This document shows positions 1 to 64,000 of a DNA stretch of 64,000 nucleotides, in pieces. The stretch is taken from NCBI RefSeq assembly GCF_014696825.1, contig NZ_JACJQU010000004.1, forward strand, positions 1 through 64,000. Reading direction: 5' to 3'. Positions within the stretch are counted from its first letter, which is position 1; every line of letters starts with the position of its first letter. This DNA is from Anabaena sphaerica FACHB-251 (GTDB lineage Bacteria; Cyanobacteriota; Cyanobacteriia; Cyanobacteriales; Nostocaceae). The notes under the pieces are model-generated. The model searched no databases. It was not told the origin of the DNA and saw only the letters and a program-made list of their open reading frames with translations. The position numbers were made by a program, and so were the translations under genes.

Positions 1-77
<77 letters not shown>

Positions 78-242
78 GGTTTGTTTGTAGCTCTATTCTT
101 TGACTGATTTCTACCTCAGTCCTGGTAATTATCTTTTCTTGACGCAGGTACTTGTTGTATACTGTCTTTCAAACTATAATATTTTCAAGGTTCGGTGTCC
201 TTCCGAGTTCGCTTTGCGGCGTTCTCTCTCCGGCACTTATTC

Positions 243-271
243 AATATAGCGAACCTCTTTTGGAATGTCAA
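243..271 (-). promoter_or_regulatory. rRNA operon sigma-70-type promoter
   Basis: On the minus strand a perfect -35 TTGACA (266-271) is separated by exactly 17 bp from a -10 TATATT (243-248). Transcription should start near 236 and run through a ~160-nt leader into 16S. The spacing and location upstream of rrs make this a strong housekeeping promoter by inference. Confidence 0.85.
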
Positions 272-379
272 CTACTTTTTCCATCTTTTTTGGGAAATTG
301 TTATCTAATCAGTTAAAATCCTTATCGAGTAAGGGTTTGGTGGATTGAGACAAGTATCTGGACACGAATCGAGACAGAC

Positions 380-586
380 CTATAAGCCAAGACGAATGAT
401 TTTTTCCGCGACTTGGGGCAAAAACCATTGAAGTAAACACAGCAGTTTAGATTTACCAATCAGCATTTCGTAATTATCACGGCTGAAGTTACGCCAAAAT
501 ATCTCTACTAAAGCATCGGGCTGAATCTTGCCTTTGCTCCGTCCTTTGTTGATAGGGTTGAGTAGACCTAGAACAATTTGAACTCA
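380..586 (-). pseudogene. C-terminal remnant of a short-chain dehydrogenase
   Basis: One minus-strand frame is open for ~65 codons and ends in TAG at 380-382. An in-frame stop (TGA) sits just upstream and there is no start codon or NAD-binding N-terminus. The peptide (for example LLCLLQWFLPQVAEKIIRL) resembles the C-terminal tail of membrane-associated SDR proteins, which ends in a hydrophobic, proline-containing helix. Similarity is judged by eye only. It is best read as a decayed gene end between the rRNA promoter and nadC. Confidence 0.4.
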
Positions 587-608
587 ATTCCAGAGGTGAA
601 AAATTCAG

Positions 609-1475
609 ATGAAAAGTTGCTTGGCTGTACTCCCACCGTTTTTGGTGCTGGATCAATTACTGCAAACTTGGTTAATGGAGGATATTGGTAGAGGTGATCG
701 CACTACTCAATCTCTTTTAGACAAAAATGCAACTATAGGACAAGCTAAGTGGGTAGCAAAAGCACCAGGAATAATTGCTGGTTTACCGATTGCGGCTAGG
801 GTGTTTCATCTGTTGAATGATCAAGTGAGCTTTGTACCTACCACCTATGAAGGTGCAAAGTGTGAACCGGGACAAGTGGTGGCGGAAATTAACGGTTCAC
901 TGGATGCGCTACTCATGGGAGAAAGGGTGGCGCTAAATTTGGCGATGCGATTAAGTGGAATCGCTACTCTCAGTAACATATATATAGAGAAAATAGCAGA
1001 TCTACCTGCAAAGTTTGTGGATACGCGCAAAACTACACCAGGTTTGAGAATCTTGGAAAAGTACGCCTCTGCTGTAGGTGGTGCAATTAATCACCGTATG
1101 GGGTTAGATGATGCGGTAATGATTAAGGATAATCATATTGCAGCGGCTGGAGGTATTAGAGAAGCCGTTACCCGTATTCGTACCCAGATTCCTTATCCTC
1201 TAACTATTGAAGTGGAAACAGAAAGTTTAGAACAGGTTCAAGAAGCTTTAAAGTATGAAATTGACATTATTATGTTGGATAATATGCCTTTAACAATGAT
1301 GACTGAGGCGGTGCAGTTAATTCGTAAACAGGATAGTCGGGTAAAGATTGAAGCTTCAGGGAATGTAACTTTAGAAACTATTCGCGCAGTAGCACAAACA
1401 GGTGTTGATTATATTTCTAGTAGTGCGCCGATTACTCAGTCGAGGTGGTTAGATTTGAGTATGAGAATGATTTGA
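609..1475 (+). CDS. nadC: Nicotinate-nucleotide pyrophosphorylase (carboxylating)
   Basis: A 288-aa quinolinate phosphoribosyltransferase that makes nicotinate mononucleotide from quinolinate and PRPP in de novo NAD synthesis. Family landmarks are visible in order: GERVALN (104-110), the DTRKTTPGLR active-site loop (138-147), GGAINHRMGL (157-166), MIKDNH (171-176) and EVETE (201-205). Length matches the family. It reads away from the rRNA operon and stands alone. The ATG at 609 gives an N-terminus (LAVLPPFLVLD) typical of cyanobacterial NadC. Confidence 0.95.
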   Translation: MKSCLAVLPPFLVLDQLLQTWLMEDIGRGDRTTQSLLDKNATIGQAKWVAKAPGIIAGLPIAARVFHLLNDQVSFVPTTYEGAKCEPGQVVAEINGSLDALLMGERVALNLAMRLSGIATLSNIYIEKIADLPAKFVDTRKTTPGLRILEKYASAVGGAINHRMGLDDAVMIKDNHIAAAGGIREAVTRIRTQIPYPLTIEVETESLEQVQEALKYEIDIIMLDNMPLTMMTEAVQLIRKQDSRVKIEASGNVTLETIRAVAQTGVDYISSSAPITQSRWLDLSMRMI

Positions 1476-1569
1476 GCAATGCAGCCTAATTAAGTTAAAA
1501 ATTCCCAATCTCCTCTCGGAGGCTACGCTGCGGGTGGTGAGAGACTTTTAAAGTCTAGATGAGAAGTAT

Positions 1570-1600
1570 AGGAGTGATTAGGGGAGAAATAATCACTCCT
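1570..1600. terminator. Possible bidirectional hairpin between convergent genes
   Basis: A perfect 10-bp stem, AGGAGTGATT (1570-1579) with AATCACTCCT (1591-1600), lies between the convergent nadC and the DUF4912 gene. Neither strand shows a good T-run after the stem, so Rho-independent activity is uncertain. Confidence 0.35.
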
Positions 1601-1639
1601 TAAAATCAACATATTTAATAATTACTTATGATGTCGATT

Positions 1640-4600
1640 TTAATTTTCTGAACTTTCCTGAAAAAATTTCTTCAGTATAGTTATACTATGTTCTCCATCA
1701 GCAGCAGTGGCTGTCATAAGATAGTTAAATAATCTATCTGAGAAGGGAACACGCAAATGGAAAGTACCATCAGATTCGAGTTTAATCCTATGATCACCAA
1801 TAGTCACGGTTGCACCTGGTTCTGTTGAACCATGAATAACTAACTCGGTATCTGCTACAAACCAGAAGTCTGTACCAGGACGATTGAAGATACGAACTTT
1901 ACCAGAACGAGCTATACACAACCAACTATTATTATTAGTGATATAACCAATTTCAGTTATGTAGTCACGATTGCTTGTGGGAATAGCGATATAACAATCG
2001 CATATTATTTCCTCACATTCATACTGCTGCACTACCTGGGGAATTTGATAACTAAGATCAATATCAGTGGCATCATATAGTCGCACTGCCAAAGTAGTGC
2101 CTCCAATTTTTCGTACTGCTTCTTTATGAGTCTCAGAAACATACCAAGAAACATAAGCCCACTTGGGAGTGCGAGGTGTGAAGACAATACTGCTGTCTCC
2201 ACTCATATCGGACCAACTAACAACTTGTGTGGTGTGGGTTTGCGCCTTTGACTTTAATGAGAAATCTTCTGGAATGCTATCAATAGTTATGTTTTCTGTC
2301 TCTGCGTCTATCTCCAATTCTGCATGATTAATTGTTGCTTCTGGAAGATGATAGGGAATAGGCAAGTTTAGAGATAATTCTTCTGCTAAATCAGCCGTGA
2401 GTTCAGCCTCATCTGCTAAGGTATTGAAAATTTCTTCTGGCTCATTTGATAAATCAGTTAGTGAATTTTTTCCTTCATCTGTCACCACTTCTACGTCTAA
2501 TCCTTCTTCTTCTGGTGTCAAGCCCAGTAATTCTGAGAGCGAAGTCATGGATTCTTGATGAGAATTCGCTGTAGAAACAGTCGGTGATTTTAACAGTGAA
2601 GTGTTGGACTCAGCATCGGCTGAAGTTACCAGCACACCGAGTAATTCTGACAGGAAAGTTGTGGAATTTTGAGCAGATGACTCTACTAGTTCATCTAATA
2701 ATTCTGACAGGAAAGCGGTAGAATTTTGAGCAGATGACTCTACTGGTTCATCTAATAATTCTGACAGGAAAGCGGTAGAATTTTGAGCAGATGACTCTAC
2801 TGGTTCATCTAATAATTCTGACAGAGAAGTGGTAGAATTTTGAGCAGATGACTCTGCTAGATTATCTAATAATTCTGACAGAGAAGTGGTGGAATTTTGA
2901 GTAGATGACTCTGCTAGATCATCTAATAATTCTGACAGAGAAGTGGTGGAATTTTGAGTAGATGACTCTGCTAGATCATCTAATAATTCTGACAGAGAAG
3001 TGGTGGAATTTTGAGCAGATGACTCTGCTGGTTCATCTAATAATTCTGACAGAGAAGTGGTGGAATTTTGAGCAGATGACTCTGCTGGTTCATCTAATAA
3101 TTCTGACAGGAAAGTGGTGGAATTTTGAGCAGATGACTCTGCTGGTTCATCTAGTAATTCTGACAGGGAAGTGGTTAATTCATCTGTTGGTAGTTCTAAA
3201 TTATTATTGAATGCTATTTCTGGAATGTTTGGAACTGAGGGATAGGGAGTATTAACAACCGCTACAGGCGCTTCTGTATCCCATACCACTTCGCCACAAT
3301 CGAGGGAAATTGTTTGAGTAGCAATATCAAGATAATTTGCAACTTCCGTTGCTGTGTTTGTAGATTTTGCAGTTACTGATTTTAAACTGCCAGGTGAGGT
3401 TTCTGTTTCAGTTAAAGTGAGATTTTTTTCGCTATTGGATATGGTTGAGGTTGCGTTTTGATTCGAGTGAGATGTGCCGTTAGTGAGTGTAGAGCTTTTA
3501 ACAGGGGGAGTAATGCTGTATTGGTCGGGTATTGTTAGTATTGTTTCTGGAATTGATGCGCTGGCAGTTGATGTTTCCAAGGGAGCTATTTTTTCATCTG
3601 CCGATTGCTGTTTTCTCTTTAACCACCAGGCCAAAAAGCCTCCTAAACCAACAATTGGCAATAAAGACAAGACAGTCAAAAATGCTGTATTTCTCTCTTC
3701 AAAAGGATTTACAAATTGCTGATTACCGGAACTATTTGCAGTAGGTAAAGTTTCTGATTGTACAGCAGTCGCTACAACTGGAGTGTCAGAGGATGCAGCA
3801 GTAGTTACAGGTTTAGTCTCTGGAGTAAAACTCTGCAAGGCACTGGCAGCGATCGCCGATGCTTCCGCATCTCTAGCTGCTTCTATGGCTTTCTGTCCTA
3901 CAGGTGCGGTGGTAAAACCAAGAAAACTAGCTACTGCTGGGCTAGGATTTTGTTTGTAAACGTAAACTAAAGGCTGAGAAAAGGGATATTTGGAATTATC
4001 TGGTGTAATTCCCTGGATTTTGATAATTCGCACATCTGCCAGCTTTGATACCTGATTAGCTATGACATAGCTGATGCCGTCTGTGCCTAATTTTTTAATA
4101 ATTTGGGCTGTTTTATCTTCAGCTACTTGAGTGGCGTTAGCACCAGTCGAGAATTCAGCTGATTTAAAAAGTGGATAATCGCGAAAAGAATTACGAGTGT
4201 CGCTGGTTGGGGGGCGATCAATTAACCGGATTTTACCAGATGAACCTCCTAGTTCTGACCAATCAGTAATTTCACCCCGAAAAATCTTGGCAAATTGTTC
4301 ACCAGTCAAACTGCCCTGGAAAGGATTGTTTGCACCAACAATAATGGCAATTTTTTCTCTGCCTAAGCGAACTTGCTCTAAACCTTGGGATTTTTCTTCT
4401 GGGGTTAGTACACGAGCGATCGCTGCTATATCAATTTCGCCATCTAGCAAAGCTTTGAGTGCCGCATCAGTACCATTAACCCCAATTTCTACCTGTGTAC
4501 CAGCAAACTGTTTCTCAAAGCTATCTTTCAGGCTTTGGTTGATCATTACCAAACTCATGGAACCATCAATCCGTACTTTAGTTCCACGCTCCACTGTTTG

Positions 4601-4747
4601 CGGTGGTGGGAAAGTGAAAACCTCAGATTTTAATTCTGCTAGTACAGGCACTGATACCAAAAGGTTGGCTGCCAGTGGGGTGGTAGCCAAAGCCAGTGAT
4701 AAGGCCAGATGAACGATTACACCATCATTTTTCTCTTGTTTCCACAT
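1640..4747 (-). CDS. PstS-like phosphate-binding domain fused to DUF4912, with a 19-residue tandem repeat
   Basis: A 1035-aa secreted or membrane protein. The N-terminus has a signal-like hydrophobic stretch. It is followed by a PstS-type substrate-binding domain (about 40-295), a transmembrane helix (about 355-376) and a long acidic Ser/Thr-rich linker. Nine 19-residue repeats of the type SLSELLDEPAESSAQ (525-695) come next, and then a C-terminal DUF4912 domain (from ~862, starting TPKWAYVSW). The ATG at 4747 is preferred over an upstream TTG because AAGGGG lies just upstream. There are no pst transporter genes nearby, so a role in phosphate sensing or envelope binding is inference. The linker would place DUF4912 on the side of the membrane opposite the binding domain. 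Confidence 0.85.
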   Translation of the reverse strand: MWKQEKNDGVIVHLALSLALATTPLAANLLVSVPVLAELKSEVFTFPPPQTVERGTKVRIDGSMSLVMINQSLKDSFEKQFAGTQVEIGVNGTDAALKALLDGEIDIAAIARVLTPEEKSQGLEQVRLGREKIAIIVGANNPFQGSLTGEQFAKIFRGEITDWSELGGSSGKIRLIDRPPTSDTRNSFRDYPLFKSAEFSTGANATQVAEDKTAQIIKKLGTDGISYVIANQVSKLADVRIIKIQGITPDNSKYPFSQPLVYVYKQNPSPAVASFLGFTTAPVGQKAIEAARDAEASAIAASALQSFTPETKPVTTAASSDTPVVATAVQSETLPTANSSGNQQFVNPFEERNTAFLTVLSLLPIVGLGGFLAWWLKRKQQSADEKIAPLETSTASASIPETILTIPDQYSITPPVKSSTLTNGTSHSNQNATSTISNSEKNLTLTETETSPGSLKSVTAKSTNTATEVANYLDIATQTISLDCGEVVWDTEAPVAVVNTPYPSVPNIPEIAFNNNLELPTDELTTSLSELLDEPAESSAQNSTTFLSELLDEPAESSAQNSTTSLSELLDEPAESSAQNSTTSLSELLDDLAESSTQNSTTSLSELLDDLAESSTQNSTTSLSELLDNLAESSAQNSTTSLSELLDEPVESSAQNSTAFLSELLDEPVESSAQNSTAFLSELLDELVESSAQNSTTFLSELLGVLVTSADAESNTSLLKSPTVSTANSHQESMTSLSELLGLTPEEEGLDVEVVTDEGKNSLTDLSNEPEEIFNTLADEAELTADLAEELSLNLPIPYHLPEATINHAELEIDAETENITIDSIPEDFSLKSKAQTHTTQVVSWSDMSGDSSIVFTPRTPKWAYVSWYVSETHKEAVRKIGGTTLAVRLYDATDIDLSYQIPQVVQQYECEEIICDCYIAIPTSNRDYITEIGYITNNNSWLCIARSGKVRIFNRPGTDFWFVADTELVIHGSTEPGATVTIGDHRIKLESDGTFHLRVPFSDRLFNYLMTATAADGEHSITILKKFFQESSEN
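2606..3175 (-). repeat. 57-bp tandem repeat inside the DUF4912 gene
   Basis: Nine in-phase copies of a 57-bp unit occupy 2663-3175 (exactly 513 bp). A degenerate tenth copy follows at 2606-2662. Each unit encodes 19 residues with the core SLSELLD. Copies differ by few bases, for example EPAESS, DLAESS or EPVESS, which suggests recent expansion by slippage or recombination. Confidence 0.95.
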
Positions 4748-4795
4748 ACGCCCCTTACCAAGGTAAAAGAAATAGTTAAGCAGGCCAGTTCTCAA

Positions 4796-5479
4796 GATGT
4801 TATTTTTCTAGAGGAGACGGGCTAATTATACATCCCTGTTATGTTTATCCGCAGTAATTTCATTTACTTCAATGAATCTATACTGCTTTGTTACTGAGCT
4901 AGTATAACAGTAATATTTTTTTACTAAGTTTTTTTAAATTATTTCTCATTACTCCTGAAACCGAGGATAAAAAAGGCTTTCATGAATTCAATTCCCCAAT
5001 TATATTGACAAATATTGTGTACTAATTTTTGGGTGTGGTTTCTACTTGTTGTGTAAATTATTCTCTGTTCTATCTGGGTTACTAACATGATTATCTATAC
5101 GCAATATACTAGCATTGGTTTAGTAATAATTATTGAATATTTAATATTGTTAGCAATATTTACATATCCATATAACTAGGTGGGCATTAAAAATTGTCGT
5201 TATGACAAAGCAAAAGTCCTGAAGGGAAGAGGTTTTTGGGCAACTTACTTTTCGTTACATACTTTAGTTTTAGAGCCTTTCTAACAAACTTGATTGATTC
5301 GTGATAGCTTGTCTGGCGTGTCCATAGTTACTGGTAGGTGAAAGAAAAGAGGGTTTCAGAGATATTTTGCTTAAGTCTTGTGTTTTAAAAGTGCTTGGTA
5401 ATATATCAAAAATCCTGAGAGTTTACTTTGGTGTCTTCAGCATTTTGCTGATAAAAACTCCTTTGTTGCGAGAGTCTAT
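4796..5479. other. AT-rich intergenic region, no gene seen
   Basis: No open frame with coding character was found. The stretch probably holds the promoter of the DUF4912 gene (4796-4900). It also contains one copy of a dispersed repeat (5180-5261) that recurs inverted at 9788-9882. Nothing else was recognised. Confidence 0.5.
5180..5261 (+). repeat. Dispersed repeat, copy A
   Basis: It shares with copy B (9788-9882, opposite orientation) the blocks TTAAAAATTGTCGTTATGAC, GAAGAGGTTTT and ACTTTTCGTTACATA in the same order. The central part differs: copy B carries a heptamer STRR there. This is consistent with a small dispersed element. Confidence 0.75.
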
Positions 5480-7504
5480 CTATCTTGCTGGTATATGATT
5501 TTCTGGATTTATATTTACTTGTAGAGAATTGTCAATTTCCGCAAGTTGCTCTTGCTGCAAGGTAGGATAAGTCCTGCTTTTGGCTTCATTAGTATAAGTG
5601 CGTTCATTATTTGCTAAATCTTCTTTTTTCTCTGAGGCGGATAATAAAGATATATCAATCAAAGGTAATATAATTTTCACTGTAGTACCTTGGTGCAAAC
5701 CTAAACTCTCAAGGGTAATTTTTCCCCCCATCAGTTCAATTAAGTTGCGGGAAATTGCCAATCCCAGTCCAGTACCTTCAAACTTGCGTGTGGTGGTTCC
5801 ATCTACCATGACAAAGGGGCGGAATAGTTTATGCTGCTGGGTAGGATCAATGCCTATACCTGTATCTTGAACTGAGACTATAACGTGAGATTTGTCATTG
5901 TGCTGCTGAATCTTGGTACTGATGATGATGCTACCTTGATCGGTGAATTTAGTAGCATTACCAATAATATTAATTAGGACTTGCTTGAGTTTTACCTCAT
6001 CTGCTTTAATGGGGATGAGTTCATTACCTAGTTCACATTTTAATTGCAGTCCCTTTTGTTGCACATTCACTGATTGTAAGTTAATAACTTCTAATAATAA
6101 TTGACGCAGTTCCAGGGGAGTAATTATTACCGAAAGTTTACCTGCTTCAATTTTAGAAATATCGAGTAAATCATTAATAATACCTAACAAGTGAATTGCT
6201 GTTTCGTCGGCTCGTTGGAGAAATTCTAATTCTTCTTCCCGATCATCACACAAACCATCTCTAACTAAACGCACACAGTTAATAATAATATTGAGTGGGT
6301 TTCTCAATTCATGGGAAGTTGTGGCTAAAAACTGACTTTTAACGGTGTTGGCTGATTTGGCTTCTTTCCAAGCTATTTCTAGTTCTTCTGCCCATGCTTT
6401 GAGTCGTTCAACCATTTGATCTAGTGCTTGAGCTAGTTGATTAAATTCACGGATTTTAAAGTTGCGGGGGATGGGTTGTGCAGCATGGTGACTATGAATA
6501 TTTAAAGCGTAGTCTCTGAGTTCTTCTACAGGGCCCGCTAAGTAGGGTGCTAAGTATAAAGATGCTAACAAACTCGCACCAATTAAACCCACTGTTAAGG
6601 CGATCAGGATGAGTTTGATTTCATCTAAACCAAGCAGTGCATCTTTTACGCTGGCGACAGCTAAGATAATCCATTTCTGTTGTTGCTGTTGTGTGATGGG
6701 ATTAGGGATTGCTGTATAGCCTGCAACTGATTCTTTACCGTCACTAAAATTAAAATTTATGGAATCATTATTTCCCTGAAGAGCATTTTTAATTACGCTT
6801 TGTAATTGTTGAGCATCTGCGTAATTTTTAATGTTAGTTCCTACTGTTTCAAGGGATGGATGAGCCAAAATAGTACCATCTTCGCCAATGACTACCAAAG
6901 CACCTATTAATGAGCCTTGCTTATTTTCAATTTGTCGGTGCAATGTGGTTTTGATAATTAAGGCGTAAGCTAAATTTCCTCGTTGATTATAGACTGGTGC
7001 TGATAACAGTAGTTGCAGTTGATTTTTTGGATTACGTTTACCAGTCATTCCTGGTTTGGGTGATGAAATTGCTGTAATTTTAATTTCATCATCGGTAAAT
7101 GATAATGGTTGTTCGGCAATATTTTCATTGCCGCAACTACTAGCAATAATCTGATTCTTTTGATTGTTTTTTTGGAGATGTTTGAGTTGAATGCAATCAA
7201 TTTTATTGGGTAGTTGTTGTGCTAGTTGGGTGATAAATTTTTCAGCTTTAGTTGCTGAACCAGACTGAATTGCTTTGGTGTTACTAGCACTGAGTAAATT
7301 CGTTTTCAGTGTGGCGATCGCATCAGTGATTTTTTCACCTTTATTGATAGCACTGTCTGTTAAATTGTGCCGAGCAGTATTCAAGAGGCTAGAACGTGCC
7401 TTATTAAGTGCTACCATTTCCCCAATTAATAATACGGGGACAAATACCAGCAATATTCTGGTTACTAAAATTCGTCTAAAGGAGGATTGACGGGACTTAG
7501 CCAT
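5480..7504 (-). CDS. Membrane sensor histidine kinase (Cache-HAMP-HisKA-HATPase)
   Basis: A 674-aa hybrid-free sensor kinase. An N-terminal TM helix (about 13-30) is followed by a ~260-residue periplasmic region resembling a double-Cache sensor. A second TM helix (about 297-319), a HAMP-like linker, a HisKA domain with the phosphoacceptor in SHELRNPLN (His398), and an HATPase domain with N, G1 (DTGIGID) and G2 (GTGLGLA) boxes follow. There is no receiver domain and no neighbouring regulator, so it is an orphan whose partner cannot be deduced. The ATG at 7504 is chosen over an upstream TTG because it starts right before the basic and TM segment. Confidence 0.9.
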   Translation of the reverse strand: MAKSRQSSFRRILVTRILLVFVPVLLIGEMVALNKARSSLLNTARHNLTDSAINKGEKITDAIATLKTNLLSASNTKAIQSGSATKAEKFITQLAQQLPNKIDCIQLKHLQKNNQKNQIIASSCGNENIAEQPLSFTDDEIKITAISSPKPGMTGKRNPKNQLQLLLSAPVYNQRGNLAYALIIKTTLHRQIENKQGSLIGALVVIGEDGTILAHPSLETVGTNIKNYADAQQLQSVIKNALQGNNDSINFNFSDGKESVAGYTAIPNPITQQQQQKWIILAVASVKDALLGLDEIKLILIALTVGLIGASLLASLYLAPYLAGPVEELRDYALNIHSHHAAQPIPRNFKIREFNQLAQALDQMVERLKAWAEELEIAWKEAKSANTVKSQFLATTSHELRNPLNIIINCVRLVRDGLCDDREEELEFLQRADETAIHLLGIINDLLDISKIEAGKLSVIITPLELRQLLLEVINLQSVNVQQKGLQLKCELGNELIPIKADEVKLKQVLINIIGNATKFTDQGSIIISTKIQQHNDKSHVIVSVQDTGIGIDPTQQHKLFRPFVMVDGTTTRKFEGTGLGLAISRNLIELMGGKITLESLGLHQGTTVKIILPLIDISLLSASEKKEDLANNERTYTNEAKSRTYPTLQQEQLAEIDNSLQVNINPENHIPAR

Positions 7505-7724
7505 CGAGTGTCTCACTTCGTATTCTGCAAACCACAAGAATCAAGATATGCAATTAGATGGGATAAATGAGACATTTTATAAAATCATGAAAATTTGATT
7601 GTAACTTGTTAAAAGTATCAAATTGTAATTGTGTAAAAATAAACTATATATACCAGAATTCTGAGATGGTAGATGTAGTAATGATTGGTGTGGCATATTA
7701 ATCCAGAGGTGAAATTGATAAAAC

Positions 7725-8432
7725 ATGGTGCAACATCGTCCTCATACCACAGTAGTTTTGGCCATGAGTGCAGATGGCAAGATAGCTGATTTAGTGCGAT
7801 CGCCTGCTCGGTTTGGCTCAGGGGCTGATAAAGCGCACCTGGAAAAACAAATCGCTGCCTCTGATGCCGTTTTATTTGGTGCGGGTACTCTCCGTGCCTA
7901 CGGTACAACACTTACCGTATCACATCCAATATTGCTGCAACAGAGAAAAACAGAAAATAAATCTCTCCAGCCGGTTCATATAGTGCTTTCGAGTTCTGGA
8001 AACCTGAATCCGGATATTAAATTCTTTCAACAACCTGTTAAACGCTGGTTGCTTACCACTACAAAAGGGTCTAATTTTTGGCAAGGACGTTCAGAATTTG
8101 AACAAATTTTGGTTATGGAAACACCAACAGGAAACATTGATACTCGTGCTGTTTGGCAACACTTAGGAAGTCTAGAGATAAAACGTCTAGCTGTGTTAGG
8201 TGGTGGTGAATTAGTTGCTTCTTTACTGGAATCAGATTTAATAGATGAATTCTGGCTTACTATTTGTCCTTTGATTTTGGGTGGTACTGCTGCACCCACA
8301 CCAGTAGAGGGAGAAGGATTTTTATCGAATTTCGCGCCCAAGCTACAACTGCTAGAAGTTCACACAGTTGAACAGGAAGTATTTCTGCACTATCGGCTGC
8401 AACGATCTGTTGGTATGGATTACGCTAGTTGA
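7725..8432 (+). CDS. RibD C-terminal-type reductase (DHFR-fold)
   Basis: A 235-aa protein of the RibD C-terminal/dihydrofolate-reductase-like family. It has the opening strand VVLAMSADGKIAD, the DAVLFGAGTLRAYG segment and the C-terminal GGGELVASLL and CPLILGG motifs. The family reduces 5-amino-6-ribosylamino-uracil phosphate in riboflavin synthesis. This copy has no deaminase domain, so it could be the stand-alone reductase or a related pteridine/pyrimidine reductase. The next gene starts 24 bp downstream, suggesting co-transcription. Confidence 0.8.
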   Translation: MVQHRPHTTVVLAMSADGKIADLVRSPARFGSGADKAHLEKQIAASDAVLFGAGTLRAYGTTLTVSHPILLQQRKTENKSLQPVHIVLSSSGNLNPDIKFFQQPVKRWLLTTTKGSNFWQGRSEFEQILVMETPTGNIDTRAVWQHLGSLEIKRLAVLGGGELVASLLESDLIDEFWLTICPLILGGTAAPTPVEGEGFLSNFAPKLQLLEVHTVEQEVFLHYRLQRSVGMDYAS

Positions 8433-8456
8433 CAAGTAGATATTCAAAGCCACACG

Positions 8457-9638
8457 ATGGTAAAACAACTCAAACCTAACTATTCTGTCGTTTGGACTCA
8501 TAAACTGGCCGAAGTTCCTCAAACAGCCTGGGATGCTTTGGCTATGCCGCTGAAAACCCCATTTCTAGAATGGGACTGGCTGAATAATATGGAAACTTCC
8601 CACAGTGCTACAGCAAATGCTGGTTGGTTGCCAAATCACTTGACGCTGTGGCGAGATAGAACATTAATTGCTGCTGCCCCACTTTATCTTAAAGGGCATA
8701 GTCAGGGCGAATTTGTCTTTGATCATCAGTGGGCAGATTTAGCTTCTCGGATTGGGGTAGAGTATTATCCAAAAATGTTGGGAATGTCGCCATTTACCCC
8801 GGCTGAAGGCTATCGGTTTTTAATTGCTGCTGGGGAAGATGAGGAAGAAATTACAGCGATGATGGTGCATGAGATTGATGCTTTTTGCCTCAAACATGGT
8901 ATTTCTGGCTGTCATTTTCTCTATGTTGATCCCCAATGGCGACCTGTGTTGGAAAGACACGGTTTTACGAGTTGGTTACACCATAGCTATATTTGGGAAA
9001 ATACTGATTTTCAAACTTTTGATGATTATTTGGGATTATTCAATGCTAATCAAAGACGGAATATTAAGCGGGAACGTAAGACTGTAGAAAAGGCTGGGTT
9101 ACGACTGCAACCGCTGACTGGTGAGGAAATTCCTAAGTCGCTGTTTCCGTTGATGTATGACTTTTATGCTGATACTTGCGATAAGTTTGGGTGGTGGGGT
9201 AGTAAGTATCTAACAAAGAGATTTTTTGAAAGTTTATACCATAATTATCGTCATCGGGTGGTATTTTTTGCTGCTTATCATGAGGAAGATCAGCGTCAAC
9301 CGCTGGGAATGTCGTTTTGTTTATTTAAGGATGACAAGCTATATGGACGCTATTGGGGTAGTTTTCAAGAAATAGACTGCTTACATTTTGATGCTTGCTA
9401 TTATGCACCGATTGAATGGGCGATCGCTCACGGTATCCAAACTTTTGATCCCGGTGCGGGGGGAAGACACAAGAAACGGCGAGGTTTTCCCGCTAAACCT
9501 AATCACAGTCTACACCGATTTTACAATAATCGTTTAGGACAAATCTTGCGTCCTTATATCCTAGAGGTGAATCAAATGGAAGAGGAGGAAATGAACGCGA
9601 TTAATGCAGAGTTACCTTTTAGTAAAGATAATGGGTAA
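8457..9638 (+). CDS. FemAB/GNAT-like acyltransferase (PF04339, DUF482)
   Basis: A 393-aa cytoplasmic protein of the peptidoglycan-biosynthesis/recognition family (PF04339), which has tandem GNAT folds. Visible marks are the N-terminal PFLEWDWLNNMETS region, NQRRNIKRERK (a typical acceptor-binding segment) and the C-terminal FDPGAGGRHKKRRGF signature that is characteristic of this family. The substrate is unknown; family members are inferred to transfer acyl or aminoacyl groups. It lies 24 bp after the RibD-like gene. Confidence 0.85.
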   Translation: MVKQLKPNYSVVWTHKLAEVPQTAWDALAMPLKTPFLEWDWLNNMETSHSATANAGWLPNHLTLWRDRTLIAAAPLYLKGHSQGEFVFDHQWADLASRIGVEYYPKMLGMSPFTPAEGYRFLIAAGEDEEEITAMMVHEIDAFCLKHGISGCHFLYVDPQWRPVLERHGFTSWLHHSYIWENTDFQTFDDYLGLFNANQRRNIKRERKTVEKAGLRLQPLTGEEIPKSLFPLMYDFYADTCDKFGWWGSKYLTKRFFESLYHNYRHRVVFFAAYHEEDQRQPLGMSFCLFKDDKLYGRYWGSFQEIDCLHFDACYYAPIEWAIAHGIQTFDPGAGGRHKKRRGFPAKPNHSLHRFYNNRLGQILRPYILEVNQMEEEEMNAINAELPFSKDNG

Positions 9639-9787
9639 AAAAAAGGTAGTTTACCGCCATTTTCAGGTAAATGAGCCTCACTTTAATGAAAGTTTCGCGC
9701 CAAGGCGCAATCTCTGTCAGGAGATCCCGCAGGGTAGGAGAAAAGGCACAAAGGAAGAAATAAGTAGGTGAACAGAAAAAACCGACA

Positions 9788-9882
9788 TATGTAACGAAAA
9801 GTAAAATATCCCAAAACCTCTTCTCTGTTCCCTGTTCCCTGTTCCCTGTTCCCTTGTCATAACGACAATTTTTAACGCCCAC
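9788..9882 (-). repeat. Dispersed repeat, copy B (inverted relative to copy A)
   Basis: The reverse complement matches 5180-5261 at both ends, through TTAAAAATTGTCGTTATGAC and ACTTTTCGTTACATA. The middle is replaced by four copies of GGGAACA. Confidence 0.75.
9826..9853. repeat. Heptanucleotide STRR, (TGTTCCC)4
   Basis: Four perfect TGTTCCC units. The complementary heptamer, also four units, occurs inside murD at 38351-38378. Confidence 0.9.
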
Positions 9883-9988
9883 TTACTTACATTAACTGAG
9901 ATTGGGGACTAAATAGATGAAAACTGCTGTAAGAATTACACTTAAGTTGTAATATCAAAAAACTGTTGGGATAATTTCTCTTTTTAGA

Positions 9989-10378
9989 ATGGGTATGGAT
10001 TTAATAGTTGATGATTTAACGACAATTGATAATAAACTTTCTCAGCGTCATATTGACCTTGATCCCGCTGGTTATTTCATTATTTACCTAGACCTGCATG
10101 AACGGTTAATTTATGCCAAGCATTTTACAAATGTGATTGATGAACGTGGTTTGGCTGTAGATCCCGAAACCGGTAAGGTGATTCCCGCACGGGGTAAGGT
10201 GGAAAGAACTCAGACAACGGTATTTAGCGGCCGAACAGCTAAAGAATTGTGTGTGAAGATTTTTGAAGAAACTCAACCTTGTCCTGTTAGTTTTTTAGAT
10301 CATGCTGCTTATTTGGGGCGGGAATTTGTTCGGGCTGAAGTTGCTTTAGTTATGGAGAAGGAGTACGTGCAGGATTAG
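9989..10378 (+). CDS. DUF4346 domain protein
   Basis: A 129-aa cytoplasmic protein. The core DPAGYFIIYLD followed by LIYAKHF is characteristic of the small cyanobacterial DUF4346 proteins. These share a domain with archaeal dihydropteroate-synthase-like proteins. No catalytic motif can be named and no function is established. It is a single gene bounded by repeats on both sides; the family call is by recognition. Confidence 0.65.
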   Translation: MGMDLIVDDLTTIDNKLSQRHIDLDPAGYFIIYLDLHERLIYAKHFTNVIDERGLAVDPETGKVIPARGKVERTQTTVFSGRTAKELCVKIFEETQPCPVSFLDHAAYLGREFVRAEVALVMEKEYVQD

Positions 10379-10390
10379 GGATTGGGTCTT

Positions 10391-10411
10391 GGGGACTGGG
10401 GACTGGGGACT
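10391..10411. repeat. Heptanucleotide STRR, (GGGGACT)3
   Basis: Three perfect GGGGACT units followed by a partial fourth, just after the DUF4346 gene. Confidence 0.85.
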
Positions 10412-10499
10412 GGGAATAGTTGTAAATTTTACCAATAAACAATCACCAATTACCAATTAGACATCTCCGGTAATTAAATGTGCGTGGTTTGAAACCCTT

Positions 10500-10528
10500 G
10501 TAGAGACGTTCCGGCGGAACGTCTCTAC
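10500..10528. repeat. Palindromic small dispersed repeat (GTAGAGACGTTCC family)
   Basis: A perfect inverted repeat with 14-bp arms, GTAGAGACGTTCCG and its complement. The same family occurs inside nifJ (18161-18186) and before glyS (35446-35473). Confidence 0.85.
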
Positions 10529-10566
10529 CATATTTCCGGAGAGGTCTATTACCAATCCCCAATTAC

Positions 10567-11298
10567 CTACGCCTCATTTGAAGGCTGATTGATTTGATAG
10601 ATGTAGTAAGTTGCCATGGGGATGACAGTGGCAGCAATTAACAATCCGACTACCCAAGCGGTAGCATTATCTTTGTTGGTGTCTTCAGCTTTGGTAAATG
10701 TGCCTTCTACCTGTATGGTTTGTTTTTCTTCAGGTGGACCGGGATCGGGTTTACCGGAGATGACAGCAACTAGGCGATCGCTCACGTCCAAAAATCCTTG
10801 GTTATATTTATTACTATCGCGTAATGCTGCACCCAGTGTTTCTTCAGTAACACTATTAGCTATTTCATCAGTCAATAGAGATTTAACTTGATCCCCGCTG
10901 ATAATAGTTGCGCCATTGGTGACAGTATCAATAACCAAAAGAGTTTGATTAGCTTGGGCTTCTGGTGTGGGAAACCATTTTGCAAATAGTCCTTTGGCGA
11001 AACTTTCCGGTGTTTCCCCATAGTCAAGACGGTGAATAGTTACGATTCTGACTTCGTTGCCCGTTTCCTTAGCCAAGTCTTTGAAAGCACCGCTAATTTG
11101 ACTTTCATTAAAACGGCTAAGAACATCACCTTCATCTACAACCCAGGTGTCTGCTGTCAGGTTGGGTATTTGATATACACCTGTAGCGAAAGCTGGTGTG
11201 GCAAAGACAGAAATAGCCATCATCATCACCAATACAGGTAAAATAAGACGGGTTAGGTATGTGTGACTACTAAATAATTGCTTGAGTAGCTGTTTCAT
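10567..11298 (-). CDS. TPM-domain protein, Psb32-like
   Basis: A 243-aa membrane-anchored protein. It has an N-terminal signal/TM (about 15-38, ending ATPAFA), a lumenal or periplasmic TPM domain (about 45-185) and a C-terminal TM helix (about 213-235). TPM proteins with this layout include Psb32, which protects photosystem II and speeds its repair in cyanobacteria. The ATG at 11298 is preferred to the longer frame because AGGA lies upstream and the signal peptide begins directly after it. Assignment to Psb32 itself rests on architecture plus recognition. Confidence 0.75.
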   Translation of the reverse strand: MKQLLKQLFSSHTYLTRLILPVLVMMMAISVFATPAFATGVYQIPNLTADTWVVDEGDVLSRFNESQISGAFKDLAKETGNEVRIVTIHRLDYGETPESFAKGLFAKWFPTPEAQANQTLLVIDTVTNGATIISGDQVKSLLTDEIANSVTEETLGAALRDSNKYNQGFLDVSDRLVAVISGKPDPGPPEEKQTIQVEGTFTKAEDTNKDNATAWVVGLLIAATVIPMATYYIYQINQPSNEA

Positions 11299-11407
11299 AA
11301 AATGAATCCTAAGACACTCTGCAATCAAAATACTACAGAAGCTATGTCAAAAGCATCTTATTTGGGGATAATAATTGGCAGTTTGAGCGAAAATTTACTT
11401 AACAATA

Positions 11408-12088
11408 ATGACAATAATCTTAACTAATGACGACGGTATCGACGCGCCAGGTATTCAAGCCTTAGTGAAAGCGGTAAACGACAAAAATGTGATTATCGCT
11501 GCACCACAAGCACATCAGTCTGGTTGTGGACATCAAGTTACGACCACTCAACCCCTTCAACTCCAACGTCGTTCTGAGTTTGAATATGCTATTTCTGGAA
11601 CTCCTGCCGATTGTGTAAGAATTGCAATAACACAAATTTGCAAAGATGTCAAGTTTGTGCTTTCAGGTATTAATGCTGGTGGTAATTTGGGAGTGGATGC
11701 GTACATTTCCGGGACTGTTGCGGCTGTTAGAGAAGCTGCGATGCACGGCATTCCGGGAATTGCTATTTCTCACTATCGCAAAGGCAAGCTCAATTATGAT
11801 TGGGAGTTAGCAGCTAAATGGACATCAGAAATATTAGCAGATTTACTGGAACGTCCTTTAGAAACTGGTAGCTTTTGGAATGTAAATTTACCCCATCTAC
11901 TACCGGAAGATGCAAATCCTGAGGTTGTTTTTTGTCAACCTTGTACCAAACCTTTACCTGTGAATTATCGAATAGAAGGTGATAATTTTTATTATGTCGG
12001 TGAATATGGTAAACGCGATCGCACTCCCGGCAGTGATGTAGATATATGTTTTTCTGGCAATATTGCAATTACTCAGTTAAAGGTTTGA
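11408..12088 (+). CDS. surE: 5'/3'-nucleotidase SurE
   Basis: A 226-aa metal-dependent nucleoside-monophosphate phosphatase. The metal ligands are visible: Asp8 and Asp9 in TNDDG, Ser38 in HQSGCGH and the Asn of SGINAGGNLG (~89). GTPADC (64-69) and SGTV (101-104) complete the SurE pattern. Length is slightly short but normal for cyanobacteria. It is divergent from the Psb32-like gene with a ~109-bp shared intergenic region. Confidence 0.93.
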   Translation: MTIILTNDDGIDAPGIQALVKAVNDKNVIIAAPQAHQSGCGHQVTTTQPLQLQRRSEFEYAISGTPADCVRIAITQICKDVKFVLSGINAGGNLGVDAYISGTVAAVREAAMHGIPGIAISHYRKGKLNYDWELAAKWTSEILADLLERPLETGSFWNVNLPHLLPEDANPEVVFCQPCTKPLPVNYRIEGDNFYYVGEYGKRDRTPGSDVDICFSGNIAITQLKV

Positions 12089-12097
12089 CTTAAAACT

Positions 12098-12460
12098 TCA
12101 TGTTTCTTCGTCTGCACTTTGCAGCAAAAACACGATTTTATCTACAGTTTTTGTTAGTTGATTGATTTCTTGTAGTGAATCTTTCTGAGTTTCCGTTAGG
12201 CTCTGTACAGCATCACACAAGGCAAAAATTTGATACCCCTGCTGCTGTACCTGTTTTCCCTGAGCCTCTACTTGCACACTGAGAGCATCTACTCTTTGAG
12301 CTAGACGTTCAATAGTCTCGGTAGTAGAAAGTACAGCTTCACCAATTTGCTCAACAATAGATTCTAATCGATTTATTTTAGCTTCTATTCCTGCTGAAAT
12401 CATTTCTTGAGCGCCCCAATTTTGAGAAATCATCATAGTAATATGGTTAATATTCATCAA
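12098..12460 (-). CDS. Coiled-coil protein, function unknown
   Basis: A 120-aa protein that is almost entirely alpha-helical. Heptad-like spacing runs from about residue 26 to 112, suggesting a long coiled coil. There are no catalytic motifs, TM helices or signal. It is convergent with surE, with 9 bp between the stop codons. The start could instead be the Met at residue 9 or 20. Small proteins of this type are common in Nostocales, but no family name can be supported. Confidence 0.55.
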   Translation of the reverse strand: MMNINHITMMISQNWGAQEMISAGIEAKINRLESIVEQIGEAVLSTTETIERLAQRVDALSVQVEAQGKQVQQQGYQIFALCDAVQSLTETQKDSLQEINQLTKTVDKIVFLLQSADEET

Positions 12461-12736
12461 ATAATTTCATAATCAGCATTAAATTGTGTTAAGTGAAATT
12501 TCATAATCAAATAAAAATGCCATATGTAGCAATGCTACTTGATTAAGAATTGGTAGATTCTGTAATTAGTGGGCTTCTGGTAGCAATATTGACCTTAAAT
12601 TCAGGAGCATTTGGGAGTTTGAAAAAATAATACTAAGTAGGTAATTGTGCAGAATTATGTTAATTTTCTTTAACGACAATTACCAACCTAGTAATAATTA
12701 AAATTGCCAAACTACCCTCAAGATATTTTCATGATC

Positions 12737-13429
12737 TTAGATTACTGCATTAGCCAGAAATACAATACCAATTGCACAAAAAGTTAACCCAATCCAATGA
12801 ATTGTTTTAGTTAATACCTGGTTACTTGCTTGATTTTTGATAATTGTGCCGATTTCTCTAGCAGACAAGACAATTGCTGTTTGAGTCAAGATTACACCAA
12901 TGAGATATGCAGCTACGGTGAGCATTTCTGCACCCATAATTGCTTGACTATTAGCATAACCGTGAAATAAGCCAGCTATGACACTTAGTATGGTGCAAGC
13001 TAACCAGCCGATTTGCGTAGGTAGGAATAAAATTACACCAAATACCATAGTGCAGATGGCGATAGCTGCGCTCGCCGTAGGCATCGCTATTTCTGCACCA
13101 GGGAAATTTAGCTGACACAAATGAATTACTTGTCCACAAAATGCAGCTAATACAAAAGATAAACCTATCCAAGCACCACGTATAAACCTGGCAGAGAGTA
13201 AACCGATGGCAATTATGCCAGCTAATCGATTTAAGTCTATGACTGGATCTGCAATGCCCCAAATAAACCCTTCCCAACAGTTAGAAATGGTATGCTGAAT
13301 TGGGGAGCCACCTGATGAAGTCAGCAGACTTATTAAGACTAAAGCAGCGATCGCTCCCATAAGACGATGCTGTTTAGATATTGGGGATTTCCCGGAATCA
13401 GCAGGTGTTGAGAATGCAATTTTGAACAT
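12737..13429 (-). CDS. HupE/UreJ-like membrane protein with altered metal motif
   Basis: A 230-aa polytopic membrane protein with about six to seven TM segments in the HupE/UreJ pattern. The GFIWGIADPVIDLNRLAGI segment aligns with the family's HPxxGxDHxLAM nickel/cobalt motif but lacks its His residues. A later FHGYANS matches the second conserved HG site. The HupE role is Ni/Co uptake. With the main motif changed, transport may be lost or altered. No cobalamin riboswitch was recognised upstream. Confidence 0.6.
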   Translation of the reverse strand: MFKIAFSTPADSGKSPISKQHRLMGAIAALVLISLLTSSGGSPIQHTISNCWEGFIWGIADPVIDLNRLAGIIAIGLLSARFIRGAWIGLSFVLAAFCGQVIHLCQLNFPGAEIAMPTASAAIAICTMVFGVILFLPTQIGWLACTILSVIAGLFHGYANSQAIMGAEMLTVAAYLIGVILTQTAIVLSAREIGTIIKNQASNQVLTKTIHWIGLTFCAIGIVFLANAVI

Positions 13430-13710
13430 AATAATTATAGATCAAATTAAACTTTCCGGTAATTTATATTACTCTAATCCTTAAAAAAATTAACATAATC
13501 ACATAGATTTATTAGAATTATGGTTACAGATGATGGGAGATATGATTGATTTAATAATGCAATTAAGCGTCTTATCGTCAAACATTGCTTAAGTAGCAGT
13601 CACTGATTGGCTAAAATTACAGAACAGAGTCAATATGAGTCCTTCAACTCAGTAGCTTTCGGTAGCTTTGACTACTTTTGCAAACGGTTATTTTTCCTGA
13701 ATTAAATTTT

Positions 13711-14067
13711 ATGTCATCTTCTAATCCCAAATCTGACAAACGCTTTGTTTACCAAGAATTTGGTAACGGTAGCTCACCTGCCTTAGAACGGGCTGTAGAA
13801 CGTCCAACTCAAGAACTACCCCCAAATCAACAAAATGTGAGAGTACAAGCTACTCGCGCAGGAAGGAAGGGGAAAACCGTAACCGTAATAACTGGGTTTC
13901 AAACCAAACCAGAAACATTAGCTACTTTGTTGAAACAGTTAAAAACCCAATGTGGTACAGGGGGAACTGTGAAAGATAACGAAATTGAAATTCAAGGAGA
14001 TCATAAACAGAAAATTTTAGAGATTTTGGTTAAATTGGGTTACAAAGCCAAAATCAGCGGTGGTTAA
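13711..14067 (+). CDS. SUI1/eIF-1-like (YciH) translation factor
   Basis: A 118-aa protein with a basic N-terminal tail and a SUI1 fold: RAGRKGKTVTVITGF, then LLKQLKTQCGTGGTVKDNEIEIQG, then a C-terminal helix ending VKLGYKAKISGG. Bacterial YciH resembles eIF1 and is thought to influence start-codon selection or stress-time initiation. The ATG at 13711 is preferred over an in-frame upstream TTG at 13678, because the extra residues are unlike the family. Confidence 0.9.
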   Translation: MSSSNPKSDKRFVYQEFGNGSSPALERAVERPTQELPPNQQNVRVQATRAGRKGKTVTVITGFQTKPETLATLLKQLKTQCGTGGTVKDNEIEIQGDHKQKILEILVKLGYKAKISGG

Positions 14068-14162
14068 TAAGTGCGGTTTACCGTATCTTGATGATTTCAG
14101 GAATCTTATGGCTCGACAGTGATGTTAATTGTAGAGATGTGGAATATTAACAGGAGGCTGAA

Positions 14163-14321
14163 ATGGATTTAGTACGGATTTTATGCGCGGTTTTTCTGCC
14201 ACCTTTAGGAGTATTTTTGCAGGTAGGTTTTGGGCTAGACTTTTGGATTAATATTGTCTTGACTTTGTTCGGTTATATTCCAGGTATTATCCACGCGGTT
14301 TGGATAATTGCCAAGAAATAA
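14163..14321 (+). CDS. Pmp3/YqaE-family membrane miniprotein
   Basis: A 52-aa two-helix membrane protein starting MDLVRILCAVFLPPLGVFLQ and containing LFGYIPGIIHAVW, the classic YqaE/Pmp3 (UPF0057) signature. A strong ribosome binding site AGGAGG lies 6 bp before the ATG. Family members are stress-inducible plasma-membrane proteolipids that affect membrane potential. It lies between the SUI1 gene and the DUF1295 gene in the same orientation. Confidence 0.92.
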   Translation: MDLVRILCAVFLPPLGVFLQVGFGLDFWINIVLTLFGYIPGIIHAVWIIAKK

Positions 14322-14401
14322 TTATTGCAGAGAGGTAGGTGGTATTTTCCTATCTCTCTATTTATTTTTCTAACTTAAAAAACAAAAAAAAGAACCAGAA
14401 C

Positions 14402-15049
14402 ATGAAAGTAAAGTATCCCATTAATTTTCATAAAGGTCTAACTTTTGTTATAGTCTTAGGACTAATGGTGCTATACCAGAATTTTACTATTGGAGCTTGG
14501 GTTTATCTTGCCCTTCATGGTACTTACGGTTTTCTTTGGTTAACAAAAGATAGAATTTTCCCAGATAAACAATGGGAACAAGAAATTTCTGCTTTTCAAG
14601 GAATTATTACCTTTTTTTTACTTGGCTTATATTGGGTAGCACCATTTATTCTTATTAGTAGTGGTAATGTTCCACCTTTACCATTAGTAGCTGCGGCTAT
14701 TTCTTTGAATATTGTGGGTGTGTTTTTACATTTTACCAGTGATGCCCAGAAATATTATACACTCAAGTACAAAACTGGACTAATTACAGAAGGTTTTTTT
14801 GCTAGATGCCGTAATACTAATTATTTGGGAGAAGTTTTGATTTATCTGGCATTTGCTATGTTAACTCAGCATTGGCTACCTTTCTTAATTTTGGGGTTAT
14901 TCATAGCTATGATATTTGTTCCCAATATGCTCAAGAAAGATAAATCTCTATCTCGCTATCCTGAGTTTGAGGAATATAAAGAATGTTCTGGGTTGCTGTT
15001 TCCTAAATTATGGATATCCAGTAATCTTCAAGCAGAAAAAACTATATAA
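14402..15049 (+). CDS. DUF1295/steroid-5-alpha-reductase-fold membrane protein
   Basis: A 215-aa protein with about five to six TM helices. The C-terminal LITEGFFARCRNTNYLGEVL motif is the conserved cytosolic loop of the DUF1295, isoprenylcysteine-methyltransferase and 5-alpha-reductase group. It is followed by a YPEFEEYK tail motif. Members are NADPH reductases or methyltransferases acting on lipids; the substrate here is unknown. The ATG at 14402 is preferred to an upstream GTG at 14339, which would add a Lys/Asn-rich stretch. Confidence 0.8.
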   Translation: MKVKYPINFHKGLTFVIVLGLMVLYQNFTIGAWVYLALHGTYGFLWLTKDRIFPDKQWEQEISAFQGIITFFLLGLYWVAPFILISSGNVPPLPLVAAAISLNIVGVFLHFTSDAQKYYTLKYKTGLITEGFFARCRNTNYLGEVLIYLAFAMLTQHWLPFLILGLFIAMIFVPNMLKKDKSLSRYPEFEEYKECSGLLFPKLWISSNLQAEKTI

Positions 15050-15076
15050 CTTCACCTTCACCAAAGAGAGAGTTTT

Positions 15077-15463
15077 ATGAACTACAAAGCTATGACGTTG
15101 GCAGCTTTTTTAGGTATTTCTACACCTGCAATTATTGATTTTGCTATGACCCAACCTGTACTAGCAGCAAAATACAATTATCCAAAAGGAACATTTGCTG
15201 ATAAAGAATGGAGAGTAAGTTTGTCATTTAATAATAATGTTTATTATTACTATGGCGAAAAACTTAATAGTAGTGCTTATATAAGCCTGTCTGGTGCTGT
15301 TGCTTCAGGAACTAATGACCGTCAAGTTTATACTTGGAATAATAATGGCACAAAATATCAAGTAAGTTGGCGACCAAGTGATCCGAGTTGTATTCGGGTA
15401 GAGGTAATTAGTCCTAGTGGTAAAGTGATTTTGAATCGGTTGCTGATGGCTACGGGAGATTAA
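15077..15463 (+). CDS. Small secreted protein, function unknown
   Basis: A 128-aa protein with a signal peptide ending around VLAAK (residues ~28-32). The mature part is rich in Tyr, Asn and Ser with alternating hydrophobics (FNNNVYYYYGEKL, WNNNGTKYQVSW), which suggests a small beta-sandwich. There are no Cys pairs and no known domain. It follows the DUF1295 gene by 27 bp and may be co-transcribed. RBS AGAGAG precedes the ATG. Confidence 0.65.
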   Translation: MNYKAMTLAAFLGISTPAIIDFAMTQPVLAAKYNYPKGTFADKEWRVSLSFNNNVYYYYGEKLNSSAYISLSGAVASGTNDRQVYTWNNNGTKYQVSWRPSDPSCIRVEVISPSGKVILNRLLMATGD

Positions 15464-15603
15464 GGAAATTGATTGATAATAGGTAATTGGTGAAAACTGA
15501 TTACCTATTTGCTCAACAAATTATGATGGATATTTTAGTTACAAAATAAAATATAGTTACTTAAAATTATAGTTACTTAAAATAAGTTGTCAGGAGCTAA
15601 GAA

Positions 15604-16452
15604 ATGACTACAGTAGTATGTTGGTTAAACAAAGACAGAGGTGTAAATAAAATATGGGCAGTTTCAGATACTCGTATATCAAGAAGCAATACATCTTCGA
15701 GTAGTAATGATTATTCAATACTCCTAGATTCTGGAGCAAAGCTATTTCCTTTGTACATAAAATGTAGAAATATTATGAGTTTTGAAGACAAAGCATATTT
15801 TGAGCATACTATAGGAATGGAGTATGCTGGAAGTAGTTTAATAGGACTTAACCTTTACGCAACTTTAGTTTATCTGCTTCAAAATTGTTCTAGTAATGAA
15901 GGTGCATTTCCTTCAATATTGGATATTGCTAATCTTGCTGCAACTTTGCTTAAACGCATGATTCGTGAAGTTGGAGTAATTAATCGTACAGGTGCAATTT
16001 GTGAACTGGCAATATTTGGTTTTTGTCAAGTTAGCTCTGAATTTAAAATAATTCATTTATATCAAAAAGACAAAGATAATCCATTAGATATTGTAGTTAC
16101 AGAAGAAAATACATTAGATGATAACCATTTACTCATACTTGGCGATAAAAAGAAAGAAATACGTCAACTTATCGAGAACAAAAGAGCAGAATACGTTGAA
16201 AACGAGTTTTTATGGTGGTATTCTCCTAAAGAAGTAATAGAAAGTCTTATAGAAGAAGAAAAATTTAATACCATAGGTGGTTCAATACAGACGTGTATTG
16301 CCGCAGAATCTGAATTTAAAATATATGCTAATGCTTTTCCTAGAAAACAAGGCATTCAACAAGAAAAAATCTTGTATCAAAATATAGATCCTGATGATAT
16401 GATTAATCTTGGTAATTGCTTTATAGCCTTGCCAATATTTCCAATATTTTGA
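15604..16452 (+). CDS. Possible Ntn-hydrolase (proteasome-beta-like) protein
   Basis: A 282-aa soluble protein with no family I can name with certainty. The N-terminus has the arrangement of a proteasome-type Ntn hydrolase. Thr2 follows the initiator Met (MTTVVCW), Asp and Arg sit in AVSDTRIS (~19-26), Lys lies in DSGAKLFPL (~47), and GMEYAGSSLIG (~76) resembles the Gly-Ser element. These correspond in order to Thr1, Asp17, Lys33 and the later G-S loop of beta subunits. The C-terminal half has no recognised domain. It stands alone before a toxin-antitoxin region. Functional assignment is inference. Confidence 0.5.
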   Translation: MTTVVCWLNKDRGVNKIWAVSDTRISRSNTSSSSNDYSILLDSGAKLFPLYIKCRNIMSFEDKAYFEHTIGMEYAGSSLIGLNLYATLVYLLQNCSSNEGAFPSILDIANLAATLLKRMIREVGVINRTGAICELAIFGFCQVSSEFKIIHLYQKDKDNPLDIVVTEENTLDDNHLLILGDKKKEIRQLIENKRAEYVENEFLWWYSPKEVIESLIEEEKFNTIGGSIQTCIAAESEFKIYANAFPRKQGIQQEKILYQNIDPDDMINLGNCFIALPIFPIF

Positions 16453-16481
16453 CCAATTTAATAACGATAAATAGCTCTAAA

Positions 16482-16718
16482 ATGAGCTTAATCATTTCCG
16501 CAGATATTGTCCAAGCAAATGGATTATCAGAAAAAGAATTTGTTTTATAACTGATTATTATCTTATTTCAAATAAATAAAATTAGTATCGGTAAAGCATC
16601 CCAACTGGCTAAAATGCCTTTACTACAATTTCAAAATGAATTAGCTATAAGAAACATTAATATTCATTATGATGAAACTGATTTAGACGTTGATTTAAAA
16701 AACTCTGCTATAATATAA
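16482..16718 (+). pseudogene. UPF0175 antitoxin gene with an in-frame stop
   Basis: An ATG at 16482 opens a frame of 22 codons (MSLIISADIVQANGLSEKE) interrupted by TAA at 16548-16550. The same frame continues for 55 codons (KISIGKASQLAKMPLLQFQ) to TAA at 16716. The whole product matches UPF0175 antitoxins in length and motif order. The single nonsense codon lies where the family usually has an acidic residue, so a GAA-to-TAA change is likely. There is no matching DUF3368 toxin nearby. Confidence 0.75.
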
Positions 16719-16747
16719 TAAATATATCAAATAAAAATAACTGAATC

Positions 16748-16963
16748 ATGCAAAAAATAGAAATTGAACTTGATCAAGAAACTTTTAACAAAATAGAACA
16801 ATTGACAAAAACACATCATTGCGAAGTTGCCGATTTAATCAAAGCAATGATTGAGCAATTAACTAAACCAGAACTTATCAATAATTCATTTATTGGTGAA
16901 TGGTCTAATGATGCTGAATTAGTAGATAAAATGGTTGAAGATATTTTACACCATAGAAGTTAA
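16748..16963 (+). CDS. VapB-like antitoxin
   Basis: A 71-aa protein with a short beta strand and two helices (IEIELDQETFNKIEQLTK) like ribbon-helix-helix or VapB-type antitoxins, and an acidic C-terminal tail. It is followed 17 bp later by a PIN-domain gene, which makes the antitoxin role likely from context. The sequence itself is not strongly diagnostic. Confidence 0.65.
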   Translation: MQKIEIELDQETFNKIEQLTKTHHCEVADLIKAMIEQLTKPELINNSFIGEWSNDAELVDKMVEDILHHRS

Positions 16964-16980
16964 TCAACAATAATTGAGTT

Positions 16981-17400
16981 GTGAGAAAATCTTTAATTGA
17001 TACAGATATTACTTCAGAAATCCGTAAAGGTAAAAATCCTAAAATAAATGCTAATGCTATTGCATATAGAGCAATATGGAAACATTATATAATTTCTGTA
17101 ATTACTGTTTCCGAAATTATCAAGGGATGGAGAAAATTAAATCGTAATGATCGCATTCAAGAATTTTTAGTAGATTTATCTCAAATCGAAATTCTGCATT
17201 TAGACCAAAAAAGTGCAGAAATTTCAGGGCTAATTCATGCTGATTTAGAAAGCACTGGACAACCAATAGGATTAGCAGATGTATTAATAGCTTCTATCGC
17301 TATCCAAAATAATTTAATTTTGGTGACAGGTAATACTAAACATTATCAGAAAATTCAAGCATTAGGTTATCCTTTAATAATAGATAATTGGCGAGAATGA
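16981..17400 (+). CDS. PIN-domain toxin (VapC-like)
   Basis: A 139-aa protein starting with GTG. The PIN-domain acidic residues are visible in LIDTDITSEI (Asp7/Asp9), VSEIIKG (Glu ~43) and GLADVLIASIA (Asp ~99). The C-terminal VTGNTKHY matches the fourth PIN site. VapC toxins are Mg-dependent ribonucleases, often acting on tRNA or rRNA. It pairs with the antitoxin gene directly upstream. Confidence 0.85.
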   Translation: MRKSLIDTDITSEIRKGKNPKINANAIAYRAIWKHYIISVITVSEIIKGWRKLNRNDRIQEFLVDLSQIEILHLDQKSAEISGLIHADLESTGQPIGLADVLIASIAIQNNLILVTGNTKHYQKIQALGYPLIIDNWRE

Positions 17401-17445
17401 AAATTTGTGATTGATTACCTGATAATAGGTAACAGGTCAAAACCA

Positions 17446-17473
17446 ATTACCCATTACCAATTACCCTTTACCT
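17446..17473. repeat. Degenerate heptamer STRR overlapping the nifJ stop
   Basis: Four 7-bp units, ATTACCC, ATTACCA, ATTACCC and TTTACCT, run into the last codons of nifJ (stop at 17468-17470). Confidence 0.7.
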
Positions 17474-20400
17474 ATTCGCTAAATATTGATACATTTCCCA
17501 TCTTGCATTTACTTCCGCTTGCGCTTGTTCTAGCAACAACTTCGCAATTTCCGGTTTACTCTTCGTCAACATCTTAAACCGGTTCTCCTGATACATGGAT
17601 TTTTCTACCGATTCAGAAGGTGCTTTCATATCCAATTGTAAGGGATTTTTACCCTCATTTTGCAATGCCGGATTATAGCGATATAACAACCATCTTCCTG
17701 AGTCTACTAACGCCTTTTGCTGTTGTAAACCGCTGGTCATATCAATACCGTGAGCAATACAATGACTGTAGGCAATAATTAAGGATGGTCCATCAAAAGC
17801 TTCCGCTTCTAAAAATGCTTTTAATGTATGTTCATCCCGCGCACCTAAAGCGACGCTGGCAACATAAACATTACCATAAGTCATGGCCATTAAACCTAAA
17901 TCTTTTTTAGGTGCAGGTTTACCACCGGTCGCATATTTAGCAACTGCGGCTTTAGGAGTTGCTTTGGAAGATTGCCCGCCTGTGTTAGAATAAACTTCTG
18001 TATCCATGACGAGGATATTGACATTTTTACCACTGGCTAAAACGTGGTCAATTCCACCAAAGTCAATGTCATAAGCCCAGCCATCACCACCTACTATCCA
18101 AACGCTTTTCTTGACTAAATAATCAGCGAGGGATTTGAGATTTTGGATTTTTGTTTTTTGTAGAGACGTTCCATGGAACGTTTCTAAATTGTGCAACATC
18201 TCATCTAACTTTTGTTTGAGAATTGCGACTCTTTCCCGTTGTTCCCAAATATCTGCTTCGTCTTTTTGTTCAGCTTTGAGGATATCATTAACTAAATTAT
18301 CGCCGATTTCACTAGTTAATTGTTGCAATAATTCCGCTGCAAATTCCGATTGTTTATCTAAAGATAAGCGATAACCAAAACCAAATTCGGCGTTATCTTC
18401 AAATAAACTATTAGACCATGCTGGACCCCTTCCATCAGCGTTTTGACTCCAAGGAGTTGTGGGTAAATTTCCACCGTAGATAGAAGAACAACCGGTAGCG
18501 TTAGCAATGAGTGAGCGATCGCCAAATAATTGTGTTAATAATTTAAGGTAGGGTGTTTCTCCGCATCCTGCACAAGCACCGGAAAATTCAAACAACGGTT
18601 CTTGTAGTTGTTGTTGCCGAATTTGGTTTAATTTCAACTTCCTACGGTCTGGGTTGGGTAAACTCAAAAAGAAATCCCAGTTTTCCCGTTCCTGTTCTCT
18701 GATGGGTAACTGCGGACTCATATTGATGGCTTTTTTCGTCGGTTCTGCTTTATTTTTCGCAGGACAAACATTTACACAAATACTGCAACCTGTACAGTCT
18801 TCTGGTGCGACTTGAATAGTAAATTTCTGGGTAGCAAAATCTTTATATTTCGCGTTTGTTGACTTAAAAGTTGCAGGTGCATTTGCTAATTTATCCGCTT
18901 GATAAGCTTTCGCACGAATAGCAGCATGAGGACAAACCATCACACACTTACCGCACTGAACGCAGACATTTTTATCCCAAATGGGTATTTCTTCTGCAAC
19001 GTTGCGTTTTTCCCATTTCGCAGTTCCACTGGGGAAAGTTCCATCCGCAGGTAAAGCACTTACAGGTAAGTCGTCACCTTCCCATAACATGATTTTACCA
19101 AGAACATCTTCTACAAATTTCGGTGCATTTTTTTGTAGAGATGTTGCTAATTTCTCTACATCTAAAAATTCACCTTTTTCAACGAAAGGAATTTCGATTT
19201 GGTGCAGATTTTCTAAAGTGTTGTCTACAGCTTTTAAATTCATTTTGACAACTTCTGCACCTTTTTTACCATAGGTTTTTTCTATGGCTTGTTTGATTTT
19301 AGCAATGGCTTTATCCTGTGGTAATACTCCGGCTAAAGCGAAGAAACACACCTGCATAATAGTGTTAATTCTTCTACCCATCCCACTATTTTTTGCTACC
19401 TGACTAGCATTAATAGCATAAACTTTCAAGTCTTGATCGAGAATTTGTTTTTTTACTTTTCCTGGTAAATGTTCCCAAACTGTCTCTGCTTCGTAAGGAC
19501 TATTTAATAATAAAGAAGCCCCCGGTGCTGCATTTTTTAAGATATCAATTTTTTCGATGAAACCCCAGTGATGACAACCAATAAAATTAGCTTTGTCGAT
19601 GAGGTAAGTGGAACGAATTTTACTCAGTCCGAAACGCAAATGAGAAACTGTCATTGAACCGGACTTTTTAGAATCATACACAAAATAACCTTGGGCGTTA
19701 TTTTCTGTACCTTCACCGATAATTTTGATCGAGTTCTTATTTGCACCTACTGTACCATCAGAACCCAAACCATAAAACATAGCACGAACTACATTATCTG
19801 ATTCTGTCGAAAAATTGGCATCAAATTTCAAAGATGTGAAACTTACATCATCATTAATACCAATTGTAAAATGATTCCTGGGTGAATTTTGAGCAAGATT
19901 ATCAAAAACAGCTTTCACCATTGCAGGAGTAAACTCTTTAGAAGATAAACCATATCTACCACCCACAATTTTGGGAAATGTGGTTTTTTTCCATCCTTCA
20001 TAAATAGCAGTCACCACATCTAAATATAAAGGTTCTCCCGCACTTCCAGCTTCTTTTGTTCTATCAAGAACTGCGATTGATTTGACACTATTAGGTAAAG
20101 CTTCTACAAGTCTTCCTACATCAAAAGGTCGAAAAAGTCGCACTTTTAAAACTCCAACTTTTTCACCTCTTTGATTTAAATAATCAACGGTTTCATGGAC
20201 TGTTTCACAACCAGAACCCATGATAATCACTACTTGTTCTGCATCAGGTACACCATGATATTCATATAACTTGTAATATCGTCCTGTTATCTCTCCAAAT
20301 TTGTCCATGTTCTTTTGGACAATTTCTGCACAAGCATTGTAATAAGGGTTTGCACCTTCACGAGATTGAAAGTAAACATCGGGGTTTTGTGCAGTTCCTC

Positions 20401-21046
20401 TTAACACTGGTTTATCGGGGGTTAAACAGCGTTGACGATGTGCGGATATTAATTCTAAAGGAATAAGTTCCTGTAAATGTTGATCAGATAATAACTCAAC
20501 TTTCTGCACTTCATGGGAAGTTCTAAAACCATCAAAGAAGTGCATAAAAGGAACACGCGCTTCTAAAGTTGCAGCATGAGAAATTAAAGCAAAATCATGA
20601 CTTTCTTGTACAGAAGCAGAACATAATAATGCAAAACCTGTGCTTCTTGCAGCCATCACATCACTATGATCACCGAAAATAGATAAAGCGTGTGTAGCTA
20701 AAGAACGTGCAGAAACATGAAGGACAAAACTGGTTAATTCTCCTGCAATTTTGTACAAGTTGGGAATCATTAATAACAAACCCTGGGAAGCAGTGAAAGT
20801 TGTACTTAAAGCACCTGTTTGTAATGCACCATGTACCGCAGCAACCGCACCACTTTCACTTTGCATTTGGGTGACGCTAGGAATTGTACCCCATAAATTT
20901 GGTTTATTTTCTGACATCCAAGCATCAGCCCATTCACCCATTGCTGAAGATGGTGTGATAGGATAAATGGCAATTACTTCGTTTAATTTGTAAGCTACAC
21001 GCGCAACCGCTTCATTACCATCAATTGTGGCAAAAGATTTGTTCAT
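17468..21046 (-). CDS. nifJ: Pyruvate:ferredoxin/flavodoxin oxidoreductase
   Basis: A 1192-aa single-chain PFOR that converts pyruvate and CoA to acetyl-CoA and CO2, reducing ferredoxin or flavodoxin. N-terminal domain I starts AYKLNEVIAIYPITPSSAMG. Two [4Fe-4S] motifs follow: CVQCGKCVMVCPHA and CTGCSICVNVCPAKN. The C-terminal TPP domain has CAGCGET and GGDGWAYDIDFGG. An AGGAAG site precedes the ATG at 21046; the longer frame to 21112 is not needed. A ~12-residue segment before ADYLVKKSVW is encoded by a palindromic repeat (18161-18186). In cyanobacteria nifJ supports nitrogenase or dark metabolism; no other nif genes are in the window. Confidence 0.96.
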   Translation of the reverse strand: MNKSFATIDGNEAVARVAYKLNEVIAIYPITPSSAMGEWADAWMSENKPNLWGTIPSVTQMQSESGAVAAVHGALQTGALSTTFTASQGLLLMIPNLYKIAGELTSFVLHVSARSLATHALSIFGDHSDVMAARSTGFALLCSASVQESHDFALISHAATLEARVPFMHFFDGFRTSHEVQKVELLSDQHLQELIPLELISAHRQRCLTPDKPVLRGTAQNPDVYFQSREGANPYYNACAEIVQKNMDKFGEITGRYYKLYEYHGVPDAEQVVIIMGSGCETVHETVDYLNQRGEKVGVLKVRLFRPFDVGRLVEALPNSVKSIAVLDRTKEAGSAGEPLYLDVVTAIYEGWKKTTFPKIVGGRYGLSSKEFTPAMVKAVFDNLAQNSPRNHFTIGINDDVSFTSLKFDANFSTESDNVVRAMFYGLGSDGTVGANKNSIKIIGEGTENNAQGYFVYDSKKSGSMTVSHLRFGLSKIRSTYLIDKANFIGCHHWGFIEKIDILKNAAPGASLLLNSPYEAETVWEHLPGKVKKQILDQDLKVYAINASQVAKNSGMGRRINTIMQVCFFALAGVLPQDKAIAKIKQAIEKTYGKKGAEVVKMNLKAVDNTLENLHQIEIPFVEKGEFLDVEKLATSLQKNAPKFVEDVLGKIMLWEGDDLPVSALPADGTFPSGTAKWEKRNVAEEIPIWDKNVCVQCGKCVMVCPHAAIRAKAYQADKLANAPATFKSTNAKYKDFATQKFTIQVAPEDCTGCSICVNVCPAKNKAEPTKKAINMSPQLPIREQERENWDFFLSLPNPDRRKLKLNQIRQQQLQEPLFEFSGACAGCGETPYLKLLTQLFGDRSLIANATGCSSIYGGNLPTTPWSQNADGRGPAWSNSLFEDNAEFGFGYRLSLDKQSEFAAELLQQLTSEIGDNLVNDILKAEQKDEADIWEQRERVAILKQKLDEMLHNLETFHGTSLQKTKIQNLKSLADYLVKKSVWIVGGDGWAYDIDFGGIDHVLASGKNVNILVMDTEVYSNTGGQSSKATPKAAVAKYATGGKPAPKKDLGLMAMTYGNVYVASVALGARDEHTLKAFLEAEAFDGPSLIIAYSHCIAHGIDMTSGLQQQKALVDSGRWLLYRYNPALQNEGKNPLQLDMKAPSESVEKSMYQENRFKMLTKSKPEIAKLLLEQAQAEVNARWEMYQYLANR
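18161..18186. repeat. Palindromic small dispersed repeat inside nifJ
   Basis: TAGAGACGTTCC and its near-perfect complement flank a CATG centre region, with one mismatch. It is the same family as 10500-10528. It is read through in frame as part of nifJ. Confidence 0.85.
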
Positions 21047-21420
21047 GATTTTTCTTCCTGTGTCTTTTGTGGTTGTTTTAACTGTATGCAGAGAACCCAA
21101 AAAGATAAGCATTGAAAATAGCTAGAGTCAGGAAGTTAATTTGTGATATTTTCTACATTTTTATGAATTATGAATTATGAATTATTAATTATTATGACTT
21201 CTAGCCCAGCTTTTAGATATTATTATCTCCTAGACAGAATCCTATCTATTAATACATATTAATCATGTACTCAAAAAGTATAGCCTTTAAGTTATAAGGG
21301 TTTCAGATACTTAATTACTGTGGATAGGGTAGGGGTACGGGATAATTTGATCTTGGCTCAATTGGCATTTCTAAGAATTTAGGTATAATCGGTTATTCTC
21401 AAATTTGCCTTTGAGGTTAA
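21047..21420. other. Intergenic region between nifJ and the broken condensation gene
   Basis: It holds the nifJ promoter region and a heptamer STRR. No gene or RNA was recognised. Confidence 0.5.
21163..21183. repeat. Heptanucleotide STRR, (ATGAATT)3
   Basis: Three perfect ATGAATT units upstream of nifJ. Confidence 0.85.
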
Positions 21421-21933
21421 TTAACAATTAATAAATGTAAGTAGCTGCTGCATAAATCTCTCTTTAATATTATGAGCATTTTCACTGGGAATAATAGATT
21501 CTATATAACGACATATCAAGCACATTTTACCCCCTATTGTTGCTACACCTATTAATAATGGTAGAGTTTTTGGTGCTGTAGCCATTACATAAACTTCTTC
21601 TATTTGTAATTGTCCAAATTGCTGCGGAATATTGAGAATACCTAAGTTAGTAATTGCAATATCCATCATAAGATTATCCAGTAGACTCAAAATCTTGACA
21701 TTGGGTTGAGAGTCATTAGAGATTATTTCTCTAGCCATGAATACATCATTAAATAATTTCCCTTCTGTAATAACTTGATTTAATTTGTGTTTCACTTCGC
21801 GGGCTAAATCCCAAAAATCAGTATCTTTACTAACTTGATGCGAGATAATTGGACGAGTAATATATTCACCTAAATTTTCACCTATAGGAATATTTAAATA
21901 TTTGCGAATATTTATCGGTGAATGACATCTAAA

Positions 21934-23771
21934 CCCGGATTTCTCACAAGTGAGAAAAAAACACTGGGATTAACCGGATTTGAAATGATTTAATTGATAC
22001 ATTATCAAAATACCTTTAGGTGTGGGCAACTCAAAGTAAAAACCGAATAGAGTAGAGATATTTATAATACATTAAAATCAACAAATGCTGAGACTAAAAA
22101 CTTCTAGTAGTAAAAATTTACATACCAATACATGGGTTAAAATCAAGTAAAATAACCCCAAATCAGCAGCTATTAATCATAAATTTAATTAGTCCATTAT
22201 TAGCCAGGATAAGGTAGTTTAGATAAGCGATTATAAACCGTGGCAAAAATTTTCCTATAAGGGCAAGCACTACTAATTACAATTAAAATACGTCGTTTAC
22301 TAATGGTAATCACGGCTCCTAACTTCAATAATTTTGTGCGTATAGTCTCAACAGTTGCATTTTGGAATTCTGTCTTTGTTAAACATTGCTCCCGCAGAGC
22401 ATTCATCAACACATAAGCAATAGAGGCAAACCACAAACGTAATTGATTACCTTCAAATGTATGGGTACTAGTCCTATCGCTATGTAATCCTAGTTTTTGT
22501 TCTTTTAAACAATTCTCCATATTTCCGCGTGGGCAATATTTTTGAGTATAAAGTCGTCCTGGAGGAATTTTATTGATAGGAAGTGAAGTCACTACAAAGC
22601 GAGTATCAACTTCTTTCTCGCTATACTCAACTTTGGCAACAACACGACGATTGCGGCTCCAACTATCTAGTGTTTGATAGTCAAGAGAACAGTACCAAAC
22701 TGAGTTACGAACAAATGCTGTTGCATCATTTTTTAAATCTGGTGATGGAGGAAATAAGCTTTGAAAAAACTCAACTATAGGTTGAAGTTTTCCTGAGTAT
22801 TCCTGAGATGCACGATACTTTATTGATTGAGATAACTGAAGTAACCGATTATTTGGAGCAAGTCCAAATACATAATCAATTTCACTTTGAGATTCACACC
22901 AACTCATTATATCGTCTCTCGAATATGCGCTATCTCCGCGAATAATAATTTTTACATCTTTCCATTTTGAGCGGATTATTTTTATGACTCGTTGTAATTC
23001 TTCTAGCCCACCTCCTGCTGGGTCAACATTAGATGCCCGAAGTTTGGCGGCAAGTAAATGTTTTCCACAGAAAATATAAAGTGGAGTATAACAATACCCT
23101 CGATAATAAGGATTAAAAAATGTCTCTTCTTGATTTCCATGAACTAAATCATCGGTAACATCTAAATCCAAAATTATCTGTCGTGGCGGCTTTCGATACG
23201 ATTCTATAAATAGCTCAACTAGTAGTGTTTCTATTGCTGATCCATCATGTTCAATACGGTGATATCTACTATCTGCCCTTGATGATACATCTTCTGGACA
23301 ATGCTCAAGCCGATTTAAGGTACTTTTTCCAGCCAAAGTAATTGCTCCTTGTCCCGAATTAATAACTTTTCCAACCGCAAGCGAAAATATTGGATCATGA
23401 CGTAAAGTTTCGTGGTCATTTATATCCTCATAGCCCATGATTAAGCCATATATTCTTTGTGCAATTAAGCTATTAACTGGATGCAGAATTTTATTTGGCT
23501 CTCGGTAGTCTTTGAAACATCCTGCTAGTCGTGATGTTATTTCTCTTTTTCTGTCCAGTTCCGCAATTAGCGTTAGTCCTGCATCCGATGTTACAGGCTC
23601 ACCCTTGAAATTAACTATAACTGGACATGATTTTACTTGTTCAAATATGAACTTTTCCGGTATACAATCGTTTTTATTTGGGGTCATACTTCAAACTGCT
23701 GGAATTCTTTTGCAATATACATTTTGGCAGTTTTTGACCCCTATTTCTTCAAGCTTTGTGAGAAATCCGGG
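21934..23771 (-). mobile_element. IS1380-family insertion sequence, 1838 bp
   Basis: The terminal inverted repeats begin CCCGGATTTCTCACAA on both ends (left 21934, right reverse-complement from 23771). The direct target duplication is TAAA (21930-21933 and 23772-23775). A single full-length transposase gene is inside. Clean ends, an intact gene and a perfect duplication point to a recent, possibly active insertion. Confidence 0.93.
22200..23687 (-). CDS. IS1380-family transposase
   Basis: A 495-aa DDE transposase. The N-terminal signature SDAGLTLIAELDRK and IYGLIMGYEDINDH is diagnostic of the IS1380 family. Catalytic candidates are Asp174 or 176 (LDLDVTDD), Asp252 (RGDSAYS) and Glu391 (PRGNMENCLKEQK). 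The frame is uninterrupted, so the element is potentially autonomous. It sits between inverted repeats within the condensation gene, on the same strand as its host gene. Confidence 0.93.
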   Translation of the reverse strand: MTPNKNDCIPEKFIFEQVKSCPVIVNFKGEPVTSDAGLTLIAELDRKREITSRLAGCFKDYREPNKILHPVNSLIAQRIYGLIMGYEDINDHETLRHDPIFSLAVGKVINSGQGAITLAGKSTLNRLEHCPEDVSSRADSRYHRIEHDGSAIETLLVELFIESYRKPPRQIILDLDVTDDLVHGNQEETFFNPYYRGYCYTPLYIFCGKHLLAAKLRASNVDPAGGGLEELQRVIKIIRSKWKDVKIIIRGDSAYSRDDIMSWCESQSEIDYVFGLAPNNRLLQLSQSIKYRASQEYSGKLQPIVEFFQSLFPPSPDLKNDATAFVRNSVWYCSLDYQTLDSWSRNRRVVAKVEYSEKEVDTRFVVTSLPINKIPPGRLYTQKYCPRGNMENCLKEQKLGLHSDRTSTHTFEGNQLRLWFASIAYVLMNALREQCLTKTEFQNATVETIRTKLLKLGAVITISKRRILIVISSACPYRKIFATVYNRLSKLPYPG

Positions 23772-24638
23772 TAAAGGTAGTTGTTTCCTGGGCATTTATT
23801 TCTGCAAAAATAGCTAATAAGAATGCTGCGTACAAAGCACCATGCACAGAGGTTTTCTCCTTTCGACAACGGGAAATTAATTGGTTAGTATGTTTAGCTG
23901 ATATTGTCCAATTAAATAGGCTAATCTTAAAATTATCAAAATCGTCTTTTTTGTTTTTGGTGCGAAAATTTGCTGCGAAAACAGAATCACACTTTGTTGA
24001 TTCTTGTGAATGTTCATCAACTAAACTTAAATTTTTTGCTGTCTCAGGTAGAAGTTGATCAACAGGTGGTAAATCTGGTAATATGTCTTTATAACTATCT
24101 TCTTCACCAACAAATTGCAAAATATCTCTAATCAAATAAGTACCTGATATCCCATCTCCAATACAGTGATGAAAGGTAATCAAAAGGTTAGAAATATCAG
24201 GGGATAGTAACAACAACACACGTATTAATGGTGCTTGATTCCAAGACAAAGGCATGAGTAATTCTGATGTCATTTCTTGACACCAATCTTTTTCTCCTTG
24301 TCGTTCAATTACTTTTAATGGAATCGATGGTACATCTTTCTCTGAAAATTGTGGCTGATTTTCTGCATTAATGATTATTTTCACTCTCAGTCGAGAATGA
24401 CGCTGTTGTACCCAAGCTAACGCATCTTTCAATCCGTTAACGTTCAATTTCCCTGTAATAGTAACTGAGAAAGTAACGTTTTCAGGATGCTGTTGGTACC
24501 ATAACCACATAAATTTTTCTGTTGGTGCAAGAGTTCTATCCATAGGTAATTCAACAAATTTAAGTCGGATTTTACTAATTAAAAACTAGTATAATTTAAA
24601 TGCCAAAATAAAAATATTAAAAAAAATTAATCAAGAAA

Positions 24639-25079
24639 TTAACGAATATGAAAAGATTGATTTTGTTTAGGTGCAGAAGACGGACGTTGAGGTATTTGAT
24701 TTCGTATTAAAAGTAAAGGAATACTGAGCAAGCCGAAAATGATCACTGCTCCAGTCATAATCAAAACTGGCAAACGTTTAGGTCTATAATCACCTTGTTC
24801 AATTTGCCAGAAAACTTGATTGTATCTCCATGCGGCTAAAGCAATAGTAATAATCCCAAATACTACTAAAAAGATTCCCAAGTTTTCAGAGTTGACTAAG
24901 GGGTTTACAGTAGTTTCTTGTTGTGTAAAAGCAGCGTTAATTTGACGTAAAAATATACCAAATCTAGCAATTGCAAAACCAAAGCCAATTAATGCTATGG
25001 AAGTACGTAACCAAGCAAGAAAAGTTCGCTCGTTGGCTTGATGCTCTCGTATACGATCAAGATTAGGCAATTTACTCAT
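24639..25079 (-). CDS. DUF202 membrane protein (YidH family)
   Basis: A 146-aa inner-membrane protein. The motif NERTFLAWLRTSIALIGFGF at residues 17-36 is the DUF202 hallmark. It is followed by two further TM helices (about 67-85 and 104-123). DUF202 proteins are of unknown function; some are linked to membrane stress or oxygen tolerance. It lies 95 bp upstream of the broken condensation gene and in the same orientation, so it may have been in an operon with it. Confidence 0.9.
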   Translation of the reverse strand: MSKLPNLDRIREHQANERTFLAWLRTSIALIGFGFAIARFGIFLRQINAAFTQQETTVNPLVNSENLGIFLVVFGIITIALAAWRYNQVFWQIEQGDYRPKRLPVLIMTGAVIIFGLLSIPLLLIRNQIPQRPSSAPKQNQSFHIR

Positions 25080-25263
25080 TTATACCACTTATATTTCTTC
25101 ATTATCTAGTATAGAACAGTGTGTTAGGTACAATATCAAAATTTGTAATTTACAATTGCATATTGTTAACTTTAATTTATAATTAACTAAGACTGACCGT
25201 ATTTTTACTTAAAATAGCCCCGTTTTCATAGAGAATAACTTGAAATAGGAAAGAATGTAGGGT

Positions 25264-26172
25264 ATGACTTATCGAGATTTAGAAATTGAAGCTGAACTAC
25301 AACGCATGAAGAGAGATTTAAATATCTCTGGGAACAAGAAACATCATAATAATTCTGATTCTAAATTGGACGGTTTAGATGATGTTATCAATAAGTTAAA
25401 TCATCTGGTGGGAATGGAAAATGTCAAAAATGAAATCAATACGTTCATCAATTTTTTGAAAGTTCAAAAAATGCGACAGGAACAAGGTTTACCTCCTATT
25501 TCTGTCTCCTTACATTCAGTTTTCTGTGGTCCTCCGGGAACTGGTAAAACCACAGTTGCGCGTTTAATGGGTGAAATATACAAAGAATTAGGGATACTTT
25601 CCCAAGGTCATGTTGTGGAAACTGATCGATCAGGTTTGGTTGCTGGATATGTTGGACAAACAGCATTGAAAGTAGATGAAGTTGTAACATCAGCATTAGA
25701 TGGAGTATTATTTATTGATGAAGCTTACGCACTAGCACCAGCAGGTTCAGGTAAAGATTTTGGACAGGAAGCGATAGATACTTTATTAAAAAGAATGGAA
25801 GACTATCGAGATAGGTTGGTTGTAATTGTCGCTGGTTATAGTGATGAAATGTTGCATTTTATTAATGCTAATCCTGGTTTACAGTCGAGATTTAATAGAT
25901 ATTTTTATTTTGATGACTATAAACCAGAAGAACTATTAAATATTTTTGAAGGAATATGTAAGCAACAACATTATAGAATAACCCCACGAGGTAAAGAAAA
26001 ATTATTGCAACAGTTTACCAAGTTATATAATGAAAAAGATAAGAGTTTTGGAAATGGTAGACTTGTCAGAAATATCTTTGAGAAAACAATTGAAAGACAA
26101 GCTAACAGATTGGTAAAACTCAATGATGTTAACAAAGAAATGATGATGAATATTACCTGGGAAGATATTTAA
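25264..26172 (+). CDS. CbbX/SpoVK-type AAA+ ATPase
   Basis: A 302-aa AAA+ protein with Walker A GPPGTGKT (89-96), Walker B VLFIDEAY (148-155), a pore-loop-like GYVGQTA segment and an arginine finger region [10 protein letters not shown]. The compact layout with an N-terminal helical lead-in resembles CbbX, the red-type Rubisco activase, and SpoVK-like proteins. Cyanobacteria use green-type Rubisco, so CbbX activity is not implied; the client protein is unknown. It stands alone in the + direction. Confidence 0.85.
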
Positions 26173-26199
26173 AAACTGGACAACAAGATCCCGGATGAT

Positions 26200-26385
26200 A
26201 TGGCGATATTTCAAAAAACGTCAGAGATTTATGCTGATTTAAAACAAAGAGGATTACCAATTCAAGATGCAGATATATCTATAGCAGCTACAGCTATAAT
26301 TCACGATTTCATCTTAGTTTCCCATGATTCGGATTTATCAAGAATCACAGGTTTAAAATTACAGGATTGGTTAAAAAATCAATAA
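26200..26385 (+). pseudogene. C-terminal fragment of a PIN-domain (VapC) toxin
   Basis: A 61-codon frame encodes LPIQDADISIAATAI and HDSDLSRITGLKLQDW, which match only the last third of VapC-type PIN toxins. The N-terminal catalytic Asp and the antitoxin gene are missing. It lies 27 bp after, and in the same frame as, the stop of the AAA+ gene, so it looks like a leftover from a deletion. Confidence 0.75.
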
Positions 26386-26392
26386 ATTTGCA

Positions 26393-27133
26393 TCAAAGTT
26401 TATCAGGTAAAATAGGATTAGTAATTAAACAATTATTAGCATCACATTGTTTCTGATATAATTGATTAATATAACCTTTTTGCCAAGTCAAGGGAATTTC
26501 TAATAAAGATAAGGTTCCAGTCATTCCTAAACCAAAAAATAAGAGCAGTGCTAAAAAATTAGCAGCAATATGAATTTTACGCCAAACATTGGTTTTATCC
26601 TTATAAATTTCTGGTAAAATTGCCAAAGAAAAAATCATTAATAAAGCAGCAGTTATGCCATAATAATAATGAGACATATACCATTTATTCGTTAGACGAT
26701 AAACTCCATCTTGACAACCAAGAATTACTAAACCCATACCTGTCAAAGTAGCAAATACACCACGCCAATTTTGATCTTTGGCTTTAGCTTGATATAGTAA
26801 AATTGTAGAACCTATAGTTGCGGCAAAAAGCAATACAATAAATACTACTCGAAAAGATGATTTTAGCCAAACTTGATGATCAAAAACATTGCTAAAAATA
26901 GCATAAGCTAGTGCTATTAAAACAATACCAACAACAGCACCTGTTAACCAACGACCTAATTGCACGTGTTCTTGTCCTGCAATTGGAGGGATTTTGCTTT
27001 TACCTGTGGACACAGTTTCTAAGCGACGTTGACGCACTTGTAAAGCCCGATTTATGACTATACCCATTAAAGGAAAAACTACCGTTACAGCAATTACTGG
27101 ATGTAAAAGTAAAATGATATCTTTGAGTGCCAT
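26393..27133 (-). CDS. DUF4079 membrane protein
   Basis: A 246-aa polytopic protein with about six to seven TM helices. An N-terminal LLHPVIAVTVVFPLMGIV segment and internal His residues (SHYYYGI, WRKIHIAANF) resemble the DUF4079 family found in cyanobacteria and plant chloroplasts. Conserved histidines in TM helices are reminiscent of cytochrome b561-like haem ligation, but this is not established here. The short extracellular tail has a Cys pair (KQCDANNCL). It is on the opposite strand from its left-hand neighbours. Confidence 0.75.
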   Translation of the reverse strand: MALKDIILLLHPVIAVTVVFPLMGIVINRALQVRQRRLETVSTGKSKIPPIAGQEHVQLGRWLTGAVVGIVLIALAYAIFSNVFDHQVWLKSSFRVVFIVLLFAATIGSTILLYQAKAKDQNWRGVFATLTGMGLVILGCQDGVYRLTNKWYMSHYYYGITAALLMIFSLAILPEIYKDKTNVWRKIHIAANFLALLLFFGLGMTGTLSLLEIPLTWQKGYINQLYQKQCDANNCLITNPILPDKL

Positions 27134-27226
27134 ATCACTTGGTGAAAATATTTATTGATTATTGAAGTTTGAAAAAGACACTTTAGGCACAAGACCTAAA
27201 ATGTCCTGATATTAAAATGAAAAAAG

Positions 27227-27631
27227 TTACTTGACTTCGCTAGGTTGAAATTGGCTTATTTTACCTTGTTTGATATTTACTACTACATCATAAGTAGCAC
27301 AGTAAGCAATTGTCACGTTATTAGATTTATTGTATAAATTAACTACCATACCTGCACCACCAGGTTGTACAGAAATTGGTTCTAAGTCACCAAAAAAGAA
27401 ACGACGTAATTGATCACCACTACCAAACTGACCTTTATTTTTCATCAGCATTTCAATCTTTTTTTGAGCAGTTAAGCCTGTAGAATCTTTCATTTCGGCT
27501 TTCTGCATTTGCTTAACTTCTTGGGCTGATACTTGAGCTAAATTAGGATTGATAGCTTTAAGTGGTACATCCCAAACAGTAACAATACCAGCTAGAACTA
27601 CAGTTGTAAGTAAAGAAGAAGTAAATTTCAT
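27227..27631 (-). CDS. Exported protein, function unknown
   Basis: A 134-aa protein with an N-terminal signal peptide (hydrophobic residues 5-20). The mature part contains a Gln/Lys-rich helix (EVKQMQKAEMKD) and then a small beta domain (MVVNLYNKSNNVTIAYCATYDVVV). No known domain was recognised. It lies 93 bp upstream of the DUF4079 gene on the same strand, so they may be co-transcribed. Confidence 0.6.
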   Translation of the reverse strand: MKFTSSLLTTVVLAGIVTVWDVPLKAINPNLAQVSAQEVKQMQKAEMKDSTGLTAQKKIEMLMKNKGQFGSGDQLRRFFFGDLEPISVQPGGAGMVVNLYNKSNNVTIAYCATYDVVVNIKQGKISQFQPSEVK

Positions 27632-27827
27632 TGTTTTCCTGAATTAATTTCGACTATATCAACCATCCCATCCAATACTGAAAATTATCTGAAGACTAGC
27701 CATAAATTTTCTGAATTTATTAGAAATAATAATTAATCCTCTACTCAGCATTTTTTCAGAAATACCTCACCTAAACTTCATCTAGAAAGCCTAGTATGAT
27801 GTATTGTGGCTGAATAGCACGGGATTT

Positions 27828-28883
27828 ATGGTGACTAAACCAAAAAAATGGACTAATTTAGTTGACAAAGTTTCCGGAAAAGTGTACCTTTTACTGGCTA
27901 CTTTGATTTTTGGCGTTTCTAGTGCTGTAACTCGCAAGTTAACAGAAATTGGAGCGCAACATTTAATAGGCGATCGCAATCCCATTTCTTTGTGTAATGT
28001 TTTATTTGTAGGGAATCTTTGCGCCTTAATAATTTTAGTGATTATTTATTGGCGACAGTGGAACAAAGCTACCCTTCAGCAATTGTCTAAACCAAATTGG
28101 TTTTATCTCACCATAGTAGCTATTCTTTCAGGAGCATTAGCTCCCAGTTTATTTTTTCAGGCTTTAGCTATTACTAATGTCAACAATGTTGTTTTAGTTG
28201 GACGTTTAGAACCTCCTCTAACACTAGCCTTATCAGTTTTATATTTAAAAGAACGGGTAAATCGTTGGCAAATTATAGGAGCATTTTTAGCTTTCGTTGG
28301 TATTGCTTTAACCATTATCCTTCAACCAACAGAAAAAGCCATGATGAATATGGGAGATTTTACTATTGGACTAGGTGAGATTCTCACTGTTATAGCCTCT
28401 ATAGCTGTAGCTATTTCTACAATTATCACTAAACAGCATCTCTCTCAAATTCCTGTAGGAATTTACAGCATTTTTCGTACTGCTTTAGGAACAATAATAT
28501 TTTTCTTTATTGCTTTAATACTCTATGGTAAAGAACATTTCATAGATGTGTTTTCACCTTTCCTGTGGCAGTGGATGTTATTATATAGTGCGGTAATTGT
28601 AGTTTTAGGTCAATTACTCTGGCTCCAAGGCTTCAAAACTTCCTCTGTATCTACAAGTACCTTATTTGGCTCAGTTATACCGCTAATTAGTATTTTGGGA
28701 GCCTATTTGATATTGGGTGAAATTCCTACTCAAGCACAATATATTGGTGGTAGCTTGGTGTTAGTGGGTATATTGTTGGGACAAATCCAAACTAAACGTC
28801 AAATTAGTCAATATGTATCCAAAATGAGTTTAACTCAAATCAAACAAAAGATAGAAGCAGAAATGGGATTTAAGGGTTTTTAA
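27828..28883 (+). CDS. EamA/DMT-family transporter
   Basis: A 351-aa inner-membrane transporter with ten predicted TM helices in two EamA repeats. The first repeat ends around ALSVLYLKERVNRWQIIGA and the second around LGAYLILGEIPTQAQYIGG, both classic EamA motifs. Members export amino acids, sugars or nucleotide metabolites; the substrate cannot be told. The ATG at 27828 is chosen over 27804, since the shorter start lies right before a basic lead-in to TM1. Confidence 0.88.
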   Translation: MVTKPKKWTNLVDKVSGKVYLLLATLIFGVSSAVTRKLTEIGAQHLIGDRNPISLCNVLFVGNLCALIILVIIYWRQWNKATLQQLSKPNWFYLTIVAILSGALAPSLFFQALAITNVNNVVLVGRLEPPLTLALSVLYLKERVNRWQIIGAFLAFVGIALTIILQPTEKAMMNMGDFTIGLGEILTVIASIAVAISTIITKQHLSQIPVGIYSIFRTALGTIIFFFIALILYGKEHFIDVFSPFLWQWMLLYSAVIVVLGQLLWLQGFKTSSVSTSTLFGSVIPLISILGAYLILGEIPTQAQYIGGSLVLVGILLGQIQTKRQISQYVSKMSLTQIKQKIEAEMGFKGF

Positions 28884-28962
28884 CTACAGCCTGATTATTA
28901 CGCAAATACTCAAATTAAGTTAAAATACAAACAGAGTCAGCCTTTCCCATTCAAACATACCC

Positions 28963-29703
28963 ATGCTGGAGAATCTGCAAACCCAAATTTATCATCTTGA
29001 ACAATTCGCAAACACCCTAGTTGCTAACCAACTCACCCACCTAAGCATCGTCAGTATTGCTATTATCTTTGCAGCCGGCTTGCTCACCAGTCTCACGCCA
29101 TGTATGCTGTCTATGCTGCCTATTACTATCGGCTATATTGGTGGTTATGAAGCGAAAAGCCGACTTCAAGCAGCGGCACAATCAACTTGGTTTGCTTTAG
29201 GATTAGCAACAACATTGGCTGGCTTAGGAATTTTAGCAGGTTTGGTGGGAAAAGTCTACGGTCAAGTAGGAATTGGTTTACCAATTATTGTTAGCATTAT
29301 TGCGATTATTATGGGCTTGAATTTATTAGAAGCCCTACCCCTACAATTCCCATCTTTAGGTGAAACAAATTGGATTTCTCAAGATTTACCTCCCGGAGTG
29401 CGTTCCTACTCAATCGGTTTAACATTTGGTTTGGTGGCTTCCCCTTGTAGCACACCAGTTTTAGCCAGCTTACTTGGTTGGGTTGCTAATACCCAAGATT
29501 TGCTTTTAGGTGCTGTTTTACTACTTTCCTATACAGCCGGATATGTAGCCCCATTAATTTTAGCTGGTACATTTACTGCGTCGATTAAAAAAATATTAGA
29601 ATTGCGTCGTTGGTCTGGTTGGATAAATCCGGTTAGCGGTGCATTATTAGTAGGTTTCGGTGTATTTTCCTTACTTTCTCGTATTCCCCTTGGTAGTTTC
29701 TAG
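28963..29703 (+). CDS. ccdA: Cytochrome c biogenesis protein CcdA
   Basis: A 246-aa thylakoid or plasma-membrane protein with six TM helices. It carries the paired Cys motifs SLTPCMLSMLP (TM1) and SPCSTPVLASLLG (TM4). CcdA passes reducing power across the membrane to keep apocytochrome c haem-binding cysteines reduced (system II). It is followed 3 bp later by ccs1, an arrangement conserved in cyanobacteria and consistent with one operon. Confidence 0.93.
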   Translation: MLENLQTQIYHLEQFANTLVANQLTHLSIVSIAIIFAAGLLTSLTPCMLSMLPITIGYIGGYEAKSRLQAAAQSTWFALGLATTLAGLGILAGLVGKVYGQVGIGLPIIVSIIAIIMGLNLLEALPLQFPSLGETNWISQDLPPGVRSYSIGLTFGLVASPCSTPVLASLLGWVANTQDLLLGAVLLLSYTAGYVAPLILAGTFTASIKKILELRRWSGWINPVSGALLVGFGVFSLLSRIPLGSF

Positions 29704-29706
29704 ACA

Positions 29707-31080
29707 ATGACTGTAGATAACACAACATCCAAAGACTTAAATTTGTTTTCCATTCCTGTTCGCTTCCTGCGACGGGAAATTTTACCTGTGCTTACAGATT
29801 TAAGATTAGCAATTATCTTGTTGCTAATTATTGCCCTATTTAGCGTTAGTGGTACAGTAATAGAACAGGGACAAATACCAGCTTTTTACCAATCTAACTA
29901 TCCAGAACATCCGGCTTTATTTGGTTTCCTCACTTGGAAAGTAATTCAAGTTGTAGGTTTAGATCATGTTTATCGAACTTGGTGGTTTTTGGCTTTGTTA
30001 GTTTTATTTGGAACAAGCTTAACAGCTTGTACTTTTACTCGTCAATTACCAGCCCTAAAAGCTGCCCAAAAATGGCAATATTACGACGAACCCCGCAAAT
30101 TTAACAAGTTAGCTTTGAGTGCAGAATTAGATGGTATTTCCTTAACTTCACTCACACCACTTTTAGCAAAAACTCGCTATAAAATCTTTCAAGACCCGGA
30201 AAAAAATGATATTCTCTATGCCCGTAAAGGGATAGTCGGACGCATTGGACCGATTATTGTGCATATTGGTATTGTGATGATTTTGCTAGGGGGAATATGG
30301 GGCGCAATGACGGGATTTATGGCTCAAGAAATGATTGCTAGTGGTGATACATTTCAAGTCAGAAATATTATTGAATCTGGTGCTTGGTCATCTCAAGACG
30401 TGTTGAAAGATTGGTCGGTGCGCGTGAATAGATTTTGGATTGACTATACTCCCAAAGGAGGAATTGATCAATTCTATTCAGATTTATCTGTTTTGGATAA
30501 TGATGGAAAAGAAATAGACCATGAAAAGATTTATGTTAATCAACCTTTGCGTTATCATGGCGTAGTTTTTTATCAAACAGATTGGGGAATTTCAGGGGTT
30601 CGGGTTAAACTAAATAATAGTCCCATTTTTCAATTACCAATGGCACTATTAGACACCAAAGGTAAAGGAAGATTGTGGGGAACTTGGGTTCCAACTAAAC
30701 CTGATTTAAGTGCAGGTGTTTCCCTATTAGCGAAAGATTTGCAAGGCATGGTATTAATATATGATGCTCAAGGCAAATTAATTAATACTGTGCGTGCAGG
30801 AATGTCTATTCCTGTAAATGGGGTAAATTTGAAAATTCTGGACGTGGTGGGTAGCACGGGTTTACAAATTAAATATGACCCCGGTATTCCCATTGTTTAT
30901 ATTGGCTTTACTTTGTTGATGTTGGGTGTGGTGATGAGTTATTTTTCCCATTCCCAAATTTGGGCATTACAAAAAGGCAATATCTTCTATATTGGTGGTA
31001 AGACTAACCGCGCTCAAGTTACCTTTGAAAGAGAAGTTTTGGGCATCTTAGAGCAACTTACTGATACAGGAAAAAAATAA
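29707..31080 (+). CDS. ccs1: Cytochrome c biogenesis protein Ccs1/ResB
   Basis: A 457-aa ResB-family component of the system II haem lyase, which delivers haem to apocytochromes at the lumenal side. TM helices lie near residues 30-50, 87-107, 170-195 and 400-420. The large loop contains [20 protein letters not shown], a family signature. It sits directly after ccdA; the partner ccsA is not in this window. Confidence 0.93.
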
Positions 31081-31171
31081 TTTTCTCTTAATTTTTTCTT
31101 CCTGGGGCATAATAGCAATTGAGTGGTGTATTGTATTTATGTGATACCACTCAAGATGGTGCGTATATCCT

Positions 31172-31873
31172 ATGGATAAATTCAATATTCAGTCACTGAT
31201 TGCAAGTATTCAGCAAGAACTGATACCCCAGTTAGTTGTCGAAAGTGTCCATCCTCACAACCCAGCAGAAGTGCGCTATCTTCCCCCACCGTGGGAACTA
31301 CTAGGTACAGGAAACTACGCAGCAGTAGTTTATCATCCTGAATACCCAGACATGGTGGTTAAAGTTTACGCACCTGGTCGTCCTGGGTTTGAGGAGGAAC
31401 TGGAAGTTTACCAGCGTCTTGGTTCTCATCCGGCTTTTTCTGAGTGTTTTTATGCTCAAGAAGGCTTGTTAGTTTTGAAAAGATTATATGGTATTACCCT
31501 TTATGACTGTCTGCACAGGGGCTTGCGTATTCCTCCCCAGGTGATAAGAGATATTGATAGTGCTTTGGATTATGCGCGGACTCGTGGACTTTACCCTCAT
31601 GACGTGCATGGAAAAAATGTGATGATGTTTGAGGGGAGAGGTTTAGTTGTTGATATTTCTGATTTTCTGCACCAGGAACGCTGCTCAAAATGGGATAATC
31701 TGAAAAAAGCTTATTATTGCCTATATCTGCCTATTTTATATCCTTTGCGATTACGAGTGCCTTATTCACTTTTAGATAAGGTTCGCAAAACTTACCGCTT
31801 TGTAACTTCTTTTGCAGGTAATGTATTAAAATTTATTCACAGATTACGTCGTCGGAAATCTCTCAAAAATTAA
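31172..31873 (+). CDS. Protein-kinase-fold protein
   Basis: A 233-aa protein with a reduced kinase-like fold. It has a Gly-rich entry LLGTGNYAAVVY (43-54), VVKVY with a likely ATP-binding Lys (~65), a catalytic-loop match HDVHGKNVMM (~143-152) and a metal-binding match VVDISDF (~158). This resembles small RIO/ABC1-type or lipopolysaccharide-kinase-type folds more than full Ser/Thr kinases. A basic C-terminal tail (RRRKSLKN) follows. The substrate is unknown and no operon partner is evident. Confidence 0.65.
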   Translation: MDKFNIQSLIASIQQELIPQLVVESVHPHNPAEVRYLPPPWELLGTGNYAAVVYHPEYPDMVVKVYAPGRPGFEEELEVYQRLGSHPAFSECFYAQEGLLVLKRLYGITLYDCLHRGLRIPPQVIRDIDSALDYARTRGLYPHDVHGKNVMMFEGRGLVVDISDFLHQERCSKWDNLKKAYYCLYLPILYPLRLRVPYSLLDKVRKTYRFVTSFAGNVLKFIHRLRRRKSLKN

Positions 31874-31933
31874 TGGGGTGGGCATTGCCCACCAAGATAT
31901 AATATTGTAGGTTGGCAGAGGTAGACAATTTAG

Positions 31934-32344
31934 TTACTTGTGATGCCTTACCTCAACGACAGTATGTACATTTCCACGGGGAGTAAAATCAGCTTTCACC
32001 GTAACTTCTAACGGATCACAAGCCGCAACAAAATCATCTAAAATTTGATTAGCTGACTCCTCGTGAGAAATATATCGTTCGCGATAGCTATTAATATAAA
32101 GCTTCAAAGCCTTCAACTCTACCACCCGTTCATCAGGGATGTAGGAAATATAAATAGTTGCAAAGTCAGGATAACCAGAAAATGGGCATTTACAGGTAAA
32201 TTCCGGTAAACTAATATCAATATTATAACGCCGACCCACACGCGGATTAGGAAATGTAATTAGTTTTCCTTCTTGTATTTCCCTTTCCCCATATTTCATT
32301 TGTTGAGTTGCTGGGGTTACAGTCTCAGGTAAAGAATTAGTCAT
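31934..32344 (-). CDS. queF: PreQ0 reductase (NADPH-dependent 7-cyano-7-deazaguanine reductase)
   Basis: A 136-aa unimodular QueF of the tunnelling fold, reducing preQ0 to preQ1 for queuosine in tRNA. Catalytic Cys53 is in FTCKCPFSGYPDFA, with Asp60 and the ELKALKLYINSYR substrate-binding strand. HEE (94-96) is also present. Length is typical of the short cyanobacterial/Bacillus form. No preQ1 riboswitch is recognisable in the short upstream gap. Confidence 0.93.
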   Translation of the reverse strand: MTNSLPETVTPATQQMKYGEREIQEGKLITFPNPRVGRRYNIDISLPEFTCKCPFSGYPDFATIYISYIPDERVVELKALKLYINSYRERYISHEESANQILDDFVAACDPLEVTVKADFTPRGNVHTVVEVRHHK

Positions 32345-32392
32345 AAAATTATTCTAGAAAAATGCAGAGATTCATCAAAACTAATTTAACAC

Positions 32393-32800
32393 TTAAAAGT
32401 CACTGCTATTCTTTTCCCAGTCTGGACAACTCGCGTCATCCCAACCGTGGGGGTGCATAGCGCAAACTAACAAATTACCACCATAAACTTGACCATGATA
32501 ATTGCTACAACCTATACAAGCAGGATTCTGCTCAATTGTCGCTTCAACTGCATAGGGAAAACCCGGATCTACATCTGCTACCACGTCTTCCAGTTCCCAG
32601 TATACTTCCAACAGCGGTTCAGCTAATTCCTGTAAATACTGGTCAATATCAGCAGCAATGTTGTTCTGTACCTGTTCGGTGATTTCTTCCGTTAGCTCAA
32701 AAAATGCATCTACCATGTCATTCATTCCTTGGAAGAAGCTTTCTACTTCGTCAGCCACAGTTTCGAGGATGTCAATTAAGTCTTTTTGCCACGGTTCCAT
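32393..32800 (-). CDS. Conserved acidic protein with C-terminal Cys/His cluster
   Basis: A 135-aa acidic protein. A long helical N-terminal half (DILETVADEVESFFQGM) is followed by a C-terminal segment with CIGCSNYHG, CAMHPHG and a CPDW motif. This spacing suggests a metal site (Cys4/His). The ATG at 32800 is preferred over the longer frame to 32887, as the extra N-terminus looks unrelated. Function is unknown. It lies 49 bp upstream of queF in the same direction. Confidence 0.65.
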   Translation of the reverse strand: MEPWQKDLIDILETVADEVESFFQGMNDMVDAFFELTEEITEQVQNNIAADIDQYLQELAEPLLEVYWELEDVVADVDPGFPYAVEATIEQNPACIGCSNYHGQVYGGNLLVCAMHPHGWDDASCPDWEKNSSDF

Positions 32801-32967
32801 AAGCTTAACGGTCTTACTGGCTACAAACAGGACGCTTCCCCTTACTTGGTTGTGAGTGCTAAAATACCTAGAACACATAGTAATCAATGCACATCAAACC
32901 GATTGTAGATATAGCGTCATTCCCCAAATTACAACTTTTGCTGATGTTCAGGGTAAAAAATTAATTT

Positions 32968-33351
32968 TCACTGATCGCGTTTAAGTCTTTTTAATTGTTC
33001 TTGCAATTCATCGACTTGCTGACGCAGGTGATCCACGTTTTCTTTCGGGACTTCTTTGACAGTTGGTTCTTCATCTACCTCCAAAATTTCGATGCGACGA
33101 GGTTCAGAAGGGGCTGTTTTTTCCGAAGTTTCACCGGGTGTTTGGGGCTGTTGGGCTTGCCTCATCATATCTTCTACGAAACGACGAGCTTCTTCTGTGT
33201 TCATTTCTCCCTTAGCCACCATCTCGTCAGCCAGTTTTTGGACTTGCGATCGCAGTTCGGCTAATTTTCCCCCTGCTTTCTCACCAGCGTAAGAAGCCAA
33301 GCCTACACCAAGGTAAAAAGCTTTTTGAACAATATCTCCAAAACCAGGCAT
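32968..33351 (-). CDS. Phasin-like coiled-coil protein
   Basis: A 127-aa protein beginning MPGFGDIVQKAFYLGVGLAS. An amphipathic helix (AGGKLAELRSQVQKLADEMV) and a C-terminal leucine-heptad coiled coil (VDHLRQQVDELQEQLKRL) are separated by a Pro/Glu-rich linker. The N-terminal half matches the phasin/PhaF-PhaI-like family common in cyanobacteria. A role at polyhydroxybutyrate granules is suggested by family only. It is on the same strand as, and 22 bp from, the SRP RNA gene. Confidence 0.75.
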   Translation of the reverse strand: MPGFGDIVQKAFYLGVGLASYAGEKAGGKLAELRSQVQKLADEMVAKGEMNTEEARRFVEDMMRQAQQPQTPGETSEKTAPSEPRRIEILEVDEEPTVKEVPKENVDHLRQQVDELQEQLKRLKRDQ

Positions 33352-33373
33352 TGCTGCAAAGCACTCCTAAAAA

Positions 33374-33474
33374 TGGGGCGACCCGGAGACTACGCCTACC
33401 ACAAGCATCCCGTATTGCTGCTACCTTCCGGTTCTGACAAGATTTGGGCGTTGAAGTCGCATAGATCCAGGTCT
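33374..33474 (-). ncRNA. ffs: Signal recognition particle 4.5S RNA
   Basis: The minus strand contains the conserved SRP domain IV core GTCAGAACCGGAAGGTAGCA. The 5' GACCTGGA pairs with the 3' TCCGGGTC to close the molecule. The boundaries are set from that stem (about 100 nt) and a T-rich run follows the 3' end. The RNA works with Ffh to target membrane proteins co-translationally. Confidence 0.93.
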
Positions 33475-33510
33475 GAGATCATCATAACATCAAAATTCCA
33501 TAATTGTGTG

Positions 33511-33777
33511 TCATTCTATAACAATTCGCCATTCGTGAAGTTGATAACTCACACAACCGTTGACTACCAAGGGATCAGCCGCAACTATAGCCTGTGCTTC
33601 ATCCATTGACGCTGCCTCAAACAGCATCATCCCCCCTCCCCTTTGCGCCCAATAGCCGGTTTTGGCTTTGTGTCCTTTATCTATCAAGGCTTTTACGTAG
33701 GCTGTATGGGCGGGTACATACTGGTCAAAAGTGGGTTTATCCACTAAACCTGCTTCAATTTTGACAAACCAAGGCAT
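33511..33777 (-). CDS. YciI-family protein
   Basis: An 88-aa ferredoxin-fold protein. It starts MPWFVKIEAGL, contains RGGGMMLFEAASMDEAQAIV and a DPLVVNGCVSYQLHEW ending, all standard YciI features. YciI proteins are dimeric and may act as small dehydratases or muconolactone-isomerase-like enzymes; function here is unknown. The ATG at 33777 is chosen over 33831 because the family begins at this Met. Confidence 0.85.
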   Translation of the reverse strand: MPWFVKIEAGLVDKPTFDQYVPAHTAYVKALIDKGHKAKTGYWAQRGGGMMLFEAASMDEAQAIVAADPLVVNGCVSYQLHEWRIVIE

Positions 33778-33937
33778 ATCAATTCGGTATTTTTGATTTG
33801 GGATTGAAAATAAGTTATCATAGTAAGTCATCTTAATTTATTAGGACAATCTTATAATTTCATTTATTTTAGATTATCGTTTTACTAACTAATATCCATA
33901 TAGCTGACTTCTCAAAGAAGTTGGGGATCTATCACCA

Positions 33938-33958
33938 ATAACTGATAACTGATAACTG
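33938..33958. repeat. Heptanucleotide STRR, (ATAACTG)3
   Basis: Three perfect ATAACTG units end 4 bp before the start codon at 33963, filling the usual ribosome-binding-site position. Confidence 0.85.
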
Positions 33959-33962
33959 ATAA

Positions 33963-34502
33963 ATGAGTCGCTTTTTTATTTCCCTGCTCCCACCCCAAAA
34001 TATTCAGGACTACGCCAACGAAATTAAACAGTATTTTGCAGACAAGTATGCTAGTCGTGGCGCACAAAAGTCTCCCCCACATATTACTCTGCAACCACCT
34101 TTTGAAATGGTAGATAGGGATATATCAATTTTAGAAACATCCCTGGAAGAGTTCGCACACAAGCAGCCGTCAGTACCAATTACGCTGAGTGGGTTTGCGG
34201 CTTTTCCTCCCCGTGTTATATACATTAATGTGGTTAAAACTCCATCACTTTTAAAACTACAATCAGATTTAATGACTGATGTAGAAAGTAACTTAAGAAT
34301 TGTTGATCAAGTTGCCAAAGCTCGTCCTTTTACTCCTCATCTGACAGTCGCATTTCGGGACTTAAGAAAACAGAATTTTCATGCTGCTTGGCCAGAATTT
34401 AAAGAACGTCAATTGCATTTTGAATTCACTGCTGAAAATTTAACCCTACTACTTCACGACGGTAAACGGTGGAATGTTAAATCAGAGTTTCCTTTTCAGT
34501 AA
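33963..34502 (+). CDS. 2'-5' RNA ligase-like (2H phosphoesterase) protein
   Basis: A 179-aa 2H phosphoesterase. The two catalytic HxT motifs are PHITLQPPF (~39-41) and PHLTVAFRD (~124-126). Family members hydrolyse cyclic phosphates or ligate RNA 2'-5'; the substrate is unknown. No Shine-Dalgarno is visible because an ATAACTG repeat occupies that spot. The preceding ATG-less frame offers no better start. Confidence 0.85.
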   Translation: MSRFFISLLPPQNIQDYANEIKQYFADKYASRGAQKSPPHITLQPPFEMVDRDISILETSLEEFAHKQPSVPITLSGFAAFPPRVIYINVVKTPSLLKLQSDLMTDVESNLRIVDQVAKARPFTPHLTVAFRDLRKQNFHAAWPEFKERQLHFEFTAENLTLLLHDGKRWNVKSEFPFQ

Positions 34503-34611
34503 AAAATCTTTAGAAATATTTAATTTAATTAAACTATCAAAATATACCAATTGATGGATAATTTGGAAATGTTCTATTTTTTCTAAAATTTAGACCCACG
34601 AGGATAGCGTC

Positions 34612-35397
34612 ATGACCACCGAATTAATTCTCAATGCCAATGAAGCCCTCAAACTAGGATCACAAGGGGCAAAAGTTGAGCAGTTGCAACAAATATTAAC
34701 AGCACTCAACTTAAATCCAGGTAAGATAGATGGTGATTTTGGTAACAAGACTTTAGCAGCTGTGAAACAGTTTCAACAAAAACAAGGACTTGAGGCTGAT
34801 GGAGTGGTGGGAGCAAAAACTCAGAGGTCTTTAAATAATGCTCTTAATAATAATCTAAATAATACTTTAAAGCAGCCTATTCAAAACTTAAATTCTGGTT
34901 TTTACGGTGGTATATCTGGGAACCTTCCCCTTGCAGGAGTTACCCTGATTAAAGAATTTGAAGGCTTATGTTTAAAAGCTTATCCTGATCCTAAAACTGG
35001 TAATAAACCTATAACCATTGGTTGGGGAACTACTCGCAAAAAAGATGGTAGTGAGTGGAAATTAGGTGAAACAATTACCAAGGAAGAAGCAGAAGATTTA
35101 TTGATGATGCAGCTAGAGAAAAACTATCTGCCATCTCTGCAAAAAATTCCTGTATGGAATGAGTTAAATGCTAACCAACAGGGTGCTTTATTAAGTTTTG
35201 GTTACAACTTAGGTGCTAATTTCTATGGGAAGCCTGGTTTTCAAAGCATCACGAGAGTCTTAGAAAATAAGCAGTGGGATCAAATTGAAGAGACGTTTAT
35301 TAAATACAGAAACCCTGGTAGCAAGGTGGAAGCAGGGTTAAGACGGAGGAGACTGGCAGAGGCTAAACTGTTTTTGAAGCCCATAGCTGAGTCCTGA
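34612..35397 (+). CDS. Peptidoglycan-binding domain + GH24 lysozyme
   Basis: A 261-aa modular protein. An N-terminal PG_binding_1 domain lies at about 12-74 (GDFGNKTLAAVKQFQQKQGL), then an Asn-rich linker, then a GH24 phage-type lysozyme domain at about 108-255. The catalytic Glu is Glu117 in EFEGLCLKAYPDP, with Asp126 and TIGWGTT completing the triad region. There is no classical signal peptide. It could act in wall remodelling or be of phage descent; no other phage genes are nearby. Confidence 0.88.
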   Translation: MTTELILNANEALKLGSQGAKVEQLQQILTALNLNPGKIDGDFGNKTLAAVKQFQQKQGLEADGVVGAKTQRSLNNALNNNLNNTLKQPIQNLNSGFYGGISGNLPLAGVTLIKEFEGLCLKAYPDPKTGNKPITIGWGTTRKKDGSEWKLGETITKEEAEDLLMMQLEKNYLPSLQKIPVWNELNANQQGALLSFGYNLGANFYGKPGFQSITRVLENKQWDQIEETFIKYRNPGSKVEAGLRRRRLAEAKLFLKPIAES

Positions 35398-35445
35398 TTT
35401 TGTAAATTTTATAATTTATATGAGAGCTAGGACATCATTTATATT

Positions 35446-35473
35446 GTAGAGACGCTGCATACAACATCTCTAC
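35446..35473. repeat. Palindromic small dispersed repeat
   Basis: GTAGAGACGCTGCA pairs imperfectly with TACAACATCTCTAC. Mismatches are compatible with G-U pairs. It is the same family as 10500-10528. Confidence 0.75.
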
Positions 35474-35592
35474 ATAAGTTGGCTGCTTTTTGCCACAGGA
35501 AAAGAAACTTCCGCCAAATCTGCTGTACATCGCATCTCAGAGCCTGATCACAAGGTAAACTGGTGGAATTGACTGATAAACATTAGTGACTT

Positions 35593-37818
35593 ATGCCTGC
35601 GTTTTTATTAGAAGTTGGTACAGAAGAACTACCCGCAAGCTTTCTGAGTAATGCCATAGTACAATGGCGATCGCGCATTCCGCAAACTCTGGAAGCTAAC
35701 AACCTCAAAGCGGAAAGCGTAGAAGTTTATGGAACTCCCCGACGGTTAGCAGTTCTCATCACTGGTTTACCATCCCAGCAACCAGACAAAGAAGAAGAAA
35801 TTAAAGGACCTCCCGCACAAGCAGCTTTTAAAGATGGTCAACCCACACCCGCAGCAGTTGGGTTTGCTAAAAAACAAGGTGTGGAACTGTCAGCTTTTGA
35901 AATTCGACCGACGGAAAAGGGTGATTTTGTCTTTATCAACAAAAAGACTCCCGGCCGACCAGTTGCAGAAATTTTGACGGAACTTGTACCTCAGTGGGTT
36001 TGGGGTTTGGAAGGAAAGCGGTTGATGCGGTGGGGAAGTGGAGATGGTAGGTTTTCCCGTCCTATTCGCTGGTTGGTTGCGTTGTTAGATGGGGATGTTT
36101 TACCTTTAGAATTAAAGAATGGTGAGAAGATAGTTAAGAGCGATAGCATTTCTCAAGCACATCGCGTTTTACATCCTGAACCTGTAAGCATTTCCCACGC
36201 GACAGAATATGTAAATACTCTCCGTTCTGGTTATGTAATTGTTTCACCAGAAGAACGGGAAAGCATAATCACTGAACAAGTGAAGAAAGCTGCAAAAGAG
36301 GCTGGTGGCTCTACAGTATTTTACCCTGACTTGTTAAAAGAAGTCATCAATCTTGTTGAATATCCATCCGCAGTTGTTGGCAAGTTTGAACCAGAGTTTT
36401 TGGAATTACCTACAGAAGTAATTACAGAAGTTATGGTAACTCACCAGCGATATTTTCCTGTGTTTAAAGATGGTTATCAGCAAGAATTATTACCCAATTT
36501 CATCACTATTTCTAACGGCAACCCTGAAAAATCAGATATCATTGCTGTTGGTAACGAAAGAGTAGTTCGTGCTAGGTTAGCAGATGGTAGATTTTTCTAT
36601 GAATCTGATAGAGCAAAACCTTTAGAAAGCTTTTTACCCCAACTAGAAACCGTCACATTTCAAGAAGATTTAGGTTCTGTCCGCGCCAAGGTAGATCGCA
36701 TTGTTAAAATTGCAGAAATAATCAGTGAGCAATTGCATTTAGAAGAAGAACAGCACCAAAAAGTCCAAAGAGCAGCTTTATTGTGTAAAGCAGATTTGGT
36801 AACTCAAATGGTGTTTGAGTTTCCTGAATTGCAAGGAATAATGGGAGAAAAATATGCTTTAGTAAGTGGTGAAGATCTCGAAGTTGCAAGGGCAATAATG
36901 GAACATTATTGGCCAGTTAGAACAATTAAAAAAGAGGATTTAACAGCAGAAAATGACATCCCAGATGGCTTATTACCCTTAACTCTGGCTGGTAAAATTG
37001 TAGCGTTAGCAGACAAATTAGATACCTTAGTCTGTATATTTGGCTTGGGCTTAATACCTACAGGTTCTTCTGATCCTTTTGCGTTAAGACGTGCAGCTAA
37101 TGGATTAATTCAAATTATTTGGTTAGCGATTATTACTGAAAATGGAAGAGTTATCAAAGAAGGAGGATTAAAACTTAATTTATCCCAGCTATTAGAACAA
37201 ATAGCTACAAATTTCGCCACCACATTTAATAAAGATGCAAAATCTTTAATTGTGACATTGGGAGAATTTTTCTTACAAAGGATTCGCACCTTATTACAAG
37301 AAGAAAAGCAGATAGATTATGACTTGGTAAATGCGGTTTTGGGAGAAAATGATCCAGAATACACAGAACGAGCATTACAGGATTTATTAGATGTACGCGA
37401 TCGCGCTCTTTATTTACAACAAATCCGCAACGATGGTACATTAGATAAAATCTACGAAACCGTCAACCGTTCTACCCGTCTGGCTGCACAAGGTGATTTA
37501 GACTTCCAGCAGTTAGAACCAACAGCGGTAGTTAATCCCGAACTATTCCAAAAATCTTCTGAGTCAGCATTCTACAACGCCTTAGTAGAATTAGTTCCTC
37601 AAACCCAAACCGCGCAACAAACACGCAACTATCAACTGTTAATAGCCGCCCTAGAAAAAATTGCTCCTAGCGTGAGTAAATTCTTTGATGGTGAAGATAG
37701 CGTGTTAGTCATGGATTCTAATCCAGATATTAAGCGAAATCGGTTAAATTTGCTGGGATTACTTCGTAATCATGCTCGTGTTTTAGCTGACTTTGGGGCA
37801 ATTGTTAAAAATCTGTAG
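35593..37818 (+). CDS. glyS: Glycine-tRNA ligase beta subunit
   Basis: A 741-aa beta subunit of the heterotetrameric bacterial GlyRS, which charges tRNA-Gly. It opens with the signature [15 protein letters not shown], has the [15 protein letters not shown] motif and GMGE-type segment [13 protein letters not shown], and ends with an anticodon-binding region. It includes [14 protein letters not shown]. The alpha subunit gene glyQ is not adjacent. Length is at the high end of the family. Confidence 0.96.
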
Positions 37819-37898
37819 CAAAAGACAACAAAAAGTGGTGTAATTTTTGCCAATTAACGTTAGGATAAGGTAGCTTAACCAGGGATGCTACACAGTCT

Positions 37899-39317
37899 AT
37901 GCCAGAAGCTATTGTGATTGGATTGGGAAAGTCCGGTGTTGCTGCGGCAAGATTGTTGAAACAGGAAGGCTGGGAGGTAGAATTAAGCGATAGTAGCACC
38001 TCCCCAAACCTCCTGGAACAACAACAAGAACTTGCTAACGAACAAATTCCCGTTAAATTAGGTCATGTTCCAGACCTCAATAATACTCATTTACCCAAAT
38101 TAATAGTTGTTAGTCCTGGTGTACCTTGGGATATTCCTATCTTAGTCAAAGCGCGAGAGTTAGGAATTGAAACCATTGGGGAAATGGAACTAGCTTGGCG
38201 ATATTTACAAAATATCCCTTGGGTAGCCATTACCGGTACAAATGGTAAAACTACCACCACCGCGCTAACTGCTGCCATTTTTCAAGCCGCCGGATTTAAC
38301 GCCCCTGCCTGTGGTAACATCGGTTATGCTGCTTGTGAAGTAGCTTTAAAGGGAACAGGGAACAGGGAACAGGGAACAGAATATAAAACCCAAAATTCTG
38401 TAGATTGGGTAATTGGAGAATTAAGCAGTTATCAAATAGAATCTTCTGTAACCCTTGCACCGAAAATTGGTATTTGGACAACTTTCACACCAGATCATTT
38501 AGCCCGTCACAAAACATTAGAAAATTACTATAATATCAAAGCTAAACTGTTAAAAAATTCGCAATTGCAAATATTTAACGGTGATGATGTTTATTTAAAT
38601 CAAGTAGGTTTAAATCATTGGACAGATGCTTATTGGACAAGTGTGAAAGGTGCAGATTATTTAATAGGTGAAAAAGGCTTTTATATAGAAAATGGTTGGG
38701 TAATAGAAAAGTTATCTGCAACTTCAGCACCTCAGCAAATTGTCGAAGTTTCTGATTTACGAATGGTAGGAGAACACAACCAACAAAATCTGCTGATGTC
38801 AGTAGGTGCAGCAAGATTAGCAGGAATTGAAATTGAAGCAATTACCCGCGCAGTGCGTGAATTTCCTGGCGTTCCCCATCGCTTAGAACATATATGTACA
38901 TGGGAAGGAATTGATTTTATTAATGATAGCAAAGCCACTAATTATGATGCCGCAGAAGTTGGTTTAGCATCGGTAAAAAATCCCACAATTTTAATAGCTG
39001 GTGGTGAAGCCAAAGCCGGCGATGATACAGGTTGGTTAAATAAAATTAAGGATAAAACAGCAGCTGTTTTACTTATTGGTAGTGCTGCAAATGCTTTTGC
39101 TCAAAGGCTGGAACAAGTGGGATATAGTAATTATGAAATTGTGGAAACAATGGATAAAGCTGTACTCAAATCCGCAGAATTAGGGAAACAATATCAAGCT
39201 TCAGTGGTGTTATTATCTCCAGCTTGCGCGAGTTTTGATCAATATCCGAATTTTGAAGTTAGGGGTGAACATTTCCGGGAATTGTGTTTACAATGTGTGC
39301 ATAAGATGAAGGAATAA
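37899..39317 (+). CDS. murD: UDP-N-acetylmuramoyl-L-alanine-D-glutamate ligase
   Basis: A 472-aa Mur ligase adding D-glutamate to the peptidoglycan precursor in the cytoplasm. It has a Rossmann N-terminus ([15 protein letters not shown]), an ATP-binding GTNGKTTTT (113-121), and the later [20 protein letters not shown] and PACASFDQY motifs. Residues ~151-168 are an extra stretch encoded by (GGGAACA)4 and its flank, just before [11 protein letters not shown]. Relatives have a shorter loop there. It lies 80 bp after glyS and possibly shares its transcript. Confidence 0.95.
38351..38378 (+). repeat. Heptanucleotide STRR, (GGGAACA)4, inside murD
   Basis: Four perfect units within the reading frame. 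Three successive heptamers shift phase, so the peptide reads [10 protein letters not shown] rather than a simple repeat. Confidence 0.93.
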
Positions 39318-39321
39318 GTAA

Positions 39322-39351
39322 ACGCAGATACACGCAGATAGACGCAGATAA
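39322..39351. repeat. Decamer tandem repeat (ACGCAGATA family)
   Basis: Three ACGCAGAT units, each followed by two variable bases, directly after the murD stop. The rest of the gap up to 39599 shows nothing recognisable. Confidence 0.75.
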
Positions 39352-39599
39352 AGAGGGATAAATCAAGATATTGTATAATTTAATTTTGTCCTGTTGATGA
39401 TGCGTTTATCTGTGTTCAGAATAAATTAGCTCTAAAGATAGATAAATAATCAACATCATCAATGATTTAATTCAAAAGAGTCTTTCACTTCTGTAAATAA
39501 GGTTTGGTAAAACACCAAGCCTTTTATATTTTTATAAACACTGGTAATTTATAAATATTGAATATACATCAAGAAATACTAAATATTGAAAAACCATAA

Positions 39600-40016
39600 A
39601 TGCCACTTAAAACCATTCGCTTGCGAACTTTAATTTCTTTAATAATCATTCTAATCACAGGACTTTTATACAGTCGTTACCGTTATTCTATTTCCTGGTT
39701 AAACCAAGAAGTAGGAGGTATTTTTTATGTGATATTTTGATGTTTATTTGCCTTTTTATTTATTCCCACTCGTAGCACAGTTTGGCAAATTCCTTTATGG
39801 GTATTGATAATTACTTGTTTATTGGAATTTCTGCAATTGTGGCATCCACCATTTTTAGATTGGTTACGTTCATTTTGGTGGGGAAAAATGGTACTTGGTA
39901 GTGTGTTCATTTGGGCAGATTTCCCCTATTATTTTATTGGTAGTGGGTTAGGATGGCTAGGATTAAAATTGATATGGGGTGTAAAAGATAAACATAAAAA
40001 ATCAACCAGGGAATAA
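39600..40016 (+). pseudogene. DUF2809-like membrane protein gene with an in-frame TGA
   Basis: The ATG at 39600 opens a frame for 46 codons (RTLISLIIILITGLLYSRYR), stopped by TGA at 39738-39740. The same frame then continues without shift for 92 more codons to TAA at 40014. The joined 138-residue product has four TM segments and the family feature LLEFLQLWHPPFLDWLR. The TGA follows IF and precedes CLF, so a lost Trp codon (TGG) is likely. It could also be a sequencing error. Confidence 0.75.
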
Positions 40017-40035
40017 ATTCCCTGTCTAAAAGCTA

Positions 40036-40055
40036 AAGTCGGTTAAAACCGACTA
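40036..40055. terminator. Hairpin between convergent DUF2809 and ilvA genes
   Basis: AGTCGGTT and AACCGACT form an 8-bp stem. The location between convergent genes fits bidirectional termination, although T-runs are weak and the motif also resembles a dispersed repeat. Confidence 0.35.
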
Positions 40056-40080
40056 TTAAAATCTCACTTCAACCCTCATT

Positions 40081-40110
40081 TCTCTGCGTTCTCTGCGCCT
40101 CTGCGTGAGA
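40081..40110. repeat. Dispersed repeat (CTCTGCG family)
   Basis: Tandem CTCTGCG-type units ending CTCTGCGTGAG. Related copies lie at 49120-49156, 52243-52286 and 62254-62284. Confidence 0.7.
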
Positions 40111-40116
40111 TTAATC

Positions 40117-41628
40117 CTAACCCAAAAACAACTTATAAGCAGGATTTTGGCTTTCATCCCAATAACGATAACCCAAGGAATCAAGAAATACTTGCCATTG
40201 TTCCATTTCATGGGGTGGTACTTGCATTCCTACCACAATTCGCCCATAGTCTGCGCCGTTATTGCGATAATGAAATAAGCTGATATTCCAGTCGGGAGAC
40301 ATAGAACCGACAAATTTCATTAATGCACCGGGACGTTCGAGAAATTCAAATCGGTATAATAATTCATTGTGTGCAAGAAAAGAATGTCCACCGACCATGT
40401 GCCGCAGGTGCAATTTTGTTAATTCATCATCGGTTAAATCAATTGTTTTTAAACCACTGGCTTCAAATTTATCAACTATTTTAGCTGCGTCGGCGCGGTT
40501 TTCAATTTGTACTCCGACAAAAATATGTGCTTCTTTATTATCAGCAATGCGATAATTAAATTCAGTCAAATTCCTGTTACCAATACATTCACAAAACTGA
40601 CGCAGACTTCCTGGTTCTTCGGGAATTGTCACCGCAAAAATGGCTTCTCGACGTTCCCCATATTCTGCCCTTTCTGCCACAAAACGCAAGCGGTCAAAGT
40701 TCATGTTAGCACCGCAAGCAACAGCGATGAGGGTTTGTCCTTGGATTTGTTCTCGTTCTGCGTAGGCTTTAGCAGCTGCGATCGCTAATGCCCCAGCAGG
40801 TTCTAAAATAGAACGAGTATCCTCAAACACATCTTTTATCGCTGCACAGGTAGCATCGGTATCTACTAAAATGATTTCATCCACATATTGCTGACACAAG
40901 CGGAAGGTTTCTTCCCCCACTTCCCGCACCGCTACCCCATCCGCAAATAAACCCACCTGGGACAAGCGCACCCGATGACCGGCTTTAAGAGACTGACTCA
41001 TAGCATCAGCGTCTACAGGTTCGACACCGATAATTTTGATTTCGGGACGCAACCGCTTTACATAAGCTGCAATACCGGAAATTAGACCCCCGCCACCAAT
41101 AGCCACAAATATTGCATGGATAGGTTGCTGATATTGTCGCAGTATTTCCATGCCGATGGTTCCCTGGCCTGCGATGACATCAGGATCATCAAAAGGATGT
41201 ATAAAGGTTAACCCTTTTTCCGCTTCCAATTGACGGGCGTGGGCGTAAGCATCATCATAGTTATTGCCATGTAGGACAACTTCTCCTCCCCGTGCTTTGA
41301 CTGCATTGATTTTTACCTGGGGCGTAATCACGGGCATAACAATGATGGCTTTTGTTCCCAAGCGACGGGCAGCCAAGGCCACACCTTGGGCATGATTTCC
41401 CGCAGAAGCCGCAATCACACCTTGTTTAAGTAAGTCTGGGGGCAGGTTGACCATTTTGTTATATGCACCCCGCAGTTTGAAGGAGAAGACGGACTGCATA
41501 TCTTCCCTTTTCAGCAGCAGTTTGTTGTTGATGCGGTTCGAGAGGTTGGGAGCATTTTCCAGTGGTGTTTCCTGGGCTACATCATAGACGCGGGCGGTGA
41601 GGATTTGTACCAGGTAGTCGCAATACAT
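40117..41628 (-). CDS. ilvA: Biosynthetic threonine ammonia-lyase
   Basis: A 503-aa PLP enzyme turning threonine into 2-oxobutanoate, the first step to isoleucine. The PLP lysine lies in SVFSFKLRGAYNKM, a Gly-rich phosphate loop is GGGGLISGIA, and the C-terminus has two ACT-like regulatory domains (from ~320; EEPGSLRQFCECIG and FEFLERPGALMKFVG). The two regulatory domains mark the isoleucine-inhibited biosynthetic form. The ATG at 41628 gives the family N-terminus MYCDYLVQILTARVYDVAQ; an upstream ATG at 41697 is possible. Confidence 0.94.
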   Translation of the reverse strand: MYCDYLVQILTARVYDVAQETPLENAPNLSNRINNKLLLKREDMQSVFSFKLRGAYNKMVNLPPDLLKQGVIAASAGNHAQGVALAARRLGTKAIIVMPVITPQVKINAVKARGGEVVLHGNNYDDAYAHARQLEAEKGLTFIHPFDDPDVIAGQGTIGMEILRQYQQPIHAIFVAIGGGGLISGIAAYVKRLRPEIKIIGVEPVDADAMSQSLKAGHRVRLSQVGLFADGVAVREVGEETFRLCQQYVDEIILVDTDATCAAIKDVFEDTRSILEPAGALAIAAAKAYAEREQIQGQTLIAVACGANMNFDRLRFVAERAEYGERREAIFAVTIPEEPGSLRQFCECIGNRNLTEFNYRIADNKEAHIFVGVQIENRADAAKIVDKFEASGLKTIDLTDDELTKLHLRHMVGGHSFLAHNELLYRFEFLERPGALMKFVGSMSPDWNISLFHYRNNGADYGRIVVGMQVPPHEMEQWQVFLDSLGYRYWDESQNPAYKLFLG

Positions 41629-41771
41629 ATCAAGGGGTGCAATTTGGGGTTGGATTGTTAATTTTACCGCTTGTTGACTATAGCGATCGCATACCATCTA
41701 ATTTTGAGAACATGATATTATTAAAACGAATCTATAAAATTATTGGCTGTACAAGTTAAAATCACAGTTTA

Positions 41772-42167
41772 ATGCACGTTATCAGCCGGAAAAAGCTCAG
41801 AGAATATTGTCAGGAACACGCAGACTGTTGTGAAGCTCTTGATGACTGGTATTTTACTGTTAGTAAAGCTGATTGGGGTAATTTAGTAGAGGTACAGTCT
41901 GTTTATCCCAAAGCTGAAGCTGTTGGTAATTTGACAGTTTTCAATATTAAAGGCAATAAATACCGTTTAATTGCCAATACTATTGCCAAAACCCTGAAAC
42001 CTAATAAAATCGTGACGATATCAATAGGGTTTCAGGCATATTTGAGAAAATTGGCAATAGTATTGATTGCTAGTATTAATTATGAGAGCCAGGTCATCTA
42101 TATTAAATATGTCTTAACTCATGCAGAATATGACAAAGACTACTGGAAAAATGACCCTTACTTTTGA
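41772..42167 (+). CDS. HigB-type mRNA interferase with in-frame MITE insertion
   Basis: A 131-aa HigB-family toxin (PF09907-like: MHVISRKKLREYC, DWYFTVSKADWGN, VFNIKGNKYRLIA, YVLTHAEYDKDYW). Residues ~68-99 are foreign. They are encoded by a 91-bp inverted-repeat element plus 5-bp duplication at 41970-42070. Removing them restores KYRLIASINYESQ and a normal 99-aa toxin. HigB family toxins cleave mRNA on ribosomes. The insertion splits the beta-sheet core, so the protein is probably inactive though the frame is kept. Confidence 0.85.
   Translation: MHVISRKKLREYCQEHADCCEALDDWYFTVSKADWGNLVEVQSVYPKAEAVGNLTVFNIKGNKYRLIANTIAKTLKPNKIVTISIGFQAYLRKLAIVLIASINYESQVIYIKYVLTHAEYDKDYWKNDPYF
41975..42065. 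mobile_element. 91-bp MITE with 5-bp target duplication
   Basis: The ends are perfect inverted repeats CAATACTATTGCCAA and TTGGCAATAGTATTG. A second inner inverted pair (CCTGAAACC and GGTTTCAGG) follows. ATTGC flanks both sides (41970-41974, 42066-42070). There is no coding capacity of its own, so it depends on a transposase elsewhere. Confidence 0.92.
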
Positions 42168-42555
42168 TTCAGAAGTTTACAGCAAATTACTTTCTCAGTC
42201 TCAACCGCGAGTTATAAAAACTGAGGAAGAAAATGATCGGCTTTTGGCAGTTGTGGAGGATTTGCTTTCTCGTTCTCATCTGACACCAGAAGAAAATGCG
42301 TTATTGGAATTATTAGTAAGACTAATTGAAGATTTTGAAAATCAACATTATCAGCTAAATGTTTCTACCCCTCGTTCGAGAATTTTGCATTTATTGGAAG
42401 CGCGGGATTTAGAAATAGGTGATTTAGTTCCTGTTTTGGGTTCGAGTGAGTTAATCGCTAAAGTAATTAGTGGTGAGGTGGGTTTGACACAGGAACAAGC
42501 TGAGATGTTAGGACACTTTTTTCACGTTGATGGAAGTTTATTTGTTGTAAAATGA
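42151..42555 (+). CDS. HigA-type antitoxin (HTH)
   Basis: A 134-aa antitoxin overlapping the toxin gene by 17 bp. The N-terminal segment PRVIKTEEENDRLLAVVEDL is typical of HigA antitoxins that pair with HigB (toxin-first order). The C-terminal part (SRILHLLEARDLEIGDLVPVLGS) is an XRE-like helix-turn-helix. It probably binds the toxin and represses the operon. An earlier ATG at 42121 would add 10 residues. Confidence 0.85.
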   Translation: MTLTFDSEVYSKLLSQSQPRVIKTEEENDRLLAVVEDLLSRSHLTPEENALLELLVRLIEDFENQHYQLNVSTPRSRILHLLEARDLEIGDLVPVLGSSELIAKVISGEVGLTQEQAEMLGHFFHVDGSLFVVK

Positions 42556-42629
42556 ACGCATTTATTACGCTTAAAAAAATATGCTGCGGCAAACGCACCC
42601 AGCCGCTAAATTATAATTTTATATATCTT

Positions 42630-43313
42630 TTATATATCCTCCTCATCAGCACTAAAACCGTCGAGGAAAGCTAATCCTGCTTTATAAAAAACATTGCTAT
42701 CTACATAATGTTTTGCTACTTCACTTAAAGCTGATTTACCACCATTGAACCAGCGTTCACGGTTCAATAGCTGTCTTCTTAACAACTGCCATTTCTTTGG
42801 CTGATTAGTTTGAATTTCTTTAAATTCTGCTTCGATGATATCTTCAGCTTGTGCTTCAGTAGCATTTTGATTCTGTGATTTTAGGTTATTGAGTATTTGA
42901 ATAATTTCAGCCAATGCTTCTTTAAACTGAGGATCATTGGCATATTTTTTACCGATGACTTCACCAAAATTTTGCTCGGTAATCTGAACTAATTCCGCTT
43001 TAATATTGTACTGATTATTAGGCATACTTCTATAAGATTGTGGTTTACTTGATTTAGAATTTATTTTGTCATCTAGGGAAATCAGTTTTTCAAAAACCAT
43101 GTGTCCTCTTGGAGTAAGTGACACAGCCAAGTAAAAATCATCATCGAAAGTTGAGCCAGAAAGGAGATTAATAAAACCACCTTCACTGAGTTCATCCAAA
43201 TGGAAACGAACTTCCTGGAGTTTTTTACCTAATTTTTCTACAATCTGTTGGTCGCTGATTCCTTCTTTAGCAGAAAGAATTAGGTGCAAAATCTGACGTT
43301 GAGTTTCCTGCAT
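42630..43313 (-). CDS. Winged-helix domain protein
   Basis: A 227-aa soluble protein. The N-terminal ~70 residues read as a winged helix (QRQILHLILSAKEGISDQQI, VRFHLDELSEGGFI). A middle helical section and a C-terminal region with KKWQLLRRQLLNRERWFNGG and AKHYVDSNVFYKAGLAFLDG are also seen. The C-terminal part resembles cyanobacterial proteins of unknown function. It could be a regulator; targets are unknown. The ATG at 43313 is preferred over the longer frame to 43370. Confidence 0.65.
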   Translation of the reverse strand: MQETQRQILHLILSAKEGISDQQIVEKLGKKLQEVRFHLDELSEGGFINLLSGSTFDDDFYLAVSLTPRGHMVFEKLISLDDKINSKSSKPQSYRSMPNNQYNIKAELVQITEQNFGEVIGKKYANDPQFKEALAEIIQILNNLKSQNQNATEAQAEDIIEAEFKEIQTNQPKKWQLLRRQLLNRERWFNGGKSALSEVAKHYVDSNVFYKAGLAFLDGFSADEEDI

Positions 43314-43443
43314 AGTGCATTTCTGGATATATCGGCGATTAGCTGGACTTATTTGGTGTGAAAATTTCATTTTACCTACATATAGAAATAATAACCCAAG
43401 TCTAACAAGAATTATAGCTTTTTTTTACTATGGAAACCTGTAT

Positions 43444-43549
43444 TACAGCGTATTCCTTTGTTATGAGGTACAGTCTAATCTTCTTGGTTTTTGACTTTTA
43501 CCTTCTATCTGAAAATAAAGTGTACCTCATTACACCGGGAAGTGCTGTA
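43444..43549. repeat. Possible 106-bp MITE with long imperfect inverted repeats
   Basis: The left end, TACAGCGTATTCC followed by TTATGAGGTACA, mirrors the right end, TGTACCTCATTACA and GGAAGTGCTGTA. The arms are about 29 bp and imperfect. There is no gene inside. It lies in the 43314-43635 gap. A further A/T-rich short-unit repeat (CAGGATTTTCAG-like) follows at 43585-43635. Confidence 0.6.
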
Positions 43550-43635
43550 TCTCTGAGTCTTACAGTTCCAATTAATCCAAAAACCCTCTCCTGTAAATCC
43601 TTAAATTCTGAAAATCCTGATTCAGACAAATTATT

Positions 43636-44238
43636 TCACAACCAATTCTCAATCAACTTATTATTTGTATCCGTTTTAAACTCAAACACTGCACGCGTAC
43701 CAGAAGGACAAACAACTTGATTATTCTGCACAAAAGGCTGAATTGTAATTGGTTTATTTATCGGAGACCTAATTACACATATTACCCCATGCGGTTTATT
43801 ATCCAATATAAATATTCCTCCAATATGGCTATATCTAATAAATCTATTCCCTGCAATTTTTTCATTTAAACTTTTTTCCTTACCCAGAGAATATACAAAT
43901 GCTTCTTGATTATTCACATCCATTAAGAATTCGTATTTTTGTTTATAATTATTATTTAGTGATCCCGAAACATAAGCTGGTAAGTCAGCAAGTGTTTTTG
44001 CAAAAACACGATTTTTCCGATAGTGGATAATTTGACTTTTTAGAGTAACTCTAACTTGCTCTTGCGATTTACCTCTCCAAATATCATCCACCCTAGCAAA
44101 GAAAGACGGGGTAGCTATGATATATAGTCCCATACCAAAGACGCTCAAACCAAATAAAGTCTTTAACCATAAAAGACCAGTTGTAGAATTTTTATCTTTA
44201 TCTTTATCATGATTTTTATTGTTTGTTTCTTCAGTCAT
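43636..44238 (-). CDS. Type IV pilin-like G/H protein (Pilin_GH)
   Basis: A 200-aa protein with one N-terminal TM helix (about 22-45) and a C-terminal region matching the cyanobacterial pilin-G/H pattern. It has TLADLPAYV, YEFLMDVNNQEAFVYSL, then IRYSHIGGIFILDN, then VICVIRSP and VVCPSGTRAV with a Cys pair. The usual prepilin peptidase site (GFTLIE) is not present, so it may be a membrane-tethered derivative rather than a filament subunit. It lies 38 bp after the next gene on the same strand. Confidence 0.65.
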   Translation of the reverse strand: MTEETNNKNHDKDKDKNSTTGLLWLKTLFGLSVFGMGLYIIATPSFFARVDDIWRGKSQEQVRVTLKSQIIHYRKNRVFAKTLADLPAYVSGSLNNNYKQKYEFLMDVNNQEAFVYSLGKEKSLNEKIAGNRFIRYSHIGGIFILDNKPHGVICVIRSPINKPITIQPFVQNNQVVCPSGTRAVFEFKTDTNNKLIENWL

Positions 44239-44276
44239 AGTGTTGATATTCGTTACTTTAGTAAATGACAGAAAAT

Positions 44277-44645
44277 TTATTTAGGACGCACATAGAAAGA
44301 AATTGATATAACAAAAGGAATCAACAATATAATCAAGACTATATTAATTAATGTCCCTTTTTTAGACATTTGCATATATTCAGATAATAATTTTTCAGCT
44401 TTTTCATCCTCTAATGGTTGGTGATTTTTAGCATATTCAAGACTTGGTTTATATTTATTATTACCTTTTGAATATAATTGACCAAAATCTGGCTTCACTC
44501 TAATTTTTTTATATATTTCTGGATAATGTTTCTGGAAGTAATAGATTATTTCCTCATATTTATTATTAAACTTATACATAAAAATAGATTGATAAACTGA
44601 GGCTGCCAAAAACAGACCAGCAGAAATTATGAGTGCAATTTTCAT
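44277..44645 (-). CDS. Small two-TM membrane protein, function unknown
   Basis: A 122-aa protein with an N-terminal TM helix (3-21), a ~75-residue Tyr/Lys-rich loop (YYFQKHYPEIYKKIRVKPDFG) and a second TM helix (98-117). No family was recognised. It shares strand and close spacing (38 bp) with the pilin-GH gene, which suggests a two-gene unit of membrane proteins. Confidence 0.6.
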   Translation of the reverse strand: MKIALIISAGLFLAASVYQSIFMYKFNNKYEEIIYYFQKHYPEIYKKIRVKPDFGQLYSKGNNKYKPSLEYAKNHQPLEDEKAEKLLSEYMQMSKKGTLINIVLIILLIPFVISISFYVRPK

Positions 44646-44693
44646 CTTAGTTCTTAATGCAAGTGATTTAATTTACATCCTCTATTGATTCAC

Positions 44694-45737
44694 TCAATTT
44701 TTTTTCTGAGATAAATCCAACAAATTCGCCAACTTATAAACTATTCTCGCACCTACATTACCATCCCATTCTGCATCACCAACTTCATTTACATCAAACC
44801 CAATAATCTTTCTCCCACTCTTCACAACTTCCCTAAATAAACAATAAACCTGCTCTAATTCCAACCCTCCCGGAACCGGAGTTCCTGTATTTGGACAGAG
44901 TTTAGGATCTAAACCATCAACATCAAAACTAATATGCACATTTTCAGGTAAATTACTTACTATTTCCTGACATAAATCAATCCAAGTTTTACCAGCATAT
45001 TGTTGTTGTTTGATCGCTGAATCATAATAAGCAACAACCCGATTATTAGAACCATTAATTATTTCCACTTCATCAATACAAATATCTCGCAAACCCACCT
45101 GAACTAACTTAGAAATTTGCGGTATTTTCAGCGCATTGAACATAATCGACGCATGGGAAAATTCAAATCCTTCGTAAGCGTCCCGTAAATCTGCGTGTGC
45201 GTCAATATGCAAAATACCAAAGTCGGGATATTGATTTGCTAAAGCTTGGAAATAACCCAAAGGTGAACTGTGATCACCACCAATAACAGCAACTTTTTTA
45301 CCCTGACTCATTGCTTGCTGACATTGAGTAAACAACCATTGATTTACCTGTTCACCAGCTTGATTAATTTCTGTGAGTATAGGTGTTAAATCTGGTGATT
45401 CTGTGATTGCTTTACCTTCCGATTGTCTGGCAATTATTTTAGCTGCTTGTTGACGATAATAGTTATTTTTATCTAAAATCTCTTGAGGAATTTCTACTAA
45501 ATAAATTCCCTGTTTCCAACCATCAGGATTATCAAAATCAAATAAATCTATTTGATAAGAAGCATCTAAAATTCGTTGTGGTGCATTTGCTGTTCCTGCA
45601 CCGTAAGAAACCGTGACTTCCCAAGGTACAGCAAAGACAATTAAATTAGCCGAATCATAATCGTCAGGTAAACCCAATAGATTACCATTAATTGCAGCTA
45701 TACCGCTAGGATTGTAGTCTTGGATTTGGTTACTCAT
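44694..45737 (-). CDS. speB: Ureohydrolase (agmatinase/arginase family)
   Basis: A 347-aa binuclear-manganese hydrolase of the arginase/agmatinase superfamily. Metal ligands are His156 in GGDHSS, Asp179/His181/Asp183 in DAHADL, and the Asp residues of SFDVDGLDP (270-278). An N-terminal extension and the DVNEVGDAEWDGNVGAR end place it in a subgroup that also includes arginases and guanidine hydrolases, so agmatine is the likely but not proven substrate. It lies immediately downstream, on the same strand, of the terminator array (45814-47010). Confidence 0.85.
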   Translation of the reverse strand: MSNQIQDYNPSGIAAINGNLLGLPDDYDSANLIVFAVPWEVTVSYGAGTANAPQRILDASYQIDLFDFDNPDGWKQGIYLVEIPQEILDKNNYYRQQAAKIIARQSEGKAITESPDLTPILTEINQAGEQVNQWLFTQCQQAMSQGKKVAVIGGDHSSPLGYFQALANQYPDFGILHIDAHADLRDAYEGFEFSHASIMFNALKIPQISKLVQVGLRDICIDEVEIINGSNNRVVAYYDSAIKQQQYAGKTWIDLCQEIVSNLPENVHISFDVDGLDPKLCPNTGTPVPGGLELEQVYCLFREVVKSGRKIIGFDVNEVGDAEWDGNVGARIVYKLANLLDLSQKKN

Positions 45738-45813
45738 CGTGCATTTTCTGAATGTAGATCAGCAGACAAAACACTGCTTTGGTGACATTTGCATTGTAGC
45801 AGTATAAACCCTG

Positions 45814-45857
45814 AAAATAAAATTAGCACTCCGACTTTGCTAAGGAAGAGGGGTGCT
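45814..45857 (-). terminator. Hairpin at the speB-proximal end of the array
   Basis: The minus strand reads AGCACCCC, a long loop, GGAGTGCT, then AATTTTATTTT. The loop is long, so it is weaker than the other six. Confidence 0.45.
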
Positions 45858-45906
45858 TGTTGTTCCGGAAACACTACTAATCGAATCGAGGGCGATGGTT
45901 ACACAT

Positions 45907-45937
45907 TAAAAAAAAGGTTTGGCTGTGAACCAAACCT
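45907..45937 (-). terminator. Array terminator 1
   Basis: On the minus strand AGGTTTGG pairs with CCAAACCT across a 7-nt loop, followed by a run of eight T. Confidence 0.85.
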
Positions 45938-46115
45938 CTATAATTGCTGTGCTTAACAACGTACTAAATTAATTTAGTTCTAGTCTGCTTACAGATCATC
46001 TTCCTAGAGGATGTGTCCAAATACCCCAAAAACTGATAAAGCATTACTTGGTGCAAATCTTAAATCTGCTCTTATTTAACAGTATAAAAGCCCATAAGTA
46101 TCTATCTAAAGTATG

Positions 46116-46144
46116 AAAAAGGCTTGGACTCAAGCCAAGCCTTT
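46116..46144 (-). terminator. Array terminator 2
   Basis: Minus-strand stem GGCTTGG with CCAAGCC, followed by TTTTT. The stem shows a U-to-C/A-to-G pair change relative to terminator 1. Confidence 0.82.
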
Positions 46145-46145
46145 G

Positions 46146-46225
46146 TATATACCAGGTGTTTACCATATATAGTTAATTTAAACTCTGTTTTATTCTAGTT
46201 CATCTCTCTATTAGGTGTGTACAAA
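46146..46225 (-). ncRNA. Candidate small RNA, array unit 2
   Basis: The region runs from the conserved TTGTACAC box (46200-46225) to terminator 2. It contains the 32-bp core shared with unit 4 (ATTAACTA, then ATGGTAAACAC, then TGGTATATA on the minus strand). A -35-like TTGTAC and a -10-like TAGAAT lie in the box region with a long spacer. No coding frame is evident. Confidence 0.4.
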
Positions 46226-46277
46226 ATTTATAAAACCTGCTATTTAACACCACTCACAACTAAACATCAATCTGCAT

Positions 46278-46309
46278 AAAAAAAACACCCTAGAATAATA
46301 TCTAGGGTG
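46278..46309 (-). terminator. Array terminator 3
   Basis: Minus-strand stem CACCCTAGA with TCTAGGGTG, followed by eight T. This stem is unrelated in sequence to its neighbours but in the same position in the unit. Confidence 0.85.
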
Positions 46310-46507
46310 AATACACTTTTTTCAGGCATTAATAAACTGAATAATACTTTCAGTAAATCGATATTTTCACTACCTAAAGGATAATTAAACTAGGTTTTCA
46401 TCTTATCTATGAGTAATAATTAACATCCTGTAAAATCAAAACTTGAAAATTAAGATTTTAGACTGCTTAAAGAAGTAGGGAATCTCAATTGCTATTTTTT
46501 CTAAGAC

Positions 46508-46535
46508 AAAAAAGGCTTGGTGATGAACCAAGCCC
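46508..46535 (-). terminator. Array terminator 4
   Basis: Minus-strand stem GGCTTGG with CCAAGCC and a TTCATCA-type loop, followed by six T. Confidence 0.85.
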
Positions 46536-46619
46536 AGATATATACCAAGTGTTTACCATATCTAGTTAATGTAAGCCTACTTAGATTTCATATCATCTAC
46601 CTAGAGGATGTGTACAAAT
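46536..46619 (-). ncRNA. Candidate small RNA, array unit 4
   Basis: The box TTTGTACACATCCTCTAGG (46601-46619) is followed on the minus strand by a -10-like TATGAA and then the 32-bp core shared with unit 2, ending at terminator 4. A transcript starting near 46580 would be about 70 nt. Confidence 0.4.
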
Positions 46620-46725
46620 TTGAGATCATCTGTTATCGATTGACCCTATTTTACCCTAGTGTGGCCATCGTCAACCCTACCATGATTGAGAATGATGTAA
46701 GATTTTCATTAAGATAATACTAACT

Positions 46726-46757
46726 AAAAATAAAGGCTTGGTGTTGCACCAAGCCTT
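46726..46757 (-). terminator. Array terminator 5
   Basis: Minus-strand stem AAGGCTTGGTG with CACCAAGCCTT around a 3-nt loop, followed by TTTATTTT. Confidence 0.8.
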
Positions 46758-46871
46758 GAATAGAAGTAGATTATATTTTCATAATTTAGCTAGTTTATTT
46801 GATAAATTAATCAGTCTATAGGAAGTATGATTTTTGGAAATCTAATATTAATGGCTGATTCTATAAATGAT

Positions 46872-46900
46872 AAAAAAAAAGGTTTAGCTCCGCTAAACCT
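46872..46900 (-). terminator. Array terminator 6
   Basis: Minus-strand stem AGGTTTAGC with GCTAAACCT, followed by nine T. Confidence 0.85.
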
Positions 46901-47201
46901 CCATAGAAAGCAGTTATTCGACACACCAAGATTAATTTAAATCTACTCCTATTTATAGTCATCTTCCTATAGGAAGTGTTCAAATATTTACATATCTGAT
47001 AGGGACTGACTCTGTTGAAAGTTTTGAGAAGTCTACTATCAAAGGATAGATTTAAAATGCCTATTATTAGCTTCTAAAATAATATTATCACAAAGTTTTA
47101 AAAAAGACTTATTGATTACTTAATTTTATATAGGCTGAAAGTTAGAAATGAGTAGAATTTAGTTAAAAATTATTCGCTAGTTAATCTATCTATAATGTTG
47201 A

Positions 47202-47378
47202 TTATGCAAAGGATTGGGGATGATGGAGATTATGAGCGGGGTCGGTGTGCATACCACCTTGATTGACGCAGTATGTAGTTAGTGTATTCAAGCAAACACT
47301 GTGACAATCTAAACAATTTTGAATATAGTCCTGTATTTGTGAGTTAACTTGCTGTAAGTTGAGTTGTTGAATAGCCAT
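47202..47378 (-). pseudogene. Truncated DUF326 four-helix-bundle copper-binding protein
   Basis: A 58-codon frame starts MAIQQLN and carries CLDCHSVCLNTLTTYCVNQGG, the N-terminal half of the Cys-rich DUF326/Csp copper-storage family (normally about 110 aa). After the TDPAH motif the sequence leaves the family and stops. The remaining Cys-rich helices are missing, so it is probably decayed, though a short functional peptide cannot be excluded. It is divergent from the RND metal-efflux genes, fitting a copper context. Confidence 0.7.
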
Positions 47379-47589
47379 CTTTACAACCTTCTAAGTTCCT
47401 AAATTTACTGATAAGGCAATTGAGCCTTATCTTTACCTTATAAAACAAAAAGAGCGATCGCTTCTGACTAATGGTGTATTAATTATTTCATTCCCTTGAC
47501 AGATACGGTTTTAATTTAAATTTCATGCTGATTTCATTTTTGTATGCAAACATAGTCGGGTGGTGATGCTGCTGTGAGTGAATTGCTTC

Positions 47590-49176
47590 ATGAATGACTT
47601 CTTAACACAGAAAATACCGTATCCGCAATTTTGGCGTATTGCTTGTATATCTGGGATACTTGTAAATATTATTTTCGCAGTTAGTCCAGCCAAAGTTTTA
47701 GCACACGCTGGACATAATCACGAGTTTAAAACTGATACAGAAATTACTACCCCAGAAGGAATTAGTGTTGATGCTCAAACAGCTAAACGCATAGGAATTA
47801 TAGTTAAACCTGTAAAGCCGCAATTTCTATCAATTGGTATCAAAACAACTGGAAAAATTGAAACTTTACCAAATCAAAAAGTACCAGTTACACCACCAAT
47901 TGAGGGTAAAGTTGTGGAGTTATTAGTTAAACCTGGTGCTGTGGTAAAAAAAGGTGAAACTGTCGCGGTTTTATCAAGTTCTGATTTAGCAGAGTTGCGG
48001 GTGAATTCCCAAGAAAAACGTGCGGAAGCACAAGCAAATTTACAACAAGCACAAGCTGATTTCCAGTTAGCACAACAAAATTTAGAACGTCAGCGACAAA
48101 TTGCCAAAGCGGAAATTAATCAAGCACAGACTGAACTGAGGGTAGCACAGGAACAATACGATCGCGATCGCACTTTAGTCCAAGATGGTGCGCTTCCCCG
48201 TCGTCAAATGTTAGAGTCAGAAGCACATTTAGCCGAAGGTAAATCCCAACTTACCAAAGCTTCCAGTCGTCGAGAAGTTATCGAAGCCGAAGCGCAATTA
48301 AAACGCGCTCAAGCATCGGTGGAAGTTGCTAAATCTCGAATTCAACTCAGCAGTGCTGCTTATAATGCGCGGTTACAACAATTGGGAACTTTGGCTAATT
48401 CTCAAGGATTAGTAACAGTAATTGCGCCAATTTCTGGCATAGTTGCAGAAACACCAGTGACATTAGGAGAAACGGTGACAGTTGATGCTGATAGCAAACC
48501 ATTAATGACTATTGTTAATGATAATCTGGTATATGCTACAGCAAATATTTATGAAAAAGATTTGAAAAAAATAAAAAAAGGTCAACAGATTAGAGTTACA
48601 GTTGCTAGCTTACCAAATCAAACTTTTTCAGGACGCATTAATTTAATTGGTGCGGTGGTGGAAGATGAAAAGCGGGTGATTCCGGTGAAAGCAGAATTAG
48701 TTAATTCTAGCGGTGTTTTGAAACCGGGGATGTTTGCAGAATTAGAAGTTTTAACAGATAAAACCGCAAATGCAGTTATAGCAATTCCTTCTCAAGCAGT
48801 TGTAGATGTGAATAGTAAGCAGGTGGTTTATGTGCAGAATGGGGAAAATTATCAACCTGTAGAAGTAGTTTTGGGGGAAAGTTCGGGGAATTTGGTTGAG
48901 GTGAATTCGGGGTTATTTGCGGGTGATTTGTTAGTAACTCAAGGTGCTATGCAATTATACGCGCAATCTTTGCGGGGTGGTAATAAAGAGAAGGAATCTA
49001 AATCTGAAAGTTTGGAAACCAGTAGGGGTGGGGTTTCCCCACCCTTACCGTGGTGGTGGGTTTTACCTGCTGGGGGAGTGTTGACGGTTGGTAGTTTTTG
49101 GGTGGGTAGAAGAAGTTCTGTATCGAACCGCAGAGACGCAGAGGACGCAGAGAGAGAAGTTGAGAGTGTGGGGTAA
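47590..49176 (+). CDS. RND efflux periplasmic adaptor (CusB/CzcB type)
   Basis: A 528-aa membrane-fusion protein. A signal/anchor helix is followed by a His-rich AHAGHNH stretch and a barrel-sandwich hybrid domain (VTPPIEGKVVELLVKPGAVV). A long helical hairpin (about 140-260, many Gln and Ala) and a second lipoyl half (VIAPISGIVAETPV) follow. It couples the pump to an outer-membrane channel; no TolC-like gene is adjacent. A GTG at 47578 is an alternative start. The last ~18 residues (from VSNRRDAED) come from a dispersed repeat. Confidence 0.9.
   Translation: MNDFLTQKIPYPQFWRIACISGILVNIIFAVSPAKVLAHAGHNHEFKTDTEITTPEGISVDAQTAKRIGIIVKPVKPQFLSIGIKTTGKIETLPNQKVPVTPPIEGKVVELLVKPGAVVKKGETVAVLSSSDLAELRVNSQEKRAEAQANLQQAQADFQLAQQNLERQRQIAKAEINQAQTELRVAQEQYDRDRTLVQDGALPRRQMLESEAHLAEGKSQLTKASSRREVIEAEAQLKRAQASVEVAKSRIQLSSAAYNARLQQLGTLANSQGLVTVIAPISGIVAETPVTLGETVTVDADSKPLMTIVNDNLVYATANIYEKDLKKIKKGQQIRVTVASLPNQTFSGRINLIGAVVEDEKRVIPVKAELVNSSGVLKPGMFAELEVLTDKTANAVIAIPSQAVVDVNSKQVVYVQNGENYQPVEVVLGESSGNLVEVNSGLFAGDLLVTQGAMQLYAQSLRGGNKEKESKSESLETSRGGVSPPLPWWWVLPAGGVLTVGSFWVGRRSSVSNRRDAEDAEREVESVG
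49120..49156 (+). repeat. CGCAGAG-family repeat at the 3' end of the adaptor gene
   Basis: It starts GTATCGAACCGCAGAGACGC and continues with CAGAG units. The same start occurs at 52243 inside the pump gene. Confidence 0.75.
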
Positions 49177-49179
49177 GAA

Positions 49180-52100
49180 ATGTTAAGTGCTGTAATTAAG
49201 TGGGCGATCGCTCGGCGTTGGTTGGTTATTATGGGTGCCATAGTCGTCACCGTTTGGATTTTTCAAACTATTATCCAAATGCCTTTGGATGTGTTTCCAA
49301 ATTTTGCACCTCCTCAAGTGGAAATTCAAGTGGAAGCACCAGGTTTAGCACCGGAAGAAGTAGAATCTTTGGTGACTTTACCAATTGAAAGTGCAATTAA
49401 TGGGACTCCTGGTGTAACTACGGTACGTTCTTCCAGTGCAGCAGGAATTTCTGTTGTGAAGATAATTTTTAATTGGGAAACTGATATTTATCAAGCTAGG
49501 CAATTAGTTACTGAAAGATTACAACAAGCTCAGAGTAAGTTACCAGAAGGCGTAGAAACACCGCAAATTTCACCTATTACTTCTCCAGTAGGAACGGTTT
49601 TACAATATGCTTTTACTGCCAAAAATACGCCGTTAATGGAAGTCAGGCGGATTGTAGATTGGCAAGTCACAAATCGTTTATTAGCTGTTCCGGGAGTTAG
49701 TCAAGTTGTTGCTTATGGTGGAGATGTTAGGCAATATCAAGTATTGATTGACCCCAATAAATTAGCAGCTTTTGGAGTTTCTTTAAAACAAGTTAATGAA
49801 GCTGTTACAGCCGCAAATATAAATGCTCCTGGTGGTTATTTAATTGATTCAGATCGAGAAAAATTAATTCGGGGAATTGGCAGAATTGAATCAATAGAAG
49901 ATTTACAACAATCAGTGATTACTGCTCGTAATGGTACACCAGTGAGAATATCAGACGTAGCAGATGTCCAAATTGGTGCAGCTATTAAACGAGGGGATGG
50001 CAGTTTTAATGGTGAAAAGGCAATTATTGTCATGATTAATAAACAGCCTTTAGCTGATACACCAACTGTCACCCGTGCAATTGAAGCAGCAATGGCAGAA
50101 ATTAAAACTAGTTTATCTGAAGATATTACAGTTACAGCCACATTTCGCCAAGAAAATTATATAGATTCCTCTATTGAAAATGTCCGCGCAGCATTAATCG
50201 AAGGAAGTATTATCGTTGCTATTATTCTAATTCCTTTTTTAATGAATTGGCGAAATCTCGCTGTTTGTCTCACCGCCTTACCACTATCTTTATTATTAGG
50301 AGTCATGGCGCTCAATTGGTTGGGACAAGGTTTAAATACTATGACTTTAGGCGGTTTAGCTGTCGCAATTGGTTCAGCAGTTGATGATGCGATAGTTGAT
50401 GCAGAAAATGTTTATCGTTGCTTACGAGAAAACAAATATTCGACCCATTCCCGTCCAGTTTTAGAAGTGGTTTTTGATGGTTGTCAAGAAGTTAGAGATT
50501 CTGTCTTTGGTGCAACTATCATTACTATAGTTGTCTTTTCTCCCATTTTTGCTTTAACAGGAGTGGAAGGAAGTATATTTATTCCCATGGGAATTGGTTA
50601 TTTAGTTGCTGTATTAGCTTCTAGCGTTACCGCTTTAACTGTGACTCCCGCTTTATGCGCCATTTTGCTTCCTCACGGGAGATTACCAGAAAAAGAACCT
50701 TGGGTAGCAAGATTTTTTAAACAGCTTTATCACCCATTACTAAAATTTTCTCTACGTCGTTCTTCTATTATTATCTCACTAGCTGTTGCCAGTTTAATTG
50801 CTGCTATTATTATTGTTCCTAGTTTAGGAAGAGTATTTTTACCAGAATTCCAAGAACAAACTTTGGTGAATACCTTAACTTTATATCCAGGTGTATCTTT
50901 AGAAGCTACAAATAGAGCAGGTTTTGCTATTCAAGATGCACTCAAGAATGATCCCAGATTTCCCTATGTCCAATTGCGTTCTGGACGTGCGCCAGGTGAT
51001 GCTGATGCTGCTGGTGTGAATTTGGCACATTTGGATATTGAATTAAGTCAAGAAGGAATGAAACACAGGGAAAAATCTTTAGAAAAGCTACGAGAAGAAC
51101 TGAATAAATTACTGGGAGTTGCACCAAATATTGGCGGTTTTATTTCTCATCGTATGGATGAAGTTTTGTCTGGAGTCAGAAGTGCTATAGCCGTGAAAAT
51201 TTTCGGAACGGATTTAGCACAACTCCGCATCATTGCCAAACAAGTTAATGATGTCATGAAAACAGTAGAAGGGATTGTTGATTTACAACTAGAGCCTCAA
51301 GTACCAATTGCACAAATTCAAATTAAATTTGATCGAGTAGCCGCAAGTAGATATGGTTTAACTATCGGTGAAATTTCTGAATATATTGAAACTGCGCTAA
51401 ATGGAAAAGTCGTTTCTCAAGTTTTAGAAAAACAGCAAACTTTTGATTTACTCGTTTGGATAAAACCAGAAATGCGACAAAATTTAGAAGCAATTAGTAA
51501 CATTTTAATTGATACTTCCAGCGGTGAGAAAATTCCTTTATCCCAAGTTGCGATTATTAAAAATGGAACGGGACCTAATACAATCAACCGTGAGAATGTT
51601 TCCCGTTTAATTGTTGTTGCTGCAAATGCTAAAGGTAGAGATTTACGTTCTGTAGTTAATGAAATTAAAGCCAAAGTTCAGCAAAAAGTACAAATTCCTA
51701 ACAGTGATTATTATATAGCATATGCTGGACAATTTGAAGCTGAAGAAAAAGCAACACAGAACATTTTAATTTTTAGCGCCATAGCTTTTGTAGCTATTAC
51801 AGTAATTATGTATATTTCTGTGAAATCCATCCCTTCAACAATCATGATTATGATTAATCTACCATTAGCATTAGTAGGAGGTGTAATTGCTGTTGCTGTG
51901 ACAGGAGGAATTATTTCAATTGCTTCATTGGTCGGTTTTGTGACATTATTTGGTGTAGCTACTAGGAATGGTTTGCTACTGGTAGATAATTACAACAGCA
52001 AATTAGCTGAAGGTATACTCTTAAAAGAAGTTTTAATTCAAGGTTCTCTGGAAAGATTGAATGCTATTTTAATGACAGCTTTTACCTCTGCTTTAGGTTT

Positions 52101-52308
52101 AGCACCATTAGTTTTTGAAGGTGGTGCTGGTAAGGAAATTTTACAACCCCTTTCTGTGGTGGTGTTAGGTGGTTTGTTTACTTCTACGGCGTTAACGTTG
52201 TTAGTTATTCCGGCTTTATATGCTCAGTTCGGTAGGTTTGTAGTATCGAACCACAGAAATACAGAGTACACAAAGAAAAACAAAGAGGAGTTTTATGAAG
52301 TTAGTTAG
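49180..52308 (+). CDS. RND heavy-metal efflux pump (CusA/CzcA type)
   Basis: A 1042-aa inner-membrane proton-driven pump with 12 TM helices and two large periplasmic loops. TM4 carries VGS-type acidic residues in GSAVDDAIVDAENV, close to the proton-relay motif of the heavy-metal RND group. The N-terminal FPNFAPPQVEIQVEAPGLAP is a family signature. Metal specificity cannot be read from the sequence; the Met/His-rich lipoprotein downstream hints at Cu(I)/Ag(I). It starts 3 bp after the adaptor stop. Confidence 0.92.
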   Translation: MLSAVIKWAIARRWLVIMGAIVVTVWIFQTIIQMPLDVFPNFAPPQVEIQVEAPGLAPEEVESLVTLPIESAINGTPGVTTVRSSSAAGISVVKIIFNWETDIYQARQLVTERLQQAQSKLPEGVETPQISPITSPVGTVLQYAFTAKNTPLMEVRRIVDWQVTNRLLAVPGVSQVVAYGGDVRQYQVLIDPNKLAAFGVSLKQVNEAVTAANINAPGGYLIDSDREKLIRGIGRIESIEDLQQSVITARNGTPVRISDVADVQIGAAIKRGDGSFNGEKAIIVMINKQPLADTPTVTRAIEAAMAEIKTSLSEDITVTATFRQENYIDSSIENVRAALIEGSIIVAIILIPFLMNWRNLAVCLTALPLSLLLGVMALNWLGQGLNTMTLGGLAVAIGSAVDDAIVDAENVYRCLRENKYSTHSRPVLEVVFDGCQEVRDSVFGATIITIVVFSPIFALTGVEGSIFIPMGIGYLVAVLASSVTALTVTPALCAILLPHGRLPEKEPWVARFFKQLYHPLLKFSLRRSSIIISLAVASLIAAIIIVPSLGRVFLPEFQEQTLVNTLTLYPGVSLEATNRAGFAIQDALKNDPRFPYVQLRSGRAPGDADAAGVNLAHLDIELSQEGMKHREKSLEKLREELNKLLGVAPNIGGFISHRMDEVLSGVRSAIAVKIFGTDLAQLRIIAKQVNDVMKTVEGIVDLQLEPQVPIAQIQIKFDRVAASRYGLTIGEISEYIETALNGKVVSQVLEKQQTFDLLVWIKPEMRQNLEAISNILIDTSSGEKIPLSQVAIIKNGTGPNTINRENVSRLIVVAANAKGRDLRSVVNEIKAKVQQKVQIPNSDYYIAYAGQFEAEEKATQNILIFSAIAFVAITVIMYISVKSIPSTIMIMINLPLALVGGVIAVAVTGGIISIASLVGFVTLFGVATRNGLLLVDNYNSKLAEGILLKEVLIQGSLERLNAILMTAFTSALGLAPLVFEGGAGKEILQPLSVVVLGGLFTSTALTLLVIPALYAQFGRFVVSNHRNTEYTKKNKEEFYEVS
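52243..52286 (+). repeat. CGCAGAG-family repeat at the 3' end of the pump gene
   Basis: It starts GTATCGAACCACAGAAATAC, a diverged copy of 49120-49156, and encodes the last ~20 residues of the pump. Confidence 0.7.
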
Positions 52309-52756
52309 GTTGAGTTTAATCGTTTTTACCAGTATGGGACTGATATTTTTAGGTGCTTGTAACAACAGTGAACCAGCAGCTACTAACACCCCAAAACCAG
52401 CAACAAAAACCGAACCTGTCGCCAAAACAGACCATAGTAAACCCAGTAAAGGTGGTCAAGTTGTCGAAGTTGGTAAATATCATTTAGAATTAGTACCCGA
52501 ACCTGAAACGAAAGGTACACACATAGATTTTTATCTGCTTTCCGGTGACAAACATGAAATAGTTCCTAACGCAAAAGTGACAGCACAAGTTAAAACTCCT
52601 AAAGGAGAACAAAAAACCCTTAACCTTACCTATGATAAAGAAGGTAAACACTACGCTGCACTTTTACCTGAATCAGCCGCAGGTGAATATCAAGTAGTTG
52701 TACTTTCTGATATTAAAGGTGAAAAAGTCAACGGTAGGTTTTCATTTAAACGGTAA
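52295..52756 (+). CDS. Lipoprotein of the metal-efflux operon
   Basis: A 153-aa lipoprotein with the lipobox LGAC (Cys22). A Pro/Thr/Lys linker is followed by a small beta domain (KGGQVVEVGKYHLELV, then FYLLSGDKHEI). Such domains recur in proteins linked to RND efflux and may bind or sense metal in the periplasm. The ATG overlaps the end of the pump gene by 14 bp, so translational coupling is likely. No specific family name is claimed. Confidence 0.75.
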   Translation: MKLVRLSLIVFTSMGLIFLGACNNSEPAATNTPKPATKTEPVAKTDHSKPSKGGQVVEVGKYHLELVPEPETKGTHIDFYLLSGDKHEIVPNAKVTAQVKTPKGEQKTLNLTYDKEGKHYAALLPESAAGEYQVVVLSDIKGEKVNGRFSFKR

Positions 52757-52780
52757 ATTTTAATCTGGGATAAGAACAGT

Positions 52781-53704
52781 ATGAAACGTATTTTGGTAGG
52801 AATTTTCGCGGTTACAACATTATTAGTTGCTCCGGGTTGTTCATCAACAGTTAAATCAGGTGAAGCGCAAGTTTCTAATAGTGAAACTAGTTCTAAACCA
52901 GAAAAACAGGAAACAAAACCCATGAGTGATCATAAAGGACACTCAATGGAACAAATGAATCATGATAACCATTCAATGGAAAATATGAATCATGGAAATA
53001 ACTCAAAAATCAGCACAAAAGCCACATTAACTGCACCTAAAAACTTAGCAGCTAATCAACCGATTAATTTAGTCATTGATATTCAGGACACTGCTGGAAA
53101 ACCAATCAATAAATTTGATGTTTTCCAAGAAAAGTTAATGCACTTAATAGTTGTTAGTGATGACTTGGAACATTTCGATCATCTTCACCCAGACTATAAA
53201 GAAAATGGTAAATTTGAAGTGAGCGCGAACTTTCCCCAACCAGGAGAATATACACTTTTCAGTGATTATAAACCAGCCGGACAAAAAGAAACTTTATCAT
53301 TAACAAAAATTACCATTCCTGGTTCAGTTCCCCTACCCAAAAATTTATCTAAATATGAAAAAACTAAAACTGTATCAGATACAAAAGTCAATTTCAAAGC
53401 ATCTAAAGAAAAAATTAAATCAGGTGAAGACGTTAGCTTGAACTTTGATTTAAAGGACAGCAAAAATCAACCCATTAAAGACCTACAACCATACTTAGGA
53501 GAGAGAGGTCATTTAGTAATAATTAAAAGCTCATCTCCCTTAACAACAGCTGATTATATTCACGCTCACGCCATCAAAAATACGACCGATGAAAAAATCC
53601 AATTTCATACAAAATTCCCCCAGTCAGGAACATATAAAATGTGGATGCAATTTAACCGCAACGGAAAAATCAGAACCGCAGATTTTTGGGTAAACGTAGA
53701 ATAG
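52781..53704 (+). CDS. Met/His-rich copper-binding-type lipoprotein
   Basis: A 307-aa lipoprotein with lipobox APGC (Cys20). Residues ~48-75 are rich in His and Met (SDHKGHSMEQMNHDNHSMEN), a pattern typical of periplasmic Cu/Ag chaperones. Two beta domains follow; HLIVVSDDLEHFDHLHPDY and HLVIIKSSSPL each look like the same fold, suggesting an internal duplication. It is 24 bp after the previous lipoprotein, in the same operon. A role in periplasmic copper handling is inferred. Confidence 0.75.
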   Translation: MKRILVGIFAVTTLLVAPGCSSTVKSGEAQVSNSETSSKPEKQETKPMSDHKGHSMEQMNHDNHSMENMNHGNNSKISTKATLTAPKNLAANQPINLVIDIQDTAGKPINKFDVFQEKLMHLIVVSDDLEHFDHLHPDYKENGKFEVSANFPQPGEYTLFSDYKPAGQKETLSLTKITIPGSVPLPKNLSKYEKTKTVSDTKVNFKASKEKIKSGEDVSLNFDLKDSKNQPIKDLQPYLGERGHLVIIKSSSPLTTADYIHAHAIKNTTDEKIQFHTKFPQSGTYKMWMQFNRNGKIRTADFWVNVE

Positions 53705-53758
53705 AAAATATTCTACTTCTTCCAGTATTTTTTGTGGTAGTTTCATCAAAAATTGTAA

Positions 53759-53787
53759 GTTGGGTTAAGCGACAGTGCAACCCAACA
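53759..53787. repeat. Hairpin repeat, TTGGGTTAAGC family
   Basis: TTGGGTT pairs with AACCCAA, and a second TGTTGGGTT lies at 53811. This is a common type of intergenic cyanobacterial repeat between the lipoprotein and the regulator gene. It may also work as a terminator, though T-runs are missing. Confidence 0.45.
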
Positions 53788-53927
53788 AAAGCTATAACAA
53801 TTTTGAATAATGTTGGGTTTGCGTGCGTCAAATGCCACTCGCCACAAGCTGGGAAACCCTTCCAAGGTGATGGCTCCCCAACCTAATCACAAACGATCAC
53901 AAACGTTAAAAAATTTGATTCTCACCC

Positions 53928-54608
53928 ATGAAAATCATCCTAGTCGAAGATGAACCAGATTTAGGTGCAGCTATCAAACAAACCCTAAATCAAGAAGCCT
54001 ATGTAGTAGATTGGTTATTAGATGGTAACGAAGCTTGGAACTACTTAGAAACCGAATCAACACAATACGCCCTAGCTATATTGGACTGGTTACTTCCTGG
54101 TTTATCAGGCTTAGAATTATGTAAAAAATTAAGGTCAACGAATAGCCCCTTACCAGTTCTAATGCTCACAGCAAAAGACCGCATGGAAGATAAAGTCATG
54201 GGTTTAGATGCTGGTGCAGATGATTATTTAGTCAAACCATTTGGAATGGCTGAACTATTAGCAAGACTACGCGCGTTACAAAGACGCTCACCGCAAATAC
54301 AGACCAAAAAAATTCAATTAAAAAACTTTACTTTAGATTACGGTACTCGGACACTTTATTATCAAACTCTAGAAATTCCTCTGACTAATAAAGAATTTCA
54401 ATTATTAGAATATTTTTTTAAACATCCCAATCAAATTATTACCCGTGACCAAATCATTAATCAACTTTGGGAATTAGGAGAAGAACCTATAAGTAATGTA
54501 GTAGCGGCGCAAATGCGGTTGTTGAGACGCAAGTTAGAAGAAAAAGGTTGTATTCCTTTAATTGAAACTGTTTATGGTCTTGGATATCGTTTAAATTTAG
54601 GTGGTTGA
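53928..54608 (+). CDS. OmpR-type response regulator
   Basis: A 226-aa regulator. The receiver domain (1-120) has acidic residues Glu7, Asp8 and Glu9 and phosphoacceptor Asp53 (AILDWLLPG), plus KPF. It is followed by a winged-helix DNA-binding domain (from ~130; LTNKEFQLLEYFFKHPNQII, VYGLGYRL). The closest type is RppA/NrsR/ManR of cyanobacteria. Placed after the metal-efflux genes, it probably controls them with the kinase at 55968. Confidence 0.9.
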   Translation: MKIILVEDEPDLGAAIKQTLNQEAYVVDWLLDGNEAWNYLETESTQYALAILDWLLPGLSGLELCKKLRSTNSPLPVLMLTAKDRMEDKVMGLDAGADDYLVKPFGMAELLARLRALQRRSPQIQTKKIQLKNFTLDYGTRTLYYQTLEIPLTNKEFQLLEYFFKHPNQIITRDQIINQLWELGEEPISNVVAAQMRLLRRKLEEKGCIPLIETVYGLGYRLNLGG

Positions 54609-54691
54609 AATTAATTTAGACCCAGAGGTTACAAAGGGAAAAATTCAGTACATAATACAGATGTAAATATCTTATACAAGAAGACTACCCA

Positions 54692-55756
54692 ATGTACCAA
54701 ACTGATCCAAAGGAAACAGGTAAATTCAAAAAACCCTTATTGATAGGTACTGGTGTCTTATTATTGGCATTAATTGGTATTGAAATCTATAGTTATACTC
54801 GCTATGGAGTCTTGGCTAATCCAATATCTGTAATTAATGCCTATCTATCGGAAAAAACTCTCAGAGGAGATTTCGGTTACGTTAATTCGGTTGCTATTAG
54901 TGCTGATGGTAAGACTGTTGCTCGTGGTGTAGGGTTTATTATTGGTAGGAAAGATGATGAAACTATCACACTCTGGAATGTAGCTACGGGAAAGAAAATT
55001 TACACCCTCAAGGGACATTTTGATACCGTAAATTCTTTGGCTTTTAGTCCAGATAGCAAGACTCTTGCTAGTGCTAATGGTGACAAAACTATTAAACTCT
55101 GGAATTTAGAAACAGGATCGGAAATTCGTACCATCAAGGGACATTCTGATTCGGTTTCGTCTGTGGGTTTTAGTCCAGATGGCAAGACTCTTGCTAGTGC
55201 TAGTGATGACAAAACCATCAAACTGTGGAATGTAGAAACAGGAGAAGAAATTCGCACCCTCAAGGGACATTCGAGTAGTGTGAGTTCCGTGACTATTAGT
55301 CCAGATGGCAAGACCCTTGCTAGTGGTAGTTTTGACGAAACTATCAAACTCTGGAATCTAACCACAGGAAAAGAAGTCCGTACCCTCAAGGGGTATTTTG
55401 ACCGTGTGCGTTCCGTAGCTATTAGTGCCGATGGTAAGATACTTGCTGGTAGTAGTGGTAGTGCTGCTACTTGGGACAGAAATATCAAACTATGGAACGT
55501 AACAACAGGAGAAGAAATCCATACTCTCAAATGGCATTTCAATCCGGTTAATTCCGTTGCCATCAGTCCCGATGGGAAAAGCGTTTTTGGTGCTTCTTTA
55601 AGTATCAAACAATGGGATATAACAACAGGAAAAGAAATCCGCACTCTCAAGGGACATTCTGGTTCGGTTCGTTCAATTGCTATTAGTGCCGATGGTAAAA
55701 CCCTTGTTAGTGGTAGTTTTGATAAAACTGTTAGAATTTGGCGGATTGCACTCTAA
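54692..55756 (+). CDS. Membrane-anchored WD40-repeat protein
   Basis: A 354-aa protein with one N-terminal TM helix (about 16-34) followed by seven WD40 units. These are typified by FSPDGKTLASASDDKTIKLW and ETGEEIRTLKGH, together forming a beta-propeller, probably periplasmic. Repeats 3-5 are nearly identical at the DNA level, suggesting recent duplication. It lies between the regulator (84 bp) and the kinase (211 bp). This is unusual for a two-component operon and hints at a sensing or scaffold role. Confidence 0.9.
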   Translation: MYQTDPKETGKFKKPLLIGTGVLLLALIGIEIYSYTRYGVLANPISVINAYLSEKTLRGDFGYVNSVAISADGKTVARGVGFIIGRKDDETITLWNVATGKKIYTLKGHFDTVNSLAFSPDSKTLASANGDKTIKLWNLETGSEIRTIKGHSDSVSSVGFSPDGKTLASASDDKTIKLWNVETGEEIRTLKGHSSSVSSVTISPDGKTLASGSFDETIKLWNLTTGKEVRTLKGYFDRVRSVAISADGKILAGSSGSAATWDRNIKLWNVTTGEEIHTLKWHFNPVNSVAISPDGKSVFGASLSIKQWDITTGKEIRTLKGHSGSVRSIAISADGKTLVSGSFDKTVRIWRIAL

Positions 55757-55967
55757 TCAATAAGATAATTACAGAAGTTTTCATAATATTTAGACGACAG
55801 TATTATTAACCAATTGCTGCCTTTGCATACTCTCAGAAAATTGAAATAGGTGGGAGAGTTTTTAATGAAATTGCCTATGGCTGGATGAATATTCAACCGA
55901 TACTACTATAAAAAATATTAAGTGTTGAGTTGTGCTTTGCTTAATCCCACCTACAAAGACTTATTTT

Positions 55968-57254
55968 ATGAATCAAAATCAACTTTTTAAATTAACAAGA
56001 TGGCGTTTAGCTCTTTGGTACACTGGTATAATGGGGGTGATTCTGAGCTTATGTGGATTTGGTTTATATGAGGCTATAGCTCATGCTCATTGGGTAGCAT
56101 TAAATGAAGAATTAAAATCGGTTGCGGGTACACTTCATGACAGCATGGAACCAACTTTAAAACAACCAGGAAAAATAGAAACAGCGACTAAACGACTTTT
56201 ACCAGAATTATGTCTTGCAGAAACTGATTGTTTACAAAAAATCACCACATCATCAAAACAGCGCCATGTTTTAGGCGCACTGCATCAGGGTGATTATTAT
56301 ATTAATTTACAGGATGTTTCTGGAAAATCTGTTGCTATAGCTGGTTTCCCAATATTAACAAATCAACGTTATCAGAAAATTACTTTGTCTTTGCATACCA
56401 AAGATAATCGTGATTGGGGAAATTTAATCGTAGAACGTAGTCTGAAAGATTATGATGATTATTTAGCTGCTACCAGATTAATTTTATTTTTGGGATTACC
56501 ATTTTCTATGTTATTAGTTGGTGGTGCTAGTTTGTGGTTAGCAGCAAGAGCCATGCAGCCGGTGTATACTTCTTATGAACAAATGCAGCAATTTACCGCT
56601 GATGCAGCGCACGAATTAAGAACACCTTTAGCTGCAATTCAAGCAACTGTAGAATCTGCCTTGAGAAGCAATCAATTATCGGATGTTCAAGCTAGGGATA
56701 TTTTAACTCGTGTAGAGAGACAGAATCAGCGATTATCCCAATTAGTGAAAGATTTACTGTTACTTTCACGGATGGATCAACAAGCATTACCTTTAAAATA
56801 TCAAGAATGTTATTTAGATGATTTAGTCAGCGATATTGCTGAAGAATTTGCCGCTTTAGCAATAGCCGCAGAAGTACAATTAAAAACTGAAATTAGACAA
56901 GAAAAAATCAAGGTCTTGGGTGACGAAGAACAACTTTATCGGCTTTTATCTAATTTAGTTGTCAATGCAATTCAATATACTTTAGCTGGAGGGGAAGTAA
57001 AGATAATTTTAGATAGTAATAAGCATCATGCAATAATTCAAGTAGAAGATACAGGTTTGGGAATAGCACCGGAACACCAAACCCAAATTTTTACACGTTT
57101 TTGGCGAGTAAATAGCGATCGCTCTCGTCATACAGGCGGTTCTGGTTTAGGATTACCTATAGCCAATGCAATAGCGATCGCACATCAAGGAACACTAGAA
57201 GTTAACAGCAGCTTAAACAAAGGTAGTATATTTACACTGAGATTACCTTACTGA
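55968..57254 (+). CDS. Sensor histidine kinase of the metal two-component pair
   Basis: A 428-aa membrane kinase with TM helices near residues 15-36 and 168-192 and a ~130-residue periplasmic domain between them. That domain carries a Cys pair (PELCLAETDC). The HisKA domain has His215 in DAAHELRTPLA, and an HATPase domain with VEDTGLGIAPE and GGSGLGLPIA follows. It resembles RppB/NrsS-type metal or redox sensors. The ATG at 55968 is preferred over the upstream 55932 start. It pairs with the regulator at 53928. Confidence 0.9.
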   Translation: MNQNQLFKLTRWRLALWYTGIMGVILSLCGFGLYEAIAHAHWVALNEELKSVAGTLHDSMEPTLKQPGKIETATKRLLPELCLAETDCLQKITTSSKQRHVLGALHQGDYYINLQDVSGKSVAIAGFPILTNQRYQKITLSLHTKDNRDWGNLIVERSLKDYDDYLAATRLILFLGLPFSMLLVGGASLWLAARAMQPVYTSYEQMQQFTADAAHELRTPLAAIQATVESALRSNQLSDVQARDILTRVERQNQRLSQLVKDLLLLSRMDQQALPLKYQECYLDDLVSDIAEEFAALAIAAEVQLKTEIRQEKIKVLGDEEQLYRLLSNLVVNAIQYTLAGGEVKIILDSNKHHAIIQVEDTGLGIAPEHQTQIFTRFWRVNSDRSRHTGGSGLGLPIANAIAIAHQGTLEVNSSLNKGSIFTLRLPY

Positions 57255-57354
57255 TAAAATAATTTAGCAATCGACAAAAATAAAAATGTTTAAAATGACA
57301 CTTGTTGTCTATGATTATTTTTGTATATTTTCCTCGGTTAAGTCTTAGCTATAT

Positions 57355-58419
57355 ATGATAGATAACAATAACATCTTATTACGTAATCTTTGGTACTATG
57401 CACTACCTAGTCACCTTCTCAAACCAGGTAAGATGGTATCCCGAATTTTTTTAGGAGAACCCGTACTGCTGATGAGAAACCAAGACGGTAAAGTTTCCGC
57501 AGTGCGTGATATTTGTCCTCATCGTGCAGTACCCTTAAGTTGTGGTCGATTTGATGGTCAAGAAGTAGAATGTTGTTACCACGGTTGGCGCTTCGACCCC
57601 GCTGGAAAGTGTGTAGCAATTCCATCTTTATTACCAGAACAAAACATAGATTTGCACCGCTTTGACGTGGAATCATATCCCATCCACGAAACTCAAGGTA
57701 ACATTTGGATATACATGGCCGATGGGGAAAAATCTCAAACCCATGCTGAGGAAAAAGACGTTCCGGTAGTTCCCGGTTTTCCTGAACAACAACCCCACTT
57801 AGTAGAAGTGATGCGGTTTCCCTGCTTTATAGATCATGCAGTCACAGGTTTAATGGACCCTGCACATTCTCCTTACGTGCATCGAGTATGGTGGTGGAGA
57901 AGCGGCGATTTGCATGAAGAAGTCAAGCAATTTGATCCTTCACCTTACGGCTTTACCGTCAGACGACATAAGTTGTCAGAAAATATGGAGAACATGAGCC
58001 GATTATATTGGTTAGTTGGTGGTGGAATTCCCGAAGTTGAAATTTCTTTTCGTTTACCTGGAGTCAGAATAGAAGAGATAACTTTTGGGAAACATCGAGT
58101 TTGTAATTTAACCGCAGTTACACCAATTTCCGAAACCGAAACAGAAGTAAATTTTGTGCTTTATGGTATACCTTCTTGGTTAAGAATATTCACACCTTTA
58201 ATTCATATATTAGCCAGAAAATTTTTAGGTCAAGACCGAACAGTAGTAGAAAAGCAGCAAATTGGACTTAAATACAATCCAGTTTTACGACTAATTAAAG
58301 ATTCAGATATGCAAGCACAATGGTATTATCAATTAAAACGAGAATTTGCCCGTGCGACATCTGAAAAACGAGAATTTATCAATCCTGTAAAAAGTCTATT
58401 ACTGCGGTGGCGTGCTTAA
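57355..58419 (+). CDS. Rieske non-haem iron oxygenase
   Basis: A 354-aa oxygenase alpha-type protein. The Rieske [2Fe-2S] motif is CPHRAVPLSCG with CCYHGW (C-x-H, C-x2-H). The mononuclear iron site is in LMDPAHSPYVHRVWW. Such cyanobacterial enzymes oxidise or demethylate aromatic or tetrapyrrole substrates; the substrate here is unknown. No reductase gene is adjacent. Its stop is 18 bp before the ribokinase start, so the two may be co-transcribed. Confidence 0.85.
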   Translation: MIDNNNILLRNLWYYALPSHLLKPGKMVSRIFLGEPVLLMRNQDGKVSAVRDICPHRAVPLSCGRFDGQEVECCYHGWRFDPAGKCVAIPSLLPEQNIDLHRFDVESYPIHETQGNIWIYMADGEKSQTHAEEKDVPVVPGFPEQQPHLVEVMRFPCFIDHAVTGLMDPAHSPYVHRVWWWRSGDLHEEVKQFDPSPYGFTVRRHKLSENMENMSRLYWLVGGGIPEVEISFRLPGVRIEEITFGKHRVCNLTAVTPISETETEVNFVLYGIPSWLRIFTPLIHILARKFLGQDRTVVEKQQIGLKYNPVLRLIKDSDMQAQWYYQLKREFARATSEKREFINPVKSLLLRWRA

Positions 58420-58437
58420 TCTTAATCTTAATATTTT

Positions 58438-59349
58438 ATGACTATTATCGTCTTTGGCAGCATTAATATAGACCTAGTAGCAACCGCCCCCCGCTTACCA
58501 ATCGCTGGCGAAACATTGCTAGGAGAAAGCTTTTTACAAACACCAGGAGGTAAAGGTGCAAATCAAGCAGTTGCATTAGCAAAATTAGAAATTCCCACTC
58601 AAATGATCGGGCGTGTAGGTGCTGATAATTTTGGTATAGAACTAATTAAGAATTTGCAAAATTCCGGTGTAAAAACAGACAATATCTTAATTGATAAAAA
58701 CGTCAGTTCTGGAATTGCTGTTATTACCGTTGATAAAAAAGGTGAAAATCACATAATTGTAATACCTGGTGCAAATGGGCAAGTTAACCAAGAAGATATA
58801 AACAGATTACACCGTTTATTACCACAAGCAACAGCCGTACTTTTACAATTAGAAATTCCTATTGAAACCGTCGTTGCAGCCGCTCAAGCCGCGAAAAATG
58901 CAAATATTACCGTCATTCTCGATCCCGCACCCGCACAATCTCATTTACCAGATGAACTTTACCCGTTAATAGATATTATTACACCCAATGAAATAGAAGC
59001 AAGTCAATTAGTAGGTTTTCCTGTCAATGGAGAAGAAACCGCAGCTAAAGCCGCAAAGATTTTATTACAAAAGGGTGTAAAATGTGCCGTTATCAAATTA
59101 GGCTCAAAAGGTGTTTATTGTGCCTCTGCGGAGGAAGCTTTCTTTATTCCAGCTTTTCCTGTTCATGCAGTTGATACCGTTGCAGCTGGTGATGCTTTTA
59201 ATGGTGGTTTAGCAGCAGCACTTTTTCACAAACTCCCTTTACATCAAGCAGTGGTTTGGGGTGCAGCAGCAGGGGCTTTAGCAACTACAAAATTAGGGGC
59301 GCAGAGTTCTTTACCTGATAAAATGACTTTGGAAAAGTTTTTGGGTTAG
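58438..59349 (+). CDS. rbsK: Ribokinase
   Basis: A 303-aa PfkB-family sugar kinase that phosphorylates ribose to ribose-5-phosphate. It has the N-terminal GSINIDLVATAPRLPIAGET, GGKGANQAVALAKL, and the C-terminal DTVAAGDAFNGGLA with the catalytic Asp. GGKGANQA and the sugar-binding Asn pattern fit ribokinase within the family. Nucleoside hydrolase and cytosine deaminase genes within 2 kb fit a nucleoside-salvage role. Confidence 0.92.
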   Translation: MTIIVFGSINIDLVATAPRLPIAGETLLGESFLQTPGGKGANQAVALAKLEIPTQMIGRVGADNFGIELIKNLQNSGVKTDNILIDKNVSSGIAVITVDKKGENHIIVIPGANGQVNQEDINRLHRLLPQATAVLLQLEIPIETVVAAAQAAKNANITVILDPAPAQSHLPDELYPLIDIITPNEIEASQLVGFPVNGEETAAKAAKILLQKGVKCAVIKLGSKGVYCASAEEAFFIPAFPVHAVDTVAAGDAFNGGLAAALFHKLPLHQAVVWGAAAGALATTKLGAQSSLPDKMTLEKFLG

Positions 59350-59353
59350 AGTT

Positions 59354-59374
59354 AGGTGACAGGTGACAGGTGAC
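59354..59374. repeat. Heptanucleotide STRR, (AGGTGAC)3
   Basis: Three perfect AGGTGAC units directly after the ribokinase stop. Confidence 0.85.
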
Positions 59375-59405
59375 AGCAAGAAGGAAGCAGAGAATTTTAC
59401 TCGTT

Positions 59406-59535
59406 TTACTCGTTCCCATACTCTGTATGGGAATGAATTATTAAAGGTTCTACCTTTAGTAAAATTAGAGTTACTCGTTCCCATACTCTGTATGGGAATG
59501 AATTATTAAAGGCTTTGCCTTTAGTAAAATTAGAG
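59406..59535. repeat. 65-bp tandem duplication with two hairpins per unit
   Basis: Copy 1 (59406-59470) and copy 2 (59471-59535) differ in few bases. The differences include a paired change in the AAAGGT/ACCTTT stem to AAAGGC/GCCTTT. A further CATTCCCAGTC-AGAG-ACTGGGAA palindrome follows at 59553-59577. Confidence 0.85.
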
Positions 59536-59595
59536 TCAGAGACTCTATGATAGCATTCCCAGTCAGAGACTGGGAACGAGAGATTTCTGAATGCT

Positions 59596-60027
59596 TCAAT
59601 TTCCTATATCTTCATTCCATAATTCTGGTTTTTCTGTAATAAATTCACTCATCATCTGTTCACATTCATCAAGGTTTAAATCAATGACCTCCACACCATG
59701 AGAAACCATAAATTCTTTTGCACCAGGAAAGGTTTTTGATTCTCCTGCAATCACTTTTTTAATCCCAAACTGCACGACAGCACCAGCGCACAAATAACAT
59801 GGCATTAAAGTAGAATATAATGTTGTACCTTTATAATTACCTATTCTGCCGGCATTCCTTAAACAATCAATTTCGGCATGAGTGACAGGATCACCGTCTT
59901 GAACCCGTTTATTATGTCCTATACCGAGAATTTTACCATCTTTGACCAAAACAGAACCAATGGGAATTCCGCCTTCTTTTCTGCCTTGTTTAGCTTCGCT
60001 AATTGCAGCTTGCATAAATTCGTCCAT
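59596..60027 (-). CDS. Cytosine deaminase, fungal (Fcy1)-type
   Basis: A 143-aa zinc deaminase. The zinc site is His50/Glu52 in THAEIDCLRNAG and Cys77/Cys80 in MPCYLCAGAVVQ. The C-terminal ending FITEKPELWNEDIGN closely parallels yeast cytosine deaminase Fcy1 rather than bacterial CodA or cytidine deaminases. It would convert cytosine to uracil. It is divergently arranged with the nucleoside hydrolase gene (16 bp between starts). Confidence 0.8.
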   Translation of the reverse strand: MDEFMQAAISEAKQGRKEGGIPIGSVLVKDGKILGIGHNKRVQDGDPVTHAEIDCLRNAGRIGNYKGTTLYSTLMPCYLCAGAVVQFGIKKVIAGESKTFPGAKEFMVSHGVEVIDLNLDECEQMMSEFITEKPELWNEDIGN

Positions 60028-60043
60028 TTGATAAACTCCTAAT

Positions 60044-60967
60044 ATGAAAAAACAACTAGTATTAATGGATCATGATGGTGGTGTTGATGATTATTTAGCC
60101 ACTATGCTGCTGTTGACAATGGAACATATCGAACTTGTCGGTATTGTCGTCACTCCCGCAGACTGCTATATTCAACCTGCTGTCAGTGCTACGCGCAAAA
60201 TTATTGATTTAATGGAATTTTCTCATATTCCGGTCGCAGAAAGTACAGTTAGGGGAATTAATCCTTTTCCACGTCTTTATCGTCGTGATTCATTTATTGT
60301 TGATCATTTACCTATTCTCAATCAACAGGAAACAATTAATACTCCTTTAGTTGCAGAAACAGGTCAAGATTTTATGGTGCGGGTATTGCAAGAAGCACCG
60401 GAACCTGTAACGCTGATGGTGACAGGACCTTTAACAACTGTAGCGGTAGCTTTAGAAAAAGTACCAGAAATCGAAAAAAAGATTGCTAAAATTGTTTGGA
60501 TGGGAGGTGCTTTAAATGTTCCTGGGAATGTAGAAAAAAGTTTAGAAATGGGACAAGATGGTTCTGCGGAATGGAATGTTTATTGGGATGCAGTTTCTGC
60601 CGCAAAAGTTTGGAAAACGCAAATTGAAATTATTATGTGTCCTTTAGATTTAACAAATAATGTACCAGTCACATCAGAGTTGGTGCAGAAAATGGGAAAA
60701 CAACGTAATTATCCTCTTTCTGATTTAGCTGGACAATGTTACGCCTTAGTTATTCCCCAAGATTATTATTTTTGGGATGTTTTAGCAACAGCTTATTTAG
60801 GAAAACCTGAGTTTTATGAACTGCGAGAATGGGAAACAGAAGTTATTACTCATGGTCTGAGTCAAGGACGAACTAAAGTAGTTTCAAGTGGTAGAAAAAT
60901 TAAGGCGATGGATAAAGTAGATAAAGCGGCTTTTTACAATTATATATTACAACAATGGAGAAGGTGA
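60044..60967 (+). CDS. Nucleoside hydrolase
   Basis: A 307-aa nucleoside N-ribohydrolase. The calcium-binding signature near the N-terminus is DHDGGVDDYLA, a variant of DTDPGxDD. Conserved LMVTGPLTTVAVAL (~126-139) and KIVWMGGALNVPGN (~148-161) fit the IunH fold. It cleaves nucleosides into base and ribose, which would feed the ribokinase at 58438 and the deaminase next door. Base preference cannot be predicted. Confidence 0.88.
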   Translation: MKKQLVLMDHDGGVDDYLATMLLLTMEHIELVGIVVTPADCYIQPAVSATRKIIDLMEFSHIPVAESTVRGINPFPRLYRRDSFIVDHLPILNQQETINTPLVAETGQDFMVRVLQEAPEPVTLMVTGPLTTVAVALEKVPEIEKKIAKIVWMGGALNVPGNVEKSLEMGQDGSAEWNVYWDAVSAAKVWKTQIEIIMCPLDLTNNVPVTSELVQKMGKQRNYPLSDLAGQCYALVIPQDYYFWDVLATAYLGKPEFYELREWETEVITHGLSQGRTKVVSSGRKIKAMDKVDKAAFYNYILQQWRR

Positions 60968-60981
60968 GGTAGAATCATACA

Positions 60982-61305
60982 TTAATCTTCTAAATCATCC
61001 ATAGTCATAGGTGCTTGAGCAACATGACGAACATATAAAACAGAGACTATAGGATCTCGAATTGTAAATAGCACTCTGTAAACATTCTTAGATTTACCAT
61101 AAAGCAATTGACGAACTTCTTCTGGAAAAATCTCATATTCAACTGCTAAAGCACAACGATTAGGTTTATCTTGTAAAGTAGCAATAGAATTCATGAATCC
61201 TCGAAACCAGCTATCAGCAAACTCAGGGTTACGTTCTCGATACCAGCGATATGATTGTTCAATTTGCTTTTCAGCAATAGGAGTAATCTCAACTTGAAAT
61301 GTCAT
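60982..61305 (-). CDS. RelE/ParE-family toxin
   Basis: A 107-aa toxin of the RelE/ParE superfamily. It has SYRWYRERNPEFADSWF (helical N-terminus), RQLLYGKSKNVYRVLFTI and VSVLYVRHVAQ, the usual beta-sheet signature with a basic face. The ATG at 61305 is preferred over the longer frame. It overlaps the antitoxin gene by 17 bp. The target (ribosome or gyrase) is not known. Confidence 0.85.
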   Translation of the reverse strand: MTFQVEITPIAEKQIEQSYRWYRERNPEFADSWFRGFMNSIATLQDKPNRCALAVEYEIFPEEVRQLLYGKSKNVYRVLFTIRDPIVSVLYVRHVAQAPMTMDDLED

Positions 61306-61552
61306 ATTTCTGTTGCATTTCTTGAATAAAATCTGTAAGAGGACGACTTTCACCACTATTGAGTTCATCAAAACCCTGTTGAATACCCGCAATAGTTTCT
61401 AAATGCTCAATTAATTGACGTATCTTGCTAGGGTTGATTTTACGAGGATCTAAAAAGGTAATGAGAACCTGGGTGCTATTATTAATATTTTCGGGGAGTT
61501 CGGTTAATTCGATTTTACCGTCTTGATAAATACCTTCGACTGTTTTTAGCAT
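61289..61552 (-). CDS. Antitoxin of the RelE/ParE pair
   Basis: An 87-aa protein starting MLKTVEGIYQDGKIELTELP, a swapped-hairpin-like N-terminus common in cyanobacterial antitoxins upstream of RelE-type toxins, and an acidic helical C-terminus. The ATG at 61552 is preferred over one 7 codons upstream. Its overlap with the toxin gene supports co-translation. Confidence 0.75.
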   Translation of the reverse strand: MLKTVEGIYQDGKIELTELPENINNSTQVLITFLDPRKINPSKIRQLIEHLETIAGIQQGFDELNSGESRPLTDFIQEMQQKYDISS

Positions 61553-61647
61553 AATTCTTAGGCAGTTAATCATTTTTTCAATTATATCATAATTATGTAC
61601 TGAAAATTATTCCTGCAAATTTTAAAAAGTAAAAATAAATATTTTTC

Positions 61648-62211
61648 TTACTTTTTATTCCAACCAGTAAAATTCAACCCCAAAAACAGTGCCGCTACTG
61701 TTCCCGCAACAGAAATTTCTCCTGTAATAATTTTCTCGTAAATCGCATTTATAGGAATTAAAATTACCTCAATTTCTTCAGTAACATCAAGATTTTTCTG
61801 TTCTCCCACCTTCACCACATTTTCAGCCAAAAATAAATGAGTTTGATTAGTATCTTTACTGGGATTATCGTTAAGAGTACCAATTTTTCGGAGATTTTCA
61901 GCAACATAACCTGTTTCTTCCCTTAATTCCCTCAACGCTGCTGCTTCAGCACTTTCTTCACCTGGATAAAAACGTCCTGCGGGAAGTTCAATAAAAAACT
62001 CACCTACAGCGTGTCTGTACTGACGAACAAACACAACTTCCTGATTATTAGTCACTGGTAAAATTAAAGCAATATCAGGTTTAATATTGACAAAATAATC
62101 ATCTATAACCTTACCATTAGGTAACTTAACTACATCCCGTCGTACCTGACAAAAAGGATGATTAATTAACATTTGTGAATTTAAAACTTCCCACTTTTGT
62201 AAATTACTCAT
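61648..62211 (-). CDS. Nudix hydrolase, ADP-ribose pyrophosphatase-like
   Basis: A 187-aa Nudix enzyme. The Nudix box occupies residues 79-101 (ending ALRELREETGY, with all Glu ligands present). The preceding VFVRQYRHAVGEFFIELPAG is typical of ADP-sugar pyrophosphatases. It probably hydrolyses ADP-ribose to AMP and ribose-5-phosphate, which is thematically close to the nucleoside genes, though that link is inference. It stands divergent from the epimerase gene. Confidence 0.88.
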   Translation of the reverse strand: MSNLQKWEVLNSQMLINHPFCQVRRDVVKLPNGKVIDDYFVNIKPDIALILPVTNNQEVVFVRQYRHAVGEFFIELPAGRFYPGEESAEAAALRELREETGYVAENLRKIGTLNDNPSKDTNQTHLFLAENVVKVGEQKNLDVTEEIEVILIPINAIYEKIITGEISVAGTVAALFLGLNFTGWNKK

Positions 62212-62253
62212 TTTCAGTTAAAATATACCACCAGTCCAAAATTATAACATTAT

Positions 62254-62284
62254 TCTCTCTGCGCCTCTGCGCCTCTGCGTGAGC
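62254..62284. repeat. Dispersed repeat (CTCTGCG family)
   Basis: Tandem GCGCCTCT units ending in CTCTGCGTGAG, in the divergent promoter region between the Nudix and epimerase genes. Confidence 0.7.
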
Positions 62285-62297
62285 ATAAATCTTAAAC

Positions 62298-63350
62298 ATG
62301 AAAATACTTATCAACTTATTTACAGTTAACAAAAGATTTCCCCTAACCATTAGTAGAGGAACAACAGCCCAAACTACAAATATCAGAGTCAAAATTATCG
62401 AAAATGGCATTGAAGGATGGGGAGAAGCATCACCCTTTGGTGTTGGTAATCACCGCCAAACTACGGATATAATTACCGAAGCATTGCAAAAAATTGCCCC
62501 TGTGTTAGAATCATTCAACCCTTGGCAACATCAAGAAATCGAAGCAGTTTTAGCACAATTTAAAATTCCTTCCGCAGCCAAGGCCGCATTGGATATGGCG
62601 CTGTATGATTGGATGGGTAAAAGTTTGGGTTTACCAGTATGGCAACTTTTGGGACTGAATAGAAATGCGATCGCACCAACTTCGGTGACAATTGGTATTA
62701 ATTCTCCAGAAGGTGCAGCTGCTAGGACGAAAGACTGGTTAAAATATATGGATGTGCGGCTGTTAAAGGTAAAATTAGGTTCGACCGAGGGAATAGAAGC
62801 AGACAGAAAAATGCTTTTAGCTGTGCGAGAAACAGCACCAGAAATAGATTTATTTGTAGATGCTAACGGAGGTTGGAGTTTAGCAGATGCGATCGCTATG
62901 TCTCTTTGGTTAGCAGATTTGGGTATACAGTATATAGAACAGCCATTACCACGAGGTCAAGAAACACATTTAGCAACCCTGAAAGAACATTCACCTTTAC
63001 CCATCTTTGTTGATGAAAGTTGCTTTATTAGTGCTGATATTCCCCAATTAGCTGATTATGTAGATGGGGTTAATATTAAACTGATGAAATCTGGGGGTTT
63101 AAGTGAAGCTTTAAGAATGGTATATACAGCCAAAGCTCATGGTTTAAAAGTGATGTTTGGCTGTTATTCGGATAGTTCTCTGGCTAATACAGCAGCTTCA
63201 CACATTGCACCTTTAGCTGATTATTTAGACTTAGATAGTCACCTAAATTTAATTGATGATCCTTTTATCGGTGCATCAGTGAAACAAGGACGAGTTTTAC
63301 CTAACGATTTACCAGGTTTGGGAGTACAATACAGTGCGTCTGCCACTTAA
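62298..63350 (+). CDS. Enolase-superfamily epimerase (dipeptide epimerase / DgcA-type)
   Basis: A 350-aa enzyme of the muconate-lactonising/mandelate-racemase branch. Catalytic KxK is Lys157/Lys159 (LLKVKLGS). Metal ligands are Asp188 (VDANGG), Glu214 (YIEQPL) and Asp239 (VDES), with Lys261 on the other face. The family includes L-Ala-D/L-Glu epimerase in peptidoglycan recycling and the N-acetyl-D-glutamate racemase DgcA. The next gene overlaps by 17 bp and is DgcN-like, favouring the D-glutamate option. Confidence 0.88.
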   Translation: MKILINLFTVNKRFPLTISRGTTAQTTNIRVKIIENGIEGWGEASPFGVGNHRQTTDIITEALQKIAPVLESFNPWQHQEIEAVLAQFKIPSAAKAALDMALYDWMGKSLGLPVWQLLGLNRNAIAPTSVTIGINSPEGAAARTKDWLKYMDVRLLKVKLGSTEGIEADRKMLLAVRETAPEIDLFVDANGGWSLADAIAMSLWLADLGIQYIEQPLPRGQETHLATLKEHSPLPIFVDESCFISADIPQLADYVDGVNIKLMKSGGLSEALRMVYTAKAHGLKVMFGCYSDSSLANTAASHIAPLADYLDLDSHLNLIDDPFIGASVKQGRVLPNDLPGLGVQYSASAT

Positions 63351-64000
63351 TAAAAAGATAGCAATTCTATTACATGAAGGACTGAGTGGAACTCAGGGAA
63401 AAACAGGTTTATCAATTTTACGCTACAGTGAAGCCCCTATTGTTGCAGTTGTAGATCGGGAATCCGTGGGTAAATCTGTACCAGAGCTAACCGGTATCAA
63501 GCGTGATGTACCTGTTGTGGCATCTGTGGCCACAGCTTTACAGTACAAACCGGAAGTTTTAGTAATTGGTATTGCTCCCAAAGGTGGGATCATACCTGAT
63601 AATTACTGGACTGATATCAAAGATGCGCTGAAAGGGGGAATGTCTTTGGTGAACGGCTTACACACACCTTTAGCTAGTATACCAGAATTAAATGCACTCC
63701 TGAAACCAGGACAGTTCATTTGGGATGTCCGCAAAGAACCAGCTAACTTAGATATAGCTTCGGGGTTAGCACGAAATCTTCCCTGTCGTCGGGTGTTGAC
63801 GGTGGGAACGGATATGGCTATTGGTAAGATGTCTACTAGTTTAGAACTACATTGGGCTGCAAAGTTGCGCGGTTGGCGTTCTAAATTTTTGGCAACTGGT
63901 CAAACCGGGTTAATGTTAGAAGGGGATGGGGTAGCGTTGGATGCTGTGCGGGTGGACTTTGCTGCTGGTGCTGTGGAACAGTTAGTGATGCGTTTTGGGA
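63334..64000 (+). CDS. DUF1611/DgcN-family protein (partial)
   Basis: Starting at GTG 63334 inside the epimerase gene, the frame is open to the window end (222 codons). It begins VRLPLNKKIAILLHEGLSG, contains IAPKGGIIPDNYW and a P-loop-like VGTDMAIGKMSTSLEL, all features of the DUF1611 family. That family includes DgcN, which N-acetylates D-glutamate. The 3' end is outside the window, so the length is unknown. Translational coupling with the epimerase is likely. Confidence 0.85.
   Translation, partial: MRLPLNKKIAILLHEGLSGTQGKTGLSILRYSEAPIVAVVDRESVGKSVPELTGIKRDVPVVASVATALQYKPEVLVIGIAPKGGIIPDNYWTDIKDALKGGMSLVNGLHTPLASIPELNALLKPGQFIWDVRKEPANLDIASGLARNLPCRRVLTVGTDMAIGKMSTSLELHWAAKLRGWRSKFLATGQTGLMLEGDGVALDAVRVDFAAGAVEQLVMRFG

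Follow-up and report, generated by a model that had tools for sequence, protein, structure and literature searches.

Two described small RNA (sRNA) systems of heterocystous cyanobacteria come closest to the locus analysed here. One is NsiR1 (RF02399), whose sibling copies NsiR1.1 and NsiR1.4 have partly different targets; most multi-copy sRNA loci described so far have copies that act redundantly (PMC9045159). The second system is 4547237r of Nostoc sp. PCC 7120, an sRNA of about 51 nt that is restricted to heterocystous strains and has been observed under prolonged nitrogen deficiency and in dense cultures (PMC4734099). Rfam family RF02596 (cyano_het_sRNA) is probably based on this RNA.

The window, i.e. 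the whole stretch of 64,000 nt analysed from the genome of Anabaena sphaerica FACHB-251 (6.19 Mb, 44 contigs), harbors a tandem array of related units on the minus strand ( Table 1 ). No description of this array was found in the literature searched, which covered few subscription journals, including under the terms RF02596, NsiR8, sibling sRNAs and the letters of the promoter box. The array is likely to represent a co-regulated set of six distinct sibling base-pairing sRNAs of 50-60 nt, each with its own promoter and terminator and all under one activator.

Architecture of the array

The first-pass annotation had described six minus-strand intrinsic terminators in a gene-free stretch upstream of speB. 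All six were recovered (stems in Table 1 ), at a measured spacing of 145-226 bp (previously 145-230 bp), and the 3.4-kb stretch scanned contains 10 terminator-like sites versus 1.7 ± 1.2 in shuffled sequences. The reported identity of units 2 and 4 at 30 of the 32 positions of a shared core proved exact, and the palindrome attributed to unit 6, CTTCCTATAGGAAG, is present. Of the extent first given (45814-47010), the units reach as far as 46984. The stretch described as gene-free contains a possible ORF of 58 aa (47378-47205, minus) between the array and the HlyD-type gene. This ORF is Cys/His-containing and matched no family in a Pfam search; by its sequence, it looks like a short metal-binding protein.

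Each unit has, in order, an upstream box, a -10 hexamer, some 19-27 nt peculiar to that unit and an intrinsic terminator. Clear -10 hexamers occur in five units (TAAATT in four of them, TACATT in unit 4), and the predicted RNAs fold into a weakly structured 5' part followed by a strong terminator hairpin. In having several related units that possess separate promoters and terminators, the locus has the makeup of a multi-copy (sibling) sRNA locus. The box had been assigned to the RNA units and placed upstream of every stem. The placement holds for units 1, 2, 4, 5 and 6, where 76-83 nt lie between the first base of the box and the stem, whereas unit 3 has a variant. As to the assignment, the box is best read as a promoter element and not as a part of the RNA. 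The predicted start of unit 6 derives from its alignment to RF02596 (46927-46877; 25.1 bits, below threshold).

Table 1. Coordinates of the predicted array and its flanking genes in the window. Promoter scores are from the relatives-only profile; unit-model scores are from a covariance model that has the units of the window among its training sequences.
Feature	Coordinates	Strand	Particulars
Whole array, six predicted sRNA units	45907-46984	minus	Transcription order C-G-B2-F-B1-A (units 6 to 1); type order same in relatives
Unit 6 (type C) promoter box TTTGAACACTTCCTATAGGAAGATGA	46959-46984	minus	-10 TAAATT 46939-46934; 56.8 bits
Unit 6 (type C) predicted sRNA	46871-46927	minus	Stem 46902-46878; 98% conservation of the 5' part across 53 loci
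Unit 5 (type G) diverged promoter box AAATCATACTTCCTATAGACTGATTA	46808-46833	minus	-10 TAAATT 46788-46783; unit model 66.2 bits
Unit 5 (type G) predicted sRNA	46725-46776	minus	Stem 46757-46733; about ten loci have related G units
Unit 4 (type B2) promoter box TTTGTACACATCCTCTAGGTAGATGA	46593-46618	minus	-10 TACATT 46573-46568; 56.6 bits
Unit 4 (type B2) predicted sRNA	46508-46561	minus	Stem 46535-46513; unit model 111.5 bits; 62 loci have type B
Unit 3 (type F) variant promoter box around TATCCTTTAGGTAGTG	46368-46392	minus	Similar box precedes unit 3 orthologues
Unit 3 (type F) predicted sRNA with TTAATGCCTGAAAAAAGTGTAT	46279-46337	minus	Stem 46309-46286; orthologues in 53 loci
Unit 2 (type B1) promoter box TTTGTACACACCTAATAGAGAGATGA	46200-46225	minus	-10 TAAATT 46180-46175; 54.2 bits
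Unit 2 (type B1) predicted sRNA	46113-46168	minus	Stem 46144-46118; unit model 105.6 bits
Unit 1 (type A) promoter box TTTGGACACATCCTCTAGGAAGATGA	45996-46021	minus	-10 TAAATT 45976-45971; 71.7 bits
Unit 1 (type A) predicted sRNA	45907-45964	minus	Stem 45939-45913; only array unit above RF02596 threshold
speB, arginase/agmatinase family (PF00491)	44694-45737	minus	One flank of array, downstream on the array's strand
HlyD-type efflux gene	47578-49176	plus	Other flank of array

Promoters

A promoter profile of 56 nt, built from 251 promoters of relatives and none of the window, was used to score the upstream regions. Units 1, 6, 4 and 2 obtained the high scores given in Table 1, while 200 shuffles of the region never rose above -8.3 and five shuffled 64-kb windows gave -9.2 to -13.2, so that the box matches of these four units withstand comparison with random sequence. 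With the same profile, unit 5 scored -6.1 bits and unit 3 gave no distinct score. Despite these low values both are considered members of the array, since they match the unit covariance model (unit 5, 66.2 bits; unit 3, 27.5 bits; window units among the training sequences) and have orthologues in relatives. Their diverged promoters may be weak.

The consensus derived from 267 distinct upstream sequences comprises the box TTTGkAyACAtCCTaTAGGaAGATGA, a spacer of about 19 bp and TAAATTAa. Taking the first base of RF02596 as +1, the palindrome TCCTATAGGA is centered at about -42. The array promoters have a -10 element and lack an ordinary -35 element, an arrangement suggestive of class II-type, activator-dependent promoters in which the activator would overlap the -35 position. 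Given this layout, one regulator probably switches on all units, and the array points to a regulator with a clear predicted binding site. At up to one mismatch, the box occurs in this genome solely in the array units and in a solitary RF02596 copy, and the box together with the -10 element in the array alone. A genome scan for a wider regulon of protein genes carrying the box yielded none at 0-1 mismatch; at up to three mismatches, matches were not clearly commoner than those of a reversed-pattern control.

Comparison with NsiR1 and RF02596

NsiR1 characteristically forms a tandem array upstream of hetF, and its expression is HetR-dependent and heterocyst-specific. A seven-copy NsiR1 (RF02399) array is present on another contig of the same genome (C13:54250-55234, 63-71 bits), with DIF1-type TCCGGA promoters. 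It adjoins a gene encoding a CHAT-domain, HetF-like protein, which we take to be HetF. The first-pass annotation had called the array upstream of speB separate or relocated; as the NsiR1 array sits elsewhere in this genome, the former term stands and the latter is dropped. That the array could be NsiR1 itself, moved or duplicated, is suggested by the common architecture of tandem short RNAs with their own promoters and terminators, and by a weak alignment of unit 3 to RF02399. This alignment, the best in the array, reaches 23.6 bits against a threshold of 39. Furthermore, the unit covariance model found no match in the NsiR1 array, the HetF-like gene lies on a different contig from the speB-side array, and the array promoters contain no DIF1 TCCGGA, the sole TCCGGA between 45000 and 48000 being at 45864, downstream of unit 1. 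Identity with NsiR1 is highly improbable and was rejected on score, place and promoter, although a distant common origin of the two families is possible. The lone DIF1-like TCCGGA (45864-45869) falls in the interval that separates unit 1 from speB, some 130 bp ahead of the start of speB, and may be due to chance.

The predicted RNAs of the array resemble NsiR1 in being tandem sRNAs of about 60 nt in heterocystous cyanobacteria, each with its own promoter and terminator, and differ from it in sequence, promoter (no DIF1) and place. Also, NsiR1 is present in Nostoc sp. PCC 7120 as seven identical copies, whereas each unit of the array is a distinct type, kept apart across genera.

Comparison of the units with Rfam 15 recovered a single match above threshold in the array, unit 1 to RF02596 (38.7 bits, threshold 35.7). 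Units 4, 6 and 2 match this family below threshold (25.7, 25.1 and 21.3 bits), and units 5 and 3 also miss it. One of the six units of the window thus reaches an Rfam family. When ten relatives were compared with Rfam, the type A unit alone passed RF02596, in 8 of the 10, and RF02596 matches occur in 117 of 193 genomes of the same family. The strongest copy in the A. sphaerica genome is solitary (C11:111856-111911, 80 bits) and is preceded, at the same distance, by the same promoter box, CATCCTCTAGGAAGATG. It is also the single clear solitary copy found outside the array with the unit model. The array units and RF02596 are similar in length and terminator. However, RF02596 describes one RNA with a single strong copy per genome, while the array comprises up to eight ordered types, most of them unrecognised by Rfam.

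Distribution and conservation among relatives

Homologous loci were collected through weaker second RF02596 matches (20 arrays) and through an exact type A string (66 named stretches), for a total of 86 fetched loci, some of which are duplicates of each other. Because the loci were selected through type A, the figures for its conservation and frequency are overestimates. The string was found in Nostoc, Anabaena, Dolichospermum, Aphanizomenon, Sphaerospermopsis, Cylindrospermum, Calothrix, Fortiea, Richelia and other genera. The 86 loci contain 283 distinct units of types A, B1, B2, C, D, E and G; type F was found through its own sequence, giving eight types in all. Wherever several types occur their order is constant, C-G-B2-F-B1-A-D-E, and the window carries its first six members (C-G-B2-F-B1-A). 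The array and its boxes are thus conserved across Nostocaceae, in many genera, as the earlier proposal would have it.

In a class-wide sample, the unit covariance model was positive in 15 of 16 genomes of the same family and in 0 of 275 cyanobacteria of other families. This agrees with the restriction of RF02596 to heterocystous cyanobacteria, the heterocystous status of the family being taken from organism names. Within a same-family sample 62 of 118 genomes were positive, mostly with 4-8 units, and the remainder had none at that threshold. The distribution reads as that of a clade-specific, nearly all-or-none system. In one relative (G080) 11 units were counted, among which units of equal score are paired at a distance of exactly 5,266 bp (C1:3133831-3134260 and C1:3139097-3139526), which suggests that the whole array was duplicated in tandem, or else an assembly artefact.

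The genes flanking the array vary among relatives and include speB, a phycobilisome-linker-like gene, a HU-like gene and others (the latter names assigned by eye). speB neighbors the array here and in 12 of the fetched loci, a number that includes duplicates, downstream and on the same strand, as would be expected if the units were serial attenuators or terminators within one long leader transcript controlling speB. Yet other genes flank the array in most relatives, the order of units is kept without speB, and the units have separate promoter parts, each with its own box and -10 element (the box of unit 3 being a variant). A speB leader is accordingly very unlikely and was rejected on the changing neighbors and the per-unit promoters. 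The tie to speB made in the first-pass annotation is abandoned, speB being an incidental neighbor since flanking genes differ between genera.

Sequence identity was measured on three types that had no part in the choice of loci, namely B1, C and D. Pairwise identity averages 73-83% for the box, 44-67% for the spacer, 86-93% for the -10 element, 87-97% for the 5' part of the RNA, 54-67% for the stem-loop and 31-34% for the sequence just downstream. The sequence flanking the units is close to random, with low identity both upstream and downstream. Terminator stems vary and stay paired (forms GGTTTGG, GGCTTGG, GGTTTAG and GGCGTGG keep their partners, and 95.5% of cells are paired), and the covariation test on the aligned units counted 65 double-changed cells versus 23.9 in shuffles. 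The notion that sequence drifts under a kept structure consequently applies to terminator stems and spacers, but not to the 5' region of each unit, which is nearly frozen across genera (98% conserved in types C and D). Terminator covariation by itself shows no more than a terminator; a functional RNA is indicated more strongly by the frozen 5' parts.

These patterns also bear on whether the units could be terminator-like repeats, tandem or mobile, that have no function. The occurrence of related, palindrome-bearing copies in tandem would fit such repeats, as would the apparent presence of the array twice, about 5.3 kb apart, in relative G080. Against this, order is fixed across genera, conservation is type-specific and limited to promoter, RNA and terminator, and just one clear solitary copy occurs elsewhere in the genome, making this explanation scarcely credible.

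Proposed function and targets

In the proposed set of sibling sRNAs, each unit would be transcribed singly from the minus strand, from its own promoter to its own intrinsic terminator, into an RNA of about 50-60 nt in which the terminator hairpin is preceded by a short 5' segment, specific to the unit and for the most part weakly structured. One activator, presumably acting at the palindrome near -42, would turn on all units together, along with the solitary relative elsewhere in the genome, so that a single signal would activate several short RNAs simultaneously. The 5' segment of each RNA would then base-pair in trans with its own set of mRNAs. Pairing is proposed on the basis of 5' conservation and the NsiR1 precedent (PMC9045159), and action in trans is favored because the neighbors of the array change between relatives. 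As the units differ in their conserved 5' parts, distinct targets per unit are plausible.

Seven seeds were scanned for duplexes with 1,932 start regions, drawn from 2.45 Mb (about 40% of the genome), and the best energies obtained overlap those of shuffled-seed controls. The most promising duplex, at -24.0 kcal/mol, placed type B2 across the start codon of a gene for an AAA-type ATPase (C2:712019-713344); it was dropped when no matching element appeared at the listed orthologues, which were those of more distant genera.

The RNAs could instead titrate a protein or another RNA, without pairing with mRNAs, in which case the copies would merely raise the dose. This would accommodate a target scan that supported no mRNA target, and units that have promoter, overall shape and terminator in common. 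A dose effect, however, predicts that copies stay alike, whereas each type holds its own 5' sequence across genera and it is the shared stem that varies; we regard titration as unlikely. The members of the array have been kept distinct and ordered across genera while stems and spacers changed, which offers a natural test of additive dosage versus divided labour.

A more far-reaching form of the sibling-sRNA reading is put forward tentatively. A regulator whose palindrome is used almost solely by this RNA family might fire a fixed, ordered set of up to eight sibling sRNAs with frozen targeting segments and so relay one signal to several groups of mRNAs, i.e. an sRNA regulon contained in one locus and confined to one heterocystous clade. 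The array is a candidate for an extra layer of control in a clade used for studies of heterocyst differentiation.

Additional solitary elements

Copies resembling NsiR1 are dispersed in the genome besides the seven-copy array, at C20:21964-22014 (51.4 bits, above threshold), C5:56332-56389 and C2:551063-551113 (36.0 and 31.5 bits, below threshold). A weak solitary G-like relative of the array units occurs in the window itself (39420-39532, plus; 35.8 bits, E ~1e-4 in the window). It follows directly on a murD-like gene, lies 6 kb away from the array and may represent an additional, diverged copy. The unit model also matched, again weakly, a solitary element elsewhere in the same genome (C1:261119-261232, minus; 38.3 bits), which has the palindrome TCCTTAAGGA at the position of the box.
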